This document shows, piece by piece, positions 1 through 64,000 of a stretch of 64,000 nt of DNA. The translations under genes and the position numbers were made by a program. The notes beneath the pieces were generated by a model. It searched no databases, had not been told where the DNA came from, and worked only from the letters and a program-made list of their open reading frames with translations. This DNA comes from Candidatus Equimonas faecalis. GTDB taxonomy: Bacteria > Bacteroidota > Bacteroidia > Bacteroidales > Bacteroidaceae. The stretch covers positions 1 through 64,000 of the forward strand of contig JAGHRT010000006.1 in the NCBI GenBank assembly GCA_018066245.1. The letters run 5' to 3'. How positions within the stretch are numbered: position 1 is the stretch's first letter; every line of letters begins with the position of its first letter.

Positions 1-44
1 TGTACATTCATAATGGCAAAAAAATCTTTCTAAATAAGAAATAA
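1..44 (+). CDS. 3' end of a BspA-like surface protein gene (partial)
   Basis: Only the last 13 codons are inside the window, in the frame starting at base 3, ending in TAA at 42-44. They read YIHNGKKIFLNKK. The three full BspA-like proteins of this window end in the same way (YITNGKKVIVR, YIQDGRKVLMK, VNGKKVIGK). This C-terminal GxYIxNGKKV block resembles a short form of the type IX secretion/sorting tail of Bacteroidetes, so the missing gene is probably a fourth BspA/LRR_5 paralogue. The stop codon directly abuts the ATG of the next small gene (TAAATG). The identity of the rest of the protein is inference. Confidence 0.6.
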   Translation, partial: YIHNGKKIFLNKK

Positions 45-218
45 ATGGTAAAGAAATATTTTAGACCTCAAACTGAACTTGTAGATTTCATTTCAGAAAA
101 TCTTATGGCCACAAGTCCCATTTTCCCGGGCGGCGATGATGAAGAGGCTGGCACCAAGCACCAAGACTTCGGTGAATTCTCAACCTGGGATGACTCCGAC
201 TCCGGCTCCGACCTCTAA
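45..218 (+). CDS. Small acidic protein, YxxPxxE/LxAxS family, coupled to a BspA-like gene
   Basis: A 57-residue ORF starts zero bases after the stop of the preceding BspA-like gene, so translational coupling is likely. The basic N-terminus KKYFRPQTE is followed by a hydrophobic stretch and LMATS, then a tail rich in Asp, Gly and Ser ending WDDSDSGSDL. Two other small genes here, at 14450-14638 and 34471-34635 on the minus strand, share the plan: a Tyr, Pro and Glu in fixed spacing, about 10 mixed residues, a small-residue LxAxS-like site and an acidic tail with Trp. There is no classical signal peptide or known domain. A strong hairpin ends the unit at 241-273. Function unknown. Possibilities are an exported peptide, a RiPP-like precursor, or an accessory of the surface protein. 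Confidence 0.7.
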   Translation: MVKKYFRPQTELVDFISENLMATSPIFPGGDDEEAGTKHQDFGEFSTWDDSDSGSDL

Positions 219-240
219 CGATTAACCTCGTACTGAATAT

Positions 241-273
241 AAGCGGCTTCGCCAGCAATTGGCGGGGCCGCTT
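241..273 (+). terminator. Intrinsic terminator after the small acidic gene
   Basis: A 14-bp stem (AAGCGGCTTCGCCA against TGGCGGGGCCGCTT, two G-U pairs) with a 5-base loop, followed by TTGTT. It lies 22 bases after the stop codon. Confidence 0.7.
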
Positions 274-601
274 TGTTGGTACAGCATCCGAACAAATGTA
301 AGCATCTGGCGACCTACAAGCGTGAGGGGACGAAGGAACTCAATTGTATAACTTGAAATCTACAATGATGAAAAACATGTCTTTTCCCACTGATACGACC
401 TCTTGCTATGTCCTGTATCCCCGCGCTTTCTGCGGGGAACTCCCCCCCCTTCCTGTATCTGCTCGCTTTTGTCTTCCTTTGGAGCCGTCAGAAAGATAGG
501 GAGTACCCTCGCGCGTGCGTAGATATAATAATGTGGTCTTTGCAAAAATGGGGAAAAGGGAGGAAAAATGCGCTTTTTTTTGTAAAAAAGACGGGAAAAT
601 G
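274..601. other. Intergenic stretch without a recognisable gene
   Basis: No convincing coding frame. It contains a 6-bp hairpin CCCCGC/GCGGGG (419-437) and, near 507-533, one copy of a dispersed motif of the form CGCGCGTGCGTA followed by ATATAATAATGTGG that recurs in most islands of the window. The end of the interval runs into the tRNA promoter. Confidence 0.5.
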
Positions 602-632
602 TTTGCTGGTTCAAAAAAAAGCCGTACTTTTG
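602..632 (+). promoter_or_regulatory. Bacteroidetes-type promoter of the tRNA cluster
   Basis: TTTG at 602-605, 19-base spacer, TACTTTTG at 625-632 (consensus TAnnTTTG). It lies 20 bases before tRNA-Tyr and fits the sigma-ABfr consensus. Confidence 0.75.
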
Positions 633-651
633 CACTCGCAAACCGCAAAAC

Positions 652-734
652 GGGCAGTTACCAGAGTGGCCAAATGGGGCAGACTGTAAATCTGCTGGCT
701 TACGCCTTCGGTGGTTCGAATCCATCACTGCCCA
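652..734 (+). tRNA. tRNA-Tyr (anticodon GTA)
   Basis: Acceptor stem GGGCAGT (652-658) pairs with ACTGCCC (727-733), discriminator A. The anticodon loop CTGTAAATC carries GTA. A long variable arm (TGGCTTACGCCTTCG) and T-loop GGTTCGAATCC are present, as expected for a class II tRNA-Tyr. CCA is not encoded. Confidence 0.97.
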
Positions 735-785
735 CGCAAAGAAAAGCGCACGAAGCCGCTTGCGGCAAGAAGTGCAGAGTGAAGT

Positions 786-858
786 GCGGAAGTAGCTCAG
801 TTGATAGAGCACTAGCCTTCCAAGCTGGGGGTCGCGGGTTTGAGCCCCGTCTTCCGCT
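786..858 (+). tRNA. tRNA-Gly (anticodon TCC)
   Basis: Acceptor stem GCGGAAG pairs with CTTCCGC, discriminator T. The anticodon loop CCTTCCAAG carries TCC, the T-loop is GGGTTTGAGCC and the D-arm AGCTCAGTTGATAGAGC. It is the second tRNA of the Tyr-Gly-Thr-tuf group. Confidence 0.96.
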
Positions 859-869
859 CAAAATAGATT

Positions 870-941
<72 letters not shown>

Positions 942-1042
942 CTAACAGAATGTCGGAATAGTCTCAATGACCGCAAGGAAAGATGTGGGAGGAGACTATA
1001 TAAACGCGTCAATACACTAACACTTTTATAACAGAAACCATT

Positions 1043-2224
1043 ATGGCTAAAGAAACATTCCAGCGTACCAAACCGCATGTAAACATTGGTACTATCGGTC
1101 ACGTTGACCATGGTAAGACTACTCTTACCGCTGCTATCACCACCGTTCTGGCTAAGCAGGGCTTCTCTGAAGTAAAGAGCTTTGACCAGATTGACAACGC
1201 TCCCGAAGAGAAGGAACGTGGTATTACCATCAATACCTCTCACGTTGAGTATGAGACCGCTAACCGTCACTACGCTCACGTTGACTGCCCGGGTCACGCT
1301 GACTATGTGAAGAACATGGTAACCGGTGCTGCCCAGATGGACGGCGCTATCATCGTAGTAGCTGCCACCGACGGCCCCATGCCTCAGACCCGTGAGCACA
1401 TCCTGCTCGCCCGTCAGGTGAACGTTCCCCGTCTGGTTGTGTTCCTGAACAAGTGCGACATGGTTGAGGACGAGGAAATGCTCGAACTCGTTGAAATGGA
1501 AATGCAGGAACTCCTTGCTCAGTATGAGTTTGAAGATGACACCCCCATCATCCGTGGTTCTGCCCTCGGCGCCCTCAATGGCGTGGCTCAGTGGGAAGAG
1601 AGCGTGATGAAACTGATGGAGGCTTGCGACACCTGGATTCAGGAGCCCGTACGTGATAAGGATAAGCCTTTCTTGATGCCTGTCGAGGACGTGTTCTCTA
1701 TCACTGGCCGTGGTACCGTTGCCACCGGTCGTGTTGAGACAGGTGTCGTAAAGGTAGGCGATGAGGTTCAGATTCTCGGTCTCGGTGAGGACAAGAAGTC
1801 CGTTGTTACCGGTGTTGAGATGTTCCGCAAGTTGCTCGATCAGGGTGAAGCTGGCGACAATGTAGGTCTGCTGCTCCGAGGTATCGACAAGAACGAGGTT
1901 AAGCGTGGTATGGTAATCACCCATCCGGGCGTAATCAAGCCTCATACCTCTTTCAAGGCATCCATCTACGTGCTGAAGAAGGAAGAAGGTGGCCGCCACA
2001 CTCCTTTCGGCAACAAGTACCGTCCTCAGTTCTATCTCCGCACTATGGACTGCACCGGTGAGATTCATCTTCCCGAAGGCACCGAAATGGTAATGCCTGG
2101 CGATAACGTGGAAATCAAGGTTGATCTCATCTACGCCGTGGCCCTGAACGTAGGCCTGCGCTTCGCTATCCGTGAAGGTGGTCGCACCGTAGGTTCCGGT
2201 CAGATTACCGAAATCATTGACTAA
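1043..2224 (+). CDS. tuf: Elongation factor Tu
   Basis: The 393-residue GTPase delivers aminoacyl-tRNA to the ribosomal A site in the cytoplasm. The G1 P-loop GHVDHGKT is at residues 19-26, followed by the effector region [18 protein letters not shown] (G3) and NKCD (G4). The C-terminal beta-barrel domains end [15 protein letters not shown]. Length and order are normal. It follows three tRNA genes and precedes tRNA-Trp and secE, the standard Bacteroidetes tufB arrangement. No promoter of its own is apparent in the 101 bases after tRNA-Thr, so transcription probably reads through from the tRNA promoter. Confidence 0.99.
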
Positions 2225-2298
2225 TACTCTGACTCTTTAGTCAAAATCCTCTATAATTTAGGTTCCCGCCTCGCATCTTTACGGGACGGGAACTCACT

Positions 2299-2374
2299 AC
2301 GGGAATAGCTCAGTTGGTAGAGCACTGGTCTCCAAAACCAGGTGTCGGGAGTTCGAGCCTCTCTTCCCGTGCCA
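2299..2374 (+). tRNA. tRNA-Trp (anticodon CCA)
   Basis: Acceptor stem ACGGGAA (2299-2305) pairs with TTCCCGT (2364-2370), followed by G and an encoded CCA (2372-2374). The anticodon loop GTCTCCAAAAC carries CCA. It sits between tuf and secE, its conserved location in many bacteria. Just upstream, GTTCCCG and CGGGAAC (2262-2291) can form a stem without a U-tract, possibly an RNA-processing site. Confidence 0.97.
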
Positions 2375-2387
2375 AAATAGAAAAGTT

Positions 2388-2600
2388 ATGTTCAAGAGCA
2401 TTCAAAACTTTTTCAAGAGCCTTGCGAAAAACTGCAAGGATTCTTATGAAGAGCTGGCACATAAAACCACATGGCCCACGCGGAAGGAGCTTACGCACAG
2501 TGCAATTGTCGTGCTAATCGCCTCGATAATCATTGCGCTTGTCGTGTTCGCTTTTGACTCCTTCTTCCATTGGTTCATGAAGTTCATATATAACGCTTGA
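2388..2600 (+). CDS. secE: Preprotein translocase subunit SecE
   Basis: A 70-residue inner-membrane subunit of the SecYEG channel. The N-terminal amphipathic part contains the conserved KTTWPTRKEL motif at about residues 26-36, followed by one membrane span (HSAIVVLIASIIIALVVFAF). This is the short, single-span form usual outside Enterobacteria. The stop TGA (2598-2600) lies just before the nusG start. Confidence 0.96.
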   Translation: MFKSIQNFFKSLAKNCKDSYEELAHKTTWPTRKELTHSAIVVLIASIIIALVVFAFDSFFHWFMKFIYNA

Positions 2601-2605
2601 CTCCA

Positions 2606-3148
2606 ATGGCAGAAGTGGCATCAAAATGGTACGTACTGCGTGCCATTAGTGGGAAAGAAGGCAAGGTGAAGGAGTACATTGAAGGAGCTATGCACAATGA
2701 CTGCTTCGATGGAAACGTGCATCAGGTTCTCATTCCTACAGAGCGCGTTCTGCAAAAGTCCGGTAATGGCAATGTCGTGAAGGAACGTAATATGCTTCCT
2801 GGTTACGTTCTTGTTGAGGCCTTGTTGGTGGGTGAGGTCGCGCATCAGTTGCGCAATATTCCCAACGTGCTTGGCTTCCTTGGCGGGATGGATAACCCCA
2901 GCCCTGTCAGCACGGCAGACATTAACCGCATTCTTGGAAAGATGGATGAGATGCCCGAAGAGGATTTGGAACTCAAAGTCAATTTCCAAGTTGGCGACAA
3001 GGTGAAAGTAAACGATGGTCCCTTTAGTGGCTTCTCCGGTGAAATCGAAGATGTCAATCCTGAAAAAAAGACACTGACCGTAAGCGTTCGCGTCTTTGGC
3101 CGTCCCACTCCCCTTTCGCTAGGTTTTATGCAAGTAGAGAAGGAATAA
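2606..3148 (+). CDS. nusG: Transcription termination/antitermination factor NusG
   Basis: NusG binds RNA polymerase, suppresses pausing and couples transcription with Rho and ribosomes. The NGN domain (KWYVLRAISGKEGKV...) occupies about residues 6-115. The C-terminal KOW domain follows (VGDKVKVNDGPFSGFSGEI). An in-frame TTG at 2597 would overlap the secE stop, but the ATG at 2606 gives the usual N-terminus MAEVASKWYV and is preferred. The protein is then 180 residues. Confidence 0.97.
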   Translation: MAEVASKWYVLRAISGKEGKVKEYIEGAMHNDCFDGNVHQVLIPTERVLQKSGNGNVVKERNMLPGYVLVEALLVGEVAHQLRNIPNVLGFLGGMDNPSPVSTADINRILGKMDEMPEEDLELKVNFQVGDKVKVNDGPFSGFSGEIEDVNPEKKTLTVSVRVFGRPTPLSLGFMQVEKE

Positions 3149-3213
3149 GCTGGGATATGTTACGATCTTCGTGGCTTAGGAAACTCGCAAACCTTTAAAC
3201 ATTCAAAAACAAA

Positions 3214-3651
3214 ATGGCAAAAGAAGTTGCTGGACAACTCAAGCTCCAGATTAAAGGCGGTGCAGCCAATCCATCACCTCCCGTAGGCCCTGCTCTGGGT
3301 TCCAAGGGTATCAACATTATGGATTTCTGCAAGCAGTTCAATGCCCGCACGCAGGAAAAGGCTGGTAAGGTGCTCCCCGTTGTTATAACATATTACAACG
3401 ATAAGAGCTTTACCTTCGTGGTCAAAACTCCCCCTGTGGCCATTCAGTTGCTTGAAGCTACCAAACAGAAGAGTGGCTCCGCACAGCCCAACCGTAAGAA
3501 AATTGCAGAAGTAACCTGGGAGCAGGTGCGCACTATTGCCGAAGACAAAATGCCCGACCTCAACTGTTTTACTGTTGAATCGGCTATGCGTCTTGTGGCA
3601 GGTACGGCTCGCAGTATGGGTATCACCGTGAAGGGCGATTTTCCTGCATAA
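3214..3651 (+). CDS. rplK: 50S ribosomal protein L11
   Basis: The 145-residue protein forms the GTPase-associated centre with 23S rRNA and L10/L12. It starts [20 protein letters not shown] with the PPVGPALG loop and contains [20 protein letters not shown]. Length is normal. It begins 65 bases after nusG and is followed by rplA in the usual order. Confidence 0.98.
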
Positions 3652-3686
3652 TAACTTCAATTTAACTGACAAAATCATTAAGCAAA

Positions 3687-4388
3687 ATGAGTAAACTGAC
3701 AAAAAACCAGAAGTCGGTGGCCGGTAAGGTTGAAGCAGGAAAAGCATACACTCTTACGGATGCCTGTGCTCTGGTTAAAGAAATTACTACGACTAAGTTT
3801 GACGCTTCTCTTGATATTGATGTGCGTCTGGGCGTAGATCCCCGCAAGGCCAATCAAATGGTGCGCGGCGTTGTGAGCCTGCCTCATGGTACGGGTAAAG
3901 TTACCCGTGTGCTCTGCCTTTGCACTCCCGATAAGGAGACTGAGGCTAAGGAAGCTGGTGCTGATTACGTCGGACTTGACGAGTATATTGAAAAAATCAA
4001 GGGCGGCTGGACCGACATTGACGTGATTATCACGATGCCCTCCATCATGGGTAAGATTGGTGCGTTGGGTCGTGTACTCGGCCCCCGTGGCCTGATGCCT
4101 AACCCCAAGAGCGGTACTGTGACCATGGACGTGGCCAAAGCCGTGCGAGAGGTAAAGCAGGGTAAGATTGACTTCAAAGTAGATAAGGCTGGTATCGTTC
4201 ACACTTCCATTGGCAAAGTGAGTTTCCCCGTTGAAAAGATGGTAGGCAATGCCAAGGAATTTATCAATACCATTATCAAATTGAAGCCTTCTGCTGCCAA
4301 AGGTACCTACATTAAGAGTATTTATCTTTCCTCGACTATGAGCAAGGGTGTGAAAATAGACCCTAAATCAGTTGATGAAGCAAAGTAA
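3687..4388 (+). CDS. rplA: 50S ribosomal protein L1
   Basis: A 233-residue L1-stalk protein, and in many bacteria also a translational repressor of the rplKA message. Diagnostic segments are [31 protein letters not shown] and [18 protein letters not shown]. It begins 35 bases after rplK. No clear L1 operator mimic was identified by eye. Confidence 0.98.
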
Positions 4389-4400
4389 GGAGATTGAATC

Positions 4401-4925
4401 ATGAGAAAGGAAGATAAAGCAAGCGCCATTGAACTGATTGGCGCAAAACTTCAGGAATATCCCCATTTCTACCTCGTTGATACTGCTGGTTTGAATGCCC
4501 AGCAGACTAGCGACCTTCGTCGCAAGTGCTTTGGTGCCGATATCAAGATGCTTGTTGTAAAGAACACGCTCTTGGAGAAGGCTCTTGAAAAAGCTGAGGT
4601 AGATTTCAGTGGTCTCTATCCCGCATTGGTTGGAAATACTGCAGTAATGTTCAGTAACGTGGCTAATGCTCCTGCTAAGCTAATAAAGGATTTCGCTGGC
4701 AAGAACGAGCTCATTAAGCTGAAAGCTGCCTATGCTGAAGAAGGAATCTTTGTGGGTGCCCAGCACCTTGCAGACCTCTGCGCAATCAAGAGCAAGAACG
4801 AACTTATTGCCGATGTTATTGCCCTGCTTCAGAGCCCTGCCAAGAATGTCATATCTGGCCTTCAGGGTGCAGCTGGCAACAAGATTCATGGTCTGCTCAA
4901 GGCTCTTGGCGAGCGTCCCGAATAA
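4401..4925 (+). CDS. rplJ: 50S ribosomal protein L10
   Basis: A 174-residue stalk-base protein that anchors L7/L12 dimers. The N-terminal part (VDTAGLNAQQTSDLRRKCFGADIKMLVVKNTLLEKAL) is typical of L10. The C-terminal helix that binds L12 is SPAKNVISGLQGAAGNKIHGLLKALGE. It lies 12 bases after rplA and 66 bases before rplL. Confidence 0.97.
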   Translation: MRKEDKASAIELIGAKLQEYPHFYLVDTAGLNAQQTSDLRRKCFGADIKMLVVKNTLLEKALEKAEVDFSGLYPALVGNTAVMFSNVANAPAKLIKDFAGKNELIKLKAAYAEEGIFVGAQHLADLCAIKSKNELIADVIALLQSPAKNVISGLQGAAGNKIHGLLKALGERPE

Positions 4926-4991
4926 AGTGGCTTAGCCCCATCCAAGCAAAACGAACAAACAAACATTATCAACAAATAAAACATTACAACT

Positions 4992-5366
4992 ATGGCTGAC
5001 ATCAAAGCTATTGCTGAGGAACTCGTAAACCTCACCGTGAAAGAAGTGAACGAACTCGCCCAGGTTCTGAAGGACGAGTATGGTATTGAACCCGCTGCTG
5101 CCGCTGTTGCAGTTGCTGCAGGCCCCGCTGCTGCCGCCGAAGCCGTTGAGGAGAAGACCTCCTTCGACGTTGTGCTGAAGAGCGCAGGTGCCAACAAGCT
5201 GCAGGTTGTTAAGGCTGTCAAGGAAGCTTGCGGTCTTGGCCTGAAGGAAGCTAAGGATCTCGTAGATGGCTGCCCCTCCAAGTTGAAGGAAGGTGTAGGC
5301 AAGGAAGAGGCTGAAGCCCTGAAGAAGGCTCTTGCCGACGCAGGCGCAGAAGTGGAAATCGCCTAA
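4992..5366 (+). CDS. rplL: 50S ribosomal protein L7/L12
   Basis: A 124-residue acidic stalk protein that recruits translation GTPases. The N-terminal dimerisation domain covers about residues 1-35, an Ala-rich hinge about 36-55 and the globular C-terminal domain carries [20 protein letters not shown] and [16 protein letters not shown] terminator-like hairpin follows 40 bases downstream. Confidence 0.98.
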
Positions 5367-5405
5367 TTTCCCAGCAAGAATCTATCGCTTAACCCGCAAG
5401 GGGAT

Positions 5406-5443
5406 GGTTAAGAATTCAGTGGTACTGAGTTCTTAACCTTTTT
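5406..5443 (+). terminator. Attenuator-type hairpin between rplL and rpoB
   Basis: GGTTAAGAATTCAGT pairs with ACTGAGTTCTTAACC over 15 bp (one G-U pair) around a 3-base loop, followed by TTTTT. Its position inside the rplL-rpoB gap suggests a partial terminator that sets ribosomal protein output above polymerase subunit output, as described in E. coli. The remaining gap to rpoB (5444-5582) shows no other clear signal. Confidence 0.75.
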
Positions 5444-5582
5444 GCGTGTAATTCGCGTGTGCGTGCGTATATGCACAAGGAGTGCCCTGACGGCTTTATG
5501 CCTCTGCCGCATCCCATCCTCGCACTATCCTATTCTCCCATCTTCGCATAAAGACAACAATTAATTCCATAAAACTCTTATA

Positions 5583-8500
5583 ATGTCATCCAGAGTAATT
5601 AACAAGCGCGAAAACTTTGCGTCTGTCAAGAATCCGATGCCTTATCCAGATTTTCTTGACATTCAGTTAAAGTCTTTCAAAGATTTTTTGCAGCTCAATA
5701 CGCCTGCAGAACTCCGCAAGAAGGACGGCCTGTACCGCGTGTTTGCCGACAACTTCCCCATTGACGACACGCGCAACAACTTCCATCTTGAGTTTCTGGA
5801 CTACAGTATTGAGGCTCCCCGATACAGCATTGAGGAATGCCTGCGCCGTGGCCAGACCTACAGTGTGCCTCTCAAGGCTAAGCTGAAGCTGTCATGCTCC
5901 GACCCTGACCATGAAGACTTCGACACTGTGGTGCAGGATGTCTATCTGGGCGCAATTCCCTATATGACGGAAAACGGCACGTTCATCATCAACGGTGCCG
6001 AGCGTGTGGTAGTAAGTCAGCTTCACCGTTCTCCTGGTGTGTTTTTCGGCAGCAGTACTCACAGCAACGGCCAGCAGCTTTATAGTGCCCGCATCATTCC
6101 TTTCAAGGGTAGTTGGATAGAGTTTGCTACCGACATTAACAGTGTGATGTATGCTTACATTGACCGTAAGAAGAAGTTGCCTGTAACCACCCTCCTCCGC
6201 GCTATAGGCTTTGAGTCCGATCAGGTGATACTCGATCTTTTCGATTTGGCTGACGAAATCAAGGTAAACAAGGCTAACCTCAAGCGCGTGGCTGGCCGCA
6301 AGTTGGCTGCCCGCGTTTTGAAGAGCTGGTCGGAGGACTTTGTGGATGAAGATACTGGCGAGGTGGTGAGCATTGAGCGTACTGAAGTCCTGTTCGACCG
6401 CGAGACCACCATTTCTGAGGATGTGATAGATTTGATCGTAGATAGTGGCATACAGACCGTACTCGTTCATAAGGAAGATACGGGTGGTAGCGACTACTCC
6501 ATCATATTCAATACCTTGCAGAAGGACCCCACTAACTCCGAACAGCAGGCTGTGCATTTCATCTATCGTCAGTTGCGCAACGCCGACCCTGCCGACGATG
6601 CTTCTGCGCGTGAAATCATCAACAACCTGTTCTTCTCTGACAAGCGCTATGATTTGGGGGATGTGGGCCGTTACCGTCTCAATCGCAAATTGGGCTTAGA
6701 CATTGACCCTGAAACCCGCATCCTGACGCGTGAGGATATTATCGCCATTATCAAGTATCTCGTTGAGCTGGTTAATTCCAAAGCCAACCTTGATGATATT
6801 GACCACTTAAGCAACCGCCGTGTGCGCACCGTGGGTGAGCAGCTGGCCAATCAGTTCAATATCGGCCTTAGCCGCATGGCCCGCACCATCCGTGAACGTA
6901 TGAACGTCCGCGACAACGAGGTGTTTACGCCTACTGACCTGATTAACTCCAAAACCATTGGTGGTGTTATCAACACATTCTTTGGTACTAACGCACTCAG
7001 CCAGTTCATGGATCAGACCAACCCGTTGGCTGAGGTTACGCACAAGCGCCGCCTCTCTGCCCTCGGTCCTGGCGGCTTGAGCCGTGAGCGTGCAGGCTTT
7101 GAGGTCCGTGACGTACACTATACGCACTACGGCCGCCTTTGTCCTATTGAAAGCCCTGAAGGCCCCAACATCGGTCTGATCAGCTCTCTCTGCGTGTATG
7201 CTAAAGTCAATAATCTGGGCTTCATCGAGACGCCCTACCGCAAGAAGGCCGCAGAAAAGACCATCGATTTGGACAACGACCATGTTGTTTATCTCTCTGC
7301 CGAGGAAGAGGAGGGCAAGGTTATCGGACAGGGCAATGCCCCTCTGGATCCTGACGGCAACTTCATCTTAAAGAAAGTAAAGTGCCGCCGCGATGCTGAC
7401 TATCCTGTGGTTCCGCCCACCGAGGTGGATCTAATGGATGTGGCTCCCCAGCAGATTGCTTCTATTGCCGCTGCCCTGATTCCCTTCTTGGAGCACGACG
7501 ATGCTCACCGTGCACTGATGGGCTCCAACATGATGCGCCAGGCCGTGCCTCTCATTCACAACGAGGCTCCTATCGTAGGTACCGGTATAGAGAAGCAGGT
7601 GTGCGAGGATAGCCGCACCATGATTACTGCAGAAGGTGACGGTGTCATAGATTTTGTGGATGCCACGACCATTCGTGTTATTTACGACCGGACGGAAGAT
7701 GACGAACTCGTAAGCTTTGAGAGCGCTACGAAAGAGTACCAGATTCCTAAGTTCCGCCGTACCAACCAGAACATGACTATTGATCTTCGCCCGATATGCG
7801 AGAAAGGCCAGCGCGTTACGAAAGGCGATATCCTGACCGAAGGCTATGCCACCGAGAATGGTGAACTGGCTCTGGGCCGCAACCTTCTGGTGGCTTACAT
7901 GCCGTGGAAGGGCTATAACTATGAGGATGCCATCGTGTTGAACGAGCGTGTTGTCCGTGAGGATTTGCTGACCTCCGTGCATGTAGATGAGTTTACCCTT
8001 GAAGTGCGTGAGACCAAGCGCGGCATGGAAGAACTTACCAACGACATCCCCAATGTCAGCGAAGACGCTACGAGAGACCTCGACGAGAATGGTTTGATTC
8101 GCATCGGTGCCCGCGTTGAGCCAGGTGACATCCTGATAGGTAAAATTACGCCTAAGGGTGAAAGCGATCCCACACCGGAGGAAAAACTCTTGCGTGCCAT
8201 ATTCGGCGACAAGGCTGGCGATGTGAAGGACGCTTCGCTGAAGGCCAATCCCTCTTTGTCTGGTACAATTATCGATCGCAGCCTTTACAGCCGTGCCGTG
8301 AAGACGCGCACCAGCAAGGCCGCTGATAAAATCAAGATACAGGAACTCGACAAGGAGTTTGAAAAAGTTACGGGCGACCTGCGCAATGACCTCCTCCTGC
8401 GTCTGATGAAGCTCTGCAAGGATAAGGTCTGCCAGGGCGTGCGCGATAATATCGGAAACGAAGTCATCATGGTGGGTACGAAGTTCTCAAAGAGCGTGCT

Positions 8501-9398
8501 GACCAACGTGGATTTCAGCAGCGTTCACCTGTGCGACTGGACAACAGATGCACATACCAACGAGCTTATAAGCCGACTTGTCATCAATTACTTGAAGCGT
8601 TACAACGAGCTTGATGCCCAACTGAAGCGCGACAGACTGGCTATCAGCATTGGCGATGAACTTCCCAGCGGCATCATGCAGATGGCCAAGGTTTATGTGG
8701 CTAAGAAACGCAAGATCGGCGTGGGCGACAAGATGGCAGGCCGTCACGGCAACAAAGGTATTGTCAGCAAGATTGTGCGACAGGAAGATATGCCGTTCCT
8801 CGAAGATGGCACGCCTGTTGATATCGTGCTCAATCCTCTCGGCGTGCCCAGCCGAATGAATATCGGCCAGATATTCGAGGCCGTTCTCGGTGCTGCCGGT
8901 AAGAAACTTGGCGTGAAGTTCGCTACACCTATTTTCGACGGTGCCAAGCTGGCCGACCTCCAGGAATGGACCGACAAGGCCGGACTTCCGCCTTTCTGCT
9001 CCACGCAGCTATACGACGGCGAGACCGGTGAGCCCTTCGATCAGAAAGCCACGGTCGGCGTTACCTATATGCTGAAACTCGGCCACATGGTGGAAGACAA
9101 GATGCACGCTCGCTCTATAGGCCCGTACAGTTTGATTACCCAGCAGCCCCTCGGTGGTAAGGCCCAGTTCGGTGGCCAGCGTTTCGGTGAGATGGAAGTC
9201 TGGGCTATCGAGGCCTTCGGTGCCAGCCACGTCTTGCAGGAAATCCTGACTATCAAGAGTGATGATGTAACAGGCCGCAGCAAAGCCTATGAGGCTATTG
9301 TCAAAGGCGACAACATGCCTACTCCGGGCATTCCCGAGTCCCTCAATGTGCTCTTACACGAGCTCCGCGGCTTAGGCTTAAGCATTCAATTGGACTAA
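5583..9398 (+). CDS. rpoB: DNA-directed RNA polymerase subunit beta
   Basis: A 1271-residue core RNA polymerase subunit. The rifampicin region at about residues 470-505 reads [20 protein letters not shown] and then [15 protein letters not shown], with the Asp, His and Ser positions most often mutated in resistant strains all in wild-type state. Other conserved blocks are [20 protein letters not shown], the lid to active-site region [24 protein letters not shown] (read in two parts) and the C-terminal [18 protein letters not shown]. Length is normal for Bacteroidales. The leader carries the attenuator hairpin. Confidence 0.99.
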
Positions 9399-9483
9399 CT
9401 GCAAGAATAACGTCAAAAAGTAGCATCTGTAGTACTATAGAATCTATAGTCCCTATAGTTTCCCCTATATAAAATAATGTATC

Positions 9484-12400
9484 ATGGCTTTTAAGAAAGA
9501 TAATAAGGTAAAGAGCAACTTCACCAAGATTACCATTGGCCTGGCTTCCCCCGAGGAGATACAGGAAAATTCCTACGGCGAGGTTCTGAAACCAGAAACC
9601 ATCAACTATCGCACCTATAAGCCCGAGCGCGATGGCTTGTTCTGTGAGCGCATCTTTGGTCCCACCAAGGACTACGAGTGCCATTGCGGCAAGTACAAGC
9701 GCATTCGCTATAAAGGTATCACCTGCGACCGTTGCGGCGTAGAAGTTACAGAGAAGAAGGTGCGTCGCGAGCGTGCAGGCCATATCGAATTGGTTGTGCC
9801 CGTGGCTCATATCTGGTATTTCCGCAGCCTTCCCAACAAGATAGGTTATGTGCTCGGTATTCCCACCAAGAAACTCGACAGCATTATCTATTACGAGCGC
9901 TATATCGTGCTGCAGGCCGGTGCCGCAGCCAATATAGAAGAGGGCGTGAAGGAGGGCGACCTCCTGTCCGAGGAAGAATACTGCGAGATTTGCGATAAAA
10001 TCTCCAAGGACAATGCTTACCTTGACGACAGCGACCCTAACAAGTTCATCGCCAAGATGGGTGCCGAGGCTCTGCTCTATCTCCTCAAGCGCGTGGATCT
10101 TGACCAACTCTCCTACGACCTGCGCGACCAGGCCAACACCGACGGTTCCGTACAGCGCAAGGCCGAGGCTTTGAAGCGCTTGCATGTCGTGGAGTCCTTC
10201 AGGGCATCGAAGGATCGCAACAAACCCGAGTGGATGATTATCAAGATTCTGCCCGTTACGCCTCCTGAACTTCGCCCCCTCGTTCCCTTGGACGGTGGCC
10301 GTTTCGCCACTTCCGACCTGAACGACCTCTACCGTCGTGTACTCATCCGCAATAATCGTCTGAAGCGCCTGCTTGAAATCAAGGCTCCCGAGGTCATTCT
10401 GCGCAACGAGAAGCGTATGTTGCAGGAGGCTGTGGACAGTCTCTTCGACAACAGTCGTAAGTCCAGTGCCGTCAAGAGCGATAGCAACCGCCCCCTCAAG
10501 TCCCTCTCCGATTCGCTGAAGGGCAAGCAGGGCCGTTTCCGTCAGAACCTCCTCGGTAAGCGCGTCGATTATTCCGCACGTTCCGTCATTGTGGTAGGCC
10601 CCGAACTCAACATGGGCGAGTGCGGCCTTCCCAAGCTTATGGCTGCCGAGCTCTACAAGCCCTTCATCATCCGCAAACTCATCGAACGCGGCATCGTGAA
10701 GACCACCAAAAGCGCCAAGAAGGTGGTGGATCGCAAGGAACCCATCATCTGGGACATCCTGGAGCACGTCATGAAAGGCCATCCCGTCCTGCTCAACCGT
10801 GCCCCTACGCTTCACCGCCTCGGCATTCAGGCCTTCCAGCCCAAAATGATAGAAGGCAAGGCCATCCAGCTCCATCCGCTGGCCTGTACGGCATTCAATG
10901 CCGACTTCGACGGCGACCAGATGGCCGTACACCTTCCCCTCAGCAACGAGGCCATCCTTGAGGCGCAGATACTGATGCTCCAGAGCCACAACATCCTCAA
11001 TCCTGCCAACGGCGAACCTGTTACCGTGCCTTCGCAGGATATGGTGCTTGGCCTGTACTACATCACAAAAATCCGTCCAGGAGCCAAAGGCAGCGGCCTG
11101 ACTTTCTACGGTCCCGAGGAAGCACTCATCGCTTTCAACGAAAAGCGTGTGGAAGTTCACGCCCCCGTCAAGGTGCTCGTAAACGACATCGACGAGAGCG
11201 GCTTGCCCATCCGCCATATCATCGAGACTTCCGTAGGCCGTGTCATCGTCAATGAAATCATCCCCAACGAGCTGGGCTTTGTCAATGAGGTCATTTCAAA
11301 GAAGTCGTTGAAGAAAATCATTACCCGCGTCATCAAGGCCGTGGGTATGGCTCGCGCCTGCACGTTCCTCGACGGCATCAAGAACCTCGGCTACCACAAG
11401 GCCTACGAAGGCGGCCTCTCCTTCAACCTCGGCGACATTATCATTCCCGAGGAAAAGAAGGACATTGTGAAGCGAGGCAACGATGAGGTGGATCAAATTA
11501 CGATGAACTACGGCATGGGCTTCATCACCGACAACGACCGTTACAACCAGGTGGTAAATACGTGGACGCACGTCGATAATGAACTCAAGGCTACGCTCAT
11601 GAAGCAGATGGCTGAGGCCGACCAGGGCTTCAATGCCGTGTACATGATGCTGGATTCCGGAGCCCGTGGCAGTGCCGACCAGATTAAGCAGTTGGCCGGT
11701 ATGCGCGGACTTATGGCCAAGCCCACCCGTTCAGGTAACGATAGCCGTGTAACCATTGAGAATCCTATTATCTCCAACTTTAAGGAGGGTATGTCCGTGC
11801 TGGAGTACTTCATCTCCACCCACGGTGCCCGTAAGGGTCTGGCCGACACCGCCTTGAAGACGGCAGATGCAGGTTACCTCACCCGCCGTTTGGTAGATGT
11901 CAGCCACGACGTCATCATTTCCGAGGAAGACTGTGGTACGCTCCGTGGCCTCGATTGTACAGCCCTGCGCAACGGCGACCACATCGTGGCCACACTGGGT
12001 GAGCGCATACTGGGCCGTGTGAGCGTCCACGACGTAATCAATCCCCACACGGGCAAACTCATCGTGGCCGCTGGCGAGGAAATCACCGAGACCGTGGCCG
12101 CCGAAATTGAGGCCAGCCCCATTGAGCACGTGGAAATACGTTCAGTGCTTACTTGCGAGAGCAAGCACGGCGTGTGCATGAAGTGCTATGGCCGCAACCT
12201 GGCCACCGCCAAGATGGTGCAGAAGGGCGAGGCCGTAGGCGTAATTGCCGCGCAGTCCATCGGTGAACCGGGTACACAGCTCACGCTCCGAACCTTCCAC
12301 GCCGGCGGTCTGGCCGGTAATGCCGCAGCCGTGGCCCAGATGAAGGCCGCCTGGAGCTGCCGTGTGGAATTTGCCGATTTGCGCACCGTTACTGCCGAGC

Positions 12401-13779
12401 GCGATGGCGAGCCCATACAGATAGTAGTCAGCCGTTTGACTGAGGCACGCTTCGTTGATGTCAAGACGGGCATCGTACTTTCCACCAAGGACGTACCTTA
12501 CGGCTCACGCCTCTATGTCAGCGACAAGCAGGAAGTCGATAAGGACACCGTGGTGGCCGAGTGGGACCCCTTCAACAACGTCATCGTTACAGAGGCCGCA
12601 GGTACGTTGAAGTTCGAGAACGTCGAGGAAGGCGTTACCTACAAGGTGGAAACCGACGAGGCCACCAACCTCTCCGAGCGCATCATCATTGAGCCCAAGG
12701 AGCGCACCAACCGCGTACCCACCGTCCATGTGCTTGACAAGACCGGTGAGGTAGTCCGTACCTACAACTTCCCCATTGGCGGCCACATCACCGTGGAGGA
12801 CGGCCAGGAAGTGAAGGCAGGCGATGTCCTCGTGAAGATAGCCCGCATCGTGGCCTCCGCCGGCGACATCACGGGCGGTCTGCCCCGCGTTACCGAGCTC
12901 TTTGAGGCTCGCAACCCCAGCAACCCCGCCATTGTCAGCGAAATCGACGGAACCATCACCATGGGCGACGTAAAGCGCACCAGCCGTGAGATTATCGTTA
13001 CCTCCAAGCTGGGCGAGCAGAAGAAGTACCTCGTGCCCCTCAACAAGCAGATACTCGTGCAGGATGGCGATGCCGTCCGTGCCGGTACGGCCCTTTCCGA
13101 CGGTATCATCACGCCGAGCGACATCCTCGACATCAAGGGTCCCACTGCCGTGCAGGAGTACATCGTCAATCAGGTGCAGGATGTCTATCGTCTGCAGGGC
13201 GTGGCCATCAACGACAAGCACTTCGAGGTTATCGTGCGCCAGATGATGCGCAAGGTTCTCGTAGTCGATCCGGGCGACACCCGCTTCCTCGAAGACCAGA
13301 TTGCCGACAAGCTGGAGTTTGCCGAGGAGAACGACCACATCTGGGGCAAGAAAGTGGTAATCGATGCCGGCGATTCCGAGGAACTGAAGCGCGGACAGAT
13401 TGTTACCGCCCGCAAGCTCCGCGATGAGAACTCCCAGCTCAAGCGCCGCGACCTCAAGCCTGTGGTAGTGCGCGATGCCGTACCAGCCACCTCCAAGCAG
13501 ATACTTCAGGGCATTACCCGTGCAGCCTTGCAGACCAAGTCGTTCATGAGTGCCGCCTCCTTCCAGGAGACCACGAAAGTGCTCAACGATGCCGCCATTT
13601 CCGGCAAGACCGACTTCCTCGAAGGCATGAAGGAGAACGTCATCTGTGGACACCTCATTCCTGCCGGTACAGGCTTGCGCGAGTTCAACAAGATTGTTGT
13701 GGGCGATGCCGAGGACTATGCCCGCACGACGCCAACCGCTCCCGACAACATCGGTACCTCCTATTCCAACGACATCTAA
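9484..13779 (+). CDS. rpoC: DNA-directed RNA polymerase subunit beta'
   Basis: A 1431-residue core subunit carrying the catalytic magnesium site NADFDGDQ at about residues 472-479. The N-terminal zinc site is CHCGKY...CDRCG at about 66-84. The bridge and trigger regions include [20 protein letters not shown] followed by HAGG, and a second zinc site uses C(11)...[13 protein letters not shown]. The 84-base gap after rpoB holds a perfect-arm palindrome ACTATAGA-A-TCTATAGT and further CTATAG words. A terminator follows at 13804. Confidence 0.99.
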
Positions 13780-13803
13780 CGGGCTAGCCCCGACCACAAA
13801 GAA

Positions 13804-13847
13804 AAACGAGTGACGGCATGGTTCTCCATCCCGTTGCTCGTTTTTTT
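13804..13847 (+). terminator. Terminator of the rpoBC operon
   Basis: AAACGAG pairs with CTCGTTT, and the inner CGGCATGG pairs imperfectly with CCATCCCG. The stem is followed by a run of eight T. It lies 25 bases after the rpoC stop. Confidence 0.8.
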
Positions 13848-13867
13848 TGGCTTCCAACAATGGGAGA

Positions 13868-14340
13868 GTGAAGAGTACACGGTTGTCGCACCTGCGACCC
13901 TGCGGCAGAGCGACCGTAGGGAGCGCCGCCGTAGGTACGCCGCCCCCACATAATAGGACGACGCGCTATGACATACCCATTGCCGCATCACGACCGCAGG
14001 GACCGTATATCCCCGTAGGGATAGCACAAATGTAGGCAGGCATAAGGGCGTAGCCTGCAATGCCTGTTTACGGACGTGCGTTCATACGCCTGCCGTAGGT
14101 AGGCTGACATTTACGCGCGTGTGTAAAATAATATGGTTGATGCGGGTCGTTGTATCATTCCTACGTGATGCGTCTGGGCTTGACCGTGTAACCAGCCATT
14201 TATGGCTGGCTACTGTTGTATAATCCCTAACGGGATATCGGAGGGGCGTTATGGCAGAGCAATGGGCTGAAAGTCCCACGTTGTATAGCCTGCGGCAGAG
14301 CGACCGAAGGGAGCGCCGCCCTGGGTGTATGCCCATTTAT
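13868..14340. repeat. Intergenic repeat block A (short-hairpin mosaic)
   Basis: The block has no credible gene and consists of strings of short hairpins, for example GGGCTACGCCC-like, ATCCCTAACGGGAT-like and GCCTGCCGTAGGTAGGC. The segment 13868-14140 is, in reverse complement, closely similar over roughly 250 bases to 41390-41645 of this window, including GCCTACCTACGGCAGGC, GATGCGGCAATGGGT and the end GTCGCAGGTGCGACAACC. Related pieces recur at 37800-38060 and 62150-62560. It is probably a dispersed REP-like or non-autonomous element family. Confidence 0.7.
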
Positions 14341-14393
14341 TTGGTCGCCGCAACGCGGCAATGCGCATGTCATCCACTTTGGCACGGCGCTTA

Positions 14394-14431
14394 ACAAAAA
14401 GAAACCGCCCAGCCTTATGCCAGACGGTCTC
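14394..14431 (-). terminator. Terminator of the BspA-like/small acidic gene pair
   Basis: On the minus strand GAGACCGTCTGGC pairs with GGCTGGGCGGTTTC (several G-U pairs) around an ATAA loop and is followed by TTTTTGTT. It lies 18 bases after the stop of the small acidic gene. Confidence 0.65.
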
Positions 14432-14449
14432 TCATTGTAGAAAGGTTGT

Positions 14450-14638
14450 TTACATATCAGAGTCCCAGAAGCCGCCGGGGCTCCCACTTATGTCAGGATT
14501 GTCCATGTCCCCGTCAAGGAATCCGCCCATGCCGCCGCCCGTCGAGGGACTGCTCTGGTCGAAGTCGCTGAAGGCCAGGAACTGCGCCGCCTGCATGCCC
14601 ATACATTCGGCACACGGAGTGATATAGCGGCGTTTCAT
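14450..14638 (-). CDS. Small acidic protein, YxxPxxE/LxAxS family, coupled to a BspA-like gene
   Basis: A 62-residue protein whose ATG overlaps the TGA of the upstream BspA-like gene (ATGA), indicating translational coupling. The N-terminus KRRYITPCAE matches the Tyr-x-x-Pro-x-x-Glu pattern of the copies at 45-218 and 34471-34635. A hydrophobic stretch ending FLAFS follows, then a Gly/Asp-rich tail closing GGFWDSDM. It contains Cys residues near the N-terminus (CAECMGMQ). No known domain or standard signal peptide. The terminator at 14394 closes the unit. Function unknown. Confidence 0.75.
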   Translation of the reverse strand: MKRRYITPCAECMGMQAAQFLAFSDFDQSSPSTGGGMGGFLDGDMDNPDISGSPGGFWDSDM

Positions 14639-16833
14639 CGTACAATGACTTTCTTTCCGTTCGTAATGTATAGGCCACTCTTGGGCTGTACTTGCGTGCG
14701 GCCCTGCAGGTCGTAGTAGGGAGCGGAGGCATTGCCCTCACCCTTCACTACGCCGATGAGGCCTTCCGTGTCCATGTCGTCGGTGGCAACCTTTATGTTG
14801 AGCTGGCGTGCGGCAGCCACGCCGCCTTCCTTCTGGAAATAAGCGCGGAAGGGGTCATTACCCACCGTGGCCGTCTCCACGAATGAAGCGCCGTTGGCAT
14901 CGAGGGCATAGCCCGTGCAGTCGTCGGCCGTGGTGTCGTAGTTGCCCGTGAAAGTGAAGGCTCCCTTCTTCAGCGTAGGCATGTCAGTCATGGGCAGGTC
15001 CACGTTGCTGGCACGGAAGGTTATGCTCTGCCCTTGCAGGTGACCCTGTCCCATCGTTTCGCCGGGGAAGGCAATGAGGTAAGGCACGTTGGCCTCCATG
15101 CGTCCGTCGAGCGTAGAGGTGAAGAACACCGACTCGCTGCTGGCGCTCACGAAGCGGCGCAGCCAGAAGTTGCCCTGCGATCCCAGCGTGATGGGAGCCA
15201 GATAGCCCGCAGAGCTGGCAATATAGTCCGTAGGCTCGAAGGGCAGCACGATAGTCTCCCATCCGCTCTTGCCGTTGGCCCAGACGGAAGGGTTGTGGAC
15301 ATATTCCACTCTGTCTGCCGAGATGGGGCGGATAGCGTTGTAAACACAGTTGTCCGTCAGCTTAATGCTGGAAGCCTCACCCGTCTCGATGTTTACCACA
15401 TTATCACCTGAAAGCTCGTCGCCTGTATAAATATAATACAGGCAGTTGGGGTTCATGCCTTCCTTAATTTTGCTAATTGAGAGGCTGGGGTCAATGCCGT
15501 CGCTGAAAAGGACGGAAGAGGCGTTCATTTTATCCACGCTGGCCATATCGGCAGCATAGGTATCGGCGGTCGGCCTGATGGTCAAAATGGCATCGGGCAT
15601 CTCCCAAAAAGTGTAACCTTTCCATTCGGACTTATAAGCGGAAATGCTTCCTGCAGGGACATATATCATTTTATTGCCGTCAATAGAGCCAAATAAAGCG
15701 GGCGGCCAATTAGGTTTGCAAATTATGGCTTTGAGACTTGTGCAACCAGAGAAGGCACCGTAATCTATGAAATTAACGCCGCTTCCAATGATGACGGAGG
15801 TTAGCTCGCTGAAATCTTTGAAGGCATTCTCGTCTATCCTAATCACACTGTTAGGGATGATGACGGAGGTGATATTTTCCAAACGGGTTCTAATCGCCGT
15901 TTCACAACCATCTGCATAAATCAGTTTTTTTAAGCCAGTGCAATTTTCAAAGACAGAACTGTCTATGCTCGACAGGCCGCTTCCGATGGTTACGGAGGTC
16001 AGGCAGAGACAATTATGAAAGGCATCGTTGCCTATGCTCTCCACAGAGCTAGGGATAGTTATTGAGGTCAGGCCGAGGCAACCATGGAAGGCATCGTTGC
16101 CTATGCTCGTCACACTGTTAGGGATAGTTATGGAAGTCAGACCGTCGCGTTCACTGAAGGCTTCGTTGCCTATGCTCGTCACACTGTTAGGGATAGTTGT
16201 ATTATTGCATCCTTCTATAAGCGTATTGCTTGCTGTCTCAATAATGGCATTGCAGTCGTTGCGGCTGTCGTAATGCGTGTTACCGCTGTCCACGGTGATG
16301 GAGGCCAGGCCGTCGCAGTCACAGAATACATAGTTTCCTAAACTCGTCACGCTGCTTGGAATGGTGACGGATGTCAGGCCGGTGCAACCATAGAAGACGC
16401 CGTCTCCTATGCTCGTTACGCCGTCGGTGATGGTGATGGAGGTCAGGCCGAAGCAACCACGGAAGGCATGGTTTTCTATACTCTCCACGCTGTTAGGGAT
16501 AGTGATGGAGGACAGTTTGCTGCAATTAAAAAAGGCAAATTCTCCTATGCTCGTCACGCCGTTGGCGATGGTGATGGAGGTCATATTGCTGCTACCATAG
16601 AAGGCATTGCTTCCTATGCCCGTCACTTTATAAGTTACTTCTTCATACGAAACGGTGCTTGGAATGCTAACTTCACCGGAGTAGGAATTCGGGTGCCCGT
16701 TATGAATTACTGAAACCTCATCACTGTTGATTTTGTTGTAATAAATACCATCCACCTCAAAATCATAGGCGGAAACCATCTGCGGCATTATCATACCGAT
16801 TGCCGCAAAAAGGATAATAAGTTTTTTGGTCAT
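14635..16833 (-). CDS. BspA-like leucine-rich repeat (LRR_5) surface protein 1
   Basis: A 732-residue secreted protein. Residues 1-22 form a signal peptide (MTKKLIILFAAIGMIMPQMVSA). About 12 BspA/Treponema-type LRR_5 repeats of the form TSITIPNSVTSIGNDAFHGC cover residues about 50-385. A C-terminal region of unknown fold follows and ends DLQGRTQVQPKSGLYITNGK plus KVIVR, a short sorting-like tail shared with its paralogues. Such proteins bind host proteins or other cells in oral and gut Bacteroidales, but the ligand here is unknown. The repeats are very similar at DNA level (16020-16200), inviting slippage. Its stop overlaps the small acidic gene. Upstream lies the structured block 16877-17086. 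Confidence 0.9.
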   Translation of the reverse strand: MTKKLIILFAAIGMIMPQMVSAYDFEVDGIYYNKINSDEVSVIHNGHPNSYSGEVSIPSTVSYEEVTYKVTGIGSNAFYGSSNMTSITIANGVTSIGEFAFFNCSKLSSITIPNSVESIENHAFRGCFGLTSITITDGVTSIGDGVFYGCTGLTSVTIPSSVTSLGNYVFCDCDGLASITVDSGNTHYDSRNDCNAIIETASNTLIEGCNNTTIPNSVTSIGNEAFSERDGLTSITIPNSVTSIGNDAFHGCLGLTSITIPSSVESIGNDAFHNCLCLTSVTIGSGLSSIDSSVFENCTGLKKLIYADGCETAIRTRLENITSVIIPNSVIRIDENAFKDFSELTSVIIGSGVNFIDYGAFSGCTSLKAIICKPNWPPALFGSIDGNKMIYVPAGSISAYKSEWKGYTFWEMPDAILTIRPTADTYAADMASVDKMNASSVLFSDGIDPSLSISKIKEGMNPNCLYYIYTGDELSGDNVVNIETGEASSIKLTDNCVYNAIRPISADRVEYVHNPSVWANGKSGWETIVLPFEPTDYIASSAGYLAPITLGSQGNFWLRRFVSASSESVFFTSTLDGRMEANVPYLIAFPGETMGQGHLQGQSITFRASNVDLPMTDMPTLKKGAFTFTGNYDTTADDCTGYALDANGASFVETATVGNDPFRAYFQKEGGVAAARQLNIKVATDDMDTEGLIGVVKGEGNASAPYYDLQGRTQVQPKSGLYITNGKKVIVR

Positions 16834-16876
16834 TTTGTGAGTAAATTAAAAAGGTCGGAACCATTCCTTCTGCTTA

Positions 16877-17086
16877 TTCTACTCACGGGTACGACCAAGA
16901 ACCTTTAGGACAATAAGCACAGATAGTTCACGCCCTATAGAGGGCATGAGCTTTAGTCTGTCTTGTCCTATTCTTGAATTTGGTCGTTTCGCGAGTAGAA
17001 GAACAAGAGCTCAACGCTCAAGCGATATGTATGCTGGGAACGGATGCTGCCCTCAAGTTAGTAATGAGTGAATTGAGGGTGAGCGT
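16877..17086. ncRNA. Structured RNA candidate upstream of BspA-like gene 1
   Basis: Six nested helices form a long irregular rod: TTCTACTC/GAGTAGAA (16877/16993), ACGACCAA/TTGGTCGT (16891/16980), AGGACAA/TTGTCCT (16907/16963), ACAGA/TCTGT, AGTTCA/TGAGCT and GCCCT/AGGGC with an ATAG loop. Next to it, ACGCTCA/TGAGCGT encloses CCCTCAA/TTGAGGG (17015-17086). The strand cannot be told from base pairing alone. It could be the leader of the BspA gene (44 bases away, minus strand) or an independent RNA. The rod shape recalls 6S RNA, but no family-specific sequence was recognised. Confidence 0.4.
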
Positions 17087-17191
17087 GCGCCTCCTGGAGA
17101 CGCGCCGTCCGGAAGATTTAAGTCAGGCTCATTGGCGTAAGGGATTTAAAGGGTGAAACATATTTGTTTATTCGTAGATGTTCTAAAAGGG

Positions 17192-17224
17192 CTACAGGTT
17201 GTAGAACGAGCGGAAGGCGCGGAT
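17192..17224 (-). pseudogene. Remnant of the 3' end of an M18 aminopeptidase gene
   Basis: Read on the minus strand this piece gives IRAFRSFYNL and a stop, nearly the same as the last residues (IKAFRTFYNL) of the intact M18 gene at 17951-19234. The DNA match is only partial beyond GGTTGTAGAA, so the copy is old. The same frame has a stop just upstream. The kinase-like gene lies between the remnant and the intact gene, as if foreign DNA or a diverged second copy had been inserted at the 3' end of the peptidase gene. Confidence 0.5.
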
Positions 17225-17279
17225 GGGTTACATCGTTGTATTTGTGGGTATTAAGGTGATAGAGGGGGAGGTGAAGGGT

Positions 17280-17894
17280 TTAATCGTTATTGGTCAAGAC
17301 TTCAAAGTCTGCGTCAACGACAAAAATAGAGCCTAGTGTATTCTTCAACACATTGCGGGGGCGCAAGTCTTTAATTTTTATTTCCCCGTTTGAAAATTCG
17401 GCATCACCACATAAAGTGAAGCCTAAAGCCTCCATGTAATCCAAGATTTCGCCGTGGGTGGCATAGGTGGCGTTGGCGACATAATCTTGCCGTAAGATGG
17501 GATAAACGCTACGATTTCCAAATCCTGTGAAGCCTACAAGCTCATACTTCGTTTGAGGAAATATAGCGTTATGCATCAATAGCCTCCTGAATAGGTGGGA
17601 AATGCTTTGGCTCGTAATAAGGTTGTTAATCTTAATGACCGTATGGGAAGTCTCGTCGAAGTACACTTCATTCTCAATGCCGCTGGGATAAGGCATCCCC
17701 AGTTTCAGCACTTCGGAATAGGGAATCCATAGACCGAGCTCAATAGCCAAATCTTCCGCTTTTATGTTTGAAAGGGCTATTTCGCTTCGTTGGGGTATCT
17801 CTCCGCTATTTCTCGGTGCATCTGCTGCGCTCTCTGCAATTCGACTTTGTAATCGAGCTTCAAACTCTTCGATGCTGCAATTTCCTGTAGGCAT
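17280..17894 (-). CDS. Kinase-like protein resembling the polyvalent-protein kinase domain of mobile elements; N-terminus uncertain
   Basis: A 204-residue reading frame. From about residue 45 it reads as a compact kinase-like fold: VIKINN (possible ATP-binding Lys), HGEILDYMEALGF, then IKIKDLRPRNVL (position of the catalytic loop) and IFVVDADFEV (position of the DFG motif). This resembles the putative kinase domain of polyvalent proteins carried by phages and conjugative elements, from memory of the family. The first 40 residues look unlike protein, whereas the overlapping frame at 17777-17935 looks better, so a frameshift may have split one longer gene. It is lower in GC than its neighbours and stands beside an M18 gene remnant, both signs of transfer. 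Confidence 0.5.
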   Translation of the reverse strand: MPTGNCSIEEFEARLQSRIAESAADAPRNSGEIPQRSEIALSNIKAEDLAIELGLWIPYSEVLKLGMPYPSGIENEVYFDETSHTVIKINNLITSQSISHLFRRLLMHNAIFPQTKYELVGFTGFGNRSVYPILRQDYVANATYATHGEILDYMEALGFTLCGDAEFSNGEIKIKDLRPRNVLKNTLGSIFVVDADFEVLTNND

Positions 17895-17935
17895 TTTTCG
17901 GTGGTTATGCGGTGAAATTCGTTAAAGTATGTCAT
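17777..17935 (-). CDS. 52-residue frame overlapping the kinase-like gene (possible true N-terminus or separate small protein)
   Basis: Starts at the ATG 17933-17935 and reads MTYFNEFHRITTEKCLQEIA, then a charged helical stretch ending EIAERYPNEAK before TAG. The composition is that of a normal helical protein, unlike the N-terminal 40 residues of the kinase frame it overlaps. In the kinase frame, sense sequence continues immediately after this stop (ALSNIKAEDLAIELG). The simplest reading is a single frameshift near 17776-17780 in a once continuous gene. Two separate overlapping genes remain possible. Confidence 0.45.
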   Translation of the reverse strand: MTYFNEFHRITTEKCLQEIAASKSLKLDYKVELQRAQQMHREIAERYPNEAK

Positions 17936-17950
17936 TGGTGATGCTAAAGT

Positions 17951-19234
17951 TTAGAGGTTGTAGAAAGTCCTGAAAGCTTTGATGCAGTATTCGTGGTCGG
18001 CGCAGGAGCCCGTTTCGCGGCAGGAGTGCATGGCCCAGATGGGGTTGCCCATATCTACGCCACGGAGGGGGAGGGACGAGGCGAGGATGTTGCCGAGGGT
18101 GCTGCCGCCGGCTACGTCGCTGTGGTTGACGAAGCGCTGGCAGGGCACGCCGGCTTTCTCGCAGATGCTGGCGAATACGGCGGCGGAGACGGCGTCGCTG
18201 GCGTATTTCTGGGCCGCATTGAACTTGATGACGGGGCCGCCGCCCATCACGGGATGGTTGGTGGGGTCCATCTTCTCGGGATAGTTGGGGTGCCAGGCGT
18301 GGGCGTTGTCGGCGCTTATCATAAAGGCGTGTTCCACGGCACGGGCGTAGTCGTCGAAGGTGCCGCCCTGGAGCGTGACGATGCGCTGGAGGAGCGTGGC
18401 GAGGAAGGGAGAGCCGGCGCCCTGCTTGGTTTGCGACCCCGTCTCCTCGTTGTCGAAGATGGCCAGTATCTGCGTGGTGCCGGGGGCGGCATCGGCAGAG
18501 AGGAGGGCTTCAAGGCCGGCGTGTACCATGGAGAGGTCGTCGAGACGGCCGCTGCTGATGAACTCGGCGTTGAGGCCTACGCGGGTGGCCGGCGTGGTGT
18601 CGTAGAGATAGAGGTCGAAGTCGAGGATGTCGGCTTGGTCGCAGCCGATTTCGGCTGCGATGAGGGGAAGGAGGGCGGGGGCGCTCTTGTCCATCTGTGC
18701 GGCGAACACGGGGAGCATATCCTTCTGGCGGGAGAGCTTCACGCCGTCGTTTACCTGACGGTTGAAATGGATGGCCAGGTTGGGGATGGTGAGTAGGGGG
18801 CGCTGGATGTGGAGGAGGCGTGTAGCGGGGTGCAGAGGGTCGTCGGTACGCACGATGACGCGGCCGGCGAGGGAGAGGGGCCGGTCGAACCATGTGGAGA
18901 GGATAGGCCCGCCATAGACCTCGGTGTTGAGGCGCACCACGCCGCCTTCGCCGTGCATCTCTGCCGCAGGCTTGATGCGGAAGGTGGGGGAATCGCAATG
19001 GGCGCAAACGATGTGGAAACCGGCTTCGGAAAGCGGTTTGCTACCTATGCGCAGGGCGTAGAGCGAGGAGTCGTTCTTGGTGAAAAACACGGTGTCGCCG
19101 GCCTTGAGTGCGGGCATGGCGGCGGTGGCGTCGAGAGCGCGGAAGCCTGCGGCCTCCAGGCGCTGACGCAGCGTCTGCACGGCCAGAAAATTGACCGGTG
19201 ATGCGTTGAGGAAAGAAATGAGGGAGTTTATCAT
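17951..19234 (-). CDS. M18 family aminopeptidase
   Basis: A 427-residue zinc-dependent cytosolic aminopeptidase (family M18, as yeast aminopeptidase I and E. coli-type aspartyl aminopeptidase), likely removing N-terminal acidic or neutral residues. Metal and catalytic motifs are visible: HCDSPTFRIKP at about residue 80, FDNEETGS at about 260, YPEKMDPTNHPVMGGGPVIK and NHSDVAGGSTLG near the C-terminus. It ends IKAFRTFYNL. The length is normal for the family. The short kinase-like gene follows 16 bases downstream of its stop if the ATG at 17935 is used. Confidence 0.93.
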   Translation of the reverse strand: MINSLISFLNASPVNFLAVQTLRQRLEAAGFRALDATAAMPALKAGDTVFFTKNDSSLYALRIGSKPLSEAGFHIVCAHCDSPTFRIKPAAEMHGEGGVVRLNTEVYGGPILSTWFDRPLSLAGRVIVRTDDPLHPATRLLHIQRPLLTIPNLAIHFNRQVNDGVKLSRQKDMLPVFAAQMDKSAPALLPLIAAEIGCDQADILDFDLYLYDTTPATRVGLNAEFISSGRLDDLSMVHAGLEALLSADAAPGTTQILAIFDNEETGSQTKQGAGSPFLATLLQRIVTLQGGTFDDYARAVEHAFMISADNAHAWHPNYPEKMDPTNHPVMGGGPVIKFNAAQKYASDAVSAAVFASICEKAGVPCQRFVNHSDVAGGSTLGNILASSLPLRGVDMGNPIWAMHSCRETGSCADHEYCIKAFRTFYNL

Positions 19235-19333
19235 AGTAGGGAAAAAGATTCACGGCCCGTCAAAGCTACCTTCGGTGCTTTGCTACCCCTCCCCGACAGG
19301 GAGGAGTGGCGCGTCTTGTGCATACTTCGTAAC

Positions 19334-19537
19334 TCATGAGCACTGCTGGTATAAGAACCCTACGATGGTAGCTCCGATTGCTATGTGCCAAATCCAGTGC
19401 AGCAGGTAAAGGCCGAGGACCAGGTACATTACCCAAGCGTACTTGTACTTCTGCGTTTTAGCATCGTAGAATTGATTCTTTAGCCTTTGTTGCAGCTTCG
19501 CAATCCAGCAGAAGCAGAAAGCTTTCTTTATCTTCAT
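19334..19537 (-). CDS. Small membrane protein of unknown function
   Basis: A 67-residue protein. After a basic N-terminus (MKIKKAFCFCWIAKLQQRLK) residues about 33-62 form one or two membrane spans (YAWVMYLVLGLYLLHWIWHI and AIGATIVGFLYQQC). No family recognised. It is flanked by gaps of about 85-100 bases and lies between the MFS carrier gene and the M18 gene, all on the minus strand. The lower part of the gap, near 19285, carries a copy of the CCCCTCCC-type dispersed repeat. Confidence 0.6.
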   Translation of the reverse strand: MKIKKAFCFCWIAKLQQRLKNQFYDAKTQKYKYAWVMYLVLGLYLLHWIWHIAIGATIVGFLYQQCS

Positions 19538-19622
19538 GTGTCAGTGAGCTATGGCAAGTGCGCGAGGGCAATCGTACTGGCAGGGAAGAGTATTATTTCA
19601 TCATCACTTAGTAACTCACACG

Positions 19623-20993
19623 TTACTTAATGTTAGGCTGCTCAAGTCCGTAGTTTTTCTTCTTGTCTTCCATGCGGAGCATCACGGCAATAATAATGGA
19701 TATCACGCCAAATGCAGCAAAGATTGTCATTGACTCGGTGTAGTCGATTATGCCATCGGCATTCGTGTTCTTTTCATTTACCGAACCAATCCACATGGGT
19801 ACCATCGAGAGGCCAATGTTCTGTATGTAGAAAATCACGGCATAGGCCGTGCCGAGGAGTTTCATGGGGATAATCTTGGGCACAGAGGGCCACATTGCTG
19901 AGGGCACCAGGCCGAAAGCTACACCCAGCACTATCATTACGGCAATGGCCAGCACGATGTTTGATACGGGCAAGGCGAAAGTGATGTGGACCATAGTGAG
20001 GAGCACCGATCCGATAATCATCAGCGTGGCTCCTTTGCCGTACTTATCGTAAACGCTGCCAAAGAAGGGCGTGAGGAATATCGTGCCGAATGGGAGCATG
20101 GCTGGTATAAGGCCAGCAAGTTCGGGATCTACGCCATACTTGAACACCATAAGCTTTGTGGCAAACTTGAGGAAGGGGAATACTCCAGCATAGAACATGA
20201 GGCAGAGAAGCGTGATACACCAAAAGCCCTTGTTGGTGAAGAGTATGGGAAGATCGGAGAACTTGAAGCCTTCTTCTTCCTCTGCTTCAGCGGCGTCGGC
20301 CGATGCGTCGAGTTTCTTGTCCATTACGTTGTAAACGAGGAAAGATATCATGCCAATGCACAGACATGCTGCGCCAAGACCTACAGAGGCACTCACGCCG
20401 CCGAATGCGCGGGCTATGGGGAGAGCGGCTCCGAGGGCCACGGCAGTGCCGATGCGTGCAAGTGCTACCTGGAGCCCCATGGCCAGAGCCAGCTCATGGC
20501 CGGTAAACCACTTCACAATCACCTTGCTGACGGTGATGCCGGCTATCTCAGCACCTACACCATAAATAGCGAAACCAAGGCCGGCCAAAGCCACTTGAGC
20601 ATTTACATCACCGCCGAAGGGCACCCAAACAGTGCCATCGAAGGTGTTGGACACTGCGTACCATTTGATAAGCGCACCAGCAAACATCAGGAATGTGGAC
20701 ATCAGGCCGGTAAACCGTATGCCGAACTTGTCGAGAATAATACCGCCAAAGAAAAGGAGCAGCAAGTACACGTTCATCAAACCATAGGCACCTGAGAACC
20801 AGCCATACTCTGAGGAGGTCCAGCCGAGCCCCATGCCGTCTTCGCTACCCAGTGCCGCTGTGAGCAGAGGTTCAAGAGGCGACATTACATCGGTAAAGAA
20901 ATAAGCAAACATCATCGTGACAGACACGATGACAAGCGCCGTCCAGCGGGCGGCCTTTGACTCGCTGAGTTTTTGTTGGAGTGCTTTTGTCAT
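19623..20993 (-). CDS. Major facilitator superfamily transporter
   Basis: A 456-residue inner-membrane carrier with about 12 hydrophobic segments and a charged central loop (DKKLDASADAAEAEEEEGFK, about residues 225-245) between the two halves. The loop GIILDKFGIRFTG matches the MFS motif between spans 2 and 3. The start MTKALQQKLSESKAARW is followed by the first span. The substrate cannot be read from sequence. It starts 29 bases after the stop of the S9 peptidase gene, so co-transcription with it and possibly peptide or amino-acid transport are inference. Confidence 0.85.
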   Translation of the reverse strand: MTKALQQKLSESKAARWTALVIVSVTMMFAYFFTDVMSPLEPLLTAALGSEDGMGLGWTSSEYGWFSGAYGLMNVYLLLLFFGGIILDKFGIRFTGLMSTFLMFAGALIKWYAVSNTFDGTVWVPFGGDVNAQVALAGLGFAIYGVGAEIAGITVSKVIVKWFTGHELALAMGLQVALARIGTAVALGAALPIARAFGGVSASVGLGAACLCIGMISFLVYNVMDKKLDASADAAEAEEEEGFKFSDLPILFTNKGFWCITLLCLMFYAGVFPFLKFATKLMVFKYGVDPELAGLIPAMLPFGTIFLTPFFGSVYDKYGKGATLMIIGSVLLTMVHITFALPVSNIVLAIAVMIVLGVAFGLVPSAMWPSVPKIIPMKLLGTAYAVIFYIQNIGLSMVPMWIGSVNEKNTNADGIIDYTESMTIFAAFGVISIIIAVMLRMEDKKKNYGLEQPNIK

Positions 20994-21022
20994 AATTTGT
21001 ATGGTTCGTTTTTTCGGGGTTA

Positions 21023-23287
21023 TTACTTCAGATACTTATCCAAGAAACGGAAGAATGTGCGCTGCCAGAGTATGCCGTTCTGGGGTTTGAGCACCCAGTG
21101 GTTCTCGTCGGGGAAGAGAAGGAGTTGGGCGTCGAGGCCACGGAGGCGGGCAGCATTGAAGGCCGATTCGGCGTGGGTGTATTCAATGCGGAAGTCCTTC
21201 TGGCCGTGGATGCAGAGGATGGGCGTGTCCCAGTTCTGCACGTAGAGGTGGGGCGACGTCTCGAAGGCCTTCTGCATCTGGCCCTCGGCGTTCTTATACC
21301 AGGGGGCGGCGCCCATGTCCCAGTTGGGGAACCACATTTCTTCGGTCTCAACGTACTGCTGCAGCGTGTTGTAGATGCCGTCGTGGGCGATGAAGGCTTT
21401 GAAGCGCTTGTCGTGGTTGCCGGCCAGCCAATAGACGCTGAAGCCGCCAAAGGAGGCACCCACGGCACCGAGACGGTCCTTATCCACGTAGGGCTCGTTG
21501 GCCACGTCGTCGATGGCAGCGAGGAGGTCCTGCATACACTGGCCCGTGTAGTCGCCGGAGATTTCTTCAAGCCACTCCATGCCGAAGCCGGGCAGGCCGC
21601 GGCGGTTGGGGGCAACGACGATATAGCCGTGGGCAGCCATAATCTGCAAGTTCCAGCGGTATGACCAGAACTGGCTTACGGGGCTTTGGGGGCCACCTTC
21701 GCAGAAGAGGAGGGTGGGGTATTTCTTTGCGGGGTCGAAGTGGGGCGGATAGACCACCCACGAGAGCATTTCCTTGCCATCGGTCGTTTTCGTCCAGCGC
21801 TCCTTGACCTCTCCGAAGGCGAGGCGGGCGTATGTGGCAGCGTTTACGTGGGTGAACTGCTGAGCGGGTACGGCTGTCATCTTGGCCACAAGGTTCTTCT
21901 TGTTGGTATTGACCTCGATGAAGTAGGCCTCGTCTGCCTGACTAAGGCTGTGGCGCTTGACAATGAGGGCGGGTACGCCCTTCTTGTCCCTAGCGGGAAC
22001 ATAGTCGCAGAGACTGTAATCGCACACATCGTCGGTGAGCTGTTTTACGCGGCCTTGGAGGTCTGCCACATATATATTCGTGCGGCCGTGCCAAACGGCG
22101 GTAAAGTACAGCAGCTTGCTGTCGGGGCTCCAGAGGTAATCTTCCACGCCGCTTTGACGGCCTTCGCCAAGATCTTCGGTTACAAAGGTGTACTTGCCAG
22201 TAGCCAGTTCCATGACACAGAGGCGGGTGCGGTCGCTCTCGTAGCCGTCACGTTCCATGGAGCGGAAAGCAATGTACTTGCCGTCAGGTGAGAAGGCGGG
22301 ATTGTCGTCATAGCCGGCGAAGAGGGCTCGATGGCCATAGCCAGAGATATTGCCCTTGGGGCCTGCGTTTACCTGTTGCTGCTCAAGGGAGCGGGTATAA
22401 TCCTGAGGGATGTCCTCATAGTCCTGCCCTTTGCAGAGATTAACCACCTCGTGGCACATCTGACCGTCGGCACCCTCCATAGCGGCCTCAACCGTCCAGA
22501 GGAAAATGTCGCTGTCGGTGCTGACGGCATAGTTGCGGCCTGTTTTTTTGCGACAAGTGTAGGCTATCTGCTTGCCGTCGGGGCTCCAAGCAAGTTGCTC
22601 CACGCCGCCGAAAGGCTCCATGGGGCATTCGTAAGGTTCGCCCTCCAAGATATCGCACACGAATGTAGCGGTCCCCTCCTTAATCGTATAAAGGAAGGGG
22701 TGGGGTGCGGCTGTTACGTAGTGATCCCAATGCTTATACATGAGGTCGTTGATGACCATACCGCTGGCCAGAGGCAGGTCGGGTTCCTTTTCTGCTATGG
22801 CGGTGTGCTGCTTCACTTCCTGCACGCAAATGAGCTTGGTGGCATCAGGCGAGAAGAGGAAGTCGCCGACGTTGCCGTCTGTGTGAGTAATTTGCTGGCG
22901 ACCAGTGCCGTCGGCGGCCATCGTCCACACTTCGCCACCCGAGAGAAAGGCGATGCGTCCGTCGGGAAGGTAGGTGGCGCTACTCTCGCTCTTGTCGGCG
23001 GCAGTGAGCTGCACGGCCTGACCACTCCTCATGTCTTTGCAAAAGATTACGGAGCGGCTGTTATTTTTCTCCACACTGTAATAGCTTACGGCATAGACAC
23101 ACTGACTGCCATCGGCCTTCATACTGACAGCCCCCATACGTCCCATGGCCCAAAGGTCTTCGGGTGTCATAAGAAGCCGCCCCGACCCCTCCCTTAAAGG
23201 ACGGGGTGTAGAATGTATTTGCTGGGTGGTGCCCATTACTCCAAAAATAATGCTTGAAAGTATTATTATTTTATAAAGGTATTTCAT
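21023..23287 (-). CDS. S9 family (prolyl oligopeptidase) serine peptidase, DPP5-like
   Basis: A 754-residue secreted or periplasmic peptidase. Signal segment MKYLYKIIILSSIIFGVMG is followed by MTPEDLWAMGRMGAVSMKAD and WD40/beta-propeller-like repeats, then the alpha/beta-hydrolase domain with GASFGGFS (Ser about residue 612), QKDFR (Asp about 697) and ENHW (His about 730). DPP5 of Porphyromonas has a similar plan. The ATG at 23285 was chosen because upstream codons have no protein character. Residues about 27-38 (TPRPLREGSGRLL) are encoded by a copy of a dispersed intergenic repeat. It lies 73 bases after yidC. Confidence 0.88.
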   Translation of the reverse strand: MKYLYKIIILSSIIFGVMGTTQQIHSTPRPLREGSGRLLMTPEDLWAMGRMGAVSMKADGSQCVYAVSYYSVEKNNSRSVIFCKDMRSGQAVQLTAADKSESSATYLPDGRIAFLSGGEVWTMAADGTGRQQITHTDGNVGDFLFSPDATKLICVQEVKQHTAIAEKEPDLPLASGMVINDLMYKHWDHYVTAAPHPFLYTIKEGTATFVCDILEGEPYECPMEPFGGVEQLAWSPDGKQIAYTCRKKTGRNYAVSTDSDIFLWTVEAAMEGADGQMCHEVVNLCKGQDYEDIPQDYTRSLEQQQVNAGPKGNISGYGHRALFAGYDDNPAFSPDGKYIAFRSMERDGYESDRTRLCVMELATGKYTFVTEDLGEGRQSGVEDYLWSPDSKLLYFTAVWHGRTNIYVADLQGRVKQLTDDVCDYSLCDYVPARDKKGVPALIVKRHSLSQADEAYFIEVNTNKKNLVAKMTAVPAQQFTHVNAATYARLAFGEVKERWTKTTDGKEMLSWVVYPPHFDPAKKYPTLLFCEGGPQSPVSQFWSYRWNLQIMAAHGYIVVAPNRRGLPGFGMEWLEEISGDYTGQCMQDLLAAIDDVANEPYVDKDRLGAVGASFGGFSVYWLAGNHDKRFKAFIAHDGIYNTLQQYVETEEMWFPNWDMGAAPWYKNAEGQMQKAFETSPHLYVQNWDTPILCIHGQKDFRIEYTHAESAFNAARLRGLDAQLLLFPDENHWVLKPQNGILWQRTFFRFLDKYLK
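23168..23212. repeat. Dispersed CCCCTCCC-TTTAAAGG-type repeat inside the S9 peptidase gene
   Basis: The plus strand reads CCCCGACCCCTCCCTTAAAG followed by GACGGGG, an inverted repeat of the type also found in intergenic positions at 43193-43222 (CTCCCCCTTTAAGGGGAG), near 19285 and at 55420-55490. Here it lies in frame just after the signal peptide of the S9 gene. Confidence 0.55.
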
Positions 23288-23360
23288 AGGCTGTGGGTAT
23301 TTACTCCCCTCCATGTGCTTTTGGCGACGGCCAAAAGACCGAGGGGGTGGGGTGGGTCTT

Positions 23361-25268
23361 TTATTTCTTGTAGCGGGCCTGCTTTTCTTCCAGCATTTTC
23401 TGCTGTTGCTCCTGTAGGGCAGCCAGACGTGCGGCCAGGCCTGTGGGTTTCTTGTTGGGGTCTTGTTTGTTGCGGCGGTAGTTCTCCTCCAACTTTTCGA
23501 GGAGTTTAGCATCGTCGGTGGTGGCGCGGAGGTACCACATCGTGATGGCTGAGAAGAGGAGGGAGATGAAGTAATAGAAGTTCAGGCCGGCGCTGTACTT
23601 GTTGAACATAAAGAAGAACACCACGGGCATCAAATACATCATCCACTGCATCATCTTCATCGTTTGCGCCTGTTCGGGAGCCACGGCCATCGTGTCGCGC
23701 TGCTGACGCATGGTCAGGTAGCTGTATATCACATTGGTGGCACAGAAGAGGAGACAGAACAGGCTCAGATGGTTGCCTATGAGAGGCAAGCCGGCGTTCC
23801 AGCTCAACAGGGAGTCGTAGGTACTGAGGTCTTCCGCCCAGAGGAGCGATTGCTGACGCATTTCAATGGCATTGGGCACAAAGTTGAACATGGCAATCCA
23901 GATAGGCATCTGAATGAGCATAGGCAGGCAGCCGCCCATCGGGTTCACGCCGTATTGCGACTGCAGGGCCATCATTTCCTGCTGGCGCTTCATGGCATCC
24001 TCCTGATTGGGATATTTTTTCGTAATCTCGTCCATTTTGGGCTTCAGCACGCGCATCTTCGCACTGCTGAGGTAGCTCTTTTTAGTCGGGCCGTACACAA
24101 TGACGCGGAGCAAAAGGGTGATGAGCAACAGGACGATGCCCATGGGAAGCCCGATTTTGGTAAGGAAGTCAAACACATAGAGCGTGAAAAAGCGGTTTAT
24201 CCAACGCACAATAGGCCAGCCCAGATAGACAAGTTCCTGCAACTCCATCTCATCCTTTGTGAGGCGCACCTTCTCCATGCTTTGCAGAAGGCGATAATTA
24301 TTGGGGCCAAAGTAGAACTGAAGGCGCGTCGGATCGTTACCCGTGGGGTCAAAACTGACATCGGCCTTGCAGCTGTAGTTTTTCAGGTAGCCGCTACCTT
24401 CCTCCTCGGGCGTACTGGTGAGTTGTGCGCCATTGAGCGGTTTGCCGCCAATGAGCACGGCGGAAAAATACTGGTTCTTGAAGGCCACCCAGTCCACATC
24501 GTGCTCTGGCGTAGCGGTTTCCTCCTTCTGTTCGGAAAGCTTTTCTGTGTCGCCATTGCTGCGGTAGGTCAGGGTGGAATACATGTTCTCGAAGTAAAAG
24601 CCCTTTTCCTGCTGGCGCACGCGGTCGAGCCACGTCAGGGTGAAAGACTTGCAGCGCACGGGGAAAGTGTTGCTGAGCCCCACAGCATGAACTGTGAGGT
24701 TCACCATATAGTTGTCTGGCAGGAGGTCATAGGTGAAGTCGAGCGTGCCCGTGCGGTCGGCCAGACGGAGTGTTACGCTGCTGTCGCTCTGTGCCACGGG
24801 GACAAATTGGAACTCGCGGGTATCCACGTTCAGTTCCTTGGCCTCAAACGCGAGGTTCATGCTGGCCGTAGTCGCATCGAAGAGCACGAGGGCACTGTCG
24901 GTGCCTGCGGCGAAACTGGCGTAGTCCTTGTACTCATTGAGCAACACGCGGGAAGGCACGGCACCTACGGGATTGATTTCCACCGTTACCTTGTTGTTGC
25001 GCAACACAATGGGAGCACATTCCCCACCTTGGTGGCGCTGTGCGGAAAAGAGCGAGGTGGTGTCGGCAGCCAGTGCCTCGGCCCGCTGCAAAGCGGCTAC
25101 GCTGTCGGCCACAGCCTTTTTCTTGGCGCGGGCCTGCTCAACGAGGGCTATGCTGTCCTGTTGAGCCTGCAAGGCAGCTTGTTCTGTGTACTGGTCCTGA
25201 TTGTAATAGGAAAAACCTATAAGCAGGATGGCAATAAGGATAAACCCAATGATGGTATTCTTGTCCAT
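23361..25268 (-). CDS. yidC: Membrane protein insertase YidC
   Basis: A 635-residue inner-membrane insertase and chaperone acting alone or with SecYEG. The N-terminal anchor is MDKNTIIGFILIAILLIGFSYY, followed by a large periplasmic domain (about residues 75-345) and the conserved five-span core with GLPMGIVLLLITLLLRVIVYGP, MGGCLPMLIQMPIWIAMFNF and FNKYSAGLNFYYFISLLFSA. The basic C-terminal tail KMLEEKQARYKK is typical of Bacteroidetes. A TAnnTTTG element lies upstream on the minus strand (25328-25335). Confidence 0.97.
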   Translation of the reverse strand: MDKNTIIGFILIAILLIGFSYYNQDQYTEQAALQAQQDSIALVEQARAKKKAVADSVAALQRAEALAADTTSLFSAQRHQGGECAPIVLRNNKVTVEINPVGAVPSRVLLNEYKDYASFAAGTDSALVLFDATTASMNLAFEAKELNVDTREFQFVPVAQSDSSVTLRLADRTGTLDFTYDLLPDNYMVNLTVHAVGLSNTFPVRCKSFTLTWLDRVRQQEKGFYFENMYSTLTYRSNGDTEKLSEQKEETATPEHDVDWVAFKNQYFSAVLIGGKPLNGAQLTSTPEEEGSGYLKNYSCKADVSFDPTGNDPTRLQFYFGPNNYRLLQSMEKVRLTKDEMELQELVYLGWPIVRWINRFFTLYVFDFLTKIGLPMGIVLLLITLLLRVIVYGPTKKSYLSSAKMRVLKPKMDEITKKYPNQEDAMKRQQEMMALQSQYGVNPMGGCLPMLIQMPIWIAMFNFVPNAIEMRQQSLLWAEDLSTYDSLLSWNAGLPLIGNHLSLFCLLFCATNVIYSYLTMRQQRDTMAVAPEQAQTMKMMQWMMYLMPVVFFFMFNKYSAGLNFYYFISLLFSAITMWYLRATTDDAKLLEKLEENYRRNKQDPNKKPTGLAARLAALQEQQQKMLEEKQARYKK

Positions 25269-25327
25269 AATTCTTTCTGGGGAGGCATTTCTGCCTCTTT
25301 AGTGTACGGAAAAATGCTTTTTCTCGG

Positions 25328-25335
25328 CAAAGGTA
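25328..25335 (-). promoter_or_regulatory. TAnnTTTG (-7) element for yidC
   Basis: Minus-strand TACCTTTG lies about 60 bases before the yidC ATG. No good -33 TTTG was found at the right distance. It stands back to back with the plus-strand element at 25358. Confidence 0.45.
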
Positions 25336-25357
25336 CGAAAAATCTGCAAGAAAAGCG

Positions 25358-25365
25358 TAACTTTG
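25358..25365 (+). promoter_or_regulatory. TAnnTTTG (-7) element for the DUF3078 gene
   Basis: TAACTTTG lies 28 bases before the ATG at 25394. The -33 region is poor. It is divergent from the yidC element. Confidence 0.5.
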
Positions 25366-25393
25366 CAAGCGAAAACATCAAAAAAAAGCGACT

Positions 25394-26797
25394 ATGTATA
25401 AAATAAGAGCGGCTGCAGCTGCCATTTTGGCCTGTATGATTATCAGCCTCCCCGCGCTTTCGGCCACCCGCGCCAGTGAAGGCAAGTCCCATCCCTCTGT
25501 TTCGTCAAATACCAAAGCCACACGCGACAAGTACCTTGCCGCACTCGATTCGCTGAGGCAGGCCTACCTCGACTGGAAGTACGAGGGCGGCGACACGCTC
25601 AGCAACCCCTATCTTTTCCAGTTGCTTTCCTCACCCACATTCTTCCCCACGGCCACGCAGCAGAGCCTGGGCTCGCTTCCCGCCCAGACGGAGGAGGGCA
25701 CTTTCAGCCGCGACGTACAGCAGCGCACAGCTTCCATCAACAGCCTCCTGTCGGGCGTGTATGCCACCCAGCCGTGGCTCATCAGCCGTATGGCCGACAC
25801 GGCTGCCACGACTGCCGACAGCGTGATGGCGGCAGCCTCCGTCAGCACGGACACGCCCCCCGCGTTCATTGCACCCGCCGAAGTACAGCCCGCTCCCGCG
25901 CCGACGGTCGATGAAAGCAAGGTGGAAGTGTTTCTGGGCGACATGGACGCGTTCCACATCAAGGTGAAGCGCCCCAACTTCTGGAGCATAAAAGGCAATT
26001 TCAACGTGCAGTTGCAGCAGACCTATTTCAGCGACAACTGGTACAAGGGCGGCGACAACAGCTTTGCCGCCAACGGGCAGTTTTCCATAGAAGCCAACTA
26101 CGACAACAAGCAGAAACTGCGTTGGGACAACAAGCTGGAACTGAAGATGGGCTTCCAGACGGTGAACAGCTACTCCCTCACGGGCCGCTTTAAGCCGACA
26201 GCCGACCTCCTGCGCCTGACTTCAAAAGTGGGCATTAAGGCTTTCAACCACTGGTACTACACCCTGGCTCTCCAGACGTGGACGCAAATGGCACAATCGA
26301 GGGAATACTATAACGATGCCGACGGCAAGGAGCGCTACCGCGTGGCTTCGGACTTCATGTCGCCCTTCGAGGCCGTGCTCTCCCTCGGTATGGAATACAA
26401 ATTGGAGAAGAAGCGCTTCACAATCAACGCCAACCTCGCCCCCGTGGCCGTGAACTACAAACACGTCAGCCGCACACTTTTCAAAGATGACCAGACGCTC
26501 TACCAGAAGTTCGGCCTGAAACGCCACGACCGCTTTGATTTCGGTTCCACGTTTACCGTTACCACCAAGCTGGCCGTGTGTAAGCAACTGGTGTGGGACT
26601 GCCGTCTGTACTTCTTCACGTCCTATCACCACACTACGGCGGAATGGGAAAACACATTCTCGCTGAAGGTGAACAAATACCTTTCCACGAAGCTCTTCCT
26701 CTACCCGCGTTTCGACGATGCCGTGCAGAAGGGCAGCAGCAACACCTACTTCCAGTTCAAGGAATACCTTTCGGTGGGCCTTGACGTAAGTTTCTGA
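25394..26797 (+). CDS. DUF3078 domain outer-membrane protein
   Basis: A 467-residue protein with signal peptide MYKIRAAAAAILACMIISLPALSA. Residues about 30-185 form a low-complexity, Ala/Ser/Thr-rich linker. The remainder is a beta-rich barrel-like domain starting PNFWSIKGNFNVQLQQTYFS and then DNWYKGGDNSF, with alternating aromatic strands and a C-terminus ending in aromatic-rich FKEYLSVGLDVSF. This matches the DUF3078 proteins of Bacteroidetes, whose function is unknown. It converges on trmB with only 13 bases between the stops. Confidence 0.85.
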   Translation: MYKIRAAAAAILACMIISLPALSATRASEGKSHPSVSSNTKATRDKYLAALDSLRQAYLDWKYEGGDTLSNPYLFQLLSSPTFFPTATQQSLGSLPAQTEEGTFSRDVQQRTASINSLLSGVYATQPWLISRMADTAATTADSVMAAASVSTDTPPAFIAPAEVQPAPAPTVDESKVEVFLGDMDAFHIKVKRPNFWSIKGNFNVQLQQTYFSDNWYKGGDNSFAANGQFSIEANYDNKQKLRWDNKLELKMGFQTVNSYSLTGRFKPTADLLRLTSKVGIKAFNHWYYTLALQTWTQMAQSREYYNDADGKERYRVASDFMSPFEAVLSLGMEYKLEKKRFTINANLAPVAVNYKHVSRTLFKDDQTLYQKFGLKRHDRFDFGSTFTVTTKLAVCKQLVWDCRLYFFTSYHHTTAEWENTFSLKVNKYLSTKLFLYPRFDDAVQKGSSNTYFQFKEYLSVGLDVSF

Positions 26798-26819
26798 AAA
26801 AAGCCGCCCCCTATCGGCT
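26795..26819 (-). terminator. Terminator overlapping the trmB stop codon
   Basis: Minus-strand AGCCG (26815-26819) pairs with CGGCT (26802-26806) and is followed by TTTTTT. The TAG stop of trmB (26811-26813) lies in the loop, so the hairpin begins inside the coding sequence. Confidence 0.6.
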
Positions 26820-27569
26820 CACCTCCAGGCCGGAGCGTTTCTGGCGATGGTAGGAGCGGTAGTCGTCGAGGGGGATTTCAATGTCGGGTTCGGCCAACGG
26901 CACCCCGTGCGGCAGGCTGAAACGCAAATACTTAATAGCCAGCCCACGCTCCAGCCACTGCTGTTCGTAGTAAGTCTGTATGCCGAGTATGGGGTCGTCC
27001 TGCACTTCGGCGTAGAGGTCGGCCACGATGCAGGCGGCAGGCAGCCGGTTGGCCTCCACAAGCGCACGCGTGTAAGTATATAGGAAATTGGAGTCCGTCT
27101 TTACATGGATGAGGCCACCGTCCTTCAAGAAGCGGCGGTAGCGCTCCAGGAAAAACGTGGAGGTCAGGCGCTTGGTGGCCTTTTTCATCTGGGGGTCGGA
27201 AAAGGTGAGCCAGATTTCGCTCACCTCGCCCGGGGCAAAAAAGCGTTCAAGAAACTCTATGTGCGTGCGGAGGAAGGCCACATTGGCCATGCCGCCGCTT
27301 AGGGCTTGGGAGGCCCCGTGCCACATGCGCGAGCCCTTTATATCGACGCCGAGGAAGTTTTTGTCGGGAAAAAGGCGGCCCAATCCCACACAGTATTCGC
27401 CGCGCCCGCAACCCAACTCAAGCACGATGGGACGGTCGTTGCCAAAGGCTCGTTCCGCCCAGTGGCCGCGCATGTCGTCCTCCCACGGAAGGGGGGTGAT
27501 GCAGGCCGACTGATAGACGTTGGGGAAGGTGGCCATGTCGGCAAACTTGGCCAGTTTATTCTTGCCCAT
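26811..27569 (-). CDS. trmB: tRNA (guanine-N7-)-methyltransferase
   Basis: A 252-residue SAM-dependent enzyme methylating G46 in the tRNA variable loop. The SAM-binding motif is [20 protein letters not shown], and [12 protein letters not shown] and [20 protein letters not shown] follow (the usual motif is FPDPW, here FSDPQM, as in Bacteroidetes homologues). The start overlaps the end of xseB by 14 bases, so it belongs to the xseA-xseB-trmB transcript. Confidence 0.92.
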
Positions 27570-27756
27570 CGGTCTGTAGGATTTTGTTTACGTCCTGTTC
27601 GGCGGCCCCCAGCTTTTCCTTACAGAAATCCAGGAGCTGGCGGGCTTCCTTCAGGGCCTCGGAAAGTTTGTCAATGTCCAGTTGGCCCTGTTCGATGCTG
27701 GCCGTGAGCTGTTCGAGGCGTTTCACGGCCTCGGAATAGGTCATGTCTTTCTTCAT
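27556..27756 (-). CDS. xseB: Exodeoxyribonuclease VII small subunit
   Basis: A 66-residue helical protein ([20 protein letters not shown], then [20 protein letters not shown]) that forms the multimeric exonuclease VII with XseA, degrading single-stranded DNA. The start was set at the ATG overlapping the xseA stop (ATGA), because upstream codons in the same frame are antisense-like to xseA. Length is typical. Confidence 0.93.
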
Positions 27757-29063
27757 TCTTGAGGAGTATGGGATTCGACGGCGGAAACGATTTCTCCGTC
27801 GGCGAAGGTGGTAACGATGCGTGTACCCGCCGTGAGCTGCGCTGCGCTGCGCACGGCCTTGCCGCCCTGGCGTGTAATGGAGTAGCCCTGGCGCAAGATG
27901 TGGGCAGGGTCGGCCAGTTGCAGGCTGCGCTCCGCGAGTTCCAAAGTGTGGTGATGGCGGGCGAAAAGCTGGGCAGGCGCAGCCGAGAGGCGGCCTTGCA
28001 GGAGCGTGAGCACGGTTTGTTGAGAGGCAAGGCGGCGCACCACAGCCGTGGCCAGCGCAGTATGGGCCGACTGGAGGCGGCGATGTTCGGCGCCCAGGCG
28101 AAGGGAGGCACTCTGGGAGAGACGTTTGTCGGTGGCCAGGAGGAAGAGCCGAGCATCGGCCAGTTGGCGGGCTACGGCGGCTCGGAGGCGTTGCTCCACG
28201 GCGGCCACGGCCTCCAGTTGCTCCTGCCATGCAGCGATGAGCCACGCGGCTACGGCGGTGGGGGTCTTCAGGGACGTGTGGGCTACGAGGTCGATGACCG
28301 TCTCGTCGCGCTCATGGCCAATGCCCGTAATGACGGGCAGGGGAAACTGAGCCACATTGGCAGCGAGGGCATAGCTTTCGTAGCCGTTGAGGTCGGCCAC
28401 GGCCCCTCCGCCCCGAATAAGCACCACGGCATCCCACGTCCCGGCATCGGCGGCTACGGCTTCGAGGGCGGCCACCACGCTGTCTTCCACCTGCACGCCC
28501 TGCATCACGGCGGAAAAGAGCTTGAGCGTGAAAGGCAGGCCGGACTGTTCCAACTGCTTGCAGAAGTCGCCATAGCCGGCTGCCGAGGCGCTCGACACGA
28601 CGGCCACGCGGCGCACGGGGCAGGGCATCGGCAATTCGCAGTTCATCGTGAGCACGCCGTCCTCCTCCAGTTGCCGCAATATCTCGCGGCGGCGGCGGGC
28701 GGCACTGCCCAGGGAATAGGACGGGTCGATGTCCGACACGGAAAGGGCGTAGCCATACTGCGGATGGAAGCCCACCTGCACTTCCACAAGCACCTGAAGA
28801 CCGGCCTCAAGCCGCTGCCCGCTCTCACGTTCAAAGCGCGGACGCAGGAAGGCGAACGTGTTGCGCCAAATGTTGGCACGGGCGCGGGCCCTGATCTGCT
28901 GGCCGTCGCCCTCGTCGTGCTGGACGAGCTCCATATAGCAGTGGCCGTTGGCCGCCACGCGCAGTTCGGCGATTTCGGCACGCACCCAAAAGGTGTCGGG
29001 CATAGTGAGTTCTATGGCCTGACGCACCAAGTTGTTGAGTTCTTCAAGCGAGAGGGATTTCAT
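27753..29063 (-). CDS. xseA: Exodeoxyribonuclease VII large subunit
   Basis: A 436-residue catalytic subunit. The OB-fold N-terminal domain (SLSLEELNNLVRQAIELTMP, FWVRAEIAELRVAANGHCYM) is followed by the catalytic domain with RVAVVSSASAAGYGDF, DAVVLIRGGGAVADLNGY and PVITGIGHERDETVIDLVAH. A coiled-coil C-terminal part then binds XseB. The ATG at 29063 is preferred to an upstream GTG because it gives the usual N-terminus. The stop overlaps the xseB start. Confidence 0.95.
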   Translation of the reverse strand: MKSLSLEELNNLVRQAIELTMPDTFWVRAEIAELRVAANGHCYMELVQHDEGDGQQIRARARANIWRNTFAFLRPRFERESGQRLEAGLQVLVEVQVGFHPQYGYALSVSDIDPSYSLGSAARRRREILRQLEEDGVLTMNCELPMPCPVRRVAVVSSASAAGYGDFCKQLEQSGLPFTLKLFSAVMQGVQVEDSVVAALEAVAADAGTWDAVVLIRGGGAVADLNGYESYALAANVAQFPLPVITGIGHERDETVIDLVAHTSLKTPTAVAAWLIAAWQEQLEAVAAVEQRLRAAVARQLADARLFLLATDKRLSQSASLRLGAEHRRLQSAHTALATAVVRRLASQQTVLTLLQGRLSAAPAQLFARHHHTLELAERSLQLADPAHILRQGYSITRQGGKAVRSAAQLTAGTRIVTTFADGEIVSAVESHTPQE

Positions 29064-29104
29064 TCTCCTGCGGACGGCATCACCTTTCGGCACGCCTCTC
29101 CATA

Positions 29105-29213
29105 TCTATATATAAGGGGCGGTTTCCTATCCTATAAGACGGTTTTTCCTAATCTATACACTGGTTTTTCCTACCCTATACGGAAGTTTTTCCTACCCTA
29201 TAGGATAGCGACG
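29105..29213. repeat. Minisatellite, about four imperfect units of GGTTTTTCCTACCCTATAC
   Basis: Four tandem units of about 22-24 bases share GTTTTTCCTACCCTATA. A related array in reverse complement lies at 41935-42012, and a single remnant (TTTTCCCACCCTATGCGATA) at 33356-33375. It fills the gap between xseA and the coiled-coil lipoprotein gene. Confidence 0.7.
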
Positions 29214-29220
29214 GCTCAAC

Positions 29221-30084
29221 CTATTTCTCGATGGTGAGAGCCTGCGAGCCTATCATCTGGCCGTCGGTGAAAATGCTCAGGCTGTACTTGCCGGCCTGCA
29301 AAGGTTCGTTCACGGGAATGTAGAGCTGCACGGACGTAGCCTCGCCCGTATATTCCACCTGCCTTTGGGCCGAACACTCCAGCGTGCGGTTCTCGTAGGT
29401 GAACGTGCCGCTGGGAGTCATCACCGTCTGCCCGGGCTTGAGCAGACGCACATAGACCGTGCGGTTGCCGGCGGCGGCCGTAACGTTCTTGGCAATCTGG
29501 AAGTTCACGGCAAAGCGCACCACGTCCTTCAGCTTCTTGGCCTGCTTGCCATTCTTCTTGAGCGGCGTAAGGCTGATTCCCGTTGCGTCCAACTGGGCGG
29601 CGATGGCCACCTTCTCAGTCAGGCTGGCGCGTTCCGTGTTGAGGTCGTTGATTTGCGAATGAGCCTGCTCCACCTGCGCCCTCGCTTCGTCGCGCTCGCT
29701 GGTCAGCGTCTGGTTGAGCCGCTGCAAGGAATCCACTTGCAGGATATAGCTGCGAAGTACGGCCCGCACCGTGGCCAGTTCCTCCTTCAGGCGGCGTATT
29801 TCGGCCACGTCGCCGGCCTTGCTGGCCTTCAGCTCCTTCAGCTGCTGCGCAAGGGCCTCGGCACGCTGCTGTTCGGCGTTGAGACGTTGCAGCAGGGAGT
29901 CGTCCTGTATGCCCTTCTTCAGTTCATCATACTGCAAGGCATATTCGGCATACTGGTTCTCCATTTCCTGACGGTCGAGTTCGGCCAGCTGCCGCAACTC
30001 TTCCAGTTCCTTTTCCTGGTCTTTCACCTTTTGATTGCAGCCCACGCACAGGAGAGCGAGGACAAGATAGCAGATTTTCTTCAT
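29221..30084 (-). CDS. Coiled-coil lipoprotein of unknown function
   Basis: A 287-residue protein with lipobox signal MKKICYLVLALLCVGC, so membrane-anchored in the periplasm. Residues about 19-160 are a continuous charged coiled coil (many E/K/Q/L heptads). Residues about 175-287 form a small beta domain (TVYVRLLKPGQTVMTPSGTF and LYIPVNEPLQAGKYSLSIF). No catalytic motif is visible and the family was not recognised. It is divergent from the exbB operon, with a TAACTTTG element at 30132-30139. Confidence 0.8.
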   Translation of the reverse strand: MKKICYLVLALLCVGCNQKVKDQEKELEELRQLAELDRQEMENQYAEYALQYDELKKGIQDDSLLQRLNAEQQRAEALAQQLKELKASKAGDVAEIRRLKEELATVRAVLRSYILQVDSLQRLNQTLTSERDEARAQVEQAHSQINDLNTERASLTEKVAIAAQLDATGISLTPLKKNGKQAKKLKDVVRFAVNFQIAKNVTAAAGNRTVYVRLLKPGQTVMTPSGTFTYENRTLECSAQRQVEYTGEATSVQLYIPVNEPLQAGKYSLSIFTDGQMIGSQALTIEK

Positions 30085-30131
30085 AGACGCAATATAATTC
30101 TAAATGCTACGGGAAAACATAAAATTCAGCG

Positions 30132-30139
30132 CAAAGTTA
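30132..30139 (-). promoter_or_regulatory. TAnnTTTG (-7) element for the coiled-coil lipoprotein
   Basis: Minus-strand TAACTTTG lies 48 bases before the start codon. No convincing -33 element was found. Confidence 0.45.
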
Positions 30140-30232
30140 CCCATTTCCCTGCAATAATGTGCCTTCTCAAGCCAAAAAAATGAAGTTTCTTATGCGAAAA
30201 GGGAAAAAATCGGTGAAAATACGCCACCAAAC

Positions 30233-30263
30233 CTTGCCGATTACAAAATTCTTAGTAACTTTG
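30233..30263 (+). promoter_or_regulatory. Promoter of the exbB-exbD-exbD-tonB operon
   Basis: CTTG (30233-30236), 19-base spacer, TAACTTTG (30256-30263). This leaves a leader of about 75 bases before exbB. Confidence 0.65.
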
Positions 30264-30343
30264 CGCTCGGAAACTGCACAAACCGCATTCCTTCACTCAA
30301 ACAATCAAATAAACCACATTCATTAACAAAAACAAAAAAAGCA

Positions 30344-31213
30344 ATGGCAACAACAGCTACCGCACCCAAGGGTGCAACCAAGAAGCCTCAGGGCTTTACC
30401 GGCATCAAATCCGGTTTGTTAGTAATCTTCCTCTGCTGGATTATCGCAGAAGTCATCTACGTCTGCGTATTCGGCTACAAGAGCCACTTCAGCGACGGCG
30501 ACACTTGGACCAGCGCACCTTTCTCCCTCTTCAACGACGGTGACCACCAGCCCGTTGGCGGCGACCTCCTCGGCACCATCTACAAGGGCGGCTTCATCGT
30601 ACCTCTCATCTGGACCCAGCTCTTCACCGTTCTGGCCCTCGCCGTTGAACGCTTCCTCGCCATCCGCACCGCCTACGGTAAGGAATCCCTCGCCAAGTTC
30701 GTGGAGAACATCAAGAAGGCTCTGAAAGTAAACGACCTCGACAAGGCCCAGCAGATTTGCGACAAGCAGCAGGGTTCCGTGGCCAACGTTGTAACCGCCA
30801 CCATCAAGACCTACCGCGAAGTTGAGGCCGACAGCTCCCTGAGCAAGGAGCAGAAGGTGCTCGCCATCCAGAAGTCCCTCGAAGAGGCCACCGCTCTCGA
30901 AATGCCCATGCTGCAGGAAAACCTCCCCATCATCGGCACCATCGTAACCCTCGGTACTCTGACCGGTCTTCTCGGTACGGTAATGGGTATGATCAAGTCC
31001 TTCTCCGCCATGGGTGCCGGCGACGGTGGCGCTGACTCCGCCGCTCTGTCCGTAGGTATCTCCGAGGCTCTTGTAAACACCGCCTCCGGTATCGCCACCG
31101 GTGCAAGTGCCGTTATCTCCTACAACTACTTCACCAACAAGATTGACCGCCTGACCTTCTCCCTCGACGAAGTAGGCTTCAGCATCGTTTCCACCTTCAA
31201 CGCTACTCACTAA
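30344..31213 (+). CDS. exbB: MotA/TolQ/ExbB proton channel family protein
   Basis: A 289-residue inner-membrane proton channel subunit that energises TonB. Hydrophobic spans lie at about residues 20-42, 85-105, 180-200 and 220-245. The conserved ExbB signature is ENLPIIGTIVTLGTLTGLLG and then TVMGMIKSFSAMG. The short final segment NYFTNKIDRLTFSLDEVGF is cytoplasmic. It heads a four- or five-gene operon. Confidence 0.93.
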   Translation: MATTATAPKGATKKPQGFTGIKSGLLVIFLCWIIAEVIYVCVFGYKSHFSDGDTWTSAPFSLFNDGDHQPVGGDLLGTIYKGGFIVPLIWTQLFTVLALAVERFLAIRTAYGKESLAKFVENIKKALKVNDLDKAQQICDKQQGSVANVVTATIKTYREVEADSSLSKEQKVLAIQKSLEEATALEMPMLQENLPIIGTIVTLGTLTGLLGTVMGMIKSFSAMGAGDGGADSAALSVGISEALVNTASGIATGASAVISYNYFTNKIDRLTFSLDEVGFSIVSTFNATH

Positions 31214-31244
31214 TTTCTAAGCATAAGACCTAAAGTAAGACACA

Positions 31245-31856
31245 ATGGGACGCTTTAAAATCTCAAAACAAGACACGTTCATCGACATGACCCCGATGAG
31301 CGACGTCATGGTCCTGCTGCTTACCTTCTTTATGCTTACTGCAACGTTCGTTAAGGAAGAACCTGTAAAGGTCAATGCCCCTCAGTCGCTCAGCGAGGTT
31401 AAAATTCCCGAAAACAACCTGCTCACCATATTCGTGTCGCCCGAAGGAAAGGTGTTCATGAACATGGACAATGAAAAGACTCAGCTCGCTATGGCCGAGA
31501 AAATGCAGGAAAAGGAACACATCAACCTGAGTGATGCACAGCTCAAGGAGTTCTCAAAAGTCCCCACCTTCGGTTGCCCTGCCGACGTACTCGGCAGCTG
31601 GATTGACCTCGGCGACAGGCGCAACGAATTCCTCACAGGAAGTGCAGAAGCAGGCATTCCTTGCGACAGCGTCAATGATGAGCTGAAGCTCTGGGTTGCA
31701 GCAGCCCGTGAAGCCAACGGCGAAAACATGCACATCGCCATTAAGGGCGACAAGGCTACGCCGTACAAACATATTAAACGTGTAATGGACTCCCTCCGCG
31801 CCATTGACGAAAGCCGGTACAACCTGCTTACGAACAAGAAAGGCTCGGAAGATTAA
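31245..31856 (+). CDS. exbD: Biopolymer transporter ExbD (first copy)
   Basis: A 203-residue protein with a single N-terminal span. The motif DMTPMSDVMVLLLTFFML carries the conserved Asp thought to conduct protons. The periplasmic domain then includes LTIFVSPEGKVFMNMDNEKT and the C-terminal HIAIKGDKATPYKHIKRVMD. It is longer than E. coli ExbD (141 residues), as is common in Bacteroidetes. Confidence 0.92.
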   Translation: MGRFKISKQDTFIDMTPMSDVMVLLLTFFMLTATFVKEEPVKVNAPQSLSEVKIPENNLLTIFVSPEGKVFMNMDNEKTQLAMAEKMQEKEHINLSDAQLKEFSKVPTFGCPADVLGSWIDLGDRRNEFLTGSAEAGIPCDSVNDELKLWVAAAREANGENMHIAIKGDKATPYKHIKRVMDSLRAIDESRYNLLTNKKGSED

Positions 31857-31870
31857 AACTGAAGAATGTT

Positions 31871-32485
31871 ATGTCAAAATTAGGAGGCAGTAAACAAAAG
31901 AAAATGAACTCGCGTGTCGATTTCACCCCGATGGTCGACATGATCATGCTGCTCGTGACGTTCTTCATGCTCTGTACCACTCTGCTCAAACCTCAAACCA
32001 TGGATATCACCATGCCCTCCGACAAGGACGATATCAAGGAAGAGAACAAGAGCCAGGTGGCTGCAGACAAGGCCATCACGATTATCCTCGACAAAGAGGA
32101 CGCAGTATATTACTTCACCGGCAAGCCCAGTGAGGCAAAACTCGAAAAGACTACCTATGGGCGCCAAGGCATTCGCAAAGTCCTGATGGACGTGAACCTG
32201 GAAGCCGTGCAGAAGGCGCAGGCCCTCAACAAGGAATTCCAGAGCCGCTTCTCCAGCGACCCCAAGCAGGATGCCGCCAACCAAGCCGAGTATAAAAAAC
32301 GCCTGAGCGAGATTAAGAACGCCGACAACACCGTCAATGTCATCATCAAAGCCACTGACGAGGCCAACTACCAGAATCTGCTCACCATACTCGACGAAAT
32401 GTCCATCTGTTCCGTAGGTAAGTTCGTCATCGACAAAATCCAGGAGCAAGACCTCTCCATGATTGCAGAACTCGAAGGTAAATAA
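31871..32485 (+). CDS. exbD: Biopolymer transporter ExbD (second copy)
   Basis: A 204-residue paralogue 14 bases after the first exbD. The N-terminal span carries DFTPMVDMIMLLVTFFMLCT with the proton-channel Asp. The periplasmic part includes ITIILDKEDAVYYFTGKPSE and a C-terminal NVIIKATDEANYQNLLTILD. Sequence outside the span differs clearly from copy one. Two non-identical ExbD proteins may form a heteromeric channel, as suggested for other Bacteroidetes. Confidence 0.92.
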   Translation: MSKLGGSKQKKMNSRVDFTPMVDMIMLLVTFFMLCTTLLKPQTMDITMPSDKDDIKEENKSQVAADKAITIILDKEDAVYYFTGKPSEAKLEKTTYGRQGIRKVLMDVNLEAVQKAQALNKEFQSRFSSDPKQDAANQAEYKKRLSEIKNADNTVNVIIKATDEANYQNLLTILDEMSICSVGKFVIDKIQEQDLSMIAELEGK

Positions 32486-32504
32486 GCTAAAACTATTCTA
32501 AACT

Positions 32505-33350
32505 ATGTCTAAAATCGATTTGAAAGCAAAAGACTGGTGCGAACTGGTCTTTGAAGGGCGTAATAAGGAATATGGAGCTTATGACCTTCGCGCAAAAGCT
32601 GGCAGCCGCCAGCTGAAGGCCATCATTTCAATCCTTGCCCTCATCCTCGTCATCGGCGTACTCGTTGGCCTGAAGATGGCAGCCGATGCCATCATCGCCA
32701 GCAACCGCGACCTGGATGCCGAACTCGCTACGGAGCTCTCCCAACTCAAGAAGGACGAGCCCAAACAGGAAAAAAAGGAAGAAATCAAACAGGAGTACGA
32801 AAAGCCCGAAGTGCAGAAGGTTGCAGTCAAGGCCTCCATACAGTTCACCGTGCCGGAAATCGTTGACGTGGTCGACGAAAGCCGCAAGCTGAAAAACCAG
32901 GAGGAACTGAACCGCTCCAACATCGCCATCGCGTCCATGGACTACGAAGGCGACGTAAACGGCAAGGGCACCATCGACGACCTCAAGGACAACCAGCAGG
33001 CCGGCGGCAACCAAGCCGCTCCCGAAGAAGACTCCAAGATTTACAGCGTTGTAGAAACTGAACCCGTGTTCCCCGGCGGCAACGATGCCCTCGTAGCATG
33101 GGTCAGCAAAAACCTCAAGTACCCCGCCATCGCGCAAGAGCAGGACATTCAGGGCAAGGTTGTGCTGAAGTTCGTCGTGCTTGAAAACGGTAGCGTGGGC
33201 GACGTGAAGGTCATCCAGTCGCTTGAACCCCACTGCGACAAGGAAGCCGTGCGCGTTGTAAAGAGCCTTCCCCGATTCACCCCCGGCAAGCAGCAGGGCC
33301 GCCCCGTAAAGGTGTGGTTCACCCTGCCTGTACGCTTCAGCCTGATGTAA
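32505..33350 (+). CDS. tonB: Energy transducer TonB
   Basis: A 281-residue protein that transmits proton-motive force to outer-membrane receptors. A cytoplasmic N-terminus (CELVFEGRNKEYGAYDLRAK, typical of Bacteroidetes TonB) precedes the span at about residues 42-62. A charged Lys/Glu-rich linker follows, and the C-terminal TonB domain FPGGNDALVAWVSKNLKYPA through VVLENGSVGDVKVIQSLEPH ends GRPVKVWFTLPVRF. Confidence 0.94.
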   Translation: MSKIDLKAKDWCELVFEGRNKEYGAYDLRAKAGSRQLKAIISILALILVIGVLVGLKMAADAIIASNRDLDAELATELSQLKKDEPKQEKKEEIKQEYEKPEVQKVAVKASIQFTVPEIVDVVDESRKLKNQEELNRSNIAIASMDYEGDVNGKGTIDDLKDNQQAGGNQAAPEEDSKIYSVVETEPVFPGGNDALVAWVSKNLKYPAIAQEQDIQGKVVLKFVVLENGSVGDVKVIQSLEPHCDKEAVRVVKSLPRFTPGKQQGRPVKVWFTLPVRFSLM

Positions 33351-33440
33351 ATCCCATTTTCCCACCCTATGCGATAGAAGGTTGCCAGCGCCAGCAAGGT
33401 GTCTGGCAGCCTTCTTCGCTTCAACTCCCCTGCAAGAAGA

Positions 33441-34388
33441 ATGAAACTCTGTAAAATACTCCTGCCCCTCCTGCTCCTCGCAGGATGCCACGGACAATCA
33501 AAGAAAGCCACAGGTGCCTGGCTCAACGAGAACAACGTAAGAGTGGCCATCGATGCCAGCTTCCAAAGTGTGATGGACGGCATTGTGTCGGCCTACGGCT
33601 ATAAAAATGTGGAAGCCAGCGTCAGCAGCATCTACACCAGCGAGGACAGCGTGCTGTGGCTCCTCAAGAAAGACAGTGTGCGCTGCGCCATAGCCACACG
33701 ACCCCTCACGCAAGATGAAAAGGACTTTATCAAAGCCACATACAAGCTCACGGCACGGCAGCAAATCATTGCTTACGACGCATTTGCCCTTATCGTGAAC
33801 AAGGCCTGCTCCGACACCGTCATCACCACCGCCGAGATACGCGACATCGTGAGCGGGAAAATCACCCGTTGGGAGCAGCTCAGCCACTCCAAGCGCAAGG
33901 GCGAACTCCATCTCCTCTTCGACCAGAGCGGCTCCAGCACCGTGCGTTTCATGCGCGACAGCCTCTGCCACGGCCAGGAGCTGAAAGGCAACATCTACGC
34001 GCAGGGCAGCCATTTGAGCGTCATCGAGGCCGTGCGCCAGCGTACTGACGTCATCGGCGTAGTCAGCACCGACTGGCTCCGTAGCTCCGGCACGAGTGCC
34101 ATGACCAACTTCCGCGACCTCGATGTCCGTGTGATGCTGGTCAGCCGAGGCAACAGCCCCGAACAGCTCAGCCACATCTGCCGCCCCTACCAATACTACA
34201 TTGCCACGGGCGAGTACCCCCTCATTCGCGCCGTCTATGCCATCAACACCGACCCGCGCCCCCAGAGCAAGCAAAGCCTTTTCTACTATTTCGTGAAGGG
34301 CGACAAGGGCCAGCGCATCATCTGCAACGACTCCCAGCTCCTGCCCTACCTCAGCGTGCAAATCCGCGACGTTTACGTCCACGACTGA
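33441..34388 (+). CDS. PstS-like substrate-binding lipoprotein
   Basis: A 315-residue lipoprotein (MKLCKILLPLLLLAGCHG, lipobox LAGC) of the phosphate-binding PstS-like fold: RVAIDASFQSVMDGIVSAYG, ALIVNKACSDTVITTAEIRD IVSGKITRW and FDQSGSSTVRFMRDSL are typical. The ATG at 33441 gives the signal peptide. An upstream in-frame ATG does not. No Pst permease genes are nearby. In Bacteroidetes a protein of this type often follows tonB, so a role tied to TonB function rather than phosphate import is possible. The 90-base gap from tonB contains a minisatellite remnant. Confidence 0.85.
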   Translation: MKLCKILLPLLLLAGCHGQSKKATGAWLNENNVRVAIDASFQSVMDGIVSAYGYKNVEASVSSIYTSEDSVLWLLKKDSVRCAIATRPLTQDEKDFIKATYKLTARQQIIAYDAFALIVNKACSDTVITTAEIRDIVSGKITRWEQLSHSKRKGELHLLFDQSGSSTVRFMRDSLCHGQELKGNIYAQGSHLSVIEAVRQRTDVIGVVSTDWLRSSGTSAMTNFRDLDVRVMLVSRGNSPEQLSHICRPYQYYIATGEYPLIRAVYAINTDPRPQSKQSLFYYFVKGDKGQRIICNDSQLLPYLSVQIRDVYVHD

Positions 34389-34416
34389 CCGCACTCTGCC
34401 ACCAGCGCCATCGCAT

Positions 34417-34451
34417 TTGGAGCGCACCGTCCACAGGGCGATGCGCTCCAA
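34417..34451. terminator. Bidirectional terminator
   Basis: TTGGAGCGCA pairs perfectly with TGCGCTCCAA over 10 bp around a 15-base loop, between convergent genes (PstS-like on plus, small acidic gene on minus). Confidence 0.7.
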
Positions 34452-34470
34452 CTATTTAAGAGCAGCGTTC

Positions 34471-34635
34471 CTACTCGTCATCCTCGTCGCACCAGTCCAT
34501 CCACGCGTCTTGGCGGCGGGTGTCGAAGTGGTCGGCCTTTCCGTTGTCATCCTTGAATATCTCGCTGGCCACAAGCACGGCATATTCGGTACGGAGAAGT
34601 ATGGCCTCCGTCGTAGGTATCGTGTACGTTTTCAT
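34471..34635 (-). CDS. Small acidic protein, YxxPxxE/LxAxS family, downstream of BspA-like gene 2
   Basis: A 54-residue ORF starting at ATG 34633-34635, 31 bases after the stop of the BspA-like gene on the same strand. The N-terminus MKTYTIPTTEAILL has the Tyr-x-x-Pro-x-x-Glu pattern of the other two copies. AVLVAS corresponds to their LMATS and FLAFS, and the tail is very acidic with two Trp (WMDWCDEDDE). The terminator at 34417 closes the unit. Function unknown. Conservation of plan among three otherwise dissimilar short sequences makes chance unlikely. Confidence 0.72.
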   Translation of the reverse strand: MKTYTIPTTEAILLRTEYAVLVASEIFKDDNGKADHFDTRRQDAWMDWCDEDDE

Positions 34636-34666
34636 AATGCGCCCATTCTATCTTTCGCTAATTGGC

Positions 34667-36883
34667 TCATTTGCCAATCACCTTTTTCCCATTAACAAGC
34701 CCTATGCCTTTCACGCCGCCCTGTACGTTGCGGCCCATGAGGTCAAACTCTACGAGGCTCTCAGCCGTTGGGGCGGCGGACTTGAGGCCGTGGCCTGAAT
34801 GCAGGTCTTCAATCGCCGTAGCACGTTCGTCGTCTGCCCACACGGAAAAAGCCTGTGCCTTGGCAGCTGCGGAGGCTGGATGCCTCGGCGTAATGCTCAT
34901 ATACCAACGCTGCGCACCAAGCACTACGCCGGCATTTGCCGCCTGTTGAAGTTTGCCGCCGCTCATGGCATAGTATTCATTGGCCAACATATCCTCCACA
35001 GGCATGTAAGTGCCCGTGAACGTATATTCTAATTTCACGCTGCGGCAGTCAATGCTGTTCTGCTCGGCGGGCTCCAGCACCTTGTCAGTCATAACGAGGC
35101 TGTGCGTACCCGTTTCCTTGGCGCGGATAAGGTAGGGATAGTTGGGCTCCGTACGTCCTGAGTTCAACTTCCGCACGACCAGACACGTGCGTTCACACAC
35201 GCCGTCCTCATCGTCGTCGTACTCAATAAAGTTGTAGATTTCGGCAATATCGTACTTCTCGCTCCATTCCTCATAGTCCATGGAGAAGGGCACATAGAGG
35301 GCTTGCCAGTTCGTATTGCTGAAGCGGCGCGTGTAAGTCAAGCTGTCACACAGCGTCTCTTCTGCTGCCGTGTAAGTCTCTCCATCGGCAAACACACGAC
35401 TGCACCCTTCCTCCATAAAGACCTTTACTGTGGTGATTGCCACAGCTGAACGGGCAGCAAACTGCACCTCCTTGGCTGAGCCTGTCCACACGGAGCCGTC
35501 CAACTGGCCCGTGTCGGAAATCAACTTATCGCAGGTCTTGCTATAATCACTCCCAAACTCCACCTTTACAATCCTCAAGTTTTCGTCTGCCACGCTAAGG
35601 ATAAACTTGCCCCGCGAAGGCATGTATAGCGCACACTTTCCGTTGGCATCCTTCTGTTCGCTGCAAGCCTCAAAACTGGCTGTTACGTCTCCCCTGCTGA
35701 CAGGCGAAGTAACGTCAATCGCCTGAGTGATGCCGGAAGGCTCCGTTATGTTCATGGAAGCAGGAACCGTAAAGTCAAACACAGGATAGTAGGTCAGATG
35801 AATCCGACTGTCGCTGAAAGACATACCGACCTCACATCCTGCCACTTCGGCAGGCACAACTTCATCGGCATACAAATAGGCCGCCGTGAAGCTCTCGCCA
35901 TTGCCGTACTTCATTCCGTCATACACCGCGCCGCCCTCAGCGCTACCCGTCACATGCACGCTATAGGTCGTTTCAGGCGCGAGGTCATCGACTATGGCAA
36001 ACTGGCGCCAATGATTTTGCGCGGCATAGGCATCCTTGCACCCCTGCGGCACATGAAGGGTGCCATAGGATGAGAAAGCACTGACAGCCATGGCCTGAGG
36101 CTTAGCGGCCTTATTCACGACGGTGGCCAGATTCGGGCAATCCAAGAAAGCCTGGCTGCCGATGTCCGTCACCCCCTGAGGAATTACAATGGAAGCAAGG
36201 CTGCGGCAACCTTGGAAAGCCTGAAGCCCTATACGCGTCTGATTCTTCGACAGCCGGACGGAAGTCAGCTCTGTGCAGCCATAGAAGGCTCGCTGGCCGA
36301 TGTCCGTCACGCTGCCTGGGAGTACCATGGAAGCCAAGCCTTTGCAGCCAAGGAAAGCATAATCCCCTATACGCGTTACGCCATCCGGCACAGCCGAATT
36401 ACAGCACCCCACAATCAGCGTGTGCGCATGGTCTGCGTTGTCAATAATGGCCTGGCAATTATCGCGGCTGTCATAGCGGCTATTCCCCTCCTTCACGCTT
36501 ATGGAAGTCAGGCCCGTACAGCCATAGAAGGCATTTTCACCAATTTCATTGACGGAAGCAGGAATCATTATGGACTTCAATCCGCTGCAACCCATAAAGG
36601 CATTCTTTCCAATGCTTTTCACGCTGCCGGAAATAAAGAGGTCCGTCAGGCCCGTGCAGCCCCTAAACGCACCGTCGCCTATGCCACTCACGATATAGTA
36701 CCCGTCTCTATATGTCAGGGCCTGAGGTATGCTTACGTCACCGCCCCTGCCCGTGTAGGCAGACACGCACACTTCTCCCTCTCCCGTAATGGTGAAACCC
36801 AATTGGCCAAGTGTAAAATCGTAGGCCAACAGCTGCCCGATACCGACAAGCATAAGGGCAACAAAGCAAAATGGTTTTTTCAT
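34667..36883 (-). CDS. BspA-like leucine-rich repeat surface protein 2
   Basis: A 738-residue secreted protein with signal peptide MKKPFCFVALMLVGIGQLLA. LRR_5 repeats (for example TDLFISGSVKSIGKNAFMGC, MVLPGSVTDIGQRAFYGC) cover about residues 60-270. A beta-rich middle follows, then a long C-terminal domain ending DLMGRNVQGGVKGIGLVNGK and KVIGK. The ATG at 36881 was chosen because the upstream extension lacks protein character and a promoter lies further upstream at 37157. Its leader is therefore about 270 bases, GC-rich and foldable. The small acidic gene follows directly. Confidence 0.88.
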   Translation of the reverse strand: MKKPFCFVALMLVGIGQLLAYDFTLGQLGFTITGEGEVCVSAYTGRGGDVSIPQALTYRDGYYIVSGIGDGAFRGCTGLTDLFISGSVKSIGKNAFMGCSGLKSIMIPASVNEIGENAFYGCTGLTSISVKEGNSRYDSRDNCQAIIDNADHAHTLIVGCCNSAVPDGVTRIGDYAFLGCKGLASMVLPGSVTDIGQRAFYGCTELTSVRLSKNQTRIGLQAFQGCRSLASIVIPQGVTDIGSQAFLDCPNLATVVNKAAKPQAMAVSAFSSYGTLHVPQGCKDAYAAQNHWRQFAIVDDLAPETTYSVHVTGSAEGGAVYDGMKYGNGESFTAAYLYADEVVPAEVAGCEVGMSFSDSRIHLTYYPVFDFTVPASMNITEPSGITQAIDVTSPVSRGDVTASFEACSEQKDANGKCALYMPSRGKFILSVADENLRIVKVEFGSDYSKTCDKLISDTGQLDGSVWTGSAKEVQFAARSAVAITTVKVFMEEGCSRVFADGETYTAAEETLCDSLTYTRRFSNTNWQALYVPFSMDYEEWSEKYDIAEIYNFIEYDDDEDGVCERTCLVVRKLNSGRTEPNYPYLIRAKETGTHSLVMTDKVLEPAEQNSIDCRSVKLEYTFTGTYMPVEDMLANEYYAMSGGKLQQAANAGVVLGAQRWYMSITPRHPASAAAKAQAFSVWADDERATAIEDLHSGHGLKSAAPTAESLVEFDLMGRNVQGGVKGIGLVNGKKVIGK

Positions 36884-37156
36884 AGTGTGTATTAGATTAG
36901 GTTTGTGAATATGCCGGAAGGGCGTGCTCTCCGCAAGGTGCCGATGGCCGATTCTCGAGGGGGCAATCTGCACTTCAGTATTCAGCGTCGGACACCCCGT
37001 GTCTTCATAGAAGAGCCAAGCACGTCCCCATGGGGGGATCTTGCGAGTGCTTCCTCGCACGAAGCAGGGAGCGGAAGGTCGGCGGAAAAGGGGGGCGCGG
37101 CTTGGCCGTGAATCCCTTCCGCCGGGCCGCGTCCGCCAAAGGCGGCCTTGCGAGTG

Positions 37157-37188
37157 CAAAGATAGAGGTTCCGCCACTTAGCGCCAAA
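37157..37188 (-). promoter_or_regulatory. Promoter of BspA-like gene 2
   Basis: On the minus strand TTTG (37185-37188), 20-base spacer, TATCTTTG (37157-37164). It predicts a leader of roughly 270 bases before the ATG at 36883, rich in GGCGG/CCGCC-type inverted words. Confidence 0.65.
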
Positions 37189-37440
37189 CAAATTAAAGCC
37201 TTTTTGGCATTTTGTCTCCATCCCCTCACCGTTTTGCTTGTACGGCACATCAAAAAGCACCTCGAAGTACTGCAAATACGGGAAGCGTTTCCCGCGCAAC
37301 ACAAAGGACTACTGTAAGTTGCCTGTCTTACACACCATCCCCGTCGCCTTGCAGTTTACGCCACTCACCCCTGCTTTTCTTGCTGCATCTCCCACCTTCC
37401 TACACCCCGCAGGGAAGGGTTGAAGGGAGGACTTTCCAGT
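37178..37440. other. Intergenic stretch without a recognisable gene
   Basis: Upstream of the BspA-like gene 2 promoter. No credible coding frame on either strand. The right end carries a CCCCGCAGGGAAGGGTTGAA-type copy of the dispersed C/G repeat. Confidence 0.4.
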
Positions 37441-37443
37441 GGG

Positions 37444-37677
37444 CTAATAATTAAAGCCAAAATGCCACAAGGGTATCACATTGCGGCTGCCGTACTCAAT
37501 ATCATCACGCACAACGATGCCGTCAGGAACGTCCGCTATCTGCTTCTTCCCCTTTTTACGTCCTCCTATCTCAAAAGTATATTTGCTGATTTTGAAATCA
37601 GACTCACGCGAGGATACTACATCATTCTTCACTCTCATCTGATTGTAGAAGAATGTCTCTCGAAGATTTCCGGCATT
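37444..37677 (-). pseudogene. C-terminal remnant of an AAA-family ATPase (DUF4143-type)
   Basis: The 78 residues from NAGNLRETFFYNQMRVKNDV to the end DDIEYGSRNVIPLWHFGFNY match the C-terminal end of the large AAA ATPase family common in Bacteroidales (RETFF-NQ, FEIGGRKKGKKQI, VVRDDIEYG-NIIPLW-FG-Y), from memory. The N-terminal ATPase domain is absent. The frame upstream runs into a hairpin-rich non-coding repeat. It is therefore a decayed fragment, showing that this interval has lost a gene. Confidence 0.7.
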
Positions 37678-37713
37678 AGGTTTGAACGGAGCCAGTCCCC
37701 CAAAATACAAAAA

Positions 37714-37767
37714 AAATCCCTCAATGAGGGACAAGAATAACAAAAATCGTCCCTCAATGAGGGATTT
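37714..37767. repeat. Double palindrome TCCCTCA-A-TGAGGGA
   Basis: AAATCCCTCAATGAGGGAC (37714-37732) and GTCCCTCAATGAGGGATTT (37749-37767) are each self-complementary and also complementary to one another with one mismatch. They are flanked by A- and T-runs, so the block can act as a terminator on either strand. Confidence 0.6.
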
Positions 37768-37799
37768 TTCCTATCCCCGTACCCTGCGAACCTCATTTT

Positions 37800-38060
37800 A
37801 GGAGTTGTCCGACAAGTGAGTATCATTGCGGCCTGCGGCCTTATGACTGGCTACCTTTATAGCCTACCTACGGCAGGCTTCTTTCATTATTCACTGTTCA
37901 CTCTCCAAAATGTGCCCCGCATCTACGGCGGCGCTCCCTACGGTCGCTCTGCCGCAGACTATACAACATAGGGCTTCCAGCCCATTGCCGTTCGCTCTAT
38001 TATTGTTCATTATCCACAATATCCCTACGGGATATGTGTCCCCCTGCGGGGCGCATTGCC
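37800..38060. repeat. Intergenic repeat block B (short-hairpin mosaic)
   Basis: Shares GCCTACCTACGGCAGGCTTC, ACGGCGGCGCTCCCTACGGT followed by CGCTCTGCCGCAG, a CTATACAACATAGGGC stretch and ATCCCTACGGGATATG with blocks A, C and D. It also contains a TTCATTATTCACTGTTCACT motif. No gene seen. It lies downstream of BspA-like gene 3. Confidence 0.65.
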
Positions 38061-38172
38061 GCATGAAATACAGACCTTCAGCCCAATGTTCAGAGAATTT
38101 AACTTTTATCGGACACGTATTATAATATGACACGCGCACGTAGTACATTTTCCATCTACACCTGAATCATAA

Positions 38173-38204
38173 ACGCCCCGCCAAGAACATCTTTGGCGGG
38201 GCGT
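38173..38204 (-). terminator. Terminator of BspA-like gene 3
   Basis: ACGCCCCGCCAA pairs perfectly with TTGGCGGGGCGT (12 bp) around an 8-base loop, 22 bases after the stop. No small acidic gene intervenes, unlike the other BspA units. The U-tract is weak. Confidence 0.65.
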
Positions 38205-38226
38205 CGCATATAGGATTATCAACGAA

Positions 38227-40713
38227 CTATTTCATAAGCACTTTACGGCCATCCTGAATATACAGGCCACTCTTTTGCTTATCATTCAAGTGGCGGCCAG
38301 AGAGGTCGAAAGCCGAGTCTTCTGACTGCTGATCAATTGTGACAGAGTTTACTCCTGTTATCTCGTTCAGGCTACCGATGTAGTGAAAGCGCTTCCACCA
38401 ACTGTCGCCCTTGTATTTGGAAACAGAGGCAGCAGGCACATACAAGGATGCCTTATTGAACACGGCATTCATCTTCGTAGGATCATCTGTGCCGATAAAA
38501 GGAGGTACATTCGTAGCATTGCATATTACTTTATTCATGCTCGTACAATTCAGGAAGATATTGTCATTGATATACTGTACGGTAGAAGGAATCGTGACAT
38601 CCTTGATACTTGAGCAACCGCTAAACACATTGTTGTTAATATAAACCGTGCCAGAAGGTATGACAACGCTTGTCAGTTCTTTTCCGTTTTGATACAGATG
38701 ATGTGCAATACTTGTGGGATTAGCATATTGATCATAGAAATTAGTTTGTACCCAACTGTCCACTCTGCTTATTTCCACGCGCGACAACTTGCTGCATCCC
38801 TTAAAAGCATTTGAGCCGACTGTCATCGTGGAAATAGCCGTATTGAACTTCACCGTGGTCAAAGCCGTGCAATCCGTGAAGCAATAAGCCCCCACACCCT
38901 GCATATCGGCAGGGAGTTCAATGGTCTTTAAAGCCGTGTCGTAGGCAAAGCCATAGTTCTGAACAGAAGAAATGCTATTGGGCAACGTTAAGGACGCGAG
39001 GGCTGTACAGTTTGCAAAAGCATATTCATTAATCATGTTCAGCGAGGTTGAAAGGGTCAAATCGGAAAGTGAAGTGCAATAGCGGAAGCCCTCGTTTTCA
39101 ACAGTATGAACACTGTTAGGCATGACAAATCCATCAAGACGCGAACAGCCGTAGAAAGCCCGCTTGTCAATAAGCTCCAAAGCACTGGAGGCTGACTCCA
39201 TAAAGATAACACGTGCCAGTTTTTCGCACTTCTCAAATGCTTTTTCATCGATTGTTATGATTGACTTGGGAATGACTACACTCTGCAAATCAGGCATATA
39301 ATAGAAAGCTTGTTTACCAATAGCGGTTACATCATAAGTCTTACCAGAATACGTAATGGACGCTGGAATATTGATTGTACCGGAATATTCCGTTCTTGGG
39401 GTCTCAGGACAATCAATACCTGCGATACGATTAGTTACCTCCGCCGTATTAAAGCTTGTTCTATTATAATAGATACCACCCACATACATCACGTTTTCAT
39501 CCTGCACTTCAATAAGGCAAGTAGCTGTAACATCACTTTCCGTGGTGACCTTCGCTGTAATAAGAGCAGAGCCAATTGTGACTGCGGTTACCAAGCCTGA
39601 AGAGGAGACTATGGCTACACCATTATCACTGCTGCTCCAAGTCACTGTCATATCTGCAGGATCCGTTGTAGCAGAAAGTTGCAGCGTCTGACCAAGATGA
39701 AGAGTTGCAGATGACATGCTGATAGAAATGGTTTTATCCTTCACTGTAATAGTACAGGTTTCCTTTATGGAGGAATCTGTTGTACTTGCAGCAGTAATAG
39801 TCGTTGTTCCTGCTTTCTTGGCCGTTACAAGTCCACTGTCGCTTACCGAGGCAATTGCAGTGTTACTGCTGCTCCAAGTTACACCTCCACCCAAAAAGGG
39901 AGGTACCGTTGCATTTAACTGCAATGTCTGCCCAATATATAAATTTTGGGAAGTATAATCAAGGGAAAGACCTATTTCTTGTATGTCATAATCGCTCCAA
40001 TACCTAGCATCTTTATATTTAGAAGCACACCCCTTAGGAACATATATAATTGTGTTTGTAGGGAAGGCTCCTGAGCCAAACAATTTAGGCGGCGTGGTTC
40101 CCTGCATAATAACATAGGACAAGCCACAACCATCAAAAGCACTTGAATCAATATCAACGACGCTGCTAGGGATTGTAATGGAGGTCAGTTTAGTGCAACC
40201 AGAGAAAGCCAGTGTTCCAATGCTCGTCACGCCGTTGGGTATGCTGACGGAGGCAAGGCTAGTGCAACCAAAGAAAGTTGAAGTTTTAATGCTCTTCACG
40301 CTGCTGGGGATGGTGACGGAGGCCAATTTAGAGCAAATCTGGAAGGCACTGATTCCTATGCTCGTCACGCCATTAGGAATAGTGATGGACGTTAGGCTGC
40401 TGCAACCGTTGAAGGCATCGTCTCCTATGCTCGTCACGCTGCTGGGGATGGAGACGGAGGTCAATTTATAGCATCCATAGAAGGCTTGGCTTCCTATGCT
40501 CGTCACGCTATAAGTTACATTCTCATAAGTGACTGTAGCAGGAATAGCAACAGCTCTAGAATAGGTATTAAAAGTACTTTCACCGTAAGTTAGTTCCACT
40601 TCAGCATTGTTTGCCAACTTGTTGTAATAAAAGCCTTCCACTTCAAAGTCATAGGCGAAGGTCTGCCCAATGCAGAGGAGCATCAAGGGCAAAAGAGTAA
40701 TAAGTTTTTTCAT
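38227..40713 (-). CDS. BspA-like leucine-rich repeat surface protein 3 with Big_2 domains
   Basis: An 828-residue secreted protein. Signal peptide MKKLITLLPLMLLCIGQTFA is followed by YDFEVEGFYYNKL, very like BspA-like protein 1. LRR_5 repeats span about residues 60-245. Two bacterial Ig-like Big_2 domains follow at about 265-425 (LNATVPPFLGGGVTWSSSNT, GLVTAKKAGTTTITA and a second copy VTWSSSDNGVAIVSSSGLVT). A second LRR_5 block covers about 445-770 and the C-terminus reads DLSGRHLNDKQKSGLYIQDG and RKVLMK. The ATG at 40713 gives a normal signal peptide. It has a structured leader of about 450 bases and a hairpin terminator. Confidence 0.9.
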   Translation of the reverse strand: MKKLITLLPLMLLCIGQTFAYDFEVEGFYYNKLANNAEVELTYGESTFNTYSRAVAIPATVTYENVTYSVTSIGSQAFYGCYKLTSVSIPSSVTSIGDDAFNGCSSLTSITIPNGVTSIGISAFQICSKLASVTIPSSVKSIKTSTFFGCTSLASVSIPNGVTSIGTLAFSGCTKLTSITIPSSVVDIDSSAFDGCGLSYVIMQGTTPPKLFGSGAFPTNTIIYVPKGCASKYKDARYWSDYDIQEIGLSLDYTSQNLYIGQTLQLNATVPPFLGGGVTWSSSNTAIASVSDSGLVTAKKAGTTTITAASTTDSSIKETCTITVKDKTISISMSSATLHLGQTLQLSATTDPADMTVTWSSSDNGVAIVSSSGLVTAVTIGSALITAKVTTESDVTATCLIEVQDENVMYVGGIYYNRTSFNTAEVTNRIAGIDCPETPRTEYSGTINIPASITYSGKTYDVTAIGKQAFYYMPDLQSVVIPKSIITIDEKAFEKCEKLARVIFMESASSALELIDKRAFYGCSRLDGFVMPNSVHTVENEGFRYCTSLSDLTLSTSLNMINEYAFANCTALASLTLPNSISSVQNYGFAYDTALKTIELPADMQGVGAYCFTDCTALTTVKFNTAISTMTVGSNAFKGCSKLSRVEISRVDSWVQTNFYDQYANPTSIAHHLYQNGKELTSVVIPSGTVYINNNVFSGCSSIKDVTIPSTVQYINDNIFLNCTSMNKVICNATNVPPFIGTDDPTKMNAVFNKASLYVPAASVSKYKGDSWWKRFHYIGSLNEITGVNSVTIDQQSEDSAFDLSGRHLNDKQKSGLYIQDGRKVLMK

Positions 40714-40791
40714 AAATGAGTGAATTAAATAAGTAAATATGTGCAAGAAACACAGGTGGTACCCTGTTCAACCATTAAGAGAGTAACCGTT

Positions 40792-41166
40792 CAAGGTAAC
40801 AAAGTCTGGACTGGGTCGGATTTTTATAGACCTTGAGACTTCCTGACAGACATCATTCATTTGCAGTGGTTTGCCTACAGATCCTCCGACTCGGCCTTTT
40901 TAAGGTGATTAATACAAGAATGCGCGAGGACTTGTCCTTACTCATCTTGAATCTGGTATCGGCAAACACCTTAAGTGGAATGAATAAGAAAATAGCAACC
41001 CCACGCCGATATGCAATTGCTACTCGGCATGGTTGGCCGTATGCTAACAAAATACATACAGGTGAGCGTTACATACCCTCTATCCCGCACTTGATGAAAT
41101 TTTGCCGTTTTCGATTCAAAGGATAAAGCGTGGAACGCCTTCTCGTCAAACGCTTTCTCACGTTTG
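40792..41166 (-). ncRNA. Leader RNA candidate with three tandem H-type pseudoknots
   Basis: Between a good minus-strand promoter (41173-41204) and BspA-like gene 3. Three consecutive pseudoknots can be drawn (plus-strand coordinates). PK-A: TAGCAA 40993-40998 with TTGCTA 41017-41022, interlocked with CACGCCGA 41002-41009 and TCGGCATG 41024-41031. PK-B: GTTTGCC 40869-40875 with GGCAAAC 40961-40967, interlocked with TTAAGGTG 40900-40907 and CACCTTAA 40967-40974. PK-C: CAAGGT 40792-40797 with ACCTTG 40830-40835, interlocked with AAGTCT 40802-40807 and AGACTT 40836-40841. Hairpins GTATG/CATAC (41039/41055) and CAAACG/CGTTTG (41147/41161) lie near the 5' end. No tmRNA ends or tag were found. Confidence 0.5.
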
Positions 41167-41172
41167 CGGGGG

Positions 41173-41204
41173 CAAATATACGAACAAATAGGGACATGGC
41201 CAAA
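41173..41204 (-). promoter_or_regulatory. Promoter upstream of the pseudoknot leader and BspA-like gene 3
   Basis: On the minus strand TTTG (41201-41204), 20-base spacer, TATATTTG (41173-41180). The predicted start near 41166 coincides with the CAAACG/CGTTTG hairpin. Confidence 0.7.
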
Positions 41205-41277
41205 TTACGGCGGCATTATTTGATGGAAGTGGATAGAAATGGAGTGAAAAGCCGCTTCTCTCATATTATAATTTCGT

Positions 41278-41301
41278 GCGTCGAGTGCGTCGAATGCGTC
41301 A
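41278..41301 (+). repeat. Short 9-base tandem repeat TGCGTCGAA/G
   Basis: TGCGTCGAG-TGCGTCGAA-TGCGTC. The same array occurs at 62580-62605. Confidence 0.6.
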
Positions 41302-41324
41302 CCTCCCGCCTGTTGTTCTGACGC

Positions 41325-41860
41325 GATGTGCAATGGGTGCGTGCGTAAATACGAATATGGTGGATGCACGCCATTGTATATTTACACACGCGCGTAAATG
41401 TCAGCCTACCTACGGCAGGCGTATGAACGCACGTCTGTAAACAGGCATTGCGGGCTACGCCCTTATGCCTGCCTACCTTTGTATTATCCCTAACGGGATA
41501 TGCGCTCCCTGCGGTCGCGCTAGCGTGATGCGGCAATGGGTGCGTCATGGCGCGTCATCCTACTGTGTGTGTGCCCCCTACCTACGGCGGCGCTCCCTAC
41601 GGTCGCTCTGCCGCAGGGTCGCAGGTGCGACAACCAATACTCTTCACTCTCCTAAATCCGATATCCCTAACGGGATATGCGCTCCCTGCGGTCGCGCTGG
41701 CGTGATGCGGCAACGGGTGCGTCATGGCGCGTCATCCTACTATGTGGGGGCGGCGTACCTACGGCGGCGCTCCCTGCGGTCGCTCTGCCGCAGGCTATAC
41801 AACGTAGGGCCTTCAGCCCATTGCTCTGCCGCAGGTGCGTTCTGAATAATGTATAATGTA
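41325..41860. repeat. Intergenic repeat block C (short-hairpin mosaic, partly duplicated)
   Basis: The block holds no credible gene. 41390-41645 matches block A in reverse orientation. The module from ATCCCTAACGGGATATGCGC to ACGGCGGCGCTCCC, then GGTCGCTCTGCCGCAGG, is present twice in tandem (about 41488-41625 and 41662-41795). The second copy ends in TATACAACGTAGGGCCTTCA as blocks A and B do. Confidence 0.7.
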
Positions 41861-42012
41861 TAGTGTTCCCTCTCCCATTGTTCACTGTTCCCTCTTTCAT
41901 TGTTCACTCTCCCACTGTTCTCTGTTCACTCATCATAGGGAGTAGGAAAAACTACTATAGGGAGTAGTGGAAACTACTGTAGGGGGTAGTGAGCACTATC
42001 GTAGGGGGTAGG
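41861..42012. repeat. Two low-complexity arrays upstream of the WecA/MraY-type gene
   Basis: 41870-41935 is an imperfect array of CATTGTTCACTCTCCCA-like words. 41935-42012 is an array of TAGGGAGTAGGAAAAACTAC-like units, which in reverse complement contain GTTTTTCCTACTCCCTATA and match the minisatellite at 29105-29213. Confidence 0.65.
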
Positions 42013-42106
42013 GTGGATGATGGGGCGGAGGCCTGCAATTTTCCTTGGGGAAGGCACAATAAAAGGCGGGAGATGCCGTTTTGTGGTAAGAAACCTTGAA
42101 AGCCTC

Positions 42107-43192
42107 ATGATGACGGAAGCCCTTTGTCTGCTTGTAGCCTTCTTCGCCGCCGCGCTCTTTACGCGGGTGGTGATGCCTTGGCTGCTGCGTCTGTGCCATA
42201 AGTTCAAACTCTACGACCTCCCCTCCGAGCGCAAAGTCCACAAAAGCGGCGTGCCGCGCCTCGGCGGCATCGTGTTCGTGCCGGCCGTGGTTGTGGGAAT
42301 GGCTGCCGCCCTGGCTTGCATGGCTCTGCTTTCTGACGACGTGCCTGAAACTATCCGGCTGAGCACGCTGCTCATCGGCGGCGGGGCGGTGGTGGTGTAT
42401 TTCATAGGCGTGGTGGATGACATTGTGGGCTGTACGGCGTGGCTGAAGTTCGGCGTGCAGCTGGCTGCCGCCCTTACTTTTCCCGTGTGCCACCTCTACA
42501 TTGATTCGCTCTACGGCTTCTGCGGCGTTGGTGAGCTTCCTCTCGTGGTGGCCTATCCGCTGACGGTGTTTGTTACGCTTTTGATAATCAATGCCGTAAA
42601 CCTTATTGACGGCATCGACGGCTTGGCCGGTACGCTGGGCTTTGTGGCTCTGGCCACCTATGGCATCCTGTTCAGCCGGCTTGATGTGGTGCTTTTTGTC
42701 CTGCTGGCCGTAAGCCTCTGTGGGGCTTTGAGCGTGTTTCTCCTGTTCAATCTTCTCGGTTCTGCCGAGCGGCACACCAAAACCTTTATGGGCGACAGCG
42801 GCAGCCTGATGCTGGGTGTAACGCTGAGCTATTTCACCATTAAATATGCCATGGTGGACAGCCATACGCTCCCCTGCCGCCCCGATGGGTTGCTGATGGC
42901 TTATTCCGTACTCCTTGTGCCGTGCTTCGACCTGTGCCGCGTGGCTCTGTGTCGTCTGCGCCGCCACAGGGGCATCTTTGAAGCCGACCGCACGCACCTC
43001 CACCATAAATTCATGGCGGCAGGCTTTTCCATGCACGCCACCCTTGCGGCCATCGTGGCCTTGCAACTGGCTTTCCTGTTGGTGAACATTGCTCTTTTCC
43101 ACCTGGGCCTCCGCATGGAGTTCATCGTCCTGCTTGACGTGGCTGCTTTTACGGCGCTGAATGTCAAGCTGCCTGTAAATAAGTACCCCTAG
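42107..43192 (+). CDS. WecA/MraY-type undecaprenyl-phosphate sugar-1-phosphate transferase
   Basis: A 361-residue polytopic membrane enzyme of the polyprenyl-phosphate N-acetylhexosamine-1-phosphate transferase family. It starts lipid-linked glycan synthesis (O-antigen, capsule or similar). Motifs: ERKVHKSGVPRLGGI (cytoplasmic loop), GVVDDIVG, NAVNLIDGIDGLAG, FMGDSGSLMLG and the basic loop DRTHLHHKFM. The family-typical HHHFE-like motif is represented by HLHHKF, which argues for WecA rather than MraY. The first ATG of the MMTEALCLL pair was used. The upstream in-frame extension lacks protein character. Confidence 0.9.
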   Translation: MMTEALCLLVAFFAAALFTRVVMPWLLRLCHKFKLYDLPSERKVHKSGVPRLGGIVFVPAVVVGMAAALACMALLSDDVPETIRLSTLLIGGGAVVVYFIGVVDDIVGCTAWLKFGVQLAAALTFPVCHLYIDSLYGFCGVGELPLVVAYPLTVFVTLLIINAVNLIDGIDGLAGTLGFVALATYGILFSRLDVVLFVLLAVSLCGALSVFLLFNLLGSAERHTKTFMGDSGSLMLGVTLSYFTIKYAMVDSHTLPCRPDGLLMAYSVLLVPCFDLCRVALCRLRRHRGIFEADRTHLHHKFMAAGFSMHATLAAIVALQLAFLLVNIALFHLGLRMEFIVLLDVAAFTALNVKLPVNKYP

Positions 43193-43230
43193 CCCCCCTC
43201 TAACTCCCCCTTTAAGGGGAGGACTTGTTT

Positions 43231-43450
43231 CTGCTTTTCTCTCGCTTATTCGGATTCGGCGACGAAGGAGACGCTTATTTTAAGAACTCTGAGCTTCGCT
43301 CCAAGATACTCTCGCTCGGAAATGCTCAAATAAATTTGGCATTCCGCTCGCTTATTCGTACTTTGAGCTTCGCTCCAAGATACTTTCGCTCGGAAAAGCA
43401 AAGAAATCCTGCGGCTTCCTTTGCTTTTCTCTCGCTTATTCGTAACTTTG
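43231..43450. repeat. Triplicated promoter-region repeat
   Basis: CTCGCTTATTCG occurs three times (near 43241, 43348 and 43431), each followed by an A/T-rich -7-like word. GAGCTTCGCTCCAAGATACT followed by CTCGCTCGGAAA or TTCGCTCGGAAA occurs twice (43290, 43365). It is a tandem duplication of about 75-110 bases ending in the antiporter promoter. The left edge, 43193-43222, is the CTCCCCCTTTAAGGGGAG repeat. Confidence 0.65.
43420..43450 (+). promoter_or_regulatory. Promoter of the antiporter-maf-glycosyltransferase run
   Basis: TTTG (43420-43423), 19-base spacer, TAACTTTG (43443-43450), 18 bases before the ATG at 43469. Confidence 0.7.
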
Positions 43451-43468
43451 CAGCGAAAAAGCGGCCTT

Positions 43469-45517
43469 ATGTCTGACCTGTTTCAGTATATACCTCTCAC
43501 TAATCCTACGGCGCAGTTCCTGGTCATACTTGTTCTGATACTCGTAGCCCCCGCCGTGTTTGAACGCCTGCGCATCCCCAACATCGTGGGGTTGATATTC
43601 GCGGGCATACTCGTGGGCCCCTACGGTTTCCACGTGCTGGAGCGCGATGCGTCCTTCGAGTTGTTTGGCAAAGTGGGGCTCTATTACATCATGTTTGTAG
43701 CCGCGCTGGAAATGAACCTCCAGAGCGTGAAGAAGGAAAAGGGCACGGCCATAGGCTTTGGCCTGCTGACCTTCGGCATCCCCATGGCGGTGGGCCTGCT
43801 GGCCAACTGGACGCTACTGGGCTACGGCATCGTGCCTTCGCTCCTCATGGCCGCCATGTATGCCAGCCACACCCTGCTGTCTTACCCCATAGTGATGCGC
43901 TTCGGGCTGACCCAGCGGCGCAGCGTGTCCATAGCGGTGGGCGGCACCATAGTGGCCGACACGCTCACGCTTCTCGTGCTGGCCGTGGTGGCCGGTGCCT
44001 TCCGCGAGGACGTACACGGCCCCTTCTGGATAGGGCTCCTCCTGCGCGTGGTGTTCATCGGCTTGGCCATCGTACTGGTGTTCCCCCGCATCTGCCGTTG
44101 GTTTTTCCGCCATTTCGACGACGGCGTCATGCAGTACATCTTCGTGCTCGCCCTCCTGTTTCTCGGCGCAGGGCTGATGGAACTCGCCGGCATGGAGGGA
44201 TTGCTCGGCGCCTTCCTCGTGGGCATCGTGCTGGGACGTGCCATTCCCGGCTCTTCGCCCCTGATGAACCATATCGAATTTGTGGGCAACGCCCTGTTCA
44301 TTCCCTATTTCCTCATAGGCGTGGGCATGATAATCAACCTCGGCGTTCTGCTCAGCCACCCCGCAGGGCTTCTCGTGGCGGTGGGGATGGTGGTCATAGC
44401 CACCTTCGGCAAATGGGCGGCGGCCCGCGCGGCGCAAAGCCTGTTCCACATGGATGCCGCCGACGGCCAGTTGCTCTTCGGCCTTACGGGAGCACGCGCC
44501 GCCGCCACGCTGGCCATCCTGCTCGTGGGCAGCAGCATCGTGCTGCCCGACGGAAGCCCGCTGTTCGACGAGGCTATCACGGGGGGAGCCATGCTCCTCA
44601 TCCTCGTGTCCTGCATGATAAGTCCCATGATTACCGACCGTGCGGCTCGGCGCATACTGCTCACGTCGTCCGACATGGGGCAGGGCGGACAAGCTGAGAG
44701 CCGGCTGCTCGTGGGCCTCTCTACGGAGGAGGAGGCTGCCCCCCTGATGCACGCGGCCCTCATGCTCTCCCTGCCGGGCGATACGCCGATGAGCCTCGTG
44801 AACGTAATGAACGAGGACAGCACCGAACTGCGCCAGTATGCCAGAAAGGTGCTGACCGAAGCCGCAAGCATAGCCGCATCGGCCAACGTGGAGGTACACA
44901 CGCAGTACCGCCTGTCCGTGAACCACGTTACAGGCATGACCTACAGCGCACAGGAGCAGGATGCCACCGACATACTCATCGGCCTCCACCGCAAGCGGCG
45001 CATCACCGACGGCTTCTTCGGCCATTTCGCCCCCGACCTCATTGCAGCCACCTCCCAGCAAATCATCCTCTACAGGTCGCTGATTCCCATCAACACGCTC
45101 CGCCGCATCCACCTCGTGGTGCCCCGCAAGGCAGAGCATGAGCCGGGCTTCCACCAATGGGCCGACCGCGTGGCTGCCATGGCCGAGAAACTGGCCATAG
45201 GCATGGATATATACAGCGGACACGACACGCTGGAGGCCCTGCGCCTCTACTGGCGCAGAACCCACAGGCAGGTGTATGCCGACTACGTGAACTACTCCTC
45301 CTTCCAGAACTTCCAGCCAATGGCTGCCGCCACCCGCCAGGACCACATCGTCATCATAGTGGCCGCACGCCCGGGTATGCCCTCGCACGAAGCAGCTTAC
45401 CTCTCCCATCTGCCGGAGCAGTTGGAGCGCTACTTCTCCACCCGCTCCCTGATGATAATCTACCCCTCCAGCCACGGCGATGCCGAGAGCCGTCCCAAGG
45501 TGCTGGCCATAAGTTGA
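43469..45517 (+). CDS. Kef/CPA2-type cation:proton antiporter
   Basis: A 682-residue inner-membrane protein. About 12 spans in residues 10-400 form the Na+/H+ exchanger domain (FERLRIPNIVGLIFAGILVG PYGF, MELAGMEGLLGAFLVGIVLG and LLFGLTGARAAATLAILLVG). Residues about 410-682 form a soluble cytoplasmic part with two universal-stress-like halves and no TrkA-N signature. The cation specificity is unknown. The start MSDLFQYIPLTNP was chosen over an upstream in-frame ATG that overlaps the promoter. maf follows after 12 bases. Confidence 0.88.
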   Translation: MSDLFQYIPLTNPTAQFLVILVLILVAPAVFERLRIPNIVGLIFAGILVGPYGFHVLERDASFELFGKVGLYYIMFVAALEMNLQSVKKEKGTAIGFGLLTFGIPMAVGLLANWTLLGYGIVPSLLMAAMYASHTLLSYPIVMRFGLTQRRSVSIAVGGTIVADTLTLLVLAVVAGAFREDVHGPFWIGLLLRVVFIGLAIVLVFPRICRWFFRHFDDGVMQYIFVLALLFLGAGLMELAGMEGLLGAFLVGIVLGRAIPGSSPLMNHIEFVGNALFIPYFLIGVGMIINLGVLLSHPAGLLVAVGMVVIATFGKWAAARAAQSLFHMDAADGQLLFGLTGARAAATLAILLVGSSIVLPDGSPLFDEAITGGAMLLILVSCMISPMITDRAARRILLTSSDMGQGGQAESRLLVGLSTEEEAAPLMHAALMLSLPGDTPMSLVNVMNEDSTELRQYARKVLTEAASIAASANVEVHTQYRLSVNHVTGMTYSAQEQDATDILIGLHRKRRITDGFFGHFAPDLIAATSQQIILYRSLIPINTLRRIHLVVPRKAEHEPGFHQWADRVAAMAEKLAIGMDIYSGHDTLEALRLYWRRTHRQVYADYVNYSSFQNFQPMAAATRQDHIVIIVAARPGMPSHEAAYLSHLPEQLERYFSTRSLMIIYPSSHGDAESRPKVLAIS

Positions 45518-45529
45518 TGCATTCCATAC

Positions 45530-46150
45530 ATGAAACAACAGAATCCGCCCCATACTTCCACTTCCCCCGTAAAGGAGCCAACGGTAAGCCTCGTGCTCTG
45601 TAGCCAGTCGCCCCGCCGGCGCGAACTCTTGCAGGCCCTCGGTTTCCCCTTCACCGTGCGGACGCTCGCCGGCATCGACGAATCCTACACGCCCGGCCTC
45701 TCGCATCAGGCCACCGCCCTGATGATAGCCTCCAAGAAGGCCGCCGCCTATGCCGCCACGCGGCAGTCGGGCGAAATCCTCATCACAGCCGACACCATCG
45801 TGTGCATTGACGGAAAGGTGCTGGGCAAGCCCGCCGACGAGGCCGAAGCCTGCGCCATGCTGCACCTGCTCCAGGGGCGCGTCCATGAGGTCGTGACCGC
45901 CGTGTGCCTGATTGCCGACAGCGGCACGGAGCAGTTCGCCGTAACCACGGAGGTGGAGTTTGCCCCACTCTCCGACGGCATCATACGCCACTACGTCCGC
46001 ACCTTCCGCCCCCTCGACAAGGCCGGAGCCTACGGCATTCAGGAATGGATTGGCCATGTGGGAATCCGGCGTATCAATGGCAACTACGACAACGTGGTCG
46101 GCCTCCCCGTACAGGAATTAAGCGAAAGACTATGCAAATATATAAAATAA
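45530..46150 (+). CDS. maf: Maf family nucleotide pyrophosphatase (dTTP/UTP)
   Basis: A 206-residue cytosolic enzyme hydrolysing non-canonical or surplus nucleoside triphosphates to monophosphates. Motifs: [45 protein letters not shown] and GAYGIQEW. The first 18 residues are a non-conserved, Pro/Ser-rich extension. Its end overlaps the next gene by 19 bases. Confidence 0.93.
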
Positions 46151-47442
46151 GAAGCCTTGCCTCATCAACGGAGGTCAATGCCTTTGTAGAAGCGGCGCAA
46201 GCTGGCGGCGATCCGTTTGTCCTGCTCCACCTCTGCGACAAGGAAGTGGTGGCTGGCTACCGCTGCCAGGAACGCATGGCCCAAGTGGCCGCAGAGAGCG
46301 GAGCCGTCATGGTGTATAGCGACCGCAGCGAAGCCGACGGTACGCCCCATCCCGTCATAGACTATCAGGAAGGGGCTCTGCGCGATGACTTCGACTTCGG
46401 AGCGCTGTGGCTCCTGCGCACCTCCGCCCTGCAACCCGTGGCCGAGGGCTACCGCTTTGCCGCACTCTATGCGCTCCGCCTCGCCCTCAGTCGCCAGGGA
46501 AATCTGCTGCACTTGCGCGAAAGGCTCTACACCGAAGCCGAAACCGACCTCCGCCGCTCAGGAGAGAGGCAGTTTGACTATGTGAATCCCCGAAACCGCG
46601 AAGTACAGCTGGAAATGGAACAGGCGTGTACGGCCCACTTGAGGCAACTCGGCGCACTCGTCTGCCCCAAGGCCGACGCAGGGTTGCCCGTGGCTGATGA
46701 GCCGCTCTCAGCCTCCGTCGTCATTCCCGTGTTCAACCGCGAGCGCACCGTCATGGAGGCCGTGGGGAGCGCCCTCAGCCAGGAATGTAGCTTCCCCTTC
46801 AACGTGATTGTCGTAGATAACCACTCCACGGATGCCACCACCTCGCTCCTCGCCGCCTGCGGCGACCCGCGCCTCATCCACCTCATTCCCGAAGAAACCG
46901 ACCTCGGCATTGGCGGTTGCTGGGATAAGGCCATACGCTCCGAACGCTGCGGGAAGTATGCCGTGCAGCTTGACTCCGACGACCTCTACTCCTCCCCGCA
47001 CACCTTGCAGCGCATCGTCGATGAGATGGAGCAGAAGGGCGCTGCCATGTGCATAGGAGCCTACCGCATGGTCAATTTCCAGTTGGAAACACTTCCCCCC
47101 GGCCTCATCGACCACCGCGAGTGGACCGATGAGAACGGCCCCAACAATGCCCTGCGCATCAACGGCCTCGGCGCCCCCCGCGCCTTCCGCACGGCTGTGC
47201 TCCGACAGATAGGCTTCCCCAACACCTCCTATGGCGAGGACTACGCCCTCGGCCTGCGATTGAGCCGATCCTATCCGCTGGCCCGCATCTACGACGAACT
47301 CTACCTCTGCCGGCGTTGGGAGGGCAACTCCGACGCTGCCCTCTCGTTGGAGAAGCAAAACGCCAACAACGCCTACAAGGACCAGCTCCGTACCATCGAA
47401 CTCCGCGCCCGTATACGCCTTAATACTGATTCGCCGTGCTGA
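46132..47442 (+). CDS. Family 2 (GT-A) glycosyltransferase with N-terminal extension
   Basis: A 436-residue protein. An N-terminal region of about 195 residues has [20 protein letters not shown] and [20 protein letters not shown], as in glycosyltransferases acting with surface glycans. The GT-A domain begins [20 protein letters not shown] with [10 protein letters not shown] and the nucleotide-sugar metal site [27 protein letters not shown] follows near the C-terminus. The substrate is unknown. The ATG at 46132 overlaps maf, and its stop overlaps the next GTG start. Confidence 0.85.
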
Positions 47443-49358
47443 CACCGCTTGACATAGAGGCTCTTTTCGATCGGCAGATGAAGGTGTGGCCAGAGGCCGC
47501 AGAGCGCATCCGCGACCTCGACACGAAAGTGCAACGCCGCGAGGTGGGAGCCTACATCGTACAGTGGAACCCCGCCCGTGCCGTCAGCACGCTGGCCAAG
47601 GTCGATAAGGCCACGCTGGCCAAGCGTCCCTGTTTCCTCTGCCGCGAGAACCGTCCCGACGTGCAGGAGGCACTCGGCATACTCGGCGGACGCTGGGAAG
47701 TGCTCATCAATCCCTTCCCCATACTCCACCGCCACCTCACCATAGTCAGCGCCGAGCACACGCCCCAACGCCTCACGCGCCAAGACTTCGAGGATATGTT
47801 GGAAATAAGCCGCGCCTTGCCCGACTTCGTGGTGTTCTACAACGGCGCACGCTGCGGAGCCAGTGCCCCCGACCACAAGCACTTGCAAGCCGGCTTGGCC
47901 TCGGCCCTGCCGCCTTTCCCCACACAGACGGCCGATGCGCTTTGGCTCGACATCGAAGCCCTGCCCGTGCCCGCCGGACGCGATGAAGCCGACTTCAACC
48001 TCCTTGTGCTGAACGGCAGGGGAAGGCTCATACCGCGCAGCCGGCACCGCCCCGCGTGCTACCGCGAAGGCACTTGCCTTGTGTCGCCCGGCGCACTCGA
48101 TATGGCCGGCCTTGTCATCACGCCACGGGAGGAGGATTTCCGCAGCCTTACCGCCCCGCAAATCGCCGGCATTCTGGCTGAATGCGGCACGCCCGAAATA
48201 AGTGTCGGCATTATGGAGGCTCCCCGGATTGCCTACGACACCACGCCCGAGGGCTTCACCCTGCACGGCGTAACCATCGGTAAGCAGTTCCACTGGCAGC
48301 GCACTCAGGACCAGACCTTTACAGGCAGGCTCCGCATCGTGAGAAATCCTGAGAGCGGGCTTGATGTGGCCATCAATGACGTGGATGTGGAAAACTACCT
48401 CCTCTCCGTGATTTCCAGCGAGATGAGCGGCACGTCCAGCCTCGCCCTTCTGAAAGCCCATGCCGTAATCAGTCGCAGCTGGGCCATGCGGAGGATTGCG
48501 GAGGCCAGCCTCCCGTGCGTGCCGAAGGAGGAGAAAACGTGCGCCGGTCAGGGCTGCGCCCCGCTTGGTCAGGACAACACTTCGCTTGGTCAGGACAGCG
48601 CCCCGGCCTTCGGCGACGAATTAGGCCATGTCCGCATCTACGACACCGAGGCGCACCGCCTCTTCCACGTCTGCGCCGACGACCATTGCCAGCGGTACCA
48701 AGGCGTGGGCGGAGTGAACGCCGTGGTGGAACAGGCCGTGCGCGAGACACGCGGCGAGGTGCTCTGCGCCCAATCGGGAGAACTGTGCGACACCCGCTTC
48801 TCCAAGTGCTGCGGCGGACGCACCGAACTGTTCTCCACCTGTTGGCAAGACCGCGACTACGACTATCTGCAATCCGTCCGCTGCCCCTACTGCCAGACGC
48901 GCGATGCCCGCCTCCTGCGCCAAGTCCTCAACGGCTACGACCTTGAAACCGCCGACTTCCACACTTGGCAGGTGCGCTACACGCAACAGGAACTGAGCGA
49001 CCTCGTCGAGAGCCGCCTCCACCTCCACCTTGGCCTTATCACCGACCTTGTTCCCCTGCGGCTCGGCCCCAGCGGGCGTATAAGCCACCTGCGCGTGGTG
49101 GGCGAGGAGCGCAGCGCGGTGGTGGGCAAGGAATTGGAGATTCGCAGGATGCTCAGTCCCACCCACTTGCTGAGCAGCAATTTCCAAGTGCGGCGCGAAG
49201 GCAGCGGCTTCGTCCTCGACGGGCGCGGCTGGGGGCACGGCGTGGGCCTTTGCCAAATCGGAGCTGCCGTAATGGCTGCCGAGGGGTGCGACTACCGCGA
49301 CATACTCTCCCATTATTATCCCTCTTCACAAATAAAAGCCAACTATGGAAAATCATAA
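47436..49358 (+). CDS. DUF4922 (HIT-like) and SpoIID/LytB fusion protein
   Basis: A 640-residue protein with GTG start. Residues about 1-280 resemble DUF4922, a GALT/HIT-type nucleotidyl-transferase-like fold with [24 protein letters not shown] and the active-site-like [11 protein letters not shown]. Residues about 300-640 are a SpoIID/LytB domain: [26 protein letters not shown] with the likely catalytic Glu, Cys pairs ([25 protein letters not shown]) and [12 protein letters not shown]...YPSSQI. SpoIID domains cleave or activate cleavage of peptidoglycan glycan strands. Residues about 366-392 are encoded by a 21-base tandem repeat (48540-48605). No signal peptide is visible. Confidence 0.82.
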
Positions 49359-50661
49359 GCCCTCCCGTTCCTGGAAGTGGGTGCCTACCCTCTACTTCAC
49401 CGAGGGACTGCCCTACGTCATAGTGATGACAGTCGCCGTGGTGATGTACAAGCGCCTCGGCCTCAGCAACACCGACATCGCCCTCTACACCTCGTGGCTC
49501 TATCTGCCGTGGGTCATCAAGCCCTTCTGGAGCCCCGTCGTCGATTTGCTGCGCACGAAGCGCTGGTGGATAGTGGCCATGCAGCTCCTCGTGGGAGCAT
49601 CCATGGCCGGCGTGGCCCTTTCGTTGCAAGTGCCCCAGTCCGTGCAATGGTCGCTCTGCTTCTTCTGGCTGATGGCCTTCAGCAGCGCCACACACGACAT
49701 AGCCGCCGACGGCTTCTATATGCTTGCCCTCGACCAGCACGACCAAGCTTTCAACGTGGGCATACGTTCCACGTTCTATCGCATTGCCACCATTATGGGG
49801 CAGGGGCTTCTGGTGATGGGGGCGGGACTTCTGGAAGTCTATACCCGCAGCCCGCGCACGGCATGGAGCCTCACCATGCTCACGGCCGCCGTGGCGCTCC
49901 TCCTCCTGTGTGCCTACCACCGCGCAGTCCTGCCGCGGCCCGAAACGTCCGACAGGGAAGTCCGCCTCGGCAGCGTGTGGAGCGATTTCGCCGATGTGTT
50001 CACCGATTTCTTCCAGAAGCCGCAGATAGGCGTTGCCCTCATATTCCTGCTCATCTATCGCCTTCCCGAAGCCCTCCTCGTGAAGGTAACGCCCCTCTTC
50101 CTGCTCGACGGCATGGCCCAGGGCGGCATGGGCCTCAGCACCAGTGAACTCGGATTCGTGCAGGGCACGATAGGCGTGATAGGCCTCATCCTGGGCGGCA
50201 TTCTGGGCGGCATGGCCGTGGCCCGCCACGGCTTCCAGCGCTGGCTTCTCCCCATGGTGCTGGCCATGAGCCTGCCCAATCTGCTCTACGTCGCCCTGGC
50301 CTATTTCCAGCCCACCGCCCTCAGCCTTCCCCTCGTGGGATGGAGCATGGGCAAGACAGGCATCGTGGCCGTATCCTATTTCATCGAACAGTTCGGCTAC
50401 GGCTTCGGCTTCACGGCCTACATGCTCTTCATGCTCTACTTCTCGCAAGGCCATTCCCAGACGGCACACTACGCCTTCTGCACCGGCTTCATGGCTCTCG
50501 GCATGATGCTGCCCGGCATGGCGGCCGGCTGGCTACAGGAAACGCTTGGCTACTATCAGTTCTTCGTGGCCGTGATGGCACTCGTACTGCTCACCTTCAT
50601 TGCCGCCTCAATTATTAACGTAGATCCACAATTCGGAAAAAAAGATGCCCCAGAAAACTAA
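49345..50661 (+). CDS. AmpG-like MFS permease
   Basis: A 438-residue inner-membrane carrier with about 12 spans. The start WVPTLYFTEGLPYVIVMTVA VVMYKRLGLSN and ATHDIAADGFYMLAL match AmpG-type permeases that import anhydro-muropeptides for peptidoglycan recycling. The overlap with the SpoIID fusion gene (14 bases) supports a joint cell-wall role, which is inference. The stop overlaps the dnaB start by 17 bases. Confidence 0.8.
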   Translation: MENHKPSRSWKWVPTLYFTEGLPYVIVMTVAVVMYKRLGLSNTDIALYTSWLYLPWVIKPFWSPVVDLLRTKRWWIVAMQLLVGASMAGVALSLQVPQSVQWSLCFFWLMAFSSATHDIAADGFYMLALDQHDQAFNVGIRSTFYRIATIMGQGLLVMGAGLLEVYTRSPRTAWSLTMLTAAVALLLLCAYHRAVLPRPETSDREVRLGSVWSDFADVFTDFFQKPQIGVALIFLLIYRLPEALLVKVTPLFLLDGMAQGGMGLSTSELGFVQGTIGVIGLILGGILGGMAVARHGFQRWLLPMVLAMSLPNLLYVALAYFQPTALSLPLVGWSMGKTGIVAVSYFIEQFGYGFGFTAYMLFMLYFSQGHSQTAHYAFCTGFMALGMMLPGMAAGWLQETLGYYQFFVAVMALVLLTFIAASIINVDPQFGKKDAPEN

Positions 50662-52195
50662 CCCGCGCAAACAAGCCCCCGCTGCCCCCCAGGCCGACAG
50701 CTTCGGACGCCTCCAGCCGCAGGACCGCGAACTGGAACGAGCCGTACTCGGAGCCCTGCTCATAGAGCAGGAAGCCTATACGCTGGTGTCCGAAATCCTC
50801 ACGCCCGGCTCATTCTACGAACACCGCCACCAGCTCATCTACGAAGCCATACAGCGCCTGAACTTCGAGCAGAAGCCCGTCGATATCCTCACCGTGGCCA
50901 ACCGCCTGGAGGAGACCGGCCGTCTGGAAGATGCCGGCGGCCCGTTCTACCTCACGGAGCTTTCGCAGATGATGTACAGCAGCGCACACATCGAGTACCA
51001 CGCCCGCATCATAGCCGACAAGGCCCTTGCCCGCCGCATCATCACCGTTACTTCCGAAGTGCAGCGCGATGCCTTCGACCCCACGCAGGATGCCGAGGAA
51101 CTCATGCAGACACTCTCCGCCAAAGTGTTTGAACTAACGCAGTTCAACCAGAAGCGCGACATCGTGCAGGTCAATTCCGTCCTCGACCGAGCCTACGACC
51201 TCCTGCAAAAAGCCGCACAGCGCACCGACGGCATGAGCGGCATAGCCTCCGGCTACCACGCCCTCGACAAAATGACCAACGGCTGGCAGGATTCCGACCT
51301 CATCATCGTGGGCGCACGACCCGCCATGGGCAAGACCGCCTTCGCACTGAGCATGGCCAAGAACATCGCCATCGACCAGCGCATCCCCACGGCCTTCTTC
51401 TCCCTCGAAATGTCAGACGTGCAGCTCATCAACCGCATCATGGTGAACGTGTGCGAAATCAAGGGCGAACTCATCCGCACCGGCAAGCTCAAACCCTACG
51501 AGTGGGAGCAGCTCGACGCCAATATCAGGCGCATCTACGATGCCCCCCTCTACATCGACGACACCGCCGGCCTCTCCGTCTATGAGCTCATCACCAAGGC
51601 CCGACGCATCAAGCGCGAATACGGCATACGCCTCATCATGATAGACTATCTCCAGCTCATGAACGCATCCGGCATGGACTTCCATTCGCGCCAGGAGGAG
51701 ATAAGCCTCATCAGCCGCTCCCTCAAAGGATTGGCCAAGGAGCTCAACATCCCCATCATCGCCCTCTCGCAGCTCAGCCGCGACGTCACCAAGCGCGAAA
51801 AAGACGAAGACAAGCGCCCCCAGCTCTCCGACCTCCGCGAATCCGGAGCCATAGAGCAGGACGCCGACATCGTTACGTTCATCCACCGCCCCGAGTATTA
51901 CCACATCTATCAGGACGCCAACGGACGCGACCTCCGAGGCAAGGCCGAAATCATAGTGGCCAAGCACCGCAACGGCGAGGTAGGCGACGTCCGCCTCACC
52001 TTCCGAGGCGAGTACGCCCGTTTCGAGAACATGGAAAGCGGCTACGTCCCCGTGCCCGGCGAAAAAACGGTGCCGCAGGGCGGCGAAATACCCGCCCCCA
52101 TGGACATACCCCTGCCCGAAGGAGGCCTGTCCCCCCTTGCCATGGACGACCCCCTCGCCCCCCTGCCTCCCGGCACCGACCTCGGCGCATTCTGA
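50645..52195 (+). CDS. dnaB: Replicative DNA helicase
   Basis: A 516-residue hexameric 5'-3' helicase. The N-terminal DnaB domain (LQPQDRELERAVLGALLIEQ) occupies residues about 20-125. The RecA-like domain carries Walker A GARPAMGKTAFALS at about 221-234, FFSLEMS, Walker B LIMIDYLQLM at about 331, and H4 LRESGAIEQDADIV. The last 45 residues are a Pro-rich, non-conserved tail. No intein. Confidence 0.97.
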   Translation: MPQKTNPRKQAPAAPQADSFGRLQPQDRELERAVLGALLIEQEAYTLVSEILTPGSFYEHRHQLIYEAIQRLNFEQKPVDILTVANRLEETGRLEDAGGPFYLTELSQMMYSSAHIEYHARIIADKALARRIITVTSEVQRDAFDPTQDAEELMQTLSAKVFELTQFNQKRDIVQVNSVLDRAYDLLQKAAQRTDGMSGIASGYHALDKMTNGWQDSDLIIVGARPAMGKTAFALSMAKNIAIDQRIPTAFFSLEMSDVQLINRIMVNVCEIKGELIRTGKLKPYEWEQLDANIRRIYDAPLYIDDTAGLSVYELITKARRIKREYGIRLIMIDYLQLMNASGMDFHSRQEEISLISRSLKGLAKELNIPIIALSQLSRDVTKREKDEDKRPQLSDLRESGAIEQDADIVTFIHRPEYYHIYQDANGRDLRGKAEIIVAKHRNGEVGDVRLTFRGEYARFENMESGYVPVPGEKTVPQGGEIPAPMDIPLPEGGLSPLAMDDPLAPLPPGTDLGAF

Positions 52196-52269
52196 TGCGA
52201 GAAGGCTATACGCCGAAACGACACCGAATCCCAAATACATATCCATAAACCCTAACACCCTATTCACAG

Positions 52270-52749
52270 ATGAGACCATTACTCATTCTTCCCGCCCTTT
52301 TCCTCACGCTTCTCGCGGCGTGCAACGACGACTACTCCAGCTATCCCCCCACCTTCTCCGACATGATGTTTCAGGACAGCACAGGCCGGGTCATCGACAC
52401 CGTAGCCATGGGGCAGCCCTTCACCGCCACCATGAGCATGGGCACTGCCCAGCAAAACGTCTATATCCAGATTGCCGAATGGAAAGCTCCCGAAGGCATC
52501 AAGTATGAAGCAGGCAGCCTTATCGACCGCAATCTCCCCACGGCCCGCTTCACCGTGGCCGACTCCATAGCCGAGGGGCCGCGCGACATAAAGCTGGAAC
52601 TCACCTACGGAGTCAGCGGCAACGAAACCCGCCAGATGGCCGACTACACCACCCCCACTGGCCTCGACGTCAAGTACACCCAGCCGTGGGCAGGCACGGT
52701 GGGACACTACATTCTCACCTGCACCAAGAAAATCCATGTCCGCCGATAG
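52270..52749 (+). CDS. Small lipoprotein of unknown function
   Basis: A 159-residue protein with lipobox signal MRPLLILPALFLTLLAACND, so anchored at the periplasmic face of a membrane. The mature part is beta-rich with PTFSDMMFQDSTGRVIDTVA and a C-terminal SGNETRQMADYTTPTGLDVK, plausibly one Ig-like domain. It is not assigned to a family. It follows dnaB by 74 bases, with a good terminator after it. Confidence 0.7.
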   Translation: MRPLLILPALFLTLLAACNDDYSSYPPTFSDMMFQDSTGRVIDTVAMGQPFTATMSMGTAQQNVYIQIAEWKAPEGIKYEAGSLIDRNLPTARFTVADSIAEGPRDIKLELTYGVSGNETRQMADYTTPTGLDVKYTQPWAGTVGHYILTCTKKIHVRR

Positions 52750-52775
52750 TCGGGAAAAAAGCTACGGACAGTTAT

Positions 52776-52817
52776 AAAAAGTCCGCCGGCAGGAAAAACT
52801 GTCGGCGGACTTTTTTT
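52776..52817 (+). terminator. Terminator after the small lipoprotein gene
   Basis: AAAAGTCCGCCGGCAG pairs with CTGTCGGCGGACTTTT around a GAAAAA loop, followed by a T-run. A second CTGTCGGCGGA copy follows, so the block may also act on the opposite strand for the receptor gene. Confidence 0.85.
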
Positions 52818-52882
52818 CCCTGTCGGCGGATTAGGGAGGATTATGTGGCGGTTTAGCCTGCGGCTTGCAGGGGGGGCGGGGG

Positions 52883-55504
52883 TTAGTCCTCCTCCTCGTC
52901 GAACGGCTGGGCGTTGTCGTCGGGGCGGCGCTCCTCGCGCTTCGTGTTGCCGAAGTTCCAGGTGAGCGTGAGGCTCAGCTTGCGGGCGTGGCGCCAGCGC
53001 TTGCTGTACTGGCGGAAGCTCTCGGATTGCGTGGTGGACTTGAACTGGCGGGAGTTGAGCAGGTCGCGGCAGTTGAGGGCTATGGACAGTTTCTTCTGGA
53101 AGAAGGTTTTGCGTATGCCGAGGTCGATGCCGTAGGAGGGGTCGCGCCAGCCTTGCGTGATGACTTGGCGTGAGCGGTAGTTGCCGGTGCATTGCACGGA
53201 AAAGTCGAGGGGCAGGCTGACTGCTGCCTTGATGCGGGCTGACCACACGAAGCGTCCCTGGCGCTTGCCGCTCACGCTCACGGTCTGGCCTGTAAGGGGG
53301 TCGGGCACGTCGTACTGGAAACCTGCCATGGAGGAGTAGCTGGCGCTGGCCGTGGTGGTGAGGTCGAGGCGCGACCAGAACTTGTTTTTCAGCGTCAGCT
53401 CCATACCTGCATTGTCGGAGCGGCTGAGGTTCATGAAGGTGGTGAAGAGGCGCTGGTCGGTGCCCACGTGGTAGCTCACGCGCTGGATGACGTCGGTGGT
53501 GGGGCGGTAATAGGCGGAAAGGAGGAAGGAGTGGACGTCAAACAGCTTGAGATAATTCAAGGCGAATGAATGGCTGTATTCGGGCGTGAGGTTGGGGTTG
53601 CCGAACTGCACGGAGGTGGCTTCGCTGGTGTTGAGGAAGGAGTGGAGCTCCCTGCCGCGCGGCCAGCGCAGGCGGCGCGTGTAGCTGAGTTGCAGCTGGT
53701 CGCCCGGCGTGAGCTGGTAGGTCAGGAAAAGGGTGGGGAAGAGGCGGAAGGCTTTTTGGGTGTGGGTATTGACGGGCTGTCCTTCAAATTCCTGCCGGAA
53801 GTCGAGGCTGCGCGTCTTGGTACGCCAGAGGGTGCCGCGCAGACCGGCCTGTATGCCCCATTTGCCCAGTTTGAGCGTGGCGGTGGCATAGAGGGAATGT
53901 TGGGCGGAGGTGTAGCGGAAACGGTTGTAGTAGGCGGTATCGGTCAGCATGGCCCGGCCGTCCCAGTTCTGGGTATCGGTGTAGGCTTCCTGCGGCGAGT
54001 TCTCCCTGCGGCCTTCAAAGTGATAGCCGGCCTGCAGGATGAACTGTTCGGAAATGCGGTTTTCGTAGTCCAGCTTGGCGGAGTACCATTTGCTGTTGTT
54101 GTGTTGGTTGCGCTGCTGGCAGCTCTGCTCGAAGGGGCTGGCGGCACCGGCTTGGGTGGAGCGGTCCTGATAGCGGTTGTCGGTGTCGTTCTTCCACTGG
54201 CCGAGGTTGAGGAAAAGGTTGAGAAAGTGGTTTTCGGCAAAGGTGTGGCGGTAGTTGGCTGAGGTGTTGAACATCCGTGTCTGCCCGCGCGTCTGGGTGG
54301 TGCGCTCCTTGGTGTAGGTGTCCACGGCCACGGGCTGGCCGCCCGTAAGGTTGTACTGGCCGTAGTGGTAGGGGGCCACGCTGCCCGTGTGGCGCACGCC
54401 GGGCATGTAGTTGCCTTTCAGTGAGATTTCGTCCTTGGAGGAGGCGTGAATGTCGATGCCGCCGCGCAGATTGACGTTGTTGCCGTGCATACGGCTTATG
54501 TTGTCGCCGTTTTGGAAGCTGGTGGGTTGCCCCGCCGTGAAGAAGTCCTGACGGGTGCGGGTGCCGCTCTCGTCCTTGCGGTGGCGGTAGCTCACGTCGG
54601 CGTTGAGGCTCACCCATCGCGTGTTGTAGGTGAGGAGGCCGGAGGCGTTGGCTCCGCCGTAGGTGTCGGCTCCTGCCGAGATGCTGCCGTAGTAGCCGGT
54701 GCGGCGGTCTTCTTTCAGCACGATGTTGATGACACCCGCGCTGCCCTCAGCCGAGAACTGTGAGCCGGGATTGTCGATGACTTCGATGCGTTCTATGCTT
54801 TCGGCGGGAATCTGCTCAAGGAGGAGGGATTGGTTCTCGGCGTCGAGGCCCGACGGCTGGCCGTTAATCCACACGGCCACGGAGGTGCTGCCGCGCAGGG
54901 AGATACTGCCGTCCTGATCCACCTCCACGGAGGGTATGTTTTCGAGGGCTTCGCTGGCGGTGGCTCCTGCGTTGCTCACGTCTTGGGCCACGTTGTAGCT
55001 CTTGCGGTCGATTTCCAGTTTGATGGTGGAGCGCTCACCCACGACGGTGGCTTCTCCCAGCGATGTGCTGGAAGGCGCGAGGGCGAGGGTGTCGAGGCGG
55101 AGTGTGTCCTGCCCGGCTTTGAGGGTGAGGTTGCGCTCTTCGGGGCGGTAGCCCACATAGCTGAGCGACAGTTTGTAGGTACCCGCCGCCACGGCGGGCA
55201 GGACGAAGTGGCCCTCTGTGTCGGTGGTGGTGGCCTGAATGAGTTTGGTGGATTGCGGACGCGTGAGGCGCACGTTCACGAAGGGGAGGCTCTCGCCCGT
55301 CTGTCGGTCGGTGGCGGTGCCCGTCAGCACGGTTTGCCCGAACAGGAGGGCAGGGGCGGACAGGAGAAGACAGAGAACAATGAAAAAGTGAACAGTGAAA
55401 AAGTGAACAATGTGTTGAACCCCATCTGCCTCCTCATAAAGGGGGAGGTGACGCAAAGCGCCGGAGGGGGTTCCTTGCGGGTGGGGATTAGTCCATTCTG
55501 TCAT
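52883..55504 (-). CDS. TonB-dependent receptor-type outer-membrane beta-barrel protein
   Basis: An 873-residue frame. An N-terminal carboxypeptidase-regulatory-like domain (TGTATDRQTGESLPFVNVRL...YKLSLSYVGYRPEERNLTLK) is followed by a plug (NIPSVEVDQDGSISLRGSTS VAVWINGQPSG, IERIEVIDNPGSQFSAEGSA) and a large barrel ending LSLTLTWNFGNTKREE, then an acidic tail FDEEED. Substrate unknown. The start is uncertain. The only in-frame ATG gives 27 repeat-derived residues (HPQGTPSGALRHLPLYEEAD) before the signal segment VHFFIVLCLLLSAPALLFG, so a non-ATG start may be used. It overlaps nspC by 17 bases. Confidence 0.85.
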   Translation of the reverse strand: MTEWTNPHPQGTPSGALRHLPLYEEADGVQHIVHFFTVHFFIVLCLLLSAPALLFGQTVLTGTATDRQTGESLPFVNVRLTRPQSTKLIQATTTDTEGHFVLPAVAAGTYKLSLSYVGYRPEERNLTLKAGQDTLRLDTLALAPSSTSLGEATVVGERSTIKLEIDRKSYNVAQDVSNAGATASEALENIPSVEVDQDGSISLRGSTSVAVWINGQPSGLDAENQSLLLEQIPAESIERIEVIDNPGSQFSAEGSAGVINIVLKEDRRTGYYGSISAGADTYGGANASGLLTYNTRWVSLNADVSYRHRKDESGTRTRQDFFTAGQPTSFQNGDNISRMHGNNVNLRGGIDIHASSKDEISLKGNYMPGVRHTGSVAPYHYGQYNLTGGQPVAVDTYTKERTTQTRGQTRMFNTSANYRHTFAENHFLNLFLNLGQWKNDTDNRYQDRSTQAGAASPFEQSCQQRNQHNNSKWYSAKLDYENRISEQFILQAGYHFEGRRENSPQEAYTDTQNWDGRAMLTDTAYYNRFRYTSAQHSLYATATLKLGKWGIQAGLRGTLWRTKTRSLDFRQEFEGQPVNTHTQKAFRLFPTLFLTYQLTPGDQLQLSYTRRLRWPRGRELHSFLNTSEATSVQFGNPNLTPEYSHSFALNYLKLFDVHSFLLSAYYRPTTDVIQRVSYHVGTDQRLFTTFMNLSRSDNAGMELTLKNKFWSRLDLTTTASASYSSMAGFQYDVPDPLTGQTVSVSGKRQGRFVWSARIKAAVSLPLDFSVQCTGNYRSRQVITQGWRDPSYGIDLGIRKTFFQKKLSIALNCRDLLNSRQFKSTTQSESFRQYSKRWRHARKLSLTLTWNFGNTKREERRPDDNAQPFDEEED
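55373..55490. repeat. Dispersed repeats covering the 5' end of the receptor gene
   Basis: 55376-55412 is an array of GTGAACAATGAAAAA-like words, also seen in intergenic form at 37885, 41870-41935 and 62155-62180. 55420-55490 is a copy of the CTCCCCCTTTATGAGGAGG / GCCGGAGGGGGTTCC element. Both are read as codons of the receptor N-terminus and signal peptide. Confidence 0.55.
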
Positions 55505-56639
55505 GATAGTCTTTGTAGTTGTATTGGCGCAGGAGCTGGCGGGAGCCGTCCAGGCGCTCAAGGATGATGGAGGGATGGCGTATGCCGTTGAAGGTGGTGG
55601 TTTTCACGGTGGTGTAGTGCAGCATGTCCTCAAACACGATGTCTTCGCCCACTTGCAGGGGGTGGTCGAACGTCCAGTCGCCCATCCAGTCGCCGGAGAG
55701 GCAGCTGCATCCGCCGAGGCGGTAGCGGTGGGTACCGTGGGGGCTCTCCCCGCCCTGGCCGGGGCTGAGCGATTGGGCATGGCGCACGGCGGGCTGGTAG
55801 GGCATTTCGAGGCAGTCGGGCATGTGGCAGGTGAAACTGGCGTTGAGGATGGCGGTGCGGATGCCGTGGTTTTCCACAATATCTACGACCTGTGCCACCA
55901 ATTCGCCCGTCTGCCATGCGAAGGCGCTGCCGGGCTCCAGCAGGACGCGGAGGTGGGGGTGGCGCTGGCGGAAGTCGGTGAGCAGGCGTATGAGGTGGGG
56001 CACGTCGTAGTCGGATCGGGTTACGAGGTGGCCGCCGCCGAGGTTGAGCCATTGCAGGCGGTCGAGCCACGGGCCGAACTTGTCTTCTATGTGTCCGAGG
56101 GTGTGCTCCAGGGCGTAGCTGCTGCTTTCGCAGTGGCAGTGGCAGTGGAATCCGTCGATGCCGAGAAGGGCTTCGCAGGCTCCTGCGTCGCGGAGGGCGG
56201 CTGCCGTTACGCCGAAGCGTGAACCGGGGGCGCAGGGGTCGTAGAGGGCGGTGGCTATTTCGGAGTGTTCGGGATTGATGCGCAGCCCTATGCTGACGCC
56301 TGCCTCTCGGGCGGCGGGCGCGAAGCGCCTGAGCTGGCTGACTGAATTGAAGCTGACGTGCGACGACCAGCGCAGTATGTCGGCGAAGGTGTCGGCCTCG
56401 AAGGCGGGGCTGTAGGTGTGGGCCTTGCTGCCGAACTCCTCGTAGGCCATGCGTGCCTCGTCGGGGCTGCTGGCCGTGGCGGACGAAATGTATTCGCGGA
56501 AGATGGGGAAGGTACGCCAAAGGGCGTAAGCCTTGAAAGCCAGTATGAACTCCACGCCGGCGGCTTCGGCGATGTGGCGTATGAGGGAGAGGTTGCGGCG
56601 GAGCCGGGATTCGTGCAGAAGGTAGTAGGGTGCGCTCAT
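55488..56639 (-). CDS. nspC: Carboxynorspermidine decarboxylase
   Basis: A 383-residue PLP-dependent alanine-racemase-fold enzyme that decarboxylates carboxyspermidine/carboxynorspermidine, the last step of the alternative spermidine pathway common in Bacteroidetes. The PLP lysine lies in FILAFKAYALW (about residue 38). Other blocks are GLRINPEHSE, FHCHCHCESS, LNLGGGHLVT, EPGSAFAW and GCSCLSGDWMGDW. The first ATG after antisense-like sequence was used. It overlaps the upstream UPF0104 gene by 4 bases. The partner carboxyspermidine dehydrogenase is not in the window. Confidence 0.92.
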   Translation of the reverse strand: MSAPYYLLHESRLRRNLSLIRHIAEAAGVEFILAFKAYALWRTFPIFREYISSATASSPDEARMAYEEFGSKAHTYSPAFEADTFADILRWSSHVSFNSVSQLRRFAPAAREAGVSIGLRINPEHSEIATALYDPCAPGSRFGVTAAALRDAGACEALLGIDGFHCHCHCESSSYALEHTLGHIEDKFGPWLDRLQWLNLGGGHLVTRSDYDVPHLIRLLTDFRQRHPHLRVLLEPGSAFAWQTGELVAQVVDIVENHGIRTAILNASFTCHMPDCLEMPYQPAVRHAQSLSPGQGGESPHGTHRYRLGGCSCLSGDWMGDWTFDHPLQVGEDIVFEDMLHYTTVKTTTFNGIRHPSIILERLDGSRQLLRQYNYKDYHDRMD

Positions 56640-57640
56640 GCTGTCTTTTTCATAAGATTGGTGTTGGCTATCTTGACCACGCCCACGCCTACGGCCACCC
56701 AGAACAGTTCGCAGATGCGCGTACAGAAGCTTACGAAAATGCTGGTGCCCATGGCGCTGCCGTAGAGCACGCGCATGATGAGGACCAACCCGCCTTCGCG
56801 GGAACCGAGTTGAAGCGGCAGAAGATAGAGGATGTTGGCAATCAGGGATGAGAAGCCTGTGATGAGCAGGGCGTCGATGTAGGTTACGGGAGCCAAATTG
56901 AACATGGCGAGAATGAACCAGAACTCCATGACGTTGAGCAGGCGGCCTCCGTATTCGCAAAGGATGCTGAGGTAGAAGGCGCGGGGTTGCTTCTTGAGGT
57001 AGGCTACGTTCTCATCGGCCAGGCGGAAGGCATCTTCGTTTTTGGCGTAGAAGCGACGGCTCCAGGAGCGGAGGCCGGGGATGTGGAAGAAAATGCGGAA
57101 AAGGCGAGCCAGAAGGCCGTTGGTGTAGAACCAGTTGAAAACCACCACCACTGTGGCGAACAGAGCCATGTAGATGCCGAACAGTGTCCAGAGGAACGGG
57201 GTCATCTTGTCCGTGTAGGCCACGATGAACACAATCACGCAGGTGGTCCATTGGAGGAAGTGCCCGAGAATGTGCATGAGCGAGTAGAGCGTAACGCTGC
57301 TTATGGCACGGGGCATTCCGATGAAGCGCGACAGTTCCAGCACGCGGTAGGGCCCGCCTGCGAAACCGAAGGGCGTGATGAACGTATAGGCAAAGGCGGA
57401 CACCGTGAGCTTGTAGCTCCGGAAAAAAGGCAGGCGATGCTGCGGGCTTACGGTATCGACAATCACTTTGAAGGCGGTGGCGTTGAGCGCATACACCACG
57501 CCCCACACGGCGATGATGGCGATGATGCAATTGCGCGATTCTTTCCAACTGAGCCCTGCCGGAATATCGACGAGCCACACCATGATGGCCAAGGCGATGA
57601 TGCCGAAAGCCAGCAGGATGCTACGGAACGAGGATTTCAT
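56636..57640 (-). CDS. Flippase-like / UPF0104 membrane protein (LPG-synthase TM-like)
   Basis: A 334-residue protein with about 8 spans and a conserved FITPFGFAGGPYRVLELSRF block and LLPLQLGSREGGLVLIMRVL near the C-terminus, typical of the UPF0104 (AglD/MprF N-domain-like) family, several members of which move or modify lipid-linked substrates. It overlaps the IspD/TarI-like gene by 20 bases and nspC by 4. A role with the CDP-alcohol enzymes upstream is inference. Confidence 0.82.
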   Translation of the reverse strand: MKSSFRSILLAFGIIALAIMVWLVDIPAGLSWKESRNCIIAIIAVWGVVYALNATAFKVIVDTVSPQHRLPFFRSYKLTVSAFAYTFITPFGFAGGPYRVLELSRFIGMPRAISSVTLYSLMHILGHFLQWTTCVIVFIVAYTDKMTPFLWTLFGIYMALFATVVVVFNWFYTNGLLARLFRIFFHIPGLRSWSRRFYAKNEDAFRLADENVAYLKKQPRAFYLSILCEYGGRLLNVMEFWFILAMFNLAPVTYIDALLITGFSSLIANILYLLPLQLGSREGGLVLIMRVLYGSAMGTSIFVSFCTRICELFWVAVGVGVVKIANTNLMKKTA

Positions 57641-58325
57641 AGAGGTCGAGGTCGGAAGGGGTGGTGATTTTGAAATTGCGCAGGTCGCCTTTGGAAAGGT
57701 GGAGTTCGTAGCCCAGCTGGCTGGCCAGCGTGCAGGCGCTCTGTGCATCTACGATGCAGCGCTCCTGAGCTGTGGCCATCATTTGGCGAAGCGTGCTGAG
57801 CGTGAACGTGTGGGGTGTCTGGGCGCGGAAGATGCCTTCGCGGCGCGTGAAGCCTCTGACCGTGCTGCCGCCGTCGGGGGCGTGGAGAAGTGTCTCGTAG
57901 GTTTCGATGGCTGCTATGGCGTTGCCGCATTCGCGGGCCACGCGAAGGTTGTCGGCTATGATTTCTGCGGAAATGAGGGGGCGGACGGCATCGTGTATCA
58001 TAATAAGGGTGTCGCCGGGAAGGTCGGCCAGCGAGGCGATGCCGTTGCGCAGGGAATCGAAGCCCGTGGCTCCTGCCTGTGCCGTGCGGAGTTGCGGAAA
58101 GTGGGGGTGGCTATGGGTAAGGACGTAGTCGCGCCATTCGTCGCGGCACACCACTACGGCGTTTTCCACCTTCCCCGCGAAGGCTCGGATGGTATGATGA
58201 AGCACGCTTTCGCCTTTCACCTCAATATATTGCTTGGGGAGGTGGGCATCGAGCCGGAGGCCGTAGCCGCCGGCCAGTATGAGAGCTACTACGGAGGGAG
58301 CGGGCGCGGTTGCTTTAGGATTCAT
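57621..58325 (-). CDS. IspD/TarI family cytidylyltransferase
   Basis: A 234-residue enzyme that joins CTP to an alcohol phosphate. N-terminal LILAGGYGLRLDAHLPKQYI is the nucleotide-binding motif. AGATGFDSLRNGIASL and the metal-site segment IMIHDAVRPLISAEII follow, then the C-terminal IVDAQSACTLASQLGYELHL. It could be true IspD (MEP isoprenoid pathway) or a TarI-like ribitol- or other polyol-phosphate enzyme. The overlap with a CDP-alcohol transferase gene favours the latter, but sequence alone does not decide. It overlaps both neighbours. Confidence 0.75.
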   Translation of the reverse strand: MNPKATAPAPSVVALILAGGYGLRLDAHLPKQYIEVKGESVLHHTIRAFAGKVENAVVVCRDEWRDYVLTHSHPHFPQLRTAQAGATGFDSLRNGIASLADLPGDTLIMIHDAVRPLISAEIIADNLRVARECGNAIAAIETYETLLHAPDGGSTVRGFTRREGIFRAQTPHTFTLSTLRQMMATAQERCIVDAQSACTLASQLGYELHLSKGDLRNFKITTPSDLDLYEILVP

Positions 58326-59256
58326 AGTCGGAAATATGCTGGAGGAAGTAGGCGCAGAATTGCTCGTGGCTTTTTTTCATCTGCTTGCGCCACCATTCCA
58401 TCAGGGTACATTCTACGGCGGGGAAAAGCCAGGGTTGGCCGAGGAAGAGGGATAGGAAGAGCACGCCTACGCGGAAGTCGAATGTCAGCAGGTTGGTGGT
58501 GGGCATCAGCGGCAGGCTTTTTTCTCGGAAGTCGTTGCGCAGCGTCTCGGGCACGCCGTTGGGAAAGCGTGAGCGCAGGGTGGCGTAGAGCATCTGGAAG
58601 GTGGGTGTCTGCTGTTCCTGACCGAGGCAATAGTGGCGGTAGAAAAACAGATAGAGCTTTTCAAACCAGTCTTTCGACCGCCAGGCGAGGGCATTGTAGC
58701 GCTTCTCTATGTCGGCGCTGCCGTCGAGTTCGCTGCCCTGCCGTCCGAGTAGCATCCAGAGGTGTATGTTGCGGTAGTAGTCGCTGATGGCGCACTGCCG
58801 CGCATGGCAGTGGAAGCCGGCCCAGGCGCACAGCAACCAAATGCAGATGCCCCACGGCGTGTCGGTGAAGGGCAGGGGAGTGGTGGTCAGTCGCAGGCAA
58901 ATGAAGAAGTAGATGCTGAAAAACCACACGTCGCCGGCGAAACCGTCGAGTATGCGCCCGATGAGGGTGCGCTGGTCGGTCATTCGTGCCAACTGCCCGT
59001 CGGCGCAGTCGTACCAGTTTGCCCAGATGAGCAGGCACATGCCGATGATGTTCATGCCTAACCGTTCGGAAAGGAAAAACCAGCCGGCCGCCGCACCGAT
59101 GACAATGCTCATCAGTGTAACGGCTATGGGGTGGACGTGGAGAAAACGGAACAGCAGGGCCCACAGGTAGCCGGGAGTGCGCGTTACATAAAGCTCAAAA
59201 GCTCCTTCGGTGTCGGCTGATTTCAGCGTGGCTTTGACTTCTTCGATGAGTTTCAT
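58315..59256 (-). CDS. CDP-alcohol phosphatidyltransferase family protein
   Basis: A 313-residue membrane enzyme that transfers an alcohol phosphate or phosphatidyl group from a CDP-linked donor. The signature DCADGQLARMTDQRTLIG plus RILDGFAGD follows DxxDGxxAR-x8-GxxxD, but the last Asp is at spacing four rather than three (DGFAGD). Spans lie at about residues 40-85 and 110-165. The C-terminal 100 residues are a soluble extension. It probably uses the product of the overlapping cytidylyltransferase gene, giving a phospholipid or glycan headgroup of unknown nature. Confidence 0.82.
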   Translation of the reverse strand: MKLIEEVKATLKSADTEGAFELYVTRTPGYLWALLFRFLHVHPIAVTLMSIVIGAAAGWFFLSERLGMNIIGMCLLIWANWYDCADGQLARMTDQRTLIGRILDGFAGDVWFFSIYFFICLRLTTTPLPFTDTPWGICIWLLCAWAGFHCHARQCAISDYYRNIHLWMLLGRQGSELDGSADIEKRYNALAWRSKDWFEKLYLFFYRHYCLGQEQQTPTFQMLYATLRSRFPNGVPETLRNDFREKSLPLMPTTNLLTFDFRVGVLFLSLFLGQPWLFPAVECTLMEWWRKQMKKSHEQFCAYFLQHISDYES

Positions 59257-59268
59257 GCCAAGTGAAAC

Positions 59269-60360
59269 TTAGGCTTTGGGGCGCGGGTCGTGAATGGGCA
59301 GACGCTCGCGCTCGATGCGCCGCTCAGAGAATGGCAGGGGATTGGCGCTGGCCGTGTCGTGGGTCGTGCGGTGGCGCACTATGTCAATGGCGGCATAGAT
59401 GGCCTGACGCATGGAGTCGGCGGAAGCCTTGCCTTGTCCGGCAATGTCGAAGGCGGTGCCGTGGGCAGGGCTTGTGCGCACGATGGGCAAGCCGGCGGTG
59501 TAGTTCACGCCGCTTTCCATGCCGAGGGCTTTGAAGGGAGCCAATCCCTGGTCGTGGTACATGGCCAGCACGGCATCGAATTGGCGGTAGAAGCCTTCGC
59601 CGAAGAAGGCATCGGCGGCGTATGGCCCGAAGCAGGGGATGCTGTTCTTGCGCAGCTCCTCTATGCAGGGGGCTATTATCTCTGCTTCCTCGCTGCCGAT
59701 GTTGCCGTTTTCGCCACAGTGGGGATTGAGGGCCAGCACGGCTATGCGGGGGCTGCTGATGCAGAAATCTCTTACCAGTGTGGTATGCAGCAGGCGGATT
59801 TTCTTCTCCAGAAGTTCGGCGTCAATGGCGGCGGCAATGTCTTTCACGGGGAGATGGGTGGTGGCCAGGGCCACACGCATCTGCTCGTTGCAGAGAATCA
59901 TCAGGCCCTCGCTCTCGGTCATTTTCTCAAAGTACTCCGTGTGGCCGGCATAGGGGAAGCTGTCGCTATGGATGGCGGCCTTGCAGATGGGAGCGGTAAC
60001 CACCGCGTCGATTTTCCCCTGTTTCCAATCGTTGAAGGCGGCATTGAGCGCCGCCTGTGCCTGACGCCCTGCGGCTGCACTGCACTTGCCGTACTCCACG
60101 GTGCATTCCTCCACGCTGGTGTTGAGGAGGTTCAGCTGACCGTCGCGGGCCTCGGCAGCATCGCCCACCACCACGAAGTTGGGGGCGTTTTCCAAATCGG
60201 CCTCCAGCGGCTGGCGGTGATAGTGGGCCACTTTCTCGTTGCCATACACCACGGGCGTGCAGATTTCCAGCATTTCGGGGTGTGCAAAGGCTTTGATGAT
60301 GATTTCGTAGCCTATGCCGTTTGTATCGCCTTGTGTGATGCCAATGCGTATTCTACTCAT
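59269..60360 (-). CDS. pdxA: 4-hydroxythreonine-4-phosphate dehydrogenase
   Basis: A 363-residue cytosolic enzyme of pyridoxal phosphate synthesis (DXP-dependent route) that oxidises 4-phosphohydroxy-threonine. Motifs: GITQGDTNGIGYEIIIKAF, VVTAPICKAAIHSDSFPYAG HTEYF with metal-binding His, LNPHCGENGNIGSEE and MYHDQGLAPFKALG...RTSPAHGTAFDIAG. The start MSRIRIGITQGD was used. It lies 4 bases after rlmN. Nearby nspC uses PLP, but co-regulation is inference. Confidence 0.94.
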   Translation of the reverse strand: MSRIRIGITQGDTNGIGYEIIIKAFAHPEMLEICTPVVYGNEKVAHYHRQPLEADLENAPNFVVVGDAAEARDGQLNLLNTSVEECTVEYGKCSAAAGRQAQAALNAAFNDWKQGKIDAVVTAPICKAAIHSDSFPYAGHTEYFEKMTESEGLMILCNEQMRVALATTHLPVKDIAAAIDAELLEKKIRLLHTTLVRDFCISSPRIAVLALNPHCGENGNIGSEEAEIIAPCIEELRKNSIPCFGPYAADAFFGEGFYRQFDAVLAMYHDQGLAPFKALGMESGVNYTAGLPIVRTSPAHGTAFDIAGQGKASADSMRQAIYAAIDIVRHRTTHDTASANPLPFSERRIERERLPIHDPRPKA

Positions 60361-60364
60361 AGTT

Positions 60365-61465
60365 CTATTCTGTGTGTGATTTGTCGTTTTGTTGGGCGGC
60401 CTGTTCTTGTTTCTTTGTGGAGAGAAGTCCACATGCCGCGTAGATGTCCTGTCCCCGTGAGGCTCTGATGGTGGTGAAGAGGCCGTGCTGCGTGAGGTAG
60501 TCGCGCAACCCCGTCATTTTCTCCTCGGCGGCTTTGCGGAAAGGACTGTCGGGGATGTCGTGGAAGCGGATGAGGTTCACGCGGCAACTGAGGCCTTGCA
60601 GCAGGCGAATCAGGGCGTCGGCGTGTCGGCGGCTGTCGTTCAGCCCTCCGAACACGATGTACTCGAATGACAGGCGGCGCTGCCGGCTTTCGGGCGGTTC
60701 GGGATTGTCCTTGCGGAACACGGGGTAGTTTTCCAGCTGTTTCACCACATCGGCTATGCCCCAAGCCCGCTCGGCGGGCATGATGGCGGCTCGTTCTTCC
60801 GGGAAGGGATTGTGGAGGGAAATGGCCAGCGAACACGAACTTTCGCCGATGAAGCGTGCCAGGCCTTGGCTGATGCCTACGCTGCTCACCGTGATGCGGT
60901 GCGGGCTCCATGCCCATCCCCACGGGGCGGTGAGTACCGTCGTGGCACGGAGCACGGCGTCGAGGTTGTCCATAGGTTCACCTTGCCCCATGAACACGAT
61001 GTTTGTCAGGCTTTCACGTTCGGGCAGCGCAAGGATTTGGTTGAGGATGTCGCCTGCGCTGAGATTGGCCGTAAGGCCCTGCCGTCCTGTCATGCAGAAG
61101 TGGCAGCCCATCCGGCATCCCACCTGACAGCTGACGCACAGCGTGGCACGCTTGCCGTCGGGAATGTACACGGTTTCCACAAAGTGGCCGTCGCTGGTGG
61201 GGAACAGGTACTTGATTGTGCCGTCCACCGACTTTTGAGCGTCCTTCGGCGGCATTTGCCCTATGCGGTAGGTTGCGTCGAGGGTGCTGCGGGCGGCCTT
61301 CGAGAGGTTGGTCATTTCCTCGAAGGAGCTTGCGCCTTTATCATAGAGCCACTCGCACAACTGCTTGCCCACGAATCGTGGTAGGCCGTGTGCGAGTGCT
61401 ATCTCCTGTAATTCGGCTAAGGAAAGACCTAAGAGGGCCTGTCTCTGCGAAACGTCGGGTGTCAA
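60365..61465 (-). CDS. rlmN: 23S rRNA/tRNA adenine-C2 methyltransferase RlmN
   Basis: A 366-residue radical-SAM enzyme methylating A2503 of 23S rRNA and A37 of some tRNAs. The FeS motif is CRMGCHFC at about residues 121-128 in CVSCQVGCRMGCHFCMTG. GQGEPMDNLDAVL and the SxGI/RxNLIRFHDIP blocks are present, with the C-terminal Cys in RASRGQDIYAACGLL. The apparent start is TTG (61463-61465), as no suitable ATG is nearby. Confidence 0.94.
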   Translation of the reverse strand: MTPDVSQRQALLGLSLAELQEIALAHGLPRFVGKQLCEWLYDKGASSFEEMTNLSKAARSTLDATYRIGQMPPKDAQKSVDGTIKYLFPTSDGHFVETVYIPDGKRATLCVSCQVGCRMGCHFCMTGRQGLTANLSAGDILNQILALPERESLTNIVFMGQGEPMDNLDAVLRATTVLTAPWGWAWSPHRITVSSVGISQGLARFIGESSCSLAISLHNPFPEERAAIMPAERAWGIADVVKQLENYPVFRKDNPEPPESRQRRLSFEYIVFGGLNDSRRHADALIRLLQGLSCRVNLIRFHDIPDSPFRKAAEEKMTGLRDYLTQHGLFTTIRASRGQDIYAACGLLSTKKQEQAAQQNDKSHTE

Positions 61466-61487
61466 TGGCTCTTTGTCCTGATTGTGC

Positions 61488-62015
61488 TTATTTGCTGTAG
61501 AGGAGCCATGCGCCGTTGTAGGTGTTGCGCAGCTGGTCGCGGGTTTGCACGGCCTGTGCCTTGTCGTCGTAGCTGGCGGCCACCACGCGGTACCAGCCGG
61601 TTATGCCGTTGATGGTTTCGTTGGTCTTTACCACGGAGGGAGCCCAGCCCTGGTTGGTCAGGGTGGCGAACAGGTTTTCGGCATTGGCCTGAAGCGAGAA
61701 GCTGCCCACCACGATGCCGTAGGTTTTCACGGTTGCGCCTTTGGCTACGCTGTAGCCGCCCTGAATGGTGCGTACCTCGGCGTTGGCCACATTGGCGGGA
61801 GTGGTTGTCGTGGTTTGCACGGGAGTTGTGGTCGTTGTCGTAGCAGGCGCGGTGGTGGTCTGCTGAACGGTTACGGGCGTTGTTTCAACCATAGCGGCTT
61901 CCTGAGCTTTGGCTTTCTCGTATGCGGCACGATAGGCGCTCTCCTGTGAGGATTTGCAACTGGTGAATGAGAGGGCAGTGCCGAGGGCTACTGCGAGGAA
62001 TAGTACCTTTTTCAT
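61488..62015 (-). CDS. SPOR domain lipoprotein
   Basis: A 175-residue protein with lipobox-like signal MKKVLFLAVALGTALSFTSC. A Thr-rich low-complexity linker (PATTTTTTPVQTTTTTP, about residues 58-74) leads to a C-terminal SPOR domain (YGIVVGSFSLQANAENLFAT LTNQGW ... WYRVVAASYDDKAQAVQTRD) that binds denuded peptidoglycan. It is probably envelope-located at the division site. It starts the minus-strand run ending with the receptor gene. The promoter is at 62050-62081. Confidence 0.9.
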   Translation of the reverse strand: MKKVLFLAVALGTALSFTSCKSSQESAYRAAYEKAKAQEAAMVETTPVTVQQTTTAPATTTTTTPVQTTTTTPANVANAEVRTIQGGYSVAKGATVKTYGIVVGSFSLQANAENLFATLTNQGWAPSVVKTNETINGITGWYRVVAASYDDKAQAVQTRDQLRNTYNGAWLLYSK

Positions 62016-62049
62016 AATTTATGGAATGTTGGTTTATAGTTTTCGGCTG

Positions 62050-62081
62050 CAAATATACAAATAAATGTGCACATGAGCAAA
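62050..62081 (-). promoter_or_regulatory. Promoter of the SPOR-rlmN-pdxA run
   Basis: On the minus strand TTTG (62078-62081), 20-base spacer, TATATTTG (62050-62057), 35 bases before the SPOR gene start. Confidence 0.7.
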
Positions 62082-62099
62082 TTTATTCTCTTTTTTCAG

Positions 62100-62640
62100 C
62101 TCTCGCGCGTGCGTATTATATAAATATGGAGTATGGGGCACATGTTTTGGGAGAGTGAACAGCGAACAATGAACAATGAGAGAAGCCTGCCGTAGGTAGG
62201 CTATAAAGGTTCTTGCTCTGGCAAGCGTCCCTACGGGCCGAGCGGCCAGCCATGAGCGGAGCGTAATGGCTGGATTGGGTAGTACGCACGAAGCCTGCCG
62301 TAGGTAGGCGACATATATATGTGTGCGTAAATATAATATGGTGGGTGCGGGTCGTTGTATCATCCCTACGGGATGCCGTCTGACATTGATGTGTAACCAG
62401 GCATTGCGGGCTATGCCCTTATGCCTGGCTACCTTTGTGGCCTACCTACGGCAGGCCGTACCGCGATGGCACGGCTCGTCATCCTGCTGTGGGTGTGTTC
62501 CATTCCTGCGGCGGCGCTCCCTTCGGTCGCTCTCCTCTTATGGGCTTTGCCCCATTCTCTCCCCGCTGCAACTCCCTTTTTGTGCGTCGAATGCGTCGAA
62601 TGCGTCGCACGTGGAGGGTGCCACCTGAGTATGCAAGGGA
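62100..62640. repeat. Intergenic repeat block D (short-hairpin mosaic)
   Basis: No gene. It contains CGCGCGTGCGTA-ATATAAATATGG (62104), GCCTGCCGTAGGTAGGC twice in one orientation and the inverse at 62441, GTGTGCGTAAATATAATATGG then GGGTGCGGGTCGTTGTATCA as in block A, ATCCCTACGGGAT, GGGCTATGCCC and a 9-base array TGCGTCGAA (62580-62605) as at 41278. Confidence 0.65.
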
Positions 62641-62659
62641 TGCAGGCGGGCTTATAAAA

Positions 62660-62994
62660 TAATATTGGTGTCAGGGAAAAAAGAATGTAAACTTTCGTGT
62701 TCCTTGTAAATTCAGGCGATTTGAAAGGTTTCCATAGGAGGGGCTTACCTTGTTACCTCGGGAGGCTAAGCACCGAAGGTGCGATAGAATGGAGGATAGG
62801 GCGCGAGCCCTATCTCTTATGTTTGATTCTTTATGAGAGCACTGTAAGTGCGATATAATTACCACTTTACTTGAAATATGTCGCACTTACAGTGCTCCCA
62901 AAGGAAAGGATGTTGGAGTGAGGTAGGGCTCACGCCCTACCCTCCGTTATGTCGTCCTTGCAGGACTTTCAATCTCTCCCTGACACTAATAATA
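62660..62994. mobile_element. MITE-like element with terminal inverted repeats
   Basis: Terminal inverted repeats TAATATTGGTGTCAGGGA (left) and TCCCTGACACTAATAATA (right) share a perfect 10-base core GTGTCAGGGA. The interior of about 300 bases has no gene but holds a perfect 17-bp inverted repeat (GAGCACTGTAAGTGCGA at 62837 and TCGCACTTACAGTGCTC at 62881) and hairpins GATAGGGC-GCGA-GCCCTATC, GTAGGGC-TCAC-GCCCTAC, GTCCT-TGC-AGGAC and GCACC-GAA-GGTGC. No transposase is nearby and a target duplication could not be set with certainty. Confidence 0.55.
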
Positions 62995-62997
62995 AAG

Positions 62998-63034
62998 TAA
63001 CAGCAACTGCGGCACCTCACCGCAGTTGCTGTTA
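62998..63034 (-). terminator. Terminator of the PI-PLC-like gene
   Basis: TAACAGCAACTGCGG pairs perfectly with CCGCAGTTGCTGTTA (15 bp, 7-base loop). It is followed on the minus strand by CTTTATTATT, which runs into the right end of the MITE-like element. Confidence 0.8.
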
Positions 63035-63054
63035 TTAGGCGTATATTTCAAATA

Positions 63055-64000
63055 CTAATCTACGCGGAAGGGAACCTTCTTTGTTTCGTAGTACTTGTCG
63101 TGGTTTCTCATGGCGGAGTAGGGCTGGTAGTTGAGGTTCCAGAAATACTTCTCGATGCCCACACTGGCACTTGTGCCGTTTATCTTATATGAAGCGGTGG
63201 GTGCGCTTGCTGCACGAGAGAAGAGGACGATACCCATACGGGCGTGCTTCTCGGGGGTTTGGGTCGTCATCATGTGGCGCATCAAGTTGGAGTGAATCGT
63301 ATCGGCTGCTTGGGCATAGGAGCCACAGTTGGTGCCCGTGCAGGTTTGAACGCCACCATTAGTGCTTTCTCTGTTTTGGTCATGCCAACGGAAGCCCGTG
63401 TCTATAACATACCAGTGATTAATGTTATGATCGTCTGCGGCGGCGTGCATGGCGGCATCTACCAGGTCATACTTGGCCTTGCATTCGGCAGCATAGTTCG
63501 TCTTGCTCGTTATGGCTGCATTGAGATAGTTGTGTACATATAGCGTACCCTCTGGGCCTTGCTTGCGGACATCCTGCATGGTACATTCAGTCCACAACTT
63601 TTTGAGATGTCCGTCATTACCATTATTAGGAAATCCTTTTTTAGGAGAGTTGTTGAATGGGAAATCAACTACGCTCATACCTATAGGATTGGTGCAGGCT
63701 GATTCATTGATGATGATGATGCGTCCTCGCACATCACTCACCTCTGCATCAACGGGTACATTTTCCAAGCGAAGGTGTTCGGGAATAATGGCCAACAAGT
63801 TTTGCAGTTCCGAATTGTAGTTTGTAGAATTGTCGTAATTGGAAAAGAGGAATACAAAGAACTCCGTGCTGTGCGTTGCCAGCCAATCATCGGCAGCTTC
63901 CACCAAAGCAGCAAAGTCAAAAGAAGAACCAGAATTACCTGCGGAAGAGAAACGGCGGGCATAAAAACCTTTAGGTGCTTTTTTAACGTCCCCCGTATTG
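63055..64000 (-). CDS. Phosphatidylinositol-specific phospholipase C-like protein (5' part outside window)
   Basis: The frame is open to the window end, giving about 314 residues of the C-terminal part. Order of features resembles bacterial PI-PLC X domains: FFVFLFSNYDN, then PVDAEVSDVRGRIIIINE (as in the usual L-xx-VRGKIVL), FPFNNSP, LYVHNYLNAA, KYDLVDAAMHAAADDHNINH WYVIDTG and a C-terminal region RMGIVLFSRAASAPTASYKI. The catalytic His pair would lie mostly upstream, outside the window, so activity cannot be judged. Such enzymes are secreted and act on glycosyl-phosphatidylinositol or inositol lipids. It is flanked by repeat block D and the MITE-like element. Confidence 0.55.
   Translation of the reverse strand, partial: NTGDVKKAPKGFYARRFSSAGNSGSSFDFAALVEAADDWLATHSTEFFVFLFSNYDNSTNYNSELQNLLAIIPEHLRLENVPVDAEVSDVRGRIIIINESACTNPIGMSVVDFPFNNSPKKGFPNNGNDGHLKKLWTECTMQDVRKQGPEGTLYVHNYLNAAITSKTNYAAECKAKYDLVDAAMHAAADDHNINHWYVIDTGFRWHDQNRESTNGGVQTCTGTNCGSYAQAADTIHSNLMRHMMTTQTPEKHARMGIVLFSRAASAPTASYKINGTSASVGIEKYFWNLNYQPYSAMRNHDKYYETKKVPFRVD

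Follow-up and report, generated by a model that had tools for sequence, protein, structure and literature searches.

Several pseudoknots occur in one RNA in tmRNA, and in type III toxin-antitoxin systems of the ToxI kind, a pseudoknotted RNA with a terminator lies before a gene. Riboswitch and attenuation leaders bring together a promoter, a sensor-like domain, a shared strand, a terminator-like helix with a U-run, and a gene close behind. The Bacteroidota are a major group of gut bacteria, and to our knowledge, few of their cis-regulatory RNAs have been characterized. In Bacteroides, the FopS/GibS sRNAs form a multicopy, trans-acting family of about 65 to 70 nt with a common 5′ seed and sigma-ABfr promoters, according to the part of PMC11697453 covered here. 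The part covered of PMC9723704 describes structured 5′ regions and conserved Rfp sRNAs without Rfam hits in Flavobacterium psychrophilum.

Here we analyzed a 64,000-nucleotide stretch of Candidatus Equimonas faecalis DNA (contig JAGHRT010000006.1, positions 1 to 64,000; the window), in which a leader at 40747-41204 on the minus strand lies upstream of a BspA-like LRR_5 gene. Judging from sequence comparison, this minus-strand leader is a genuine structured RNA that is conserved. We propose that it represents a class of cis-acting leaders of the Bacteroidota that probably work as riboswitch-like transcription attenuators, mostly before exported proteins and small regulators.

Results

Comparison with described RNAs

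The element resembles riboswitch and attenuation leaders in all of the parts named above. In its sequence, it presents what is expected of an attenuator, namely, a conserved structured domain in gene leaders and two mutually exclusive conserved helices; the hallmark of a terminator is present in the sequence order-wide and is weak in the window copy. It differs from known riboswitches in that it lacks a known aptamer, matched no Rfam 15 family in the scans made, and contains a long-range composite loop-loop contact with two hypervariable flanking helices. It shares with tmRNA the presence of several pseudoknots, but it occurs in many copies per genome and in gene leaders. An earlier note, made from the sequence alone, had stated that tmRNA ends and tag were absent; ARAGORN found 4 tRNAs and no tmRNA in the window, and Rfam found no tmRNA there. 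In contrast to type III toxin-antitoxin systems, the genes after the five own-genome copies found by BLAST are mutually unrelated, none matches a Pfam toxin family, and no ToxN-like endoribonuclease lies downstream of these five copies. FopS and the element are both multicopy in Bacteroidales, but the element, at about 200 nt and in leaders, is set apart by size and layout from FopS as the covered part of its source presents it. The structured elements of F. psychrophilum in the covered part of PMC9723704 may include members of this class.

We found no match on the element when the whole window was scanned with Rfam 15 at the gathering cut-off. At an E of ≤5, positions 40600-41300 gave only a snoRNA match (E 1.5) on the other strand, and 20 diverse loci and 10 phylum loci gave no credible match at an E of ≤0.5. 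On these Rfam and ARAGORN scans, an assignment to tmRNA, to a known riboswitch, or to another Rfam family was rejected, and the suggestion of an undescribed class in the earlier note agrees with the scans made. The class was not found described in the parts searched of PMC11697453, PMC11109978, PMC8040213, PMC9723704, and PMC7366714, a search that did not cover supplementary candidate lists, e.g., the 3161 candidates of PMC8040213. The novelty of the class rests on Rfam 15 and text searches, with supplementary candidates outside the comparison.

Elsewhere in the window, two matches to Acido-Lenti-1 RNA (RF01687) face each other, at 62769-62814 on the minus strand (37.1 bits) and 62922-62967 on the plus strand (45.9 bits). 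Between them, 62826-62908 gives weak matches on both strands and thus looks palindromic.

The RNA recurs in its own genome and, patchily, across the phylum

By BLAST, we found five leader copies in the own genome, 74 to 89% identical to the window copy. R2, a covariance model of 48 order-wide copies, gave 8 places there. A scan of the window with R2 gave, in addition, a second window copy that the whole-genome scan had missed, so that the genome has at least 9 copies and copy counts are lower bounds. The second copy and its gene are as follows.

16845-17022, minus strand: second RNA copy (R2 30 bits, E 1.9e-8 over the window; helices readable)
14635-16833, minus strand: BspA-like LRR_5 gene directly after the second copy (family search)

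A leader confined to BspA-like genes was rejected: other genes follow the RNA too, and the stretch scanned around the start of the BspA-like gene at 34667-37177 (36900-38300) contained no copy.

Among 61 related genomes, the own included, 6 matched the leader by BLAST. The similarity spans the promoter and about 335 nt and mostly breaks off shortly before the start codon of the downstream gene, the genes being unrelated to one another. R1, a covariance model of 17 copies (alignment A1 holds 17 of 21 loci, with L009, L012, L013, and L021 omitted as partial or duplicate), matched 29 of 58 genomes in the genus at an E of ≤1e-3, 21 of them at an E of ≤1e-5, and 83 of 393 genomes in the order under strict filters. 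With R2, matches were found in 17 of 41 genomes of the order (16 at an E of ≤1e-5), with up to 21 in one genome, and in 31 of 395 genomes of a phylum sample under strict filters. The RNA is patchy: under strict filters, 24 of the 41 order genomes and 364 of the 395 phylum genomes gave no match.

The phylum matches include 28 genomes outside the order, 26 of which had one copy, with few candidates scored per genome. We inspected 24 of these (G472, G629, G682, and G697 were left out); 22 look real and 2 look false. L230 and L231, phylum matches near an E of 3e-4, look false on inspection, which makes matches at an E above about 1e-5 doubtful. Some weak genus matches (L044, L048, and L050) nonetheless display the loop contact. 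A scan by exact pattern gave at least 120 loci, and the hosts among the matches listed include Butyricimonas, Odoribacter, Barnesiella, Coprobacter, Duncaniella, Alistipes, Prevotella-type genomes, and Muribaculaceae. A single MAG that carries the name Lachnoclostridium, probably through mislabelling, is the source of both L087 and L197.

One fold with long-range pairing

The conserved element runs from about 41204 to 40873 on the minus strand, and the tail to 40747 lies outside it. From 5′ to 3′, its first half consists of the promoter, a variable 5′ hairpin, P1, P2, strand A (H10a, a loop strand, and H9a), the P2 return, the P1 return, and strand 1. The second half consists of clade inserts (the P5 hairpin and a loop pseudoknot), strand 2, strand 2′, strand B, strand 3′, strand 3 with the U-run, strand 4, and the start codon. 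Strand B starts with H9b and ends with H10b, with a hairpin that bears the partner loop strand between them; its pairing with strand A runs over three stretches. H9 and H10, which flank the loop-loop contact, are hypervariable in letters yet complementary throughout. Strand 2, GCGUGGG, has a partner either upstream (helix 1-2) or downstream (helix 2-3, followed by the U-run). In the window copy, we placed the parts as follows.

41195-41204, minus strand: -33 box region, with TTTG at 41201-41204 (sequence)
41173-41180, minus strand: -7 box TATATTTG (sequence and order-wide motif count)
41147-41166, minus strand: 5′ hairpin CAAACG/CGTTTG (order-wide matched pairing beats swapped partners, 0/1000; genus copies)
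41134-41139, minus strand: P1 5′ strand GGCGUU (swap test, alignment, sequence)
41121-41128, minus strand: P2 5′ strand CUUUAUCC (pair counts, swap test, alignment)
41113-41120, minus strand: H10 5′ strand UUUGAAUC, partner 40946-40953 (6/6 pairs changed on both sides order-wide; duplex in the window)
41101-41107, minus strand: loop strand A, CGGCAAA, of the loop-loop contact (97% paired; 49 double-change cells versus 8 shuffled)
41088-41092, minus strand: H9 5′ strand AAGUG, 5 bp in the window copy (swap tests, pair counts)
41078-41086, minus strand: P2 3′ strand GGGAUAGAG (pair counts, swap test, alignment)
41065-41070, minus strand: P1 3′ strand AACGCU (swap test, alignment, sequence)
41037-41061, minus strand: P5 hairpin CUGUAUG/CAUACGG, genus type (genus copies, sequence)
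41024-41032, minus strand: strand 1, of P6 in the clade of the window copy, CCAUGCCGA (helix 1-2 supported order- and phylum-wide)
41017-41022, minus strand: P6 loop UAGCAA, partner UUGCUA at 40993-40998 (sequence; 10 of 21 copies by eye)
41001-41011, minus strand: strand 2 UAUCGGCGUGG, partner strand 1 or strand 3 (both pairings above shuffles)
40980-40988, minus strand: strand 2′ CUUAUUCAU (helix 2′-3′, 141 double-change cells versus 41 shuffled)
40973-40977, minus strand: H9 3′ strand CACUU (read from the sequence, placed by coordinates)
40955-40970, minus strand: hairpin GGUGUUUGCCGAUACC carrying loop strand B (alignment, sequence)
40946-40953, minus strand: H10 3′ strand GAUUCAAG (swap test, sequence)
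40937-40945, minus strand: strand 3′ AUGAGUAAG (swap test, alignment, sequence)
40913-40929, minus strand: strand 3 CCUCGCGC and weak U-run AUUCUUGUA (terminator-like; U-run poor in the window copy)
40873-40887, minus strand: strand 4 GGAGGAUCUGUAGGC, which can pair with strand 3 (swap tests 0/1000 and 2/2000)

The helices covary

We compared matched and swapped partners between sequences in an alignment-free swap test. In the order set (38 nonredundant loci of 111 anchored among the 120 listed), matched partners of H10 gave -9.5 kcal/mol versus -2.9 for swapped ones, and H9 gave -9.6 versus -4.2 (0/1000 permutations each), whereas four negative-control strand pairs gave 356 to 935/1000. The test was weak for 2-3 (44/1000), 2′-3′ (150/1000), and P1 (27/1000) because these are nearly invariant in that set. 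The row of this test that set the loop against strand 2 was discarded for its invalid energies. The phylum set held 40 loci of 58 anchored of 95, after removal of L011 and L014 as wrongly anchored and then selection for redundancy and flank length. Here, H9, H10, P1, P2, 1-2, 2-3, and 2′-3′ each gave 0/2000, and six wrong-pair controls gave 89 to 1939/2000, with two of the six low (89/2000). The loop-contact row of the phylum test is circular because the anchors were chosen by complementarity, and the wide R2 alignment is the independent test.

That wide alignment holds 88 rows, made via R2 from loci hand-chosen for diversity, with 4 antisense rows of 92 dropped, and in R2 itself, the loop contact, H9, and H10 are left unpaired. 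We found that the loop contact was 97% paired, with 49 double-change cells versus 8 shuffled, and that double-change cells numbered 201 versus 92 for H10 and 151 versus 81 for H9. Alignment A3 holds 48 of 50 nonredundant loci (L148, misanchored, and L187, with N, were omitted), picked with a search pattern in which the loop contact and strand 3′ are each partly fixed. In its pair counts, 86.6% of cells were paired versus 74.6% shuffled, and there were 274 double-change cells versus 98.8 shuffled and 42 to 80 in slid versions; H10 had changes on both sides in 6/6 pairs order-wide. By eye, copies inside one genome bear different, matching loop alleles. Thus, H9, H10, P2, 1-2, 2-3, and the loop contact show more covariation than shuffles do, in statistics that leave relatedness among sequences uncorrected. 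Helix 1′-2′ gave 1/1000 in the order and 0/2000 in the phylum swap test, but in the wide alignment it was 64% paired versus 61% shuffled, with 36 versus 35 double-change cells, and we did not rely on it.

The earlier note would have given up its proposal had homologues lacked compensatory changes in the helices or had conservation followed codons; what we found is strong pair covariation. We also rejected a leader peptide of the genus type (MSKDKSLRFSC-like). At its position, the order consensus lacks an ATG, and the letters keep to the pairing. Where the genus type reads AUGAGUAAGGAC, the order consensus has AUAAAC, which pairs with strand 2′, so that the genus-type open reading frame (ORF) is not conserved.

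In locus L007 (1520-1700), the loop contact, H9, and H10 are mismatched, as if recombined from two alleles.

Strand 2 has two conserved partners

Helices 1-2 and 2-3 exclude each other because strand 2 is common to both. In the wide alignment, 95% of cells were paired for 1-2, with 23 double-change cells versus 5 shuffled (maximum 11), and 97% for 2-3, with 26 versus 8 shuffled (maximum 15). Both exceed all 300 shuffles in double-change cells, and both are preserved where the letters have changed. The eight positions after strand 3 are rich in T order-wide (mean 6.16/8 T versus 2.27 further downstream; n=101). Strand 3 also covaries with strand 4, which lies beyond the U-run (0/1000 in the order and 2/2000 in the phylum), and this pairing is possible only once the U-run has been transcribed. 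In L205 and L206, a hairpin, GGGCA..UGCCC, is followed by seven T just before the gene.

A promoter motif precedes the RNA, and a gene usually follows

Within 130 nt upstream of P1, TAnnTTTG occurs in 103 of 110 order-wide loci versus 17 of 220 background windows, and 69 of the 103 loci with TAnnTTTG have TTG at the -33 spacing. We take this promoter, by its consensus, to be the main Bacteroidetes type. On the same strand, an ORF of at least 60 amino acids starts no more than 150 nt from the second hairpin in 83 of 107 loci, with none in 24; in several copies, the next ORF of this length is 130 to 333 nt away. Strand 3 and the ATG are separated by a median of 59 nt, and since only 1 of 80 such intervals contains a -7 box, the downstream gene is probably expressed mainly by read-through.

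A signal-like N terminus was found, by a crude rule, in 64 of 83 first genes versus 191 of 461 control ORFs. In a Pfam scan of first genes that covered 78 of the 97 downstream products (omitting, among others, long proteins) and showed 25 of 30 families, LRR_5 was found in 10 of the 78 products, and BspA-like leucine-rich repeats were the commonest named class downstream. The own-genome BLAST copies precede LRR_5, PDDEXK_9 (below the cut-off), a 208-amino-acid protein without a family, an AIG1-like GTPase, and GIY-YIG. In related genomes, secreted repeat proteins and BspA-like proteins also lie downstream; helix-turn-helix (HTH) proteins, GTPases, response regulators, and nuclease-like proteins follow the RNA as well. 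The link to surface proteins drawn in the earlier note is thus borne out in the enrichment of signal-like N termini and in LRR_5 as the commonest named class, but not as an exclusive one, since other kinds of gene follow too. The downstream genes have no common pathway that would name a ligand.

A small Cro/C1-like HTH family, mostly of about 72 amino acids, lies directly after the RNA at L085, L088, L090, L100, L110, L121, L152, L162, L165, L186, and L201. A search of 149 genomes with the 72-amino-acid HTH protein gave 46 matches, and loci were obtained for 30 of them. R2 placed the RNA directly upstream on the same strand in 12 of these loci, 10 times at an E of ≤1e-5. This HTH family may be part of the same regulatory circuit as the RNA.

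In other orders of the class, a family of proteins of 68 to 95 amino acids follows the RNA (L218, L219, L220, and L222), and the two members scanned (L218 and L220) had no Pfam match. At L205 (343-1482, minus strand) and L206, a 380-amino-acid protein follows, with a weak Rossmann (Shikimate_DH) similarity just under the Pfam cut-off; a terminator-like hairpin there ends about 20 nt before the start codon.

The copy in the window

Two features lie between the element and the end of the downstream gene.

40768-40860, minus strand: 30-codon ORF, at the position where homologues start their own gene (translation)
38227-40713, minus strand: BspA-like LRR_5 gene, with an ATG at 40713, about 160 nt beyond the element

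The family scan of the LRR_5 gene used the listed TTG start at 40746 (38227-40746); the ATG at 40713 was read from the sequence. The 30-codon ORF is possibly a remnant of a lost gene. In the window copy, H10 (8 bp), the loop contact (7 bp), P2, 2′-3′, and 2-3 can all form; H9 has only 5 bp, the U-run is poor, and the 30-codon ORF precedes the BspA gene. The window copy may therefore be a weak or decaying switch.

The earlier note had read three tandem H-type pseudoknots in this leader, behind a promoter and a 5′ hairpin. Promoter (TTTG at 41201-41204 and TATATTTG at 41173-41180) and hairpin (CAAACG/CGTTTG, 41166 to 41147) are both present on the minus strand. The interlock of 6 and 6 bp is also present, at P6, as TGCCGA/TCGGCG (one G-U) with TAGCAA/TTGCTA; its second helix is kept in only 10 of 21 copies by eye, and a loop-flank pairing comparable to that of P6 (CCACTCCC/GGGAGTGG) occurs in many order copies, also by eye. 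The strands of the 7+8 knot (41011-40900), which we reconstructed as TATCGGC/GCCGATA with TTAAGGTG/CACCTTAA, pair differently in homologues, and we rejected this knot, whose second helix is absent from them by eye. For the 6+8 knot, we found no perfect Watson-Crick combination within a 130-nt span, bulged stems being left out. Nor are such knots hard to get by chance, as had been argued: the leader has 9 perfect two-stem (≥6) H-type knots versus a mean of 3.35 in shuffles, 5 of 60 shuffles reach 9, and with G-U allowed, there are 310 knots in the leader and 317 in shuffles. With the single-sequence count not clearly above chance, the evidence for structure comes from homologues. Most of the helices first named are not the conserved ones, and in place of three tandem pseudoknots, there is one fold with long-range pairing. 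The underlying idea of an interlocked functional RNA held up, in that the RNA is interlocked and conserved and its pairs covary in homologues.

Discussion

We favor the view that the element is a cis-acting leader that probably attenuates transcription. According to this model, transcription would start from the element's own promoter of the main Bacteroidetes type, and the RNA would fold into P1, P2, and the long-range composite pairing of H10, the loop-loop contact, and H9. Pairing of strand 2 with strand 1 would form P6 and allow read-through, presumably the ON state, and pairing of strand 2 with strand 3, followed by the U-run, would form a putative intrinsic terminator. Expression of the gene, which starts about 60 nt beyond, would depend mainly on read-through. 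A signal acting on the knotted domain would most likely shift the choice, as in riboswitches and protein-binding attenuators. The recurrence of the RNA, the promoter motif, the covarying helices, the conservation of both alternative pairings, the U-run, and the position of the gene are shown at the level of sequence. From these, we infer termination by helix 2-3, the identity of the ON state, a ligand or protein as input, and the gene as the target.

The main rival, a discrete trans-acting sRNA of about 200 to 250 nt with its own promoter and terminator, behind which the gene would be expressed by leak-through or be a bystander, is in our judgment unlikely. The RNA does have its own promoter motif and U-run, 24 of 107 loci are without a close ORF, several copies lie 130 to 333 nt from the next one, and 26 of the 28 matched genomes outside the order have one copy, with few candidates scored per genome. 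An sRNA of this kind fits poorly with the clustering of same-strand start codons about 60 nt downstream of strand 3, with a -7 box in just 1 of 80 gaps, with a strand 3 that covaries with a strand beyond the U-run, and with the retention of both the 1-2 and 2-3 pairings. The covariation of strands 3 and 4 (0/1000 and 2/2000) and the position of strand 4 near the start codon would also suit a leader that acts on translation or mRNA decay, in which the 3-4 helix and the choice between 1-2 and 2-3 would set ribosome access and the U-run would not terminate. We consider this improbable: the T enrichment after strand 3 (6.16/8) and the L205/L206 hairpin with its seven T resemble intrinsic terminators.

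A processing element or ribozyme carried in leaders could account for the size and the knotted architecture, but it is very improbable, as it leaves the alternative pairing and the U-run unexplained and no Rfam ribozyme matched in the scans made. We give almost no credence to the end of a mobile element, or a repeat, that is not a functional RNA. Own-genome copies 74 to 89% identical to the window copy do lie before unrelated genes, and L007 resembles a chimera of two alleles, but compensatory changes in the main helices refute this as the sole explanation. Searches of mobile DNA also speak against it: BLAST gave no match for two queries against 50,697 phage records or for one query against 72,556 plasmid records, and there was one exact pattern match in viral contigs.

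We are evenly divided over a broader form of the attenuator model, in which the element would be an unregistered large regulatory RNA class across the Bacteroidota, with about 20 copies in some genomes, each with a private loop-loop contact, through which one global signal would drive surface proteins, lipoproteins, and small regulators via attenuation. A phylum-wide class before exported and regulatory genes, without an Rfam 15 match, would be a large regulatory layer. Such a class would give testable targets in termination, ligand, and regulon and would link many unnamed surface proteins to one signal.
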